A stretch of 32,087 nucleotides of DNA. Origin: Methylobacteriaceae bacterium. Lineage in GTDB: Bacteria > Pseudomonadota > Alphaproteobacteria > Rhizobiales > Beijerinckiaceae. The notes beneath the pieces were generated by a model that searched no databases, was not told the origin of the DNA, and saw only the letters and a program-made list of their open reading frames with translations. The stretch covers positions 1-32,087 of the forward strand of contig JAFAME010000099.1 of NCBI GenBank assembly GCA_019233695.1, given 5' to 3'. Position numbers and translations under genes: made by a program. Of this stretch, positions 1 to 32,087 are shown in pieces (within the stretch, counting starts at the first letter, position 1; the number at the start of each line of letters is the position of its first letter).

Positions 1-41
1 CTGCGATCGTTCGGGTGGTGGCGCGTAACGCATCGCGAGGC

Positions 42-70
42 TTGCTTATCGGGCCCGGCCTCCCTATAAG
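42..70 (+). promoter_or_regulatory. Candidate sigma-70 type promoter for rpsB-tsf
   Basis: TTGCTT at 42-47 and TATAAG at 65-70 are separated by 17 bases, a good match to housekeeping promoter spacing. Transcription would begin near 77 and leave a leader of about 105 bases before rpsB. The assignment rests only on this match and on its position ahead of a highly expressed ribosomal operon. Confidence 0.5.
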
Positions 71-95
71 GCGCCCATTCCACACGCGGGCATTT

Positions 96-117
96 GCGGC
101 GCTGCCTCAAGCGCCGC
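96..117 (+). promoter_or_regulatory. Hairpin in the rpsB leader
   Basis: GCGGCGCT at 96-103 pairs perfectly with AGCGCCGC at 110-117 around a 6-base loop. It lies in the expected 5' leader of rpsB, about 65 bases before the start codon. In other bacteria S2 represses its own mRNA through the leader, so this could be part of such a site, but that is an inference. No T-run follows, so it is not an intrinsic terminator. Confidence 0.4.
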
Positions 118-183
118 TCCGGTGGCCGGGCCGACGTCCGGTCCATGCGCCCGCGGAGGTCGTCAACCGGAGAATGCAATCCT

Positions 184-1206
184 ATGGCACTGCCCGATTT
201 CACCATGCGCCAGCTTCTCGAAGCCGGCGCCCATTTCGGCCATCAATCACACCGCTGGAACCCGAAGATGGCGCCGTTCATCTTCGGCACGCGCAACAAC
301 ATCCACATCATCGATCTGGCCCAGACGGTGCCGATGCTGCATCGGGCCCTGCAGTCGGTGTCGGATACGGTGGCGCGCGGCGGCCGCGTCCTGTTCGTCG
401 GCACCAAGCGCCAGGCAGCCGATCAGATCGCCGACAGCGCCCGCCGTTCGGCCCAGTATTTCGTCAATTCGCGCTGGCTTGGCGGCACGCTGACGAACTG
501 GAAGACCATCTCCGCCTCGATCCAGCGGCTGCGCAAGCTCGAGGAGATGCTCGGCGCGGGGGCCCAGGGCCTGACCAAGAAGGAGCGCCTGATGCTGTCG
601 CGCGAGCGCGACAAGCTCGAGCGGGCGCTCGGCGGCATCAAGGACATGGGCGGCACGCCCGATCTGATTTTCGTCATCGACACCAACAAGGAACAGCTGG
701 CGATCAAGGAGGCGACGCGGCTCGGCATCCCGGTTGCCGCCATCGTCGATACCAATTCCGATCCGGACGGCATCACGCTCCCTGTTCCGGCCAACGACGA
801 TGCGGGGCGGGCGATCGCCCTCTACTGCGATCTCATCGCCCGCGCCGCAATCGACGGCATTTCGCGCAGCCAGGGCGCGCTCGGCGTCGACGTGGGCGAA
901 GCGGAAGCGCCGCCCGAAGAGGCGCTCCCGCCGCCGGTCGAGGAGGGCGAAGCGCCGGCCGAGGCCTTCGAGCTTCTCGCCGCCCCGCGCGGCGCCCCCG
1001 ACGATCTGTCGAAAATGCACGGCTTTGGCCCGCAGATCGTCAAGAAGCTCAATGATGCGGGCATCTTCCACTATTGGCAGATCGCCGCGATGACGGCAGC
1101 CGATGCCGAGCGGATCGACCGCGAGTTGAAGTTCGGCGGTCGCATCGCCCGCGACAACTGGATCTCGCAGGCGCGCTCGCTGATTGCAGCGGCGCAACTT
1201 GGTTGA
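184..1206 (+). CDS. rpsB: 30S ribosomal protein S2 with C-terminal extension
   Basis: This is ribosomal protein S2 of the small subunit. It binds late in 30S assembly and is needed for S1 attachment. The S2 core is clear from the N-terminal [14 protein letters not shown] through the GTKRQA and GGTLTNWKT motifs to the [15 protein letters not shown] and TNSDPDGI segments. The ATG at 184 places the start directly before the conserved [15 protein letters not shown]; in-frame upstream codons would add unlikely sequence. The product is 340 residues, against about 240 in E. coli. The extra part is an acidic, proline-rich linker (about residues 235-272) and a compact last 68 residues with a helix-hairpin-helix-like look ([16 protein letters not shown]). 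S2 proteins of Hyphomicrobiales commonly carry such a tail. It is followed by tsf after 113 bases, the usual pairing. Confidence 0.98.
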
Positions 1207-1319
1207 GCGCAATCGGCCGCCCGCCTGCGCGCTGCCGTATTGCACCTTCGGGGTGAGCGGGTGAAATTGAGCGGAAAACCGCGACTTGCAGCGTCGGGTG
1301 CCGAGAAAGGATGAGCCTT

Positions 1320-2291
1320 ATGGCGACTGTGACCGCGGCGCTGGTGAAGGAGCTTCGCGAGAAGACCGGCGCCGGCATGATGGACTGCAAGAATGCGCTC
1401 AACGAAACCGGCGGCGATATCGAAGCGGCGGTGGACTGGCTGCGCAAGAAGGGCTTGTCCAAGGCCGCCAAGAAATCCGGGCGCGTTGCCGCCGAAGGGC
1501 TCGTCGGGGTCGCTGTCGGCGGCAACCATGGCGTCCTCGTCGAGGTGAACTCGGAGACCGATTTCGTCGCGCGGAACGAGGAGTTTCAGGCGCTGGTGCG
1601 CACCATCGCCCTCGTTGCCCTCGAGAGGACCACCGATCTCGAAGCCCTGAAGAACGCGCACTACCCGGGCGGCGGCACGGTCGGGGAGGCCGTCAACAAT
1701 TCGATTGCCACGATCGGCGAGAACATCGCGCTGCGCCGCGTCGCCGGCCTTCACGTCAGGCATGGGGTGATCGGGCACTATGTCCATGTTCCGATCGCCG
1801 AAGGCCTGGGCAAGATCGGCGCGATCGTCGGCCTCGAAGTTTCGGGATCGAGCCTCGATACCGGCGGACCGGCTGAACTGACGGTCCTTGGCCGCCAGAT
1901 CGCCTCGCACATCGCCGCAACAGCGCCGCTGGCGCTCGATGCCTCCCGCCTCGACCCGGTGCTCGTCGCCCGCGAACGCGCCATTCTCGTCGAGAAAAAC
2001 GCCGGCAAGCCGGCGCACGTCATCGATCGGATCGTCGAGAGCGGGCTCAAGACCTACAACAAGGAGGTCTGTCTCATCGATCAGATCTCGGTGCGTCCCG
2101 AGCATGACGGCAAGACCATCGGCCAGGTGGTCAAGGAGGCCGAGCGTCTGGCGGGAGCCCCCGTTTCTCTGACCGGCTTTGTTCGCTACGCGCTTGGCGA
2201 GGGCATCGAGAAGCGCGACAGCGATTTTGCCGCGGAGGTCGCCGCTGCGGCCGGACAAAGGCCGGAGGAGGAACGCGGCGCACGGGTCTGA
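1320..2291 (+). CDS. tsf: Translation elongation factor Ts
   Basis: EF-Ts is the nucleotide exchange factor that releases GDP from EF-Tu in the cytoplasm. The N-terminal UBA-like domain reads [19 protein letters not shown], and the EF-Tu contact motif [11 protein letters not shown] follows near residue 80. The long dimerisation/core domain is complete, ending in a charged tail, 323 residues in all. The ATG at 1320 is preferred to the ATG at 1311: the purine-rich GAAAGG at 1305-1310 abuts the earlier codon but lies 9 bases before the later one, and [17 protein letters not shown] is the usual family start. It is probably co-transcribed with rpsB, and a strong terminator follows at once. Confidence 0.98.
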
Positions 2292-2296
2292 CGGAG

Positions 2297-2320
2297 CGGG
2301 CGGCACGGGCCGCCCGTTTT
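2297..2320 (+). terminator. Intrinsic terminator after tsf
   Basis: CGGGCGGC at 2297-2304 pairs perfectly with GCCGCCCG at 2309-2316 around the tetraloop ACGG, and TTTT follows at 2317-2320. It sits 6 bases after the tsf stop, so it would end the rpsB-tsf transcript and separate it from pyrH. Confidence 0.85.
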
Positions 2321-2371
2321 CATATTGGCGCATGGCAAGAGGCCGCGCGCCGTACGGGAGGGGCGACAAGC

Positions 2372-3097
2372 ATGGCCTCGGGTTCGCCGAACGCCTGGAA
2401 ACGCGTCGTCGTGAAGCTCTCCGGCGAGGCGCTGATGGGCAGCGCCACGCATGGTCTCGATGCCCTCACCGTCGCCAGAATATCCGCCGATCTCGTCGCC
2501 ACGGCGCGCGACGGGGTCGAGATTGCGGTGGTGGTCGGCGGCGGCAATTTCTTTCGTGGCATCGAGGGCGCCGACAAGGGCATCGAGCGGGCCCGCGCCG
2601 ATTCGATCGGCATGCTCGCAACCGTGATGAATGCGCTTGCCATGGAAGGCGCCATCGAAGCGCTCGGCCACCCCGCCCGGGCTCTCTCGGCCGTCGCCAT
2701 GCCCTCGGTGTGCCAGCCCTATTCGCGCCAAGCCGCCCTCAATCACCTTGCCAAGCAGCGCATCGTCATGCTGGCGGGGGGCACCGGCAATCCGTTTTTC
2801 ACCACCGACACCGGGGCCGTGCTGCGCGCCGCCGAGCTTTCGGGCGATGCGGTGATGAAGGCGACGAAAGTCGACGGCATCTACTCCGCCGATCCAAAAA
2901 AATATCCGGCCGCGACCCGCTACGACCGTCTTACCCACGACGAGGCGATCGCGAGGAACCTCGCGGTGATGGATACGGCAGCCTTCGCCCTGGCGCGCGA
3001 CAATCGCATCCCGATCATCGTCTTCGCCATCAACGAGCCGGGAGCGATCCAGGGAGCGCTTTTCGGTCGCGGCCGGGCAACGCTGGTGGTGCCGTGA
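2372..3097 (+). CDS. pyrH: UMP kinase (uridylate kinase)
   Basis: UMP kinase makes UDP from UMP and ATP, the first committed kinase step toward UTP and CTP. At 241 residues it has the usual length of this amino-acid-kinase-fold family. Visible signatures are KLSGEAL near the N-terminus, GGGNFFRG for phosphate binding, the GGTGNPFFTTDTGA loop, and KATKVDGIYSADPKK near the nucleotide site. The ATG at 2372 has a purine-rich GGAGGGG sequence about 10 bases ahead. The tsf terminator lies upstream, so pyrH likely has its own promoter or depends on readthrough. frr follows after 210 bases, as in most bacteria. Confidence 0.97.
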   Translation: MASGSPNAWKRVVVKLSGEALMGSATHGLDALTVARISADLVATARDGVEIAVVVGGGNFFRGIEGADKGIERARADSIGMLATVMNALAMEGAIEALGHPARALSAVAMPSVCQPYSRQAALNHLAKQRIVMLAGGTGNPFFTTDTGAVLRAAELSGDAVMKATKVDGIYSADPKKYPAATRYDRLTHDEAIARNLAVMDTAAFALARDNRIPIIVFAINEPGAIQGALFGRGRATLVVP

Positions 3098-3307
3098 AGG
3101 GACTTCGGCTGCGCCGCCGCCGGGCCGCTCACTCCCGCCCCGAAAATGCGTTAGAATACCGCTGGATCGGAATCAGCGGTCTCGCCGCCGGCCCGTGACG
3201 GCGCAGCAGCTTTTGCATCCGATCCGCGTACCGAGACGTCAGCCGTGCGGATCGAGCCGCGGCGCGTCAAGAAGCGTCAACAGATTCGATCTATATGGAA
3301 CAAGAAC

Positions 3308-3874
3308 ATGAGTGGGAGTGGACAATTCGACCTCGCCGATCTCAAGCGGCGGATGCAGGGAGCGATTCAATCGCTCAAGCATGAGCTCGGGGGCTTGCGC
3401 ACCGGTCGCGCCTCCGTCGGCCTGCTCGAGCCTGTCCGCATCGAGGCCTATGGCCAGATCATGCCGATCAACCAGGTCGCCACCATCAGCGTCCCGGAAT
3501 CGCGCACGCTGTCCGTCCAGGTGTGGGACAAGGCGATGGTGGGAGCGGTGGAGAAGGCGATCCGCGATTCGAACCTCGGCCTCAATCCGGCCACCGAAGG
3601 GCAGGTTCTGCGCATCCGCGTTCCGGAGCTCAACGAGCAGCGCCGCAAGGAGATGGTCAAGATCGCCCACAAATATGCCGAGGAGGCGCGCGTTGCGGTG
3701 CGACATGTGCGCCGTGACGGCTTCGACGCCTTGAAAAAGCTTCTCAAGGACCACCGGATCAGCGAGGACGATGAACGCCGGCACGAGACCGAGGTTCAGA
3801 AGGCGACCGATCAGGCGGTGGCGGAGGTCGATCAGGCCTTGGCCAGCAAAGAAAAAGAGATCATGCAGGTCTGA
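3308..3874 (+). CDS. frr: Ribosome recycling factor
   Basis: RRF splits post-termination 70S ribosomes together with EF-G. The product is 188 residues, close to the family norm of about 185. Conserved blocks are LRTGRAS, the [10 protein letters not shown] segment, [25 protein letters not shown], and the [14 protein letters not shown] helix. The ATG at 3308 gives the normal N-terminus. An in-frame ATG at 3245 would add 21 basic residues that do not look like RRF. GGAA about 8 bases upstream is only a modest ribosome binding site. The stop overlaps a possible uppS start (TGATG at 3872-3876). Confidence 0.96.
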
Positions 3875-3918
3875 TGGCGTGGCACGAGGCTCGAGCGTGC
3901 CGCGGCGGAGTGTTTGGG

Positions 3919-4704
3919 ATGTCGATAAGACCCGGTGAGCATGCTGGGCCGGAGCTTGGCCCGACAGTGCGCGTCCCCGCGCATGTGGGCATCATCATGG
4001 ACGGCAATGGCCGATGGGCGGCGGCGCGCGGATTGCCACGCCTCGAAGGCCATCGCCGCGGCGTGGAGGCCCTGCGCCGCACCGTGCGAGCGGCAATCGA
4101 CGTCGGCGTGCGCTACCTGACGGTCTACAGTTTCTCCTCGGAGAACTGGGCGCGGCCGGCCCAGGAAATTTCCGATCTCATGGGCCTGTTGCGGCGCTTC
4201 ATCCGCAACGACCTTGCCGATCTCCACCGCAATGGCGTGAGGATCAAGATCATCGGCGAGCGCGACGGGCTTGCACCGGACATCTGCAGCCTGCTCCTCG
4301 AGGCCGAAGACCTGACGCGCAACAACGGCGGCCTCACGCTGATCGTTGCCTTCAACTATGGTGGCCGGCAAGAACTGGTCATGGCGCTGCAGAAAATTGC
4401 CCGCAAGATTGCAGCGCGCGTCCTGACAAGCGCTGACCTCACGCCCGAGCTCGTCGCCCAGCATCTCGAAACCGCCGGCATTCCCGATCCTGATCTCGTC
4501 ATCCGCACCTCGGGCGAACAGCGGATGTCGAACTTTCTGTTGTGGCAGGCGGCCTATGCCGAACTCGTGTTCCTGCCGATCCATTGGCCCGATTTCGATC
4601 GCGCCGCATTCGATCTCGCCCTCATGCAGTTTGCGGTGCGCGAGAGGCGCTTTGGCGGCGTGACCGGGAAGACTGCCCCGCTGACCGTCAAGACCGCTTC
4701 ATGA
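3919..4704 (+). CDS. uppS: Undecaprenyl diphosphate synthase (cis-prenyltransferase)
   Basis: UppS condenses farnesyl diphosphate with isopentenyl diphosphate to make undecaprenyl diphosphate, the lipid carrier for peptidoglycan and surface glycans. The catalytic Asp is in [13 protein letters not shown] (D28), the substrate contacts are in [11 protein letters not shown], and the C-terminal [15 protein letters not shown] and Glu-bearing AELVF segments are all present. I chose ATG 3919 (261 residues) because GGAG lies 8 bases ahead. An alternative ATG at 3874 overlaps the frr stop and would add 15 residues before the conserved domain. The 3' end overlaps cdsA by ATGA. Confidence 0.95.
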
Positions 4705-5603
4705 CAGGTCTTCCCCGTGATGAAGTCGACAACAGGTGCGGCTCGGATGTTGCGGCTCTCCCCCGCAGGGCGGCGTCCCAGCGGGCGCTTGCCGACGTTC
4801 TGCCGCGCCTGGCCTCGAGCGTCGTCCTCATCGCCGTGGCGCTGGCGGCGACGTTCTACGGAGGCTATTGGTTCGGCCTTGCCGCGCTTGTCGCGGCGGC
4901 CGGCATCCTCTTCGAATGGCAAAACCTCGTTGGCGGCCCGAATGTCGGGCTGCGGATTGGCAGCGGATCGATCGGGCTTGCACTGGCGGTCTATTTCTCG
5001 CTCGACGGCAACCCGCACTGGGCGCTCGCAGCCCTCGTCGCAGCTTCGTTCCTTTTGAGCCTTGCTGCGGGTCCCGACCGGCGCCTGTGGGCCGCAGCTG
5101 GCCCGCTCTACGCCGGCATCATGCTGGTGTCGATTGCGGTCCTGCGCAGCTCGGAGCCGTTCGGCTTCGAGGCCATCATCTGGCTGTTTGCGGTCGTATG
5201 GGGCAACGACACTATGGCGTATTTTGCCGGCCGCCTCGTCGGCGGTCCGAAACTGTGGCCGCGGCTGTCGCCCTCGAAAACCTGGGCCGGGACGGTCGTC
5301 GGCGTCCTCTGCGGTGCATTGGCCGGCCTCGCGGCCGGCATGGCCCTCGGTCCGGCGCCCGGATCGCCGTGGCACTATCTCGCTCTGGGCCTTGCCTGTG
5401 CGTTGGCGGCACTCGCCGGCGATCTCCTCGAATCGTCGATCAAACGGCGGTTTGCCGTCAAGGATTCGAGCGGCTTGATCCCGGGTCACGGAGGGGTCAT
5501 GGATCGCCTCGACGGATTCATTGCAGCCTCGGTCCTGGCGGCCGCCGTCGGAGTGAGCCGTTTCGGCGTCGCCTCCGCGGCTGCCGGGCTGTTCTCCTGG
5601 TAG
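4701..5603 (+). CDS. cdsA: Phosphatidate cytidylyltransferase (CDP-diacylglycerol synthase)
   Basis: This integral inner-membrane enzyme makes CDP-diacylglycerol from phosphatidate and CTP, the branch point for all phospholipids. Several hydrophobic segments run from about residue 35 onward. The diagnostic C-terminal CDS signature is complete: [14 protein letters not shown] followed by [15 protein letters not shown], with the Lys-Asp, His-Gly-Gly and Asp-Arg-x-Asp elements. The ATG at 4701 overlaps the uppS stop (ATGA), which implies translational coupling. At 300 residues it is of typical length. dxr begins within a few bases of the stop. Confidence 0.95.
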
Positions 5604-5604
5604 G

Positions 5605-6849
5605 GTGAGAATGCAACCAAGCTTCGACGGCGGCCGCTTGAGGCCCAAGGGCGATGGCGGGTCGCGCACCGTGACGCTCCTTGGCGCGACGGGATCGATC
5701 GGCCGATCGACGGCTGGCGTCGTGCGCGCGGCAGCGGGCCGGTTCGGCGTCAAGGCGGTTGCAGGCGGCCGCGACGGGGAGGCCCTCGGGCAGACGGCTA
5801 TCGAGCTCGGCGCTTCCTTCGCGGCACTTGCCGATCCCTCCGGCTATCAGGCGCTCAAGGCGGCGGTCGCCGGCCGCGGCATCGAATGCGCCGCTGGCCC
5901 CGACGCGGTCATCGAAGCGGCCGTCCGTCCGGCTGACATCGTCGTGGCCGCCGTCGCGGGGACCGCCGGCGTCATTCCGACCCACGCCGCGCTCGCGGCG
6001 GGACGCACGGTCGCGCTGGCCAACAAGGAAACGCTCGTATGCGCGGGGGCGCCGGTCATGCGGACGGCGCGGGCCGCCGGCGCCAGGCTGCTGCCGCTCG
6101 ACAGCGAGCACAACGCCATCTTTCAGACGCTCGGCGCCACGCCGTCCGCGGCACTCGAACGCATGACGATCACCGCCTCGGGCGGACCGTTCCGCACCTG
6201 GAGCACGGCGGCGATCAGCGCGGCGACACCCGAGCAGGCGCTCGCCCATCCCAACTGGTCGATGGGTGCCAAGGTGACGATCGACTCGGCCACCCTGATG
6301 AACAAGGGGCTCGAACTCATCGAGGCCCACCACCTGTTCGCGATGCCGCCCGCCAAGCTTGCCGTCCTGGTCCACCCGCAATCGATCGTCCACGGCCTCG
6401 TATCATTCGCAGACGGATCGGTCATCGCCTGCCTGGCCCATCCCGACATGCGGGTGCATATCGCCCATTGCCTGGCTTGGCCGGAACGGATCGACATCCC
6501 CACGCGCCGGCTCGATCTTGCCGAGATCGGCGCGCTCCTCTTCGAGGCACCCGATTTCGAGAGGTTCCCTGCGCTTGGACTGGCGATGGCCGCACTGAGA
6601 GACGGGGGCGGCCTGCCGACAATCCTCAATGCCGCCAATGAAATTGCCGTCGAGGCGTTCCTCGCGCGCCGCATCGGCTTTGACGAGATCGCGCGGCTGG
6701 TCTCGAACGTCTGCGAGGCGGCGCAGGCCAACGGCGAGGGGCGCGAGCCGGCGACAGTCGCGGAAGCGCTCGCCGTTGACCATATTGCAAGAGATAGAGC
6801 CCGCGCCATCTTGGCCGACGGCATTCGCTCTGGCATGGTAACTATTTAG
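5605..6849 (+). CDS. dxr: 1-deoxy-D-xylulose 5-phosphate reductoisomerase
   Basis: Dxr converts DXP to MEP using NADPH, the committed step of the MEP isoprenoid pathway, so it supplies precursors to UppS encoded just upstream. The NADPH-binding GATGSIG motif follows a short N-terminal stretch. LANKETLV, SEHNAIFQ, ASGGPF and NKGLELIEAHHLF mark the metal and substrate site with its flexible loop. The start is either GTG at 5605 or ATG at 5611, which changes only two residues. The product is about 412-414 residues, slightly longer than E. coli Dxr because of the N-terminal tail. Confidence 0.97.
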   Translation: MRMQPSFDGGRLRPKGDGGSRTVTLLGATGSIGRSTAGVVRAAAGRFGVKAVAGGRDGEALGQTAIELGASFAALADPSGYQALKAAVAGRGIECAAGPDAVIEAAVRPADIVVAAVAGTAGVIPTHAALAAGRTVALANKETLVCAGAPVMRTARAAGARLLPLDSEHNAIFQTLGATPSAALERMTITASGGPFRTWSTAAISAATPEQALAHPNWSMGAKVTIDSATLMNKGLELIEAHHLFAMPPAKLAVLVHPQSIVHGLVSFADGSVIACLAHPDMRVHIAHCLAWPERIDIPTRRLDLAEIGALLFEAPDFERFPALGLAMAALRDGGGLPTILNAANEIAVEAFLARRIGFDEIARLVSNVCEAAQANGEGREPATVAEALAVDHIARDRARAILADGIRSGMVTI

Positions 6850-6894
6850 TAACCATGCTGGCCAGCCGGCGCCCGGCGCCTGGTCGGGACAGGC

Positions 6895-6930
6895 CGGTCC
6901 GCTCGCACCCCTTTGGGGGCGACCGGACCG
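6895..6930 (+). other. Imperfect GC-rich hairpin between dxr and rseP
   Basis: CGGTCCG-C-TCGCACCCC on the left pairs with GGGGGCGACCGGACCG on the right, with one mismatch and one bulge, around a TTT loop. No T-run follows. It ends 17 bases before the rseP Shine-Dalgarno sequence, so it may modulate readthrough or translation of rseP, or weakly attenuate the operon. Function is inferred from structure alone. Confidence 0.4.
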
Positions 6931-6958
6931 CAAATGGAAGGCCGATCAGGAGGACTTG

Positions 6959-8218
6959 ATGGTTGTGTTCAGCCATGTCGGCTGGGTTGCGGGAAGCGTC
7001 GCACAGTACCTGATCCCGTTCATCTTCGTGCTGACGGCGGTCGTCTTCTTCCATGAGCTCGGCCATTTCCTCATCGGCCGGCTGTGTGGCGTCAAGATCG
7101 ATTCCTTCTCCATCGGCTTCGGGCCGGAGCTCTTCGCCTTCGTCGATCGAGGCGGTACGCGCTGGCGGGTCGCTGCGATCCCGCTCGGCGGATACGTGAA
7201 ATTCCACGGCGACCTCAACGCGGCCAGTGTTCCCGATCCACAGGCCCTGGCAAGCATGTCGCGGGCCGAGCGCGACGTGAGCTTTGCCGGCCAGCCGGTA
7301 TGGAAGCGCGCCGCCATCGTCGCGGCCGGACCGATGGCAAGCTTCCTGTTCGCGATTGCCGTGTTTTCCGCCACCATCTTCGTTTCAGGACAGCGCATCT
7401 TGCTGCCGCGCGTCCAGGTGGTGCCGCTGGCCTGCCCCGAATTGGCGACCTCGCTCCCCGCAAGGCCCGATTTTGCTGCCCTGGACACGCCGCTCTATGC
7501 CAGCACCCAGGACTATCAATTGGCGCAGAACAGCGCCGCCGAAATCGCCGGGTTCAAGCCAGGCGATCTCGTCGTCTCGATCGATGGAAAGCCGATCGAG
7601 ACCTTCTTCGACATCCAGTCGATCGTGTCGATGAGCGCGGACGCTGCGCTGACCTTCGAGGTCCAGCGCGGCGGCAGCCTCGTGCGGCTGCAGGCAACCC
7701 CGCGCCGGGCTGTCGTCTCGACGCCGTTCGGCAAGCAGCGCGAGGCCCGGCTCGGCATCCAGGCCTCCGATGATCCCGCCGACGTGCGCATCGAGCGGGT
7801 GGGCCCTGTAGGCGCCGTCGCGCTGGGCACGAAGAAAACGTGGCAAATCCTCGACGTGACTGCGACTTTTCTTGGGCGGCTCTTTGTCGGCAGGGAGGCG
7901 GCCAACCAGGTGTCCGGACCGATCGGCATTGCCGCGATGTCCGGCGAAATGGCCAAGCTCGGCTTTGACACGCTCTTGAATTGGGCAGCAATTCTCTCCG
8001 CTTCCATCGGTTTTTTCAACCTGCTTCCGATCCCGTTGCTCGACGGCGGTCATCTTCTCTATTTCGGCATCGAGGCGGCGCGCGGACGACCTCTCAGCCT
8101 TCGCGCCCAGGAGGTCGGGTTCCGCATCGGCCTGGCGATCGTGGCGCTGCTGATGGTGTTTGCCACCTCGAACGACCTCATCCGATACATCCCCAAAATC
8201 TTCGGCTTCACGGGTTAA
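6959..8218 (+). CDS. rseP: RseP-type site-2 intramembrane metalloprotease
   Basis: RseP family proteases cut transmembrane substrates, such as anti-sigma factors and leftover signal peptides, inside the inner membrane. The zinc motif HELGH (H32, E33, H36) sits in the first membrane helix, and the second active-site motif NLLPIPLLDGGH is near the C-terminus. One PDZ domain is clear (IAGFKPGDLVVSIDGKPIE, mid-protein), where E. coli RseP has two. The ATG at 6959 is chosen over the adjacent TTG at 6956 because AGGAGG at 6948-6953 is better spaced from it. The dxr-rseP-bamA order is conserved in Proteobacteria. Confidence 0.95.
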   Translation: MVVFSHVGWVAGSVAQYLIPFIFVLTAVVFFHELGHFLIGRLCGVKIDSFSIGFGPELFAFVDRGGTRWRVAAIPLGGYVKFHGDLNAASVPDPQALASMSRAERDVSFAGQPVWKRAAIVAAGPMASFLFAIAVFSATIFVSGQRILLPRVQVVPLACPELATSLPARPDFAALDTPLYASTQDYQLAQNSAAEIAGFKPGDLVVSIDGKPIETFFDIQSIVSMSADAALTFEVQRGGSLVRLQATPRRAVVSTPFGKQREARLGIQASDDPADVRIERVGPVGAVALGTKKTWQILDVTATFLGRLFVGREAANQVSGPIGIAAMSGEMAKLGFDTLLNWAAILSASIGFFNLLPIPLLDGGHLLYFGIEAARGRPLSLRAQEVGFRIGLAIVALLMVFATSNDLIRYIPKIFGFTG

Positions 8219-8381
8219 CCGGACGCTCACTATGAAGCGTGGCCTCTTCGCAACGGGGCCCGAGAAAGCGCGCCCCGAACCCAATCCCGCGTTTGCAGAC
8301 AGATCTAAACGCTGTAGAAGCGAGATGGTAAGGAAGTGCAGTTGCGGCCGATCGCCCGGCCGAAAACGAGAAAGCGCGGCC

Positions 8382-10718
8382 ATGCGCCGCCGGCAAGGAT
8401 CGGGGACCGTTCGTCAAATGCACCTCACGCGAAGTCTTTTGAGCCGACTTGCGTTTGCGATACTGGTCATGGCGGGTTTGGCGGCGTCCGCGCAGATGGC
8501 GCTGGCGCAGCCCGACGGCACTCGCATCAATCGCGTCGCGTTCGAAGGCAACAGCAACATCAAGAGCGAGCAGCTCCTCACCGTCGTCGAGCTGAAATCC
8601 CACGGCATTTTCAATGCCGCGACCGCCGAGCTCGACGTGCGTCGCATCAAGGAGGCCTATCGGCGCGGCGGGCGCAATGCGGCGAGCGTGTCCTATCGCA
8701 CGGTGCCCTTGCCCGACGGGCGCATCGACGTGGTCTACACGATCGACGAAGGCGTCAAGACGGGCGTGAAGGAAATCAATTTCGTCGGCAATCAGGTCTT
8801 TTCGGGCTACAAGCTGCGCAGCCTGATGCAGACGACCGAGTCGAATTTCCTGTCCTGGCTGAAGACCTCCGACGTCTATGATCCGCAGCGGGTTGCCGAC
8901 GACGAGGAGCTCATTCGCCGCTACTACCTCAGGAACGGCTACGCCGATTTCCGCATCGTCAGCACCAACGCCGTCTATGATCCCGATCGGAAGGGCTACA
9001 TCATCACCATCACGCTCGATGAGGGGCCGCAATATCGGGTGAGCAACGTCACCGTCGAATCGCGCATTGCCTCTGTCGATGGGCCGAGCCTTTCGGGCGA
9101 CCTGCGGCTTTCAGCCGGGGATGCATATGACGCCACCGAGGTGGAAAAGACGCTCGAAGCGCTCACCCGCGACGTCCAGCGCAGGGGGTTTGCATTCGTC
9201 CAGGTGCGGCCGCGCGGCGATCGCGATCCCGTCAATCATACGATCGCGATCGGCTTCGTCGTCGATGAGGGTCCCCGCGTCTACATCGAGCGGATCAACA
9301 TCCGCGGCAACACGCGCACCCGCGACTATGTCATTCGCCGCGAGTTCGACATCGGCGAAGGCGATCCCTACAACCGCGTGCTGATCGACAAGGCCGAACG
9401 CCGGCTCAACAACCTCGGCTTCTTCAAGAAGGTCCGCATCACCAACGAGCCGGGCTCTTCGCCCGATCGGGTCATCATCGACGTTGAAGTGGAAGATCAG
9501 CCCACCGGTTCCTTCGGCATCTCGGGCGGTTATTCGACCATCGACGGTATCGTCGGCGAGGTGTCGATCAGCGAATCCAACTTCCTCGGCCGCGGCCAGT
9601 ACGTCCGTCTGGCGGTCACCGAGGGCCAGTATACGCGCGGCGTCGATCTGTCGTTCACCGAACCCTATTTCCTCGATCGACGCATCGCGGCGGGCTTCGA
9701 CCTGTTCCACAAGGAGGTGGATGCATCACAGTTCTCCGACTATGCGACGTGGCTGACCGGCGGCACCATGCGCTTTGGCCTGCCGTTCACCGATGAGATC
9801 ACCCTCACGCCGCGCTATTCGCTGTATACGACGCAGATCAGGATCGAGAACACGCCCTCGGCCCCGTTCGACGACTGTACGAACCCGATCATCGGGACGA
9901 CGCCCGGCACAACCGGGGCTGCGCCGCTTTCTGCCACCGCCAACTGCCTGACGAACGGGGAAGCATCCTTGGCGGTGAAACAGGCGACAGGGAGCACGCT
10001 GACCTCGCTCGTCGGTTACACTATCACCTACAACACGCTCGACAACTACAAGAATCCGACCGACGGGTTCCACGCCGAACTGCGCCAGGATTTTGCCGGT
10101 GTCGGCGGCGATTCGGAGTTTATCCGCACGACCGGCGACATCCGCTACTATCACGAGCTGCTGTTCGACGACTGGGTCGGCATCGCCCGCCTGCAGGGCG
10201 GCTACATCCAGGGCTTCGGCAAGGAGAGTACGCTGCGCATCTCCGATCAATTCCAGATCGGGCCGGACCTCGTGCGCGGCTTTGCCCCGGGCGGCATCGG
10301 CCCGCGCGACATCTCGGCGGGCATCAACTTCAAGGAAAACCCGCTGGGCGGAACCCAGTACTTCGGCGGCTCGCTCGAGCTGCAATTTCCCTTGGGCCTG
10401 CCGCGCGAACTCGGGATGAAGGGCGCGGTATTTGCCGATGCCGGCACCCTGTTCGGCTACAAGGGTGCGACAAACCTCAGCCCACTGCTCGGACTGCCCG
10501 CCGGGACCGCGTGCTTTCCGGGGAATACGGCTCCGAACTTCACCCAGAGCAATTGCGTGACGGTGCGCGATTCGAGCAAGATCCGCTCCTCGGTGGGAGC
10601 AAGCCTGATCTGGGCCTCGCCGCTTGGGCCCATACGCTTCGACTATGCCTTTGTCCTCTCCAAGGATAAATACGACGACACACAGGCGTTCCGCTTCTCG
10701 GGCGGAACGACGTTCTAG
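8382..10718 (+). CDS. bamA: Outer membrane protein assembly factor BamA
   Basis: BamA is the essential Omp85 channel that inserts beta-barrels into the outer membrane. The order is signal peptide (hydrophobic core LAFAILVMAGLAAS, cleavage near AQMALAQ), five POTRA repeats over roughly residues 40-360 (first one begins INRVAFEGNSNI), then a 16-strand barrel. The barrel carries the loop-6 RGF motif (LVRGFAPGGIGPRD), and the protein ends in a phenylalanine beta-signal (GGTTF). The start is uncertain: ATG 8382 has GAGAAAG about 7 bases ahead and gives 778 residues, while ATG 8418 gives a more compact signal peptide. rseP is upstream and lpxD downstream, as is usual. Confidence 0.96.
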   Translation: MRRRQGSGTVRQMHLTRSLLSRLAFAILVMAGLAASAQMALAQPDGTRINRVAFEGNSNIKSEQLLTVVELKSHGIFNAATAELDVRRIKEAYRRGGRNAASVSYRTVPLPDGRIDVVYTIDEGVKTGVKEINFVGNQVFSGYKLRSLMQTTESNFLSWLKTSDVYDPQRVADDEELIRRYYLRNGYADFRIVSTNAVYDPDRKGYIITITLDEGPQYRVSNVTVESRIASVDGPSLSGDLRLSAGDAYDATEVEKTLEALTRDVQRRGFAFVQVRPRGDRDPVNHTIAIGFVVDEGPRVYIERINIRGNTRTRDYVIRREFDIGEGDPYNRVLIDKAERRLNNLGFFKKVRITNEPGSSPDRVIIDVEVEDQPTGSFGISGGYSTIDGIVGEVSISESNFLGRGQYVRLAVTEGQYTRGVDLSFTEPYFLDRRIAAGFDLFHKEVDASQFSDYATWLTGGTMRFGLPFTDEITLTPRYSLYTTQIRIENTPSAPFDDCTNPIIGTTPGTTGAAPLSATANCLTNGEASLAVKQATGSTLTSLVGYTITYNTLDNYKNPTDGFHAELRQDFAGVGGDSEFIRTTGDIRYYHELLFDDWVGIARLQGGYIQGFGKESTLRISDQFQIGPDLVRGFAPGGIGPRDISAGINFKENPLGGTQYFGGSLELQFPLGLPRELGMKGAVFADAGTLFGYKGATNLSPLLGLPAGTACFPGNTAPNFTQSNCVTVRDSSKIRSSVGASLIWASPLGPIRFDYAFVLSKDKYDDTQAFRFSGGTTF

Positions 10719-10829
10719 GGCGCGCCCCACGACACTGTCCTCAGTGCCGGGTCGGCTAGCCGGCGCGAGGGACAGAGCGGGAGGACAGGTGGCGCACTCC
10801 ATTTCGGTCGAGCGGGCCGCGCCCGTCGC

Positions 10830-11894
10830 ATGAGCGATCCGGTCTTTTTCCGCCGCGCCTGCGAGCCGTCGCTGGCCGAGGTCGTGGCGTGGACGGGAGC
10901 GCGCCCGCCCGACGGCGCCGATCTTGCCAAAACCGTCAGCGGCGTCGCACCGATCGACCAGGCGGGGCCCGGCGATCTCGTATTTCTCGACAACCCGAAA
11001 TATGCGACGGGTCTCGCAGTTACGCGCGCGGTTGCCTGCCTGTTGCCCGCGCGCCATGTCGAGCGCGTCCCCTCCGGCACGGTCGCGCTGGTGACTGAGG
11101 AGCCCTATCGCGCCTTCGCGCTGGTGGTCGGAAAGGTCTATCCCGAGGCGTCGCGACCTGGCTCGCTCTTCGGCGCGACCGGAGTGTCGCCCGGCGCCAT
11201 CATCCACCCGGAGGCGCGGCTCGAATCGGGCGTCATCGTCGATCCCGGCGCCGTGATCGGCCCGCGGGCGGAAATCGGGGAGGGCACCGTTGTGGGAGCC
11301 AATGCGGTGATCGGTCCGGACGTGCGGATCGGCCGTGCCTGTTCGGTCGGGCCGAATTGCACGATCGTCCACGCCCTTGTCGGCGACCGCGTGATCCTGC
11401 ACGCCGGCGTTCGTGTGGGGCAGGACGGATTCGGCTTCGCCATGGGTCCACGTGGCCATCTCAAGATTCCGCAGGTCGGACGGGTCATCATCCAGGATGA
11501 TGTCGAGATTGGCGCCGGCACGACGATTGATCGCGGCGCCAATCGCGATACGCTGATCGGCGAGGGCACCAAGATCGACAACCTCGTGCAAATCGGACAT
11601 AACGTCGTGGTTGGCCGCCATTGCGTCATCGTCGCGCAGGCCGGCATCTCGGGTTCCTGCACTCTCGGGGATTTTGTCGCGATCGGCGGACAAGCGGGAC
11701 TTACCGGCCACCTCAACATCGGCACGGGCGCCCAGATCGCCGCCTCGGCGGGGTTGATGAACGATGTGCCGGCCGGCGAGCGTTGGGTAGGGGCTCCGGC
11801 GCAGCCGCATCGCGATTTCTTCCGCGAGGTGGCGGCCGTGCGCAAGCTCGTGCGCCGCAACGGAGGAGGCGGCAAGGACCCCGGGCGCCAGTGA
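10830..11894 (+). CDS. lpxD: UDP-3-O-(3-hydroxyacyl)glucosamine N-acyltransferase
   Basis: LpxD adds the second 3-hydroxyacyl chain, from acyl-ACP, to the glucosamine nitrogen in lipid A synthesis. The N-terminal uridine-binding domain (about residues 1-110, with [12 protein letters not shown]) is followed by a left-handed beta-helix of hexapeptide repeats (from [11 protein letters not shown]). The catalytic His is in [12 protein letters not shown] (H257). At 354 residues it is of family length. The gene lies 111 bases after bamA. Its stop overlaps an in-frame ATG of the fabZ reading frame (TGATG at 11892-11896). Confidence 0.96.
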
Positions 11895-11944
11895 TGCGCC
11901 GCCCGCGCCCGAAAGGCGCCACGGCTGGTGCGAAGGAAGAGGTC

Positions 11945-12409
11945 ATGGACGATACGGCGCCGAAGACGCTCGAAGCGGTCGAGATCCTGCAACTCCTGAA
12001 ACTCCTGCCGCATCGCTATCCGTTCCTGCTCGTCGATCGCATCATCGATATTCATGGCGACGACGCCTGTATCGGCATCAAGAACGTCACCTTCAACGAG
12101 CCGCAGTTCCAGGGTCACTTCCCCGAGTATCCGGTGATGCCCGGCGTGTTCCTGATCGAGGGAATGGCGCAGACCGCGGGCGCCGTCTGCGTCTATGCCC
12201 AGACCGCCGCCTCCAAGCCCAAGGTCGTCTACTTCATGACCATCGACAAGGCGAAGTTCCGCAAACCGGTGATGCCAGGCGATACGATCGAGTATCACAT
12301 GAGGAAGATCAACAAGCGCCGCAACATGTGGTGGTATCGCGGCGAGGCCAAGGTCCGCGGCGCGCTGGTCTGCGAGGCCGAAGTCAGCGCCATGCTGGTG
12401 ATGGACTGA
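11945..12409 (+). CDS. fabZ: 3-hydroxyacyl-[acyl-carrier-protein] dehydratase FabZ
   Basis: FabZ dehydrates 3-hydroxyacyl-ACP in fatty-acid elongation and so competes with LpxA and LpxD for the same substrate, which explains its place between them. The hot-dog-fold signatures [13 protein letters not shown] and [20 protein letters not shown] are intact, with catalytic H58 and E72. The ATG at 11945 (154 residues) is preceded by AAGGAAGAGG, a strong ribosome binding site. An in-frame ATG at 11894 would add 17 basic residues not typical of FabZ. lpxA starts 5 bases after the stop. Confidence 0.97.
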
Positions 12410-12414
12410 GGCAA

Positions 12415-13254
12415 ATGACACTTGCACAGACCGCGCCGCGCGCCGACGCGGCATCCATCCATCCGACCGCGATCGTCGAGCCGGGCGCCGAACTCGGCGC
12501 CGGCGTCATCATCGGGCCTTTCAGCCATGTGGGCCGCAACGTCACCCTCGGTGATGCGGTCATGCTCGTATCGCACGCGGTCGTCGCCGGCCGCACGACG
12601 ATCGGCACCCGCACCAAGATCTACCCGTTTGCCTCGATCGGCCACGCCCCGCAGGATCTGAAATATCGCGGTGAGCCCTCGACGCTGGCGATCGGTGCCG
12701 ATTGCATCCTGCGCGAGGGCGTCACCATCAATCCGGGCACCGAGGGCGGCGGCATGGCGACGGTCGTGGGCAACCGTTGCGCGTTCCTCGCCAACTCGCA
12801 CGTCGGGCACGACTGCCGGGTCGGCGACAACGTCATCTTGTCGAACAACGTGATGCTCGCAGGCCACGTGACCATCGGCGACTTCGCCATTCTCGGTGGC
12901 GGCGCCGCCGTCATCCAATTCGCCCGCGTGGGCGCCCACGCCTTCGTCGGCGGTCTCTCCGGCCTGGAGAACGATCTCATCCCCTATGGGATGGCGCTCG
13001 GCAATCGCGCCTCGCTTGCCGGGCTCAATATCGTGGGCCTGCGCCGTCGCGGGTTCTCGCGCGAGGCCGTGCACGATCTGCGCCGCGCCTATCGCCTGTT
13101 GTTTGCCCCGGAAGGAACGCTGAAGGAGCGCGTCGAAGACGTCGCGGCGGAATTTTCCGCACACCCGGAGGTGCATCAGATCCTCGATTTCATTCGCGAC
13201 GGCGGCGATCGGGCGCTGTGCATGCCGCGGGAAACCCGGGACGCCGGCTCGTGA
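12415..13254 (+). CDS. lpxA: Acyl-ACP--UDP-N-acetylglucosamine O-acyltransferase
   Basis: LpxA performs the first step of lipid A synthesis, transferring a 3-hydroxyacyl chain from ACP to UDP-GlcNAc. The left-handed beta-helix is evident from hexapeptides starting at IHPTAIVEPGAELG. The catalytic base is H132 in SHVGHDCRVGDN (equivalent to His125 in E. coli), and the C-terminal helical domain follows GLRRRGFSREAV. The 279-residue length fits the family. The ATG at 12415 lies just after fabZ. Unlike many alphaproteobacterial clusters, lpxB follows directly with no room for lpxI. Confidence 0.97.
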   Translation: MTLAQTAPRADAASIHPTAIVEPGAELGAGVIIGPFSHVGRNVTLGDAVMLVSHAVVAGRTTIGTRTKIYPFASIGHAPQDLKYRGEPSTLAIGADCILREGVTINPGTEGGGMATVVGNRCAFLANSHVGHDCRVGDNVILSNNVMLAGHVTIGDFAILGGGAAVIQFARVGAHAFVGGLSGLENDLIPYGMALGNRASLAGLNIVGLRRRGFSREAVHDLRRAYRLLFAPEGTLKERVEDVAAEFSAHPEVHQILDFIRDGGDRALCMPRETRDAGS

Positions 13255-13266
13255 TCATTGCTCGGC

Positions 13267-14466
13267 ATGACAGACAGCGTTGAGCCGAAGCCCCTCGACG
13301 TCTTCATCGTGGTCGGCGAGCACTCGGGCGATCAGCTCGGCGCCAAGCTGATGGGCGCGCTGCGGCATGCGACCGGGGGTGCGGTGGCGTTTCGAGGCGT
13401 AGGGGGCGAGGCCATGGCCCGGGCGGGGCTGCAGAGCCTGTTCCCGCTCGCCGACATCGCGGTCATGGGCATTTCGGCGGTCTTGGCGCGGCTGCCGCTG
13501 TTGCGACGGCGCATCCTGGAAACGGTCGAGGCCATTGTCGCGGCCCGCCCCGGCGTGCTGGTCATCATCGATTGTCCTGGCTTCACCCACCGCGTTGCCA
13601 AACGCGTGCGACGCCGCCTGCCGTGGCTCCCCGTCGTCGACTACGTCAGTCCCTCGGTATGGGCCTGGGGCTCATGGCGCGCACGGGTGATGCGCGCCTA
13701 TGTCGATCAGGTGTTGGCGTTGCTTCCCTTCGAGCCTGCCGCCCAGGCGCGCCTCGGCGGGCCGGCGACGACCTACGTCGGCCATCCTCTGGTCGAAGCA
13801 CTTGCGGAGCTGCGGCCCGGCCCCGCCGAGTCGCAACGCCGTGACGAAGTGCCACCGCTTGTGCTGGTGTTGCCGGGCTCCCGTCGAGCCGAGATCACCC
13901 GGCTCCTGCCGGTCTTCGAGGCGGCCGTAGCCCGGGTTGCCGCCGCGCTTGCGTCGGTCGAGTTCGTCTTGCCGGCCGTCTCGCATCTGGAGCCTGAGAT
14001 CCGTGCCGCCGTCGCGACTTGGCGCGTCAAGCCGCGCATCGTCGTCGGTCCATCAGCCAAGCTCGAAGCATTCCGCGCGGCCCGTGCGGCACTTGCCGCC
14101 TCGGGCACGGTGACCCTGGAGCTGGCGCTCGCCGGAGTTCCCATGGTCGTCGGCTATCGGTTCTCGAAACTCGACGAGCAATTGAAGTACATCGTCAAGG
14201 TGCCCTCGATTGTCCTGCCCAACCTCATTCTCGGCCGCAACGCGATCCCCGAACTTCTGCAGACGAACTGCACGCCGGAAAGGCTCGCCGACGCGCTGGT
14301 ACCGCTCATTCGCGGGGGGCCCGAGCGCGACGCGCAACTTGCGGCCTTGCGCAAAGTCAACGAGCTGATGCGCCTGCCGACGGGTCAGACGCCAAGCGAG
14401 CTTGCGGCGGCAATCGTGGTGGAGACTGCCGAAGGGCGCCGGGTGGACGCGCCGCGGGTCAGATAG
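13267..14466 (+). CDS. lpxB: Lipid-A-disaccharide synthase
   Basis: LpxB is the peripheral-membrane glycosyltransferase that joins lipid X and UDP-diacylglucosamine into the lipid A disaccharide. Family marks include VVGEHSGDQLGAKLM at the N-terminus, IDCPGFTHRVAKR, YVSPSVWAWGSWR, LPGSRRAEI, and the donor-site ASGTVTLELALAGVPMVVGYR. The ATG at 13267 gives 399 residues; a TTG at 13258 could add three. It ends the lipid A operon, and an accessory segment follows before gltA. Confidence 0.96.
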   Translation: MTDSVEPKPLDVFIVVGEHSGDQLGAKLMGALRHATGGAVAFRGVGGEAMARAGLQSLFPLADIAVMGISAVLARLPLLRRRILETVEAIVAARPGVLVIIDCPGFTHRVAKRVRRRLPWLPVVDYVSPSVWAWGSWRARVMRAYVDQVLALLPFEPAAQARLGGPATTYVGHPLVEALAELRPGPAESQRRDEVPPLVLVLPGSRRAEITRLLPVFEAAVARVAAALASVEFVLPAVSHLEPEIRAAVATWRVKPRIVVGPSAKLEAFRAARAALAASGTVTLELALAGVPMVVGYRFSKLDEQLKYIVKVPSIVLPNLILGRNAIPELLQTNCTPERLADALVPLIRGGPERDAQLAALRKVNELMRLPTGQTPSELAAAIVVETAEGRRVDAPRVR

Positions 14467-14649
14467 CGCGCCCGCTCGCTCGCGGTTCTCGGCGTCAGCG
14501 CCGGCTCCCGGCATCCGGTTTCAGCGTGCCCCATCTCCGACCCGATAGAACTTCCTCCCCACCCAAGCGTTCAGCCTTTGCCCGGCAAAAGGAATCGTTG
14601 GTCGCCTGCCGACCTGACCCCGGCACAATCGGAAAAGAAGGGATTGGTG

Positions 14650-15231
14650 ATGCTGGCCTATCTGTTCTGGCATGCCCCTCAGGCAGCGATCGAAGCGCAA
14701 GACTACGAGGCCGCCTTGCTCGATTTTCAGGCTAGCCTTGCGGGCGCGCCGCCGCCCGGGCTTGCAGCCTGTGCGGCTTATCTGATTTCAAGTGTCCCTT
14801 GGGTGGACGACCAGCGGATCTACGAGGACTGGTACCTGGTGCGCTCGTCCGCAGACCTCGATGCTCTCAACGAGGCGGCCGTCTGCCCGCAGCGGTGGGA
14901 TGTCCATGCCGCGATCGCCGGCAAGATGCGGTTCGGCCATGGTGGTCTATACCGGCATCTCCATGGTGACGAGCAGCCGCTCGCCGGCACGCGAGCGGTA
15001 TGGCTGACGCGGCCGCGAGGCATCCGTTACGAAGACCTCCTTCGCGACATGGCATATGGGAGGCCGGGTTTCCTCAGCTCTTGGCGAAGACAGATGGTCT
15101 TGGGGCCAGGCGACGAGTTTGTCGTCATCGGCACCTCACGATTGGAGATATCGCCGTCGCCGGGCTGGCAGGCACGAACCGCAGAGCGAGCCCGGCTCGC
15201 TCGGAGCGCACCCTCGCAGACGCGATCCTGA
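14650..15231 (+). CDS. Uncharacterised protein with YLFWHAP N-terminus
   Basis: I do not recognise a named family with certainty. The 193-residue product has no signal peptide or membrane helix. It starts LAYLFWHAPQ, then shows PPGLAACAAYLISSVPWV, YEDWYLVRSSADLDALNEAAV, GGLYRHLHGD and a late SSWRRQMVLGPGDEFVVIG segment. It resembles hypothetical proteins I have seen in actinobacteria and proteobacteria, with a layout suggesting a small cytoplasmic enzyme. The ATG at 14650 is preferred because AAGGGA lies ahead and the protein begins at the conserved-looking block; earlier in-frame codons reach 14578. The C-terminal tail (from about residue 170) is Arg- and Ser-rich. It sits alone between lpxB and hicBA. 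Confidence 0.7.
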   Translation: MLAYLFWHAPQAAIEAQDYEAALLDFQASLAGAPPPGLAACAAYLISSVPWVDDQRIYEDWYLVRSSADLDALNEAAVCPQRWDVHAAIAGKMRFGHGGLYRHLHGDEQPLAGTRAVWLTRPRGIRYEDLLRDMAYGRPGFLSSWRRQMVLGPGDEFVVIGTSRLEISPSPGWQARTAERARLARSAPSQTRS

Positions 15232-15326
15232 CCGCTTACCCTGATGGCGCGCAGATTACCGACGCGGTCGGCGCCCTTCGATCCAAACTTCCCGTTCTTG
15301 ACACCTCGTGGCCGAGGGGACACGTG

Positions 15327-15355
15327 TTGGGTGTGGAATGGTCCCGTGCTATGGT
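15327..15355 (+). promoter_or_regulatory. Candidate promoter of hicBA
   Basis: TTGGGT at 15327-15332 and TATGGT at 15350-15355 are 17 bases apart. This would start transcription almost at the hicB ATG (15362), a near-leaderless message. A perfect TTGACA also lies at 15298-15303 but has no good -10 partner. CCTCG at 15304-15308 pairs with CGAGG at 15313-15317 and could be an operator-like inverted repeat. All are inferred from pattern alone. Confidence 0.3.
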
Positions 15356-15361
15356 CGGAAG

Positions 15362-15634
15362 ATGAAGCAGAACGAAGCGATTGACACGGCGCACGCCCAG
15401 TATGTGTGCACGTTCCGTCCCGATCCGGAGGGCGGCTACTCGGTGCGTTGCGCAGCTTTTCCCGAGTTGATTTCGCACGGCGATACGCTTGAGCAGGCTC
15501 GGGCAATGGCGAGAGAGGCTCTGGAGCTTTGCATTGAAGTGTACCAGCAGGAGGGATGGCCTATTCCGCCGTCTGAGCCAGAACCTCGAAGGACAGTAAA
15601 GGAAGCGGTGCCCATCAAGCTTGCGCTTGGATGA
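15362..15634 (+). CDS. hicB: HicB family antitoxin
   Basis: HicB antitoxins neutralise the HicA mRNA nuclease by direct binding. The 90-residue protein has the partial RNase H-like HicB fold: YVCTFRPDPEGGYSVRCAAFPELISHGDTLEQARAMAREALEL is the family pattern of strand, strand, FPEL-T-x-G-x-T and helix. The short C-terminus (PSEPEPRRTVKEAVPI) shows no helix-turn-helix or ribbon-helix-helix DNA-binding domain, so autoregulation may be weak or work differently. The start is ATG 15362 with GGAAG immediately before it. The hicA start overlaps its stop (ATGA), so the two are translated together, antitoxin first. Confidence 0.88.
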   Translation: MKQNEAIDTAHAQYVCTFRPDPEGGYSVRCAAFPELISHGDTLEQARAMAREALELCIEVYQQEGWPIPPSEPEPRRTVKEAVPIKLALG

Positions 15635-15858
15635 CCCGACTGCCACAAGTGACGGCGCGGCAGATGCTTGCCGCACTGGAGCGGGCCGGCTTCGTTGTAA
15701 GACGAACAAGGGGGAGTCACTATTATCTCGTCCACCGGAGCGATCCCGCACGACGCACGACTGTTGCCATGCATCCGGGCGACCTGTCCATGCGAGATTT
15801 GCGAGACATCCTCAAGCAAGCCAAGCTGTCTCGAGAAGAATTCCTTCGGTTGATTTAG
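15631..15858 (+). CDS. hicA: HicA family toxin (mRNA interferase)
   Basis: HicA is a small double-stranded-RNA-binding-fold nuclease that cleaves mRNA and halts growth when free of HicB. The 75-residue product has the full pattern: ARQMLAALERAGFVVRRTRGSHYYLVH with the catalytic His in GSHY (H30), then VAMHPGDLSMRDLRDILKQAKLSREEFLRLI. It appears intact. It overlaps hicB by ATGA and points toward gltA, with 76 bases between the two stops. Together with hicB it forms a complete type II toxin-antitoxin module. Confidence 0.9.
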   Translation: MTRLPQVTARQMLAALERAGFVVRRTRGSHYYLVHRSDPARRTTVAMHPGDLSMRDLRDILKQAKLSREEFLRLI

Positions 15859-15934
15859 CTGGTGGCACAACAATGGTGGCGCGGCCCTGAGCGGCGAGCC
15901 TCGCACTGCTAGGCGGCCAACCTCGGTGCCTCCC

Positions 15935-17224
15935 TTACCGTCGGCTCAGCGGCACGTAATCGCGCTCGGTCGCGCCGGTGTAGAGCTGGCGGGGGCGGCC
16001 GATGCGCTGGCTCGGATCCTCGATCATCTCCTTCCACTGGGCGATCCAGCCGACGGTGCGGGCGACCGCGAACAGCACGGTGAACATCGAGGTCGGGAAT
16101 CCCATCGCCTTCAAGGTGATGCCGGAATAGAAATCGATGTTCGGGTAAAGCTTCTTCTCGATGAAATAATCGTCATGCAAGGCGATGCGCTCGAGCTCGA
16201 TGGCGACGTCGAGCAGCGGGTCGTCCTTGATGCCGAGTTCGGCCAGAACTTCATGCGTGGTCCGCTGCATGATCTTGGCCCGCGGGTCATAGTTCTTGTA
16301 GACGCGATGGCCGAAGCCCATCAGCCGGAACGGATCGTTCTTGTCCTTGGCGCGGGCGATATATTGCGGGATGCGGTCGACGGTGCCGATCTCGGCCAGC
16401 ATTTTCAACGCCGCCTCGTTAGCGCCGCCATGGGCGGGGCCCCACAGGCAGGCAATGCCGGCCGCGATGCAGGCGAAAGGATTGGCGCCGGAGGAGCCGG
16501 CAAGCCGCACTGTCGAGGTCGAGGCGTTCTGCTCGTGATCGGCATGCAGGATGAAGATGCGGTCGAGGGCGCGCGCCAGCACCGGATTGACCTTGTATTC
16601 CTCGCACGGAACTGCATAGCACATCCGCAAGAAATTTGAAGTATAGTCGAGCTCATTCTTTGGATAGATAAACGGCTGACCGACAGTATACTTGTAGGCC
16701 ATCGCCGCGAGCGTCGGCATCTTGGCGATCATGCGCATGGAGGCGATCATGCGTTGCTGCGGATCGGAGATGTCGGTTGAATCGTGATAGAAGGCCGACA
16801 GCGCCCCGACGCAGGCGACCATCACCGACATCGGATGCGCGTCGCGGCGGAACCCCTGGTAGAAGCGCGCCATCTGCTCGTGCACCACCGTGTGGCGCGT
16901 GATGCGGTAGTCAAAATCGGCTTTTTGTGCTGGCGTCGGCAATTCGCCGTAGAGCAGGAGGTAGCACGTCTCCAGAAAATCGCCGTGCTCGGCGAGCTGC
17001 TCGATCGGATAGCCGCGATAGAGCAGCACGCCGACATCGCCGTCGATGTAGGTGATCTTCGATTCGCAGCTCGCCGTCGAAGTGTAGCCGGGGTCGTAGG
17101 TGAACATGCCGATCTCGGCATAGAGCTTCGAAATATCGATGACGGAGGGACCGACCGACCCGAGCTTGACCGACGTCTCGAAAGTCTTGTTGTCGCCGGT
17201 AATTCTTGCCGAATTGGCGCTCAT
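15935..17224 (-). CDS. gltA: Citrate synthase (type II)
   Basis: Citrate synthase condenses oxaloacetate and acetyl-CoA at the entry to the TCA cycle. This is the Gram-negative hexameric type with an N-terminal beta domain ([33 protein letters not shown]). Catalytic elements are the His in [13 protein letters not shown], the His and Arg in [14 protein letters not shown], and the Asp in PNIDFYSGI. With ATG 17224 it is 429 residues, the family norm; GAAGG lies 10 bases ahead of that codon but abuts the alternative ATG at 17233. gltX lies upstream on the same strand with a 177-base gap. Confidence 0.97.
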
Positions 17225-17401
17225 GACGTTCATGCCTTCGCGTTGTGTCGATCGCAGGAGGATCTGCGCGTCGCTGGCGGGCCGGATATGTGCACCGCAC
17301 AAGAGCTAGCCCATAGCAGTGCAACGGGCAAGGCGAGGCAAGGTGGGCACCGGTGACGGACGTCAGGCGACAGAACGCAAATGGGTCGCGCCACCACTCC
17401 G

Positions 17402-18856
17402 TCAAATCCCGGCGGAACTCCTCGTCCGAGCGCCCGGCTCGGCCTGGTCGGCGATACGGCCGAGACTCTCCTTGCGGCCGAGCACCGCGAGAACCTCGAA
17501 GATGCCCGGCGAGGTGCCGCGCCCGGTGAGCGCGGCGCGCAGAGGTTGCGCCACCTGCGCCAGTTTGAGGCCCGCCTCCTCGGCGTAGCCACGGACCGCC
17601 GCCTCGGTCGAGGCCGGCGCCCAATCGGCAATTGCATCGAGCCGAGCGAGCAGCCGGGAGAGATGTTCGCGCCCGCTGGTGATAAGAATTTCGGTCGCCT
17701 TGGCGTCCATTGCCAACGGCCGATCCGCGAACAGAAACAAGGCTCCGTCAATCAGCTGGACAAGTGTCTTGGCACGCTCCTTGAGGCTTGGCAGGGCGGC
17801 GAGCAGCTTGCCGCGCGTCGTCTCGTCGAGCTTGGCGGCAACTGCGGCTCCGCCGGGGAGGTAGGGCAGGGCGGCCTCGAGCATCGCCAGAAGCTCGGCG
17901 TCGCTCGCAGCGCGCATGTAGTGACCATTGATGTTTTCGAGCTTGGCAAAGTCGAGCCGCGCCGGCGAACGCCCGATGCCTTCGAGATTGAAGGTCGCGA
18001 CCAACTCCTGCGTCGAGAACAACTCCTGGTCGCCGTGGCTCCATCCCAGGCGAGCGAGATAGTTGCGCATGGCGGCGGGCAGGAAGCCCATCGCGCGATA
18101 GGCTTCGATGCCGAGGGCGCCGTGGCGCTTGGAGAGCTTGGCCCCGTCCGGCCCGTGGATCAGGGGAATATGGGCCATCGCCGGCACCTGCCAGCCAAAA
18201 GCTTGGTAGATATGGGTCTGGCGCGCCGCGTTGTTGAGGTGGTCGTCGCCGCGGATGATGTGCGTGACGCCCATGTCGTGGTCATCGATCACGACCGCGA
18301 GCATGTAGGTCGGCGTGCCGTCGGAGCGCAGCAGAACGAGATCGTCGAGATCCTTGTTCTGCCAGACGACACGTCCCTGCACCTTGTCGTCGACGATCGT
18401 CTCTCCTTCGAGCGGGGCCTTGAGCCGCACGACGGGTTTGACATCGGCCGGCGCGTCCTTCCCGTCGCGCTCGCGCCAGCGACCGTCGTAGCGCATCGTG
18501 CGGCCCTCTCGGCGCGCCCTCTCGCGCATCTCTTCGAGCTCCTCGGGGGTCGCATAGCAATTATAGGCGCGGCCTGCCTTCAGGAGCTCGGCGACAGCCT
18601 CCCGGTGCCGCTCCACGCGCGAGAACTGGTAGGTGACATCCCCATCCCAGGCGAGGCCGAGCCAGCTCAGGCCATCGACGATCGCTTCGATGGCGGCCTC
18701 GGTCGAGCGCTGGCGATCGGTGTCCTCGATGCGCAGGAGAAAGCTGCCGCCGTGGCGGCGGGCATAGAGCCAGTTGAAGAGCGCCGTCCGCGCCCCGCCG
18801 ATATGCAGAAAGCCGGTCGGCGACGGCGCAAAACGGGTCACGACGGAATGGTTCAT
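17402..18856 (-). CDS. gltX: Glutamate--tRNA ligase
   Basis: This class I aminoacyl-tRNA synthetase charges tRNA-Glu and, in bacteria without GlnRS, often tRNA-Gln too. The HIGH-type signature is [19 protein letters not shown] (HIGG at residues 18-21), and the KMSKS-type loop is [12 protein letters not shown] in mid-protein. The C-terminal anticodon-binding helical domain is complete. At 484 residues from ATG 18856 the length is normal. Many alphaproteobacteria carry two gltX paralogues; this one neighbours gltA and diverges from comEC, a common arrangement in the order. Confidence 0.97.
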
Positions 18857-18933
18857 AAGAGCTCGTGCGCCACGTTGCGCTGATTGGAGTTGAAGTGCCC
18901 CGATCTTCCCCCATCGGGCGCGTCGTGTAGCAT

Positions 18934-21270
18934 GTGGGGTGTTGGGGGCAAGCGCGCCATGGGGTGATCTGGAGAGGCGGAGGGAAGGGGCAAGCCGCTG
19001 CGGCGGCCGGCGCTGCCGCAGGCGCCGGTCTTGGCATTGGGGCATGGCTCGCGGGCGTGTGGCGCGACCTGCGAGCCAGGACCGCGGCCGCATTCGAGAT
19101 TGAGCTCGACCAGCGCCGCCCCTTCCTGTGGCTGCCCGCGGCAGCTGGATCGGGCGTGCTCCTCTACATGGGCGCCGCCCGCGAGCCGCCGCTCCTTCTG
19201 CCGGGCCTCATCGGCGTCGTCTTTGCGATGTTGGCCGTTGTTGGCCGCCGGCGTCGATGGCTGTTTGCGTCGTGCGTCGGGCTTGCCGCCGTCTTTGCGG
19301 GATTCTTCAGTGCCACCTGGCGCACCGCGCGGATTGCCGCGCCCGTCCTCGACCACATACGCATCGTCCACCTGACGGGCTTCATCGAACAGATGGATTT
19401 CCGCCGCACGGGCGCGCGCTTTCTCTTGCGCGTGGCAGGCGCGAGCGAGCTCGCGCCGGGCGCGATGCCCTATCGGGTGCGGTTGACGATAAAGCGCACC
19501 CCGGAGGTCGAGGCGGGCGCTTTCGTCGCCGTCACGGCGCGCCTCCTGCCGCCTGCTCATGCCGCGCTCCCCGGCGGCTATGACTTCGCTCGCGATGCGT
19601 ATTTTTCCCGCATCGGCGCGGTCGGTTCAGTCCTCGGGGGATTGACGGTTGCAACGCCCGCTTCGCCGCCCGATTTCGCGCTTTCCGCCGCAACGGCCAT
19701 CGATCGCCTGCGCAATGCCCTGGCGCGGCGGGTCTTTGCCATCGTCGGGGGCGATGCGGGCGCGATCGCCGCGGCGATGGTCACGGGCAAGCGCGATTTT
19801 CTCTCCGAGGACGCAAGGGAGCTCATTCGCGAGGCGGGCATCTTTCACATCATCACCATTTCCGGCGTGCAGATGACGCTCGTCGCCGGCATCCTGTTCG
19901 TGGCGGCCCGGCGGCTTCTGGCACTGAGCCGCACTCTGGCGCTGCACTATCCCATCAAGGCGTGGGCGGCGGTCGTGGCGATGCTGGGCGCCATCGGCTA
20001 CGACATCATGACCGGGTCGCGCATCGGCACCCAGCGCGCGCTTTTCATGACACTTATCATGCTGGGCAGCGTGCTTGTCGGGCGCCGCGCCTTCACGATG
20101 CGCAACCTTGCCTACGCAGCCCTCGCGGTCATCGCCGTCGAGCCCGAGGCCATCCTCGGCGCGAGCTTTCAGCTCTCTTTTGCCGCGGTCGCCGCGCTCG
20201 TCGCTGTCTACGAGGCGCGCGTTGCGGCAGCCTCGAAGCTGCGCCAGTCCGGTCCATCCGGCCGGCCGCCGCCTGGCAGTATCACCAGTCCGTGGCGGGC
20301 GCTGTCAGGCTTGCGCCACCTCCTCTTTGCCACGCTCTGCGCCACCACAGCGACCGCCTCCTTCATGGCCTACAATTTCCATGAGCTCAGCCCCTATGTG
20401 CTCATCGGCAATCCGCTGACGCTCGCGCTGATCGAGCTCTTCGCCGTGCCGGGAGCGCTCATCGGCACGGTGCTTTATCCGCTCGGTCTTGACGGGCCTG
20501 TCTGGGTCTATGTCGGCGCAGGCATCAAGTTCATCATCTGGATTGCAGGCTATATCGCGGCAGCGCCCGGCTCGACGCTTCATCTCGATGCGTTTGCGCC
20601 CTCGGCCATCCTCTTTCTGAGCCTCGCGGTGCTCTCGCTCGTTATCTGGCGAACGCCGGCGCTGCGGCTGACGGCGCTGCCCCTCGTTGCCATCGGCCTC
20701 TGGGCGGCGGCGTCCGGCCCGCACTATGACGTGATCGTCGCGCCGACCGGCGACATCGTTGCCGTGCGCGGCAGCGACGGCAGGCTCGGCATCCTCGCGG
20801 CCCGCGCCAACGATTTTGCCGCCCAGCAATGGCTGAGCGCCGACGGCGAGGAAGGACTTGCCGGGGATGCCGGTGCCCGCGATGCACGCTGCGATCGCCT
20901 CGGCTGCGTGGCCCGGCTCGCCGACGGCCGCGCGCTGTCGCTCGTGCTTCAGATCGATGCGTTCGAAGAGGATTGTGCGCGCGCCGCCGTCATCGTGTCG
21001 CGCCTGGCCGCGCCCAAAAATTGCAAGGCGGCCGTCGTCATCGATGCGGAGCGGCTCGGCCGGGGCGGGGCGACGGCCTTGACGTTTGCGGACGGAACGG
21101 CCGCGGTCGCAACCGCCCGCACCGATCAAGCCGATCGGCCATGGTCGCCTGCTCCCCCGCCGCGCAAGGCCTGGCGGCCCGAGGGGAGTTCAACAAAGCC
21201 TGAGGCGGCGAGCGATGAAGACACCGGCTCCGGTGCCAATGCGCCGCCGGAGCCAGCGGCAGCGGAGTAG
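18934..21270 (+). CDS. comEC: ComEC/Rec2-type DNA uptake channel protein
   Basis: ComEC forms the inner-membrane channel for single-stranded DNA during natural transformation. The N-terminal part has a few membrane helices and an OB-fold-like DUF4131 region (about residues 60-230). The Competence domain follows, with hallmark sequences [29 protein letters not shown] and [13 protein letters not shown], and about ten membrane helices to residue 590. The C-terminal domain lacks the HxHxDH zinc motif of the metallo-beta-lactamase-like nuclease of Bacillus ComEC; it reads [19 protein letters not shown] and is Cys-containing. The start is uncertain: GTG 18934 is the longest form (778 residues), and GTG 18964 is also possible. 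The gene is convergent with the next small gene. Confidence 0.88.
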
Positions 21271-21272
21271 AC

Positions 21273-21310
21273 CCGGCACGCCTCAACGGTTGTGACGTCC
21301 GCCGTGCCGG
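21273..21310. terminator. Long-loop inverted repeat between convergent genes
   Basis: CCGGCACG at 21273-21280 is perfectly complementary to CGTGCCGG at 21303-21310 across a 22-base loop. It starts just after the comEC stop and overlaps the 3' end of the small minus-strand gene, so it could stop transcripts from both sides. There is no T-run, which keeps confidence low. Confidence 0.35.
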
Positions 21311-21507
21311 AAGATCTGGCAGCGCTGGTCGGCGTTCTTGAAATACGGCGGATCGCAGGGCGCATAGTCCCTGGCGCAGAGCGGCTGGCACACCGTCTCC
21401 TCGCCGTAAGCCGGATATTGCGCGTAGTAGCTTCCAGCGCTCGCGGGGGCGGGCGCCAAGAATGGCAGGAGGGCAGCCGCAGCCAGGAAGATCGATCGCT
21501 TTGACAT
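21283..21507 (-). CDS. Small secreted cysteine-containing protein
   Basis: A 74-residue protein with a textbook signal peptide: a KR n-region, the core IFLAAAALLPFLAPA, and the cleavage motif ASA-G at about residue 24. The mature part, about 50 residues, contains four cysteines (CQPLC, APC, RCQ) and several Tyr and Pro. The cysteines suggest disulfides in the periplasm. The ATG at 21507 has GGAG 7 bases upstream. I recognise no family. It is convergent with comEC and lies 61 bases downstream of the aldehyde dehydrogenase on the same strand, so it may be co-transcribed with it. Confidence 0.7.
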   Translation of the reverse strand: MSKRSIFLAAAALLPFLAPAPASAGSYYAQYPAYGEETVCQPLCARDYAPCDPPYFKNADQRCQIFRHGGRHNR

Positions 21508-21568
21508 GGGGTTGCTCCGAATGGGCCGTCACCTACAAATGCGGATGCCGGCGCATTGTTCAAGACGC

Positions 21569-23020
21569 CTAGCCGCGGCCTGCCGCCGGATAGACTACCA
21601 CCGACTTGATATTGACGAACTCGCGGAGCCCGAACTCCGAGACCTCACGGCCATAGCCGCTGTTTTTGACCCCGCCGAACGGCATGCGGGCGTCGGAACG
21701 CACGGCTTGGTTGACGAAGCTCAGGCCCGCCTCGAGCTCTTCGGCGGCGATGCGCTCGCCGCGAGCGGGGTCGCGGGTGATGACCCCCGAGCCGAGGCCG
21801 AATTCCGAGTCGTTGGCGATGCGGATGGCATCAGCCTCGTCGCTTGCTTCGATGATGGCCGCAACCGGCCCGAAGACTTCGTCATCATGGGCGGGCATGC
21901 CCGGCTTGACGTCGGTCAGCACGGTCGGCGGATACCAGGCGCCCGGCCGATCCGGGATCTTGCCGCCCGTCAGCAGGCGGGCACCCTTGCGGATGCTTTC
22001 CTCGACCTGTGCGTGGATTGCATCACGCGCCTCGACGCTCTGCATGGGCCCGAGCTTCGTGGCCGCCTCGCGCGGATCGGCCATGACGAACGTCTGCATC
22101 CGCGCGACGAAGGCCTGCTCGAAGGCCCGGCGCACGTTGGCCGCGACGATGAAGCGTTTGCCGGCAATGCAGCTCTGGCCGCCGTTGACCATGCGGGCAG
22201 CGGCGCACACCTCGGCAGCCTGGGAGATGTCGGCATCCTCGAGCACCAGATAGGCATCCGCGCCGCCGAGCTCGAGCACGGTCTTCTTCAGCGCGGCGCC
22301 CGCGGCCGCAGCGACCTTGCGCCCGGCCTCGACGCTGCCGGTCAGCGTTGCCGCCGCGATGTTCGGATCATCGATCAACGCCCTCACATCCCGGCTGGGG
22401 ATCAGCAATGTGCGGAACACATTCTCCGGAAAGCCGGCTTCGCGGAAGACGCGCTCCACGGCGAGCGCGCAGCCCGGTACGTTGCTCGCATGCTTCAGCA
22501 CGGCGGTGTTGCCGGCCATCAGGCCGGGCGCGGCGAAGCGGATTACCTGCCAGAACGGAAAGTTCCATGGCATGATGGCCAACACCACGCCGAGCGGATT
22601 GTAGGTGACGAAAGCCTTCGGCCCGCCGATGTCGACAGCACTGCGCGCGAGAAATTTTTCGGCAGCTTCGGCGAAATAATCGCAACTGAAGGCGCACTTT
22701 TCGACTTCCGCCCGCCCTTCTGTTCGAGTCTTGCCCATCTCGGCCGTCATCAGCTCGGCGAACTCGTCCTGCCGCGCCCGCAGCACCTTGGCTGCCGCAT
22801 GCATGAGCCGCCCGCGTTCGGCAAAGGATGTGTGCCGCCACGACTCGAAGGCGGCGCGCGCATCCCGCGCGATCGCGTGCGCTTCCTCGATCGACACGCC
22901 CTCGTAGACGCGGCCTGGCTTTCCGGTCGAAGGGTCTATCGTCGGAAACCGCGGCCGGCTCTCGCCATGGGATTCAGGCGTGCTCGGCGGCAGGTCGATC
23001 GAGAGTGGGTGCGTGCTCAT
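21569..23020 (-). CDS. NAD(P)-dependent aldehyde dehydrogenase, succinate-semialdehyde type
   Basis: An aldehyde dehydrogenase superfamily enzyme that oxidises an aldehyde to its acid with NAD(P). All key residues are present: the PWNFPFWQ segment, E250 in VLELGGADAYLVLEDAD, and the nucleophile C284 in NGGQSCIAGKR. The closest match by eye is the Sad/YneI-type succinate-semialdehyde dehydrogenase (EVEKCAFSCDYFAEAAEKFL and the LGGADA variant), so succinate semialdehyde is a likely but unproven substrate. The ATG at 23020 has GGAGG 8 bases ahead, which fixes the start at 483 residues. No GABA aminotransferase gene is nearby. Confidence 0.9.
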   Translation of the reverse strand: MSTHPLSIDLPPSTPESHGESRPRFPTIDPSTGKPGRVYEGVSIEEAHAIARDARAAFESWRHTSFAERGRLMHAAAKVLRARQDEFAELMTAEMGKTRTEGRAEVEKCAFSCDYFAEAAEKFLARSAVDIGGPKAFVTYNPLGVVLAIMPWNFPFWQVIRFAAPGLMAGNTAVLKHASNVPGCALAVERVFREAGFPENVFRTLLIPSRDVRALIDDPNIAAATLTGSVEAGRKVAAAAGAALKKTVLELGGADAYLVLEDADISQAAEVCAAARMVNGGQSCIAGKRFIVAANVRRAFEQAFVARMQTFVMADPREAATKLGPMQSVEARDAIHAQVEESIRKGARLLTGGKIPDRPGAWYPPTVLTDVKPGMPAHDDEVFGPVAAIIEASDEADAIRIANDSEFGLGSGVITRDPARGERIAAEELEAGLSFVNQAVRSDARMPFGGVKNSGYGREVSEFGLREFVNIKSVVVYPAAGRG

Positions 23021-23112
23021 GGCGCGATCCTCCGGAAGCGAGTGCCATAGATATCGCCTTCCGCCGCGCTCATTCCAGCCCGAGGCTTCTGGGCCAAGCG
23101 CTCCGTCAGGGA

Positions 23113-23142
23113 ATGACATCCTGAGTGCAGGTGTGATATAAT
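23113..23142 (+). promoter_or_regulatory. Strong extended -10 promoter for the coiled-coil gene
   Basis: A perfect TATAAT at 23137-23142 is preceded by TG one base upstream (extended -10) and by ATGACA at 23113-23118 with an 18-base spacer. It lies 16 bases before the GTG start at 23159, so the leader is only about 10 bases. It is the best consensus promoter in the window. Confidence 0.7.
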
Positions 23143-23158
23143 ACAATTAAAGGTTGAA

Positions 23159-23543
23159 GTGGCCGACTCTGAAGTCATTGCCGCACTTGAAGCTTTCGGC
23201 CGCCGGTTTGACGGTCTGGAGGCTCTTTTCGAGAGGGTGGAGGCAAGTCTGAGAGCGCTCGAAATCACCGTGCGATCGATCGATGCGGGCGTCCGAGCGG
23301 TGCCCGACCTCAATGCGCTGGCCAATCGTGCCAAGCTCACGCTCGACATGCTGCAGGAGCATCGCGACGAGATGAGCATGATGCGCGCAGGTATCAAGGA
23401 TTTTCGCCCGGGTGAACGTCACGAGAGGCGAGATCGAGTCGATTCACAGCGACCTGCGGCGGCTCGAGGCAAAAGACCTCGACAAGGAAGTCCGCCTCCG
23501 CATGGTCGACGAGATCGTGCGAAGCACGCCGGCCGACACGTGA
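23159..23543 (+). pseudogene. Small coiled-coil protein gene with an apparent frameshift
   Basis: The frame opens with GTG at 23159 (AAAGG 5 bases ahead) and encodes an amphipathic, coiled-coil-like protein: VIAALEAFGRRFDGLEALFERVEASLR and on to LDMLQEHRDEMSMMRAGIKDF. At the TTTT run 23401-23404 the sense ends: this frame continues into low-complexity Arg- and Pro-rich sequence to 23608. One frame over, the sequence resumes sensible helix, FARVNVTRGEIES then SDLRRLEAKDLDKEVRLRMVDEIVRS, and stops at 23543. Removing one T restores a single product of about 127 residues. It could be a true mutation, a sequencing error in a homopolymer, or slippage. No named family is recognised. Confidence 0.6.
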
Positions 23544-23623
23544 GGTGCCACGGGTTCCCGCCTCCCGTCGCACAAAAGGGCAGTCTCCCGGCCGGCGGCG
23601 CTTGGTAGCCTTCCTGCAGCAGG

Positions 23624-25216
23624 TCACGGATCGATCAGTACCCCCGGATTCAATACGCCCTGCGGGTCGAGAACGCGCTTGGCGGCCCGCAATGCTTCCG
23701 CGAAGAGATTTGGCCGCTGCCGGTCATACCAGGGGCGGTGGTCGCGCCCGACGGCGTGGTGGTGGGTGATCGTGCCGCCCGCTGCAAGGAGCGCGTCGCC
23801 CGCCGCCTTCTTGATCGCCCGCCATTGCTCCAGAAGAGCGCCATGGCGCCCCAGAGCATGGAACGTGAAGTAGGGCGCTGGCCCGTCGGGATAGACATGG
23901 GTGAACCGGCAGGTCACCTGCCCGGGCCGGCCTGTCGCGGTGCGGATGGCATCGGCGGTCGCGCGGGTGATTGCCGCGTGCGCGGCTTCGAAGCGGTCCC
24001 AGGTGACGGCCGTCTCGAACGTGTCGGTGATGATGCCGCGCGGCACCATGCGCTCGCGCGCATAGGGCATGCGAATGAAGGCATTGCGCCATAGGCCTGC
24101 TGCTCCTTCGCGGTGTGCCTCGGCGCCCTCGGTGCGCTCCGGCACGCCCCCATGGTCGCGGCAGCATTCGAGCGCCCGTCCCATCCACGCATCGAGCGGA
24201 TGGTCGGCCGACTCGAAGCCGAGCACCAGGATCGCGGCGCTGCCGTCGCCGGCGCCCGTGTCGCAGGCCTCCTGCGCATCGAGGAGCCGGCAGTTCGACG
24301 GATAGAGCGCTGCCTGGGCGATTGCGCGCACGGCGCTGGCGGCGGCATGAAAATCCTTGAACCGCACGGCGCCGCCGGCGCGGTATTTCGGGCGGTCCTG
24401 GACGCGCATCCAGGCTTGCGTGATGACGCCCAGGATGCCTTCCGAGCCGATCAGCATGCGGTCCGGGCTCGGGCCTGCACCCGAGGCCGGCAGCCGGCGC
24501 GTCTCAAAGGTGCCGGCCGGCGTCACGATGCGCAGGCTTTCGACAAAATCGTCTATGTGGGTGGTAAGGGTCGCAAAATGTCCGCCGGAGCGGGTGGCGA
24601 TCCAGCCCCCGAGCGTCGAATGGGCGAAGCTCTGCGGGAAGTGCCGCAGCGTCACCCCGTGCCGCTTCAGCTGCGCTTCGAGCGCCGGGCCGAAGGCGCC
24701 GCCCTCGATCCGCGCCGCGCGCGAGGCGCGGTCGAATTCGAGAACTTTGCCCAATCGGCTGAGATCAAGCGTCACGAGGGGCCTTTCGCGCGCCGCATCG
24801 ACGGTCACGCCGCCGACGACCGAGCTGCCGCCGCCGAAGGGGACCAGCATCGCCCCCGCCGTGCCGGTCCAGTCCATCACCGCCGCCACGTCCCCTTCGG
24901 TAGCCGGAAAAGCCACCACATCGGGCGCGCTCTCGTAATCGTTCAACATGCCGCGGGCCGTGTCCGGGTAGGATTTGCCGAAGGCGTGCGCCGCGCGGTC
25001 GTAGCGCTCGGTCGAACACAAGGCCGCAAGACTTGCCGGCGGCCTCAGGCGCGGCGCGCGCAAGCGTAGCTCGTCGAGGCCCGGCACAGGCAGCGAGGCG
25101 AACTCCTCGACGCCAAACCGCTCGCGGTGGATCTTCAACGCGAAGGCCTCCTCCTCGGGCGTCATGCCCTCGCCTTCGCAGCCCCAGCCGAAGAATTTGA
25201 GCCGGCTCCCCGCCAT
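23624..25216 (-). CDS. FAD-binding oxidase of the alkyl-DHAP synthase type
   Basis: A flavoprotein of the VAO/PCMH family. The N-terminal FAD-binding domain covers about residues 90-270 (VVAFPATEGDVAAVMDWTG, VPFGGGSSVVGG, HSTLGGWIATRSGGHFATL, MLIGSEGILGVIT). The C-terminal oxidase domain ends with GGTITHHHAVGRDHRPW. The triple His and GRDH are typical of alkyldihydroxyacetonephosphate synthase and related bacterial oxidases, where the His cluster binds the substrate. At 530 residues it is of usual length. The ATG at 25216 has GGGAGA ahead. No ether-lipid partner genes are visible, so the true substrate (ether lipid, or another hydroxy acid as in lactate or glycolate oxidases) is open. Confidence 0.85.
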   Translation of the reverse strand: MAGSRLKFFGWGCEGEGMTPEEEAFALKIHRERFGVEEFASLPVPGLDELRLRAPRLRPPASLAALCSTERYDRAAHAFGKSYPDTARGMLNDYESAPDVVAFPATEGDVAAVMDWTGTAGAMLVPFGGGSSVVGGVTVDAARERPLVTLDLSRLGKVLEFDRASRAARIEGGAFGPALEAQLKRHGVTLRHFPQSFAHSTLGGWIATRSGGHFATLTTHIDDFVESLRIVTPAGTFETRRLPASGAGPSPDRMLIGSEGILGVITQAWMRVQDRPKYRAGGAVRFKDFHAAASAVRAIAQAALYPSNCRLLDAQEACDTGAGDGSAAILVLGFESADHPLDAWMGRALECCRDHGGVPERTEGAEAHREGAAGLWRNAFIRMPYARERMVPRGIITDTFETAVTWDRFEAAHAAITRATADAIRTATGRPGQVTCRFTHVYPDGPAPYFTFHALGRHGALLEQWRAIKKAAGDALLAAGGTITHHHAVGRDHRPWYDRQRPNLFAEALRAAKRVLDPQGVLNPGVLIDP

Positions 25217-25387
25217 GGCATTCTCCCGACATCCTTGGAAACATCGGACGACGGAAGCCGCGGCGCGTCAACGCGCGTTTTCGGTTCCTGTCGAGGCGCG
25301 GGCGCGCCGGCTCAAAATCGGGACGATTAACGAACTGGTTACCCGGCTCGCCGACATTCGAGGGGTTGTGTTGGTGAGGAGTAAACC

Positions 25388-25657
25388 ATGGATGGTACGG
25401 CAGGAATTTCCGGCGATCGGCTTCGCTCCTTCGTCGAGCGCATCGAGCGCATCGAGGAGGAGATCAAGGGACTGAACGAAGACAAGAAGGACATCTATGC
25501 CGAAGCCAAGGGTGACGGCTTCGATGTCAAGATCCTGCGCGAAGTCGTCCGGCTGCGACGCCAGGACGACAAGGAGCGCGACGAGCGCGACGCGCTCCTC
25601 GACGTCTATCTCCACGCCATCGAGACCGCGCGACCCCTCGCGCAGGCTGCCGAATAG
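25388..25657 (+). CDS. gapR: GapR nucleoid-associated protein (DUF2312)
   Basis: GapR is a small alphaproteobacterial DNA-binding protein that, in Caulobacter, gathers on overtwisted AT-rich DNA ahead of replication forks and RNA polymerase and assists topoisomerases. The 89-residue product shows the family helix pattern: RLRSFVERIERIEEEIKGLNEDKKDIYAEAKGDGFDVKILREVVRLRRQD, then ERDERDALLDVYLHAIE. The first helices form the dimer coiled coil and the basic RLRRQD helix binds DNA. The ATG at 25388 follows AGGAG by 6 bases. It diverges from the FAD oxidase with 171 bases between. A hairpin terminator candidate follows the stop. Confidence 0.92.
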   Translation: MDGTAGISGDRLRSFVERIERIEEEIKGLNEDKKDIYAEAKGDGFDVKILREVVRLRRQDDKERDERDALLDVYLHAIETARPLAQAAE

Positions 25658-25669
25658 GCAAGATCCGAG

Positions 25670-25707
25670 GCCGGCGCTGCGGACCCCTTACCGATCCGCA
25701 GGCCGGC
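25670..25707 (+). terminator. Bulged hairpin, probable gapR terminator
   Basis: GCCGGC (25670-25675) and TGCGGA (25678-25683) pair with TCCGCA (25695-25700) and GCCGGC (25702-25707), separated by a small internal bulge and an 11-base loop. It begins 13 bases after the gapR stop. The T content downstream is only GCTTTCTG, so it may be leaky. Confidence 0.5.
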
Positions 25708-25731
25708 TCGGCGCTTTCTGCCTCCGTCAGT

Positions 25732-25808
25732 TCGTCCCGGCCGGAGCGAAGCGGAGAGCCGGGATCTGGCGCCCGATCCCGACTGGCGCTGCGCGCTTCC
25801 GGGATGAC
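25732..25808. repeat. Intergenic palindromic element
   Basis: A nested palindrome lies between convergent gapR and the RlpA-like gene. The outer arms are GTCCCGGCC on the left and CCGGGATGAC on the right, and the inner stem is CGGGATC (25760-25766) with GATCCCG (25775-25781). The sequence between, with GGAGCGAAGCGGAGAGCC, matches my memory of a dispersed palindromic element common between genes in Hyphomicrobiales genomes. Only this copy is seen here, so its repeat status is inferred. Confidence 0.5.
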
Positions 25809-25824
25809 AAGGATCGTCTCACAG

Positions 25825-26409
25825 TCAGTTGACGACCGCGATTTCGACAGGCACCACTCCGGCGCGCTCCATGCCGATGGCGCGGGCAGCGCCGACCGTC
25901 AGTCCGATCCCGCCCCGGCAGCCGCAGCGATCGACGATGCGCACGACGACCGACTTGCCGCTCGCCTTGCTGGTGACGCGCACCCGGCTGCCGAACGGCA
26001 GGCTCGGGTGGGCACCGAGCATCGCCCAGGGCTGGAACGGCTCGCCGGAGGCCGTGTGCGCCTTCGGATTCGGCGTCGTGAAGGTCGCCCACACGGTGCG
26101 CGCGTCGGAAGACGGCTCGGTCGGCGGCGGCAGCGCGGCCTCGGTGCCCGGCGCCGGCGGGTCGAACTGCGGGGCAGGCGAACTCATGAGCAGCGGCCCC
26201 GCAGGACCGCCATTGGCGAGACCGCCGAACGGGCTGCCTGTCGGGAGCTGGGGGCCTGCCACCTCTGCAACCTTCGATGCCGCGGCACTTGCCGCAATAT
26301 GCGGCGAAGGCGGCCGTGCGGGTGGAGCGTAAAGCAACGCATCCTGCGAGACGGCGAACCCGGCCGCAGCAACAGCGACAATAGCTCGTAACGCAGACGC
26401 AAACACCAC
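25825..26409 (-). CDS. RlpA-like double-psi beta-barrel secreted protein
   Basis: RlpA proteins act on denuded peptidoglycan glycan strands at the septum or cell wall. The 194-residue product begins with a hydrophobic signal-like segment (LRAIVAVAAAGFAVS), then a long Pro- and Ala-rich linker (about residues 28-103). The C-terminal barrel holds VWATFTTPNPKAHTASGEPFQPWAMLGAHPSLPFGSRVRV and VVVRIVDRCGCRGGIGLT. The usual DRGPF-x-IDLS block is altered to D-R-C-G-C-R-G-G-x-G-L-T, and there is no SPOR domain, so lytic activity is uncertain. The start is GTG 26409, followed by a second GTG. It is convergent with gapR. Confidence 0.8.
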   Translation of the reverse strand: MVFASALRAIVAVAAAGFAVSQDALLYAPPARPPSPHIAASAAASKVAEVAGPQLPTGSPFGGLANGGPAGPLLMSSPAPQFDPPAPGTEAALPPPTEPSSDARTVWATFTTPNPKAHTASGEPFQPWAMLGAHPSLPFGSRVRVTSKASGKSVVVRIVDRCGCRGGIGLTVGAARAIGMERAGVVPVEIAVVN

Positions 26410-26819
26410 GATCCATCAAAGCACCTTTGGCGAGTGCAGTCCAGTGAGGGCCTGAAGGCCATCCGAATAGGTGATCTTTGGCGCCTGAATTCGCGCCGCT
26501 TCACGATGTGTTCCATCGGCTGCAACTCGGCGCTTGGGCCGCCTTCGCCGGCCCGCTACTTCGGGATTTGCCTGGCTCGTTGCGGGCGCGATCGCGAAGC
26601 CTTTGATGGCGGAATTGTGTCACGCCCAGATGCTTCAGCCGCTGCGCCGTGAGAGACCACGAAACGAGCGTCTTCTGTCAAAGTCGCGCCGCACCCAATC
26701 GAGGCGCGAACGCAAAAGCCCGCGACTGGGTGCTGTCGCAGGCCTGAGAGACGCGCCGCGCCAGGGGCAAAGGTCAGCGCACTCGGAAGGTGACAGACGA
26801 TGGTAGTCTCCGGCTCTCG
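26410..26819. other. Gene-free stretch between rlpA-like gene and MBOAT operon
   Basis: These 410 bases lie upstream of the RlpA-like gene and downstream of the MBOAT stop, both on the minus strand. Short frames exist on the plus strand (26434-26652 and 26534-26806), but they show no ribosome binding site, no recognisable domain and Arg-rich translations typical of non-coding GC-rich DNA. GGCC-TGAA-GGCC at 26446-26457 is a short palindrome. I see no convincing RNA gene, and no clear terminator for the operon. Confidence 0.6.
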
Positions 26820-28229
26820 TCAGAACCTGAAGTAGATGAACGGATTGAACGATGAGGCGGACAACGAGATGACTGACAGAGCCATCACCACGAACGCAGA
26901 GGCATATTTGACCGCCAGCCTGACGCCGCCGGCGGTGCCGAGCGCGCTCAATCGTTCGACAGGGAACCAGGCAAAGAAAATCGCCACCGCGTAGACGAAC
27001 TGCTTGTCCGCCTCGAGGTAGTACCAGATCGGATAGTAGACGACTTCCGGGCGGCTGATGCCGACCATGACCGACAGATAGTGCCAGCCGAAGCTCAGGT
27101 CGCTGCACCGGATAAAAGCGAAGCCCAAGACCGTCAATCCGAAGGTCAAGGGCATGGCCCAAATCCCGCGTTGGACTCTGCCATACCTTATCGCGACATA
27201 TCGTTCGATCGCCATGAGGACGCCTTGATAAGCCCCCCAAATCACAAAGTTTGGCGTCGGGCCATGCCACAAACCGCACAGGACGAAAACGAACACCAGG
27301 GCAAAGTAACTGCGAACGGAAGGTCGCGAGCCTCCGAGAGGAATGAACACGTAGTCGCGAAACCATCGAAATAGCGTGATGTGCCAACGACGCCAGAACT
27401 CGGTGATGCTCTGGGCGCGGAAGGGCTGATTGAAATTCTCCGGCAATTTGAAGCCGAGGATCCTGCCGAGACCGATGGCCATGTCGGAATAACCGGCGAA
27501 GTCGTAGTACGCTTGCAAGCCGTAACTGAACGCCCCCAGCCAGGCCACCACGAAGCCCAATTCCGCTTGGGGCAGCGAGAAGATCGCCTCGGAAACCGAT
27601 CCTATGGGGTTGGCAATCAGGAGCTTCTTGCCCAGACCGAGCGTAAACCGGTATGTCCCCTCCGCGGCCCCCTCCCAGGTGAGGTTGCGCGTGACCACTT
27701 GGGCCGCCACCTCGGAGTAGCGAACAATGGGCCCGGCCAGGAGCTGTGGAAACAGGGAATGATAGGTGCCGAAATCGACCAGGCTTTTCGTAGGCTCGAC
27801 CTGCTCCAAATACACGTCGGCCAGGTAGGAGATCGCCTGGAAGGTGAAAAATGAAATCCCCAGGGGCAAAACCAGCTCAGGTGCGGTGACCGGAATGTCA
27901 ACGCCAAAGAAATGCAACGCTGAGTCGGAAATGCCAAGCAGGAAGGCCCTGTATTTATAATACACAAGGAAGGATAGGTTGAATACAACAGATAGCCAAA
28001 AGAAATATGTTTTCCATCGGTCCGCAAGTTGCAATATTATCCTCGCAAAGACATAGTTGGCAATTACCGAAATGGCAAGCAGCAGCACGTATGTACCAGT
28101 ACCAAGCGCGTAGAATAGAAGGTTGGCAAGCAGCAGTAGGTGGTTTTTGTAACGCCTTGGTGTCGGTACGTATAACAGTAAAAATGACGGCAGGAATACA
28201 AACAAAAATATGTTAGAACTGAACACCAT
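26820..28229 (-). CDS. MBOAT family O-acyltransferase (AlgI-like)
   Basis: A multi-spanning inner-membrane acyltransferase of the AlgI/DltB/PatA type, which passes acyl groups from a cytoplasmic donor to an extracytoplasmic acceptor. The 469 residues contain about ten hydrophobic segments and family blocks: LPLGISFFTFQAISYLADVY (122-141), QLLAGPIVRY, YYDFAGYSDMAIGLGRILG, ITEFWRRWHITLFRWFRDYVF with H283, and CGLWHGPTPNFVIWG with the catalytic H322. It is last in a probable six-gene operon, 15 bases after the SGNH gene. GC is low in its 5' third (25 of 60 bases in 28141-28200). The acceptor is unknown; a surface polysaccharide or cell-wall glycan is the natural guess. Confidence 0.93.
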   Translation of the reverse strand: MVFSSNIFLFVFLPSFLLLYVPTPRRYKNHLLLLANLLFYALGTGTYVLLLAISVIANYVFARIILQLADRWKTYFFWLSVVFNLSFLVYYKYRAFLLGISDSALHFFGVDIPVTAPELVLPLGISFFTFQAISYLADVYLEQVEPTKSLVDFGTYHSLFPQLLAGPIVRYSEVAAQVVTRNLTWEGAAEGTYRFTLGLGKKLLIANPIGSVSEAIFSLPQAELGFVVAWLGAFSYGLQAYYDFAGYSDMAIGLGRILGFKLPENFNQPFRAQSITEFWRRWHITLFRWFRDYVFIPLGGSRPSVRSYFALVFVFVLCGLWHGPTPNFVIWGAYQGVLMAIERYVAIRYGRVQRGIWAMPLTFGLTVLGFAFIRCSDLSFGWHYLSVMVGISRPEVVYYPIWYYLEADKQFVYAVAIFFAWFPVERLSALGTAGGVRLAVKYASAFVVMALSVISLSASSFNPFIYFRF

Positions 28230-28244
28230 GCTCGAGCGACCTAG

Positions 28245-29555
28245 CTAGGGAGTTGGGCCTACGTCAAAGAGAGGGTACACGAACCGGTCAATTGTGCCTT
28301 CGTTGAATATCAGCAAGAAATATTTTATGCCCTGAGGCATCGCATCGACAACCTCCTTAAGCTGGCGGTTATTTTCTCTGGATCGGTACACTGCCGCGAA
28401 TTCATCCTGAAGTCCTGCTAGAGCGAAGTGGTCAGCAAATGAGTCGCCGTAAATGACCACCGGTGGAAGGCGATCACTCAGATATATGTCTCTTGTGTGA
28501 TAGACATATTCAAATATGGAGCTCTCATTCATGGCCTCAAAACCGTGAAAGTTGGGATCTTTTTCCCAATAGCCAAGGTTAGTGTCCGCAAACGGGAACT
28601 CTATGTTTTTTGGTACAAGGATGTTTTCCGTAAATGATCCAAACAATCCTAGAAAACGCTGGTCCGATCCGGCCGGATAGGGCCATCGATAGTAGTCGGA
28701 GAACTTCCGCCACGGGGGCATACCAATTCGCGCGTCTGCAGCGATTGAATTCGCGATTGCCGGCCCTATCGCCAGGGCACCCCAAAAATTCAGATGAGGG
28801 TCAGAGCGATAGTACAGTGCCGCCTGAGCGGTCTTTGCGTCGAGCGCCGCACGAAGAGCCGCATTCGCGTCGACATAGATGACGTTAGTCCAGTTCTTCA
28901 AGGTTACTTCGACTTCATAGGGAAGGAATCGCTCGGGTAGACGCGGGGCTGAGATTGGAAGATACTCTCGATAGAAGTCGCCTTTCGGTGGAATTGGCAC
29001 AATGACTAGCTTGATGCCTCGGCGAGCTAAATAATCATTCAGATTGCGCAAATGTGTCAAGATCAGTCCTTTATTCCTCTCTAACACAGGAGCCGAGCGA
29101 CTGTTCTTAATTTCATAGTCGAAGAAGCGCTTTTCGAAAAGGAAGTCATTCTCGCCAATGTACTCTCGGGCGCTGACGTTGAAAAGGCGGTACTCCATCT
29201 CGTTGTAGAGGCGAATGAAAGGTGCCCGGAACCCGAACTTGTCATCGAACCAACCGCTGAGGGTGGCCGGCAGTTGCGGATCGTGACGAGCGAGGCGGGT
29301 CAAATAGTCGTCGAGGACGGTCGGTTCTCTCCGTTCATCGAGCGGTTCGAACTGCCAAATCGGAAACAGTGTCTGGACAATGCCGACCGCGAGGAAACAT
29401 GCGACCAATGCGACGTAGAGGATCGAGATGGATTTGTCGGATATTCGGCCGGCAAGGCTTCGCCTGGCCGCGTGCCCCGGAGGCTCGGCGGTCACGGACA
29501 GGGAGGCGGTGTTCGCAGCCTCCGCCACATAGGTCGCGTCAACACCGGGAGACAT
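28245..29555 (-). CDS. AlgJ/AlgX-like SGNH acetyltransferase-related membrane protein
   Basis: A 436-residue protein with a cytoplasmic N-terminus, one membrane anchor (about residues 43-66, SISILYVALVACFLAVGIV) and a large periplasmic domain of the AlgJ/AlgX/DltD class. The domain has SGNH-like features: the nucleophile motif YGDSFADHF (S372) and the paired D252-P-H254 in SDPHLNFWG. YEVEVTLKNWTN and the FDDKFGFRAPFIRLYN segment near residue 110 are typical of AlgJ-like proteins. Such proteins accept an acyl group from the MBOAT partner and place it on the glycan. It lies directly upstream of the MBOAT gene. GC is low (24 of 60 in 28501-28560). The ATG at 29555 lacks a strong ribosome binding site, so the start is provisional. 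Confidence 0.88.
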   Translation of the reverse strand: MSPGVDATYVAEAANTASLSVTAEPPGHAARRSLAGRISDKSISILYVALVACFLAVGIVQTLFPIWQFEPLDERREPTVLDDYLTRLARHDPQLPATLSGWFDDKFGFRAPFIRLYNEMEYRLFNVSAREYIGENDFLFEKRFFDYEIKNSRSAPVLERNKGLILTHLRNLNDYLARRGIKLVIVPIPPKGDFYREYLPISAPRLPERFLPYEVEVTLKNWTNVIYVDANAALRAALDAKTAQAALYYRSDPHLNFWGALAIGPAIANSIAADARIGMPPWRKFSDYYRWPYPAGSDQRFLGLFGSFTENILVPKNIEFPFADTNLGYWEKDPNFHGFEAMNESSIFEYVYHTRDIYLSDRLPPVVIYGDSFADHFALAGLQDEFAAVYRSRENNRQLKEVVDAMPQGIKYFLLIFNEGTIDRFVYPLFDVGPTP

Positions 29556-29626
29556 GACGAGGCGACTCGCATTCGGCGCGGAAAAAAGTCAAGTCACGTA
29601 TCAATTCGTGGGCTCGGCCGCCTCCA

Positions 29627-29935
29627 TCAGATCCCCGCAACGCCCTTCTTGCGCAAAACCAAGCGTGCCATTCCCACCGTTCGCATGCTCATTATCTCTC
29701 GGGTCGTCAATTCGACCGAGAACCCCTCTTCGATTGCGGCCACCAGGTTCATGGCGGCAAGGCTGTCCCATTGGGAGGTGTTGTCCGGCGAGGTCTCGTC
29801 GGTGATGTCCGACGGCGCAAGCTTGAGAACTTGCGCAAATACCTGATGGACGAGATCTGCCACGATTTGCCCTTTCGCCTTAGATGCAAGCCCTTTGGCC
29901 AGCGTCAGCTTTGGGTTTGCAAAAATGAACCTCAT
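29627..29935 (-). CDS. Acyl carrier protein
   Basis: A dedicated carrier protein that tethers an acyl group on 4'-phosphopantetheine. The attachment Ser is S58 in SQWDSLAAMNLVAAIEEGFSVEL, and VHQVFAQVLKLAPSDI and LTTREIMSMRTVGMARLVL complete the four-helix fold. From ATG 29935, which overlaps the upstream VOC gene stop by ATGA, it is 102 residues with an unusual basic N-terminal 24-residue extension. A GTG at 29863 with GAAAGGG about 6 bases ahead would give a standard 78-residue carrier. It differs from a housekeeping AcpP, which would be more acidic and sit beside fabF. The operon context points to a role as acyl donor for the MBOAT. Confidence 0.9.
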   Translation of the reverse strand: MRFIFANPKLTLAKGLASKAKGQIVADLVHQVFAQVLKLAPSDITDETSPDNTSQWDSLAAMNLVAAIEEGFSVELTTREIMSMRTVGMARLVLRKKGVAGI

Positions 29936-30369
29936 GCGGGGAAACCCGGCGGAATCGGACCCTCGATGATCTCGATCACCCCCATCCCCACGAGCTGGTA
30001 GAATGAGACCGGCGAGCCTCCGAAGAGCACCGCCGGTTTCGGCGGGGCCACGCAAACCGCTCGCAGGCGCGCATCATCGAGGGCCGACAGGCTGGCCTCG
30101 AGGTTCTCGGAGACATAACAGGCGTGGTAGATGAGGCCGTCACTGTGACGGGCCATCAATCCGTCCACCGGGCTTGGTCCCTTGGCGGGATAAATGACCT
30201 CTACGGCGGGCTGCTTATCGTGGTGACACATGATCAGGTTGACGTTCTGTTCGGGATCGAAAACCGGCTCGCCGACGCGGTAGCCCAGACCGTCGAGAAA
30301 CCTCTCCGCCGGCCCCTTGTCGCGCACCGCCAAGCCTAGATGATGAAAAGCGAGACTGAACCGGTTCAT
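29932..30369 (-). CDS. VOC (glyoxalase/epimerase fold) protein
   Basis: A 145-residue vicinal-oxygen-chelate protein with two beta-alpha-beta-beta-beta modules. Candidate metal ligands are H9 or H10 in FHHLGLAV, Glu in AVEVIYP, His in LIYHACYV and Glu in GVIEIIEG. This layout resembles methylmalonyl-CoA epimerase and related lyases. In this operon an epimerase, isomerase or lyase acting on the acyl-carrier thioester is conceivable, but no substrate can be read from sequence. It overlaps by ATGA with both the methyltransferase upstream and the carrier protein downstream, so all three are probably made in step. Confidence 0.85.
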   Translation of the reverse strand: MNRFSLAFHHLGLAVRDKGPAERFLDGLGYRVGEPVFDPEQNVNLIMCHHDKQPAVEVIYPAKGPSPVDGLMARHSDGLIYHACYVSENLEASLSALDDARLRAVCVAPPKPAVLFGGSPVSFYQLVGMGVIEIIEGPIPPGFPA

Positions 30370-31310
30370 GCCTTTTTCAGCACATAGGCGACGTTGATTG
30401 GAAGTTGCTGTGCGGCGGACTCCTCGACCGTTGTGCCGGCATAGGGACCACAGAATCTCCTGATGACAGTGAGGCCGTTGGAACCGGCCATATCCTCCAC
30501 CTCGTGGAGGTCCCGGAACAGGTAGATATGATCGACGGCCGGAGCATTGACGCACGTCGTGACAAAAATATGAGTGTCAGGACTGCTGATCGTGGCGATC
30601 GTGCGCAGAAAGCGGGCAGGGTCCTCGACATGCTCCAGCACTTCGCCCATAACGATGCAGGAATAAGGCTCCGAAGCACCGTCGAAGGAGAGAAAATCGG
30701 TTTGGACGAGTTCGACGCGGCGCTGCTTGTCGATTCCGAAATGCCGGATGATATCCTGCGTGAGCGCGATCGAAGCCGCGCTGATATCGACCCCGATGAG
30801 CTTGTCGAAATGCCCGAACTGGGCCGCCTGCATGAAATAGTAGCCATGGCCCGGGCCTATTTCGAGATAGGTGCCGGTCGCCCCTGCCGGAAACGTCTCC
30901 GTAAAAAACCGATGAATGGCAGTGTGATTTGGCCATAAAAAGGAGGTAACCGCCAGTCCGTACATGTATTTGCGCATATAGTCATTGTTAAAGTAGACTT
31001 TGTCGGCAACCTCGGAGAAGCGGCTCCAGCGATATTTCTTATGCTTGCGAAAGTAAATCTGCTCCATCTGGGTGTCAAGCGTGATCGTATTATAGCAATC
31101 AACCACATAGTTGAGCGGCAAGCCGATAGACGAACAGTAGCTGAGATAATCTTCGAGTTGCTCGCGTGTCTCGGCACTGGCGACACGCAACGCCGCCCTT
31201 ATGAAGTTCGCGTGCATGGGATTTTCAGCGATGACCCCTGCCACAAATTCGTCGCTCAAGCGCGCGTGGGCGACCACCGCTAACTCTCCCAATTGAGAGG
31301 ACCGGAACAT
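30366..31310 (-). CDS. SAM-dependent methyltransferase with unknown N-terminal domain
   Basis: A class I SAM methyltransferase. The binding motif is TYLEIGPGHGYYFMQAA, the acidic ribose contact is IGVDIS, and the post-motifs are VELVQTDFLSF and SCIVMGEVLEHVEDPARFL. About 130 residues precede the SAM domain: a helical region (LSYCSSIGLPLNYVVDCYNTI and aromatic-rich FNNDYMRKYMYGL) I cannot place, perhaps for carrier or substrate binding. The start is uncertain: ATG 31310 gives 314 residues, while TTG 31343, just after GGAAGG, adds 11. In methoxymalonyl-ACP pathways an O-methyltransferase works on the carrier-bound unit made by FkbH, a suggestive parallel. It ends in an ATGA overlap with the VOC gene. 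Confidence 0.85.
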   Translation of the reverse strand: MFRSSQLGELAVVAHARLSDEFVAGVIAENPMHANFIRAALRVASAETREQLEDYLSYCSSIGLPLNYVVDCYNTITLDTQMEQIYFRKHKKYRWSRFSEVADKVYFNNDYMRKYMYGLAVTSFLWPNHTAIHRFFTETFPAGATGTYLEIGPGHGYYFMQAAQFGHFDKLIGVDISAASIALTQDIIRHFGIDKQRRVELVQTDFLSFDGASEPYSCIVMGEVLEHVEDPARFLRTIATISSPDTHIFVTTCVNAPAVDHIYLFRDLHEVEDMAGSNGLTVIRRFCGPYAGTTVEESAAQQLPINVAYVLKKA

Positions 31311-31358
31311 TTTTCGTGATCGGGAAGCATCCAATATCTCCAAGCCTTCCGGCCATCG

Positions 31359-32087
31359 TCACGTTGCGGCAGCTGCGGGCGTGGTCGCCGGGGACAGGAT
31401 CGCGGGCTGCGGCAGCGATTCACTCGCCGTGGGCGGTCGCTCAACTTCGTCCTTGGCTGGAAGCTCGGTGGCAATGGTCCACTGCGTCTCGCTCACGGGG
31501 TGAAAGCCGTGTTCGGCCAGGAAGTTGGCCGCCAGGACATTCTTTTTCGTGGGGATGTAGGCGGCATCCATGCTGGCGACACCAGCCCGACAGGCATCGG
31601 CCATCAGGCCCGACAGGAACGAGCCCTCGACGCCGCGGCCGAGGACCCGGCAACTCAGGAGAAACGTGTCGATGCGCCAACGAACCGCCGGCTCGACGAT
31701 CTCCACGATCGCCACTCCGACAAGACCATAGTCCCCGAACCTATCGGCTACCCGCAGCGCATAGACCCGCCAGTTCGGCGAGGCGTGGAGCGCCTCGACC
31801 TCCTCGAGCGAGCGGCGGATGGTGGTGAGGTTGAACTGATTGGTCTTGTTGATAAGCTGGGCGATCCGGTCCAGGTCCTCGGGCATGGCTTCGAAGAGCT
31901 CCACGCGCAGGTCGAGTTCCCGAAGGAAATCCTCCTTGCTCAAGTGAGCGAGCGTGGCCTCGCGCTGCTGCTCGGCGCGCATCATATCGGCGCGGCCCCG
32001 GTCCTCGGCGGTGATTTCGAGGCGGTCGAAATGGGCCAGGGCCCGCAACATCGGCAGGATCTCGGCCGGTTCCTCCGGGAGAAGGAC
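31359..32087 (-). CDS. FkbH-like protein, C-terminal part (cut by window edge)
   Basis: The reading frame enters from the right edge with no start seen, and 242 residues are visible. FDRLEITAEDRGRADMMRAEQQRE and INKTNQFNLTTIRRSLEEVEAL are diagnostic of the C-terminal half of HAD-IIIC/FkbH proteins, which continue into a GNAT-like acyltransferase domain (VRWRIDTFLLSCRVLGRGVEGSFLSGL, then AANFLAEHGFHPV). FkbH enzymes take a glyceryl unit from 1,3-bisphosphoglycerate, remove phosphate and load it on a carrier protein. The HAD phosphatase half lies outside the window, so activity cannot be confirmed. The end is a Pro- and Ala-rich tail. It is the first visible gene of the operon; the methyltransferase starts within 50 bases of its stop. 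Confidence 0.88.
   Translation of the reverse strand, partial: VLLPEEPAEILPMLRALAHFDRLEITAEDRGRADMMRAEQQREATLAHLSKEDFLRELDLRVELFEAMPEDLDRIAQLINKTNQFNLTTIRRSLEEVEALHASPNWRVYALRVADRFGDYGLVGVAIVEIVEPAVRWRIDTFLLSCRVLGRGVEGSFLSGLMADACRAGVASMDAAYIPTKKNVLAANFLAEHGFHPVSETQWTIATELPAKDEVERPPTASESLPQPAILSPATTPAAAAT

Follow-up and report, generated by a model that had tools for sequence, protein, structure and literature searches.

The window, by which we mean the whole 32,087-nucleotide stretch that was analysed (Methylobacteriaceae bacterium, assembly GCA_019233695.1, contig JAFAME010000099.1), contains six translationally packed genes on the minus strand (32087-26820) in the order fkbH, methyltransferase, VOC, ACP, SGNH and MBOAT (Table 1). 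The spacing is operon-like: 15 bp separate fkbH from the methyltransferase gene, ATGA overlaps join the latter to the VOC gene and this in turn to the ACP gene, and gaps of 71 bp and 15 bp lie before the SGNH and MBOAT genes. A first-pass annotation made from the letters alone had described six closely packed same-strand genes; these are present, with support from Pfam and NCBIfam profiles. The window is an entire contig (C496 in our set), and the 5' end of fkbH is therefore cut and its HAD half unreadable. No glycan genes were found within the window.

Table 1. Genes and predicted functional sites of the operon in window coordinates.
Feature	Position	Strand	Remarks
fkbH, C-terminal 242 codons only	31359..32087	-	5' part missing at contig end; motif NKTNQFN
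Class I SAM-dependent methyltransferase, 325 aa	30366..31343	-	TTG start, alternative ATG at 31310; helical N-terminal extension
VOC protein, methylmalonyl-CoA epimerase type	29932..30369	-	Likely metal ligands H10, E57, H82, E133; ATGA overlap with methyltransferase gene
Dedicated ACP, 102 aa	29627..29935	-	ATGA overlap with VOC gene
ACP, predicted phosphopantetheine serine codon (QWDSL)	29762..29764	-	
AlgJ/AlgX-like SGNH protein	28245..29555	-	Likely one N-terminal membrane segment; block-I GDSF, Asp-His block DPHLN
SGNH, predicted catalytic serine codon (YGDSF)	28440..28442	-	
MBOAT acyltransferase, 469 aa	26820..28229	-	Histidine motifs RRWHIT and GLWHG
MBOAT, C-terminal acyl-shuttle hexapeptide FIYFRF (consensus FxYxxF)	26823..26840	-	

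The operon forms a low-GC mosaic island beside housekeeping genes. GC content is 0.53-0.56 for the methyltransferase, SGNH, MBOAT and ACP genes, 0.62 for VOC and 0.66 for fkbH, against about 0.70 for the flanking genes, and the nearest relatives are mixed (Acidobacteria for the methyltransferase, a genome of the same family for VOC). Such low and uneven GC, the mosaic relatives and an fkbH cut at the contig edge could be read as gene fragments assembled by transfer, the island then being in decay or incomplete and non-functional here. We regard this reading as hardly credible: five reading frames are complete, their catalytic motifs are intact, ATGA couplings are present, and the cut in fkbH is the end of the assembly.

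Components of the operon

The FkbH fragment matches TIGR01686 (1.7e-40, positions 129-320 of 323) but, at 139.1 bits, stays below the cut-off (146.65), only the C-terminal part being available. The FkbH proteins of relatives in like loci are complete and carry the DxDxT motif (DLDNT). Polyketide FkbH proteins have been proposed to load glycerate from 1,3-bisphosphoglycerate onto an ACP (PMC7489565). The two further fkbH copies in the genome (C308 and C174) are different genes. The idea that C174 contains the lost 5' part of the window gene was rejected (57% protein identity over 44 overlapping residues, no DNA overlap); upstream of the C174 copy a decayed ACP is suspected, by eye only. The ACP of the operon itself is recognised by PF00550 (5.6e-9) and has the motif WDSL.

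The methyltransferase belongs to PF13489 (1.4e-17). Its AlphaFold model is weak (core only, pLDDT 61), and Foldseek searches with it returned generic O- and C-methyltransferases, leaving O- versus C-methylation undecided. An ACP gene adjoins members of this methyltransferase family even where no FkbH was found (L072, L083, L085-L087). The VOC protein matches PF13669 (1.4e-14) with methylmalonyl-CoA epimerase as the nearest equivalog, whose cut-off is not reached (TIGR03081, 40 bits, cut-off 114.95). Judged by its sequence, it is related to methylmalonyl-CoA epimerase but is not that enzyme itself. It aligns with the human epimerase, and the epimerase-type metal ligands H/E(Q)/H/E (here H10, E57, H82 and E133) are conserved across the VOC set, trimmed fragments excepted; the AlphaFold model, built from two sequences, is weak (pLDDT 37). 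Two loci have the VOC gene together with FkbH, ACP and MBOAT and no methyltransferase (L096, L098), which makes it most likely that VOC acts on the carrier-bound acyl group itself. For the methyltransferase and VOC, searches of plasmids returned loci that were few, though informative.

The SGNH protein (PF16822 ALGX, 7.4e-12) aligns with the solved structure of AlgJ (PDB 4o8v), and the catalytic serine (GDSF) and the Asp-His pair (DPHLN) that characterise the partner of a PatA/AlgI-type MBOAT are both in place. The MBOAT (PF03062, 4.7e-29) has DltB as its nearest equivalog and aligns with solved DltB; the equivalog cut-off is not reached (TIGR04091, 164.6 bits, cut-off 375). With its C-terminal FIYFRF and the conserved histidine motifs it fits the published definition of the PatA/AlgI type (PMC12148441). 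The FxYxxF end, which serves as acyl-tyrosine carrier in PatA and DltX (PMC12148441), is found in the window MBOAT and in most partner MBOATs.

The gene set in other genomes

In an unbiased survey of alphaproteobacterial FkbH loci (n=32 besides the window), an MBOAT gene adjoins 13, from about ten families, and an ACP gene is present in all 13; about 0.1 such loci would be expected by chance. Under our own genome-size assumption, the probability of this co-location arising by chance is estimated at about 1e-25, and at 2.5e-12 with a fivefold MBOAT density and families collapsed. The FkbH-ACP-MBOAT combination is not accidental. Co-occurrence in other genomes had been named at the outset as a check, and indeed many families, as well as a second phylum, contain the set. 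Complete versions were seen in three loci (L069, L073, L151), of which L151, from the same family, has ACP-FkbH-MT-MT-MBOAT-SGNH-VOC (MT, methyltransferase) in a single run on one strand with a complete FkbH. An Acidobacteriaceae locus (L034) has FkbH-SGNH-MBOAT-MT-VOC, its methyltransferase being 61% identical to that of the window. The methyltransferase and VOC are optional members of the set.

Relatives provide the polysaccharide setting, namely an XrtA locus (L077) and loci with glycosyltransferases or GDP-mannose dehydratase (L093, L094, L096). The two-dehydrogenase pair of methoxymalonyl synthesis occurs in no MBOAT-FkbH locus and is not in the window; acyl-CoA-dehydrogenase-like and 3-hydroxyacyl-CoA-dehydrogenase-like genes were found only in a dehydrogenase-type locus of the same class, which lacks an MBOAT (L106). 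The first-pass annotation had inferred a non-polyketide end product from the missing dehydrogenases, whose absence now extends to every MBOAT-FkbH locus. FkbH, ACP and methyltransferase do belong to methoxymalonyl-ACP pathways (PMC7489565), and one could imagine a secreted small-molecule precursor (methoxymalonyl- or tetronate-like) that the MBOAT esterifies instead of a polymer. This scenario is improbable: both pathway dehydrogenases are missing, complete relatives show no sign of a polyketide synthase, and the AlgJ-like partner and the polysaccharide neighbours favour a polymer.

One or two modifications

The FkbH-associated MBOATs are polyphyletic, and strongly supported branches force five or more label changes. 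The MBOAT of the window and a paralogue of the same genome (C249) are sisters (100/99), and the paralogue has an SGNH partner and no FkbH or ACP nearby; use of a carrier is thus not implied by ancestry. This is the main doubt about our best reading. It favours a scenario in which one glycan receives two separate modifications: a cytoplasmic transferase would move (methyl)glyceryl from the ACP to a nucleotide- or lipid-linked sugar, and the MBOAT-SGNH pair would O-acetylate the exported polymer from acetyl-CoA. Cytoplasmic N-acylation would also fit the FkbH loci without MBOAT that belong to clusters of the pseudaminic/neuraminate or amidotransferase type (L100, L103, L104, L105, L113), and C. 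jejuni is known to have pseudaminic acid bearing di-O-methylglyceric acid (PMC3068675). Against it, neither the operon nor the compact relatives L151 and L155 showed a cytoplasmic sugar acyltransferase, the MBOAT is the only acyl-transfer enzyme common to all three, and the ACP gene lies directly beside the MBOAT gene in four loci (L091, L096, L098, L099). We consider two separate modifications unlikely but not to be dismissed. That the carrier product has other uses too follows from the MT-VOC-FkbH loci without MBOAT (L033, L035, L081).

Proposed mechanism

Our preferred reading is a carrier-protein-fed transmembrane acylation system, which probably transfers a (methyl)glyceryl group to an envelope or exported polysaccharide. 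FkbH would convert 1,3-bisphosphoglycerate to glyceryl-S-ACP. The methyltransferase would methylate the ACP-bound glyceryl, most likely at a hydroxyl, and VOC would act at the thioester's alpha-carbon, whose configuration it probably sets. Once finished, the acyl group is predicted to pass from the ACP to the MBOAT on the cytoplasmic side and to be loaded, on the periplasmic side, on the tyrosine in the C-terminal FIYFRF of the MBOAT itself, from where the SGNH serine would receive it and esterify the cell-envelope or exported polysaccharide.

The genomic evidence for such a system is strong, comprising gene content, packing, motifs, recurrence, the absence of polyketide-type dehydrogenases and polysaccharide neighbours in relatives. 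Substrate identity, the order of tailoring, direct acyl donation from ACP to MBOAT and the nature of the acceptor are all inferred, and the AlphaFold models of VOC and methyltransferase are weak. The interpretation of the first-pass annotation is supported with the same reservation: acyl group, ACP-to-MBOAT step and acceptor remain inferences.

Comparison with known systems

In our best reading the operon works like Dlt, i.e. carrier-fed, with a PatA/AlgI-type MBOAT, and is a member of neither system. With Dlt (DltA/DltC/DltB/DltD/DltX, D-alanylation of teichoic acid) it shares the thioester on a dedicated carrier, the MBOAT with its SGNH partner and, by inference, transmembrane transfer to an envelope polymer; the defining combination of a dedicated carrier with MBOAT and SGNH partner is met. 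In contrast to Dlt, its loader would be FkbH. No DltA-type adenylating ligase was found among the operon proteins searched (what precedes fkbH lies beyond the contig edge), nor was one seen beside FkbH in the complete relatives L151, L069 and L073. Unlike in Dlt, no separate DltX-like gene was identified in the operon, the FxYxxF being part of the MBOAT; the transferred group would be a glycolysis-derived hydroxy acid tailored by methyltransferase and VOC, and the host is Gram-negative.

PatA/PatB and AlgI/AlgJ/AlgX O-acetylation resembles the operon in the C-terminal FxYxxF shuttle of the MBOAT and the periplasmic AlgJ/AlgX-type SGNH protein. Those systems have no dedicated carrier, the donor of PatA being acetyl-CoA (PMC12148441), whereas the operon adds ACP, FkbH, methyltransferase and VOC. 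A carrier gene is present here and in all 13 surveyed MBOAT-FkbH loci; that it serves as the donor is inferred.

FK520-type and tetronate cassettes for glyceryl- or methoxymalonyl-ACP likewise have an FkbH proposed to load glyceryl on a stand-alone ACP, and a methyltransferase (PMC7489565); the operon lacks the two dehydrogenases and the polyketide machinery of methoxymalonyl cassettes and has the MBOAT-SGNH pair instead. The same type of acyl group, glyceroyl or di-O-methylglyceroyl, decorates nonulosonic acids of C. jejuni flagellin and T. forsythia. Some NeuB/PseI-type clusters in Alphaproteobacteria contain FkbH, without the MBOAT-SGNH pair. Gellan, too, bears L-glyceryl groups, for which no gene link was found in the open-licence literature. 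The gene for the T. forsythia glyceroyl group has been called elusive (PMC6120980).

Conclusions

No description of this gene set was found in the open-licence literature on FkbH with MBOAT, AlgI or HAD-IIIC. This is weak evidence of absence; it agrees with the earlier statement that no characterised system with this exact set is known. According to a 2025 paper, Dlt is the exception among MBOAT-SGNH systems, the others having no carrier protein and evidently drawing on acyl-CoA (PMC12148441). The operon and its relatives are a genome-predicted counter-example to this carrier-free rule, in which the donor could be tailored before export. On balance we lean, with little more than even confidence, towards a second, widespread class of carrier-fed MBOAT-SGNH acylation in Gram-negatives, in which ACP-built glycerate (often mono- or di-O-methylated, perhaps epimerised) would be esterified to surface polysaccharides and acyl-CoA-type MBOATs would have come to use the carrier on several independent occasions. 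The loci offer specific candidates for the genes behind glyceric and methylglyceric groups of bacterial glycans, a point described as open in T. forsythia (PMC6120980), and suggest a route for decorating surface polymers with groups beyond acetyl or alanyl.

Results

Six minus-strand genes running leftward occupy the right end of the window, which is the entire contig C496 of a draft assembly (5.36 Mb in 514 contigs). Class-level kinship with a Tistrella genome that carries plasmid pTM1 places the assembly in the Alphaproteobacteria. ATGA overlaps join the methyltransferase gene (MT) to VOC and VOC to ACP, and gaps of 15 bp separate fkbH from MT and SGNH from MBOAT. The family assignments are solid. 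The ACP carries QWDSL; the SGNH protein carries GDSF and DPHLN and can be aligned to solved AlgJ; the MBOAT carries RRWHIT and GLWHG and can be aligned to solved DltB. The MBOAT ends in FIYFRF, a match to FxYxxF; in PatA and DltX the tyrosine of this acyl-shuttle motif becomes acylated (PMC12148441). The VOC protein is alignable to human methylmalonyl-CoA epimerase and keeps H10, E57, H82 and E133, which the set's remaining VOC proteins share. The FkbH fragment contains NKTNQFN and lacks the HAD half, its gene being cut at the contig end. AlphaFold models were weak.

Coordinates of the operon genes and of features discussed in the text
Feature	Location	Coordinates	Strand	Remark
fkbH	window	32087-31359	minus	5' end cut
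methyltransferase	window	31343-30366	minus	
VOC	window	30369-29932	minus	
ACP	window	29935-29627	minus	
SGNH	window	29555-28245	minus	
MBOAT	window	28229-26820	minus	
RlpA-like gene	window	25825-26409	minus	
second fkbH	L007 (C174)	3-1253	minus	cut at contig end
third fkbH	L008 (C308)	10140-12290		complete, 716 aa
MBOAT-SGNH paralogues	L009 (C249)	5370-7960		
ligase/Acyl_transf_3 fusion	L091	3451-6300		949 aa
E1 + E2 genes, MT-family gene	L085	6415-10745		also in L086, L087
unannotated family	L033	8404-9657		no Pfam match
unannotated family	L035	13451-14770		no Pfam match

GC content is 0.53-0.56 in MT, ACP, SGNH and MBOAT versus about 0.66-0.70 before the drop, and is higher in fkbH (0.66) and VOC (0.62); given this unevenness, the region resembles a mosaic insert adjoining housekeeping genes. 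MBOAT is followed about 410 bp downstream, on the same strand, by an RlpA-like double-psi-beta-barrel gene; with a GC content (0.71) at flank level, this gene probably does not belong to the island.

FkbH itself was used as query in 289 genomes of the class, which avoids choosing loci by their methyltransferase. Among 32 annotated FkbH loci (window excluded), 13 have an MBOAT within 8 kb, a minimum, as three of the 32 lie on contigs <5 kb and cannot be fully judged. All 13 contain an ACP, five the methyltransferase and four the VOC gene; MBOAT and ACP were counted from profile matches. With MBOAT occurring in the class at a base rate of 58 matches per 115 genomes, and the mean genome size taken as 3.3 Mb, about 0.1 such loci are expected by chance; assuming a fivefold MBOAT density and collapsing families still leaves a binomial probability of about 2.5e-12.

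The methyltransferase query retrieved an Acidobacteriaceae contig with FkbH-SGNH-MBOAT-MT-VOC (methyltransferase 61% identical), Tistrella with FkbH, MT, ACP, MBOAT and SGNH, Paroceanicella with ACP-FkbH-MT-VOC without MBOAT, and further members of the class and phylum. All six gene types are present in each of two loci (L069, L073). Genus g28, of the same family as the window genome, has ACP-FkbH-MT-MT-MBOAT-SGNH-VOC on a single strand (L151), and a second, partly assembled copy (L155). In L151 FkbH is complete (DLDNTLW and NKSNQFN), the MBOAT ends in FLYFNF and the SGNH-like protein contains GPSR and DYGH; the tandem methyltransferases, 41% identical to each other, would be compatible with a di-O-methyl product. 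Gene calls in the retrieved loci come from a simple home-made predictor, so some starts may be truncated and some small genes overlooked.

In two ACP-FkbH-MT-VOC loci (L033, L035) an unannotated family of 417-440 aa replaces MBOAT; in Paroceanicella a gene of this family is followed by mprF and acvB. An AMP-binding ligase/Acyl_transf_3 fusion adjoins FkbH-ACP-MBOAT in L091.

One locus (L077) lies within an XrtA exopolysaccharide locus (chain-length determinant, EpsB_2, glycosyltransferase, ligase), and GDP-mannose dehydratase or glycosyltransferases occur near L093, L094 and L096. Among the FkbH loci that lack MBOAT are NeuB/PseI-type and WbuX-type clusters (L100, L103, L104, L105, L113), sialic-acid-type or sugar-amidotransferase clusters in which FkbH mostly comes with ACP. 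Glyceroyl groups on nonulosonic acids are known chemically in C. jejuni (PMC3068675) and T. forsythia (PMC6120980). These five loci are candidates for such groups, and their FkbH fits a parallel, cytoplasmic use of glyceroyl.

Discussion

Gene set, packing, motifs, recurrence and the absence of methoxymalonyl dehydrogenases are directly supported; the chemistry of every step is inferred from family knowledge, without biochemical data. FkbH would convert 1,3-bisphosphoglycerate to glyceryl-S-ACP (PMC7489565), the acyl group would be methylated while on the carrier, and VOC may act like an epimerase at the alpha-carbon. The acyl group would then pass from MBOAT via Tyr to the SGNH serine and on to a putative acceptor polymer, by analogy with the relay established for PatA-PatB and Dlt (PMC12148441).

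Methylation on the carrier fits the ACP staying beside the methyltransferase even where no FkbH was detected (L072, L083, L085-L087). In L085-L087, E1 and E2 2-oxoacid dehydrogenase-like genes precede a methyltransferase-family gene with ACP and may represent an alternative ACP-loading route. The probable substrate of VOC is the acyl group while bound to the carrier, because L096 and L098 keep VOC with FkbH-ACP-MBOAT in the absence of the methyltransferase. L106, a locus without MBOAT, is the only one with the acyl-CoA-dehydrogenase and 3-hydroxyacyl-CoA-dehydrogenase genes used in methoxymalonyl synthesis.

The main doubt about carrier-fed acylation comes from the MBOAT tree (41 sequences). 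FkbH association is scattered on it and takes no fewer than five changes to explain, and the window MBOAT forms a fully supported sister pair with an MBOAT on contig C249 of the same genome. The C249 MBOAT and its SGNH partner, which share 46% and 31% identity with their window counterparts, lie beside apparent ribosomal protein genes and have neither FkbH nor ACP in their vicinity. Both observations point to FkbH-ACP modules having recruited MBOAT-SGNH pairs several times. Either each recruited MBOAT switched to ACP as donor, or the pair acetylates from acetyl-CoA and a different enzyme uses the ACP. We consider the switch more likely, an inference favored because MBOAT is the sole acyl-transfer enzyme common to the compact loci and directly adjoins ACP in several. 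Elsewhere in the same genome, a second fkbH (C174) breaks off at almost the same position as the window copy and may have a decayed ACP immediately upstream; a third (C308) has an extra N-terminal region and neither ACP nor MBOAT beside it.

The operon system resembles Dlt in its inferred use of a carrier protein, and PatA/AlgI in that its MBOAT bears its own shuttle motif. Unlike Dlt, it has no DltA, and its MBOAT does not reach the DltB cut-off; from the acetylation systems it differs by its carrier module. No description of this gene set was found in the open literature, to which our search was limited. MBOAT-SGNH pathways other than Dlt have been viewed as working without a carrier protein (PMC12148441); at the genome level, the operon's gene set contradicts this view.
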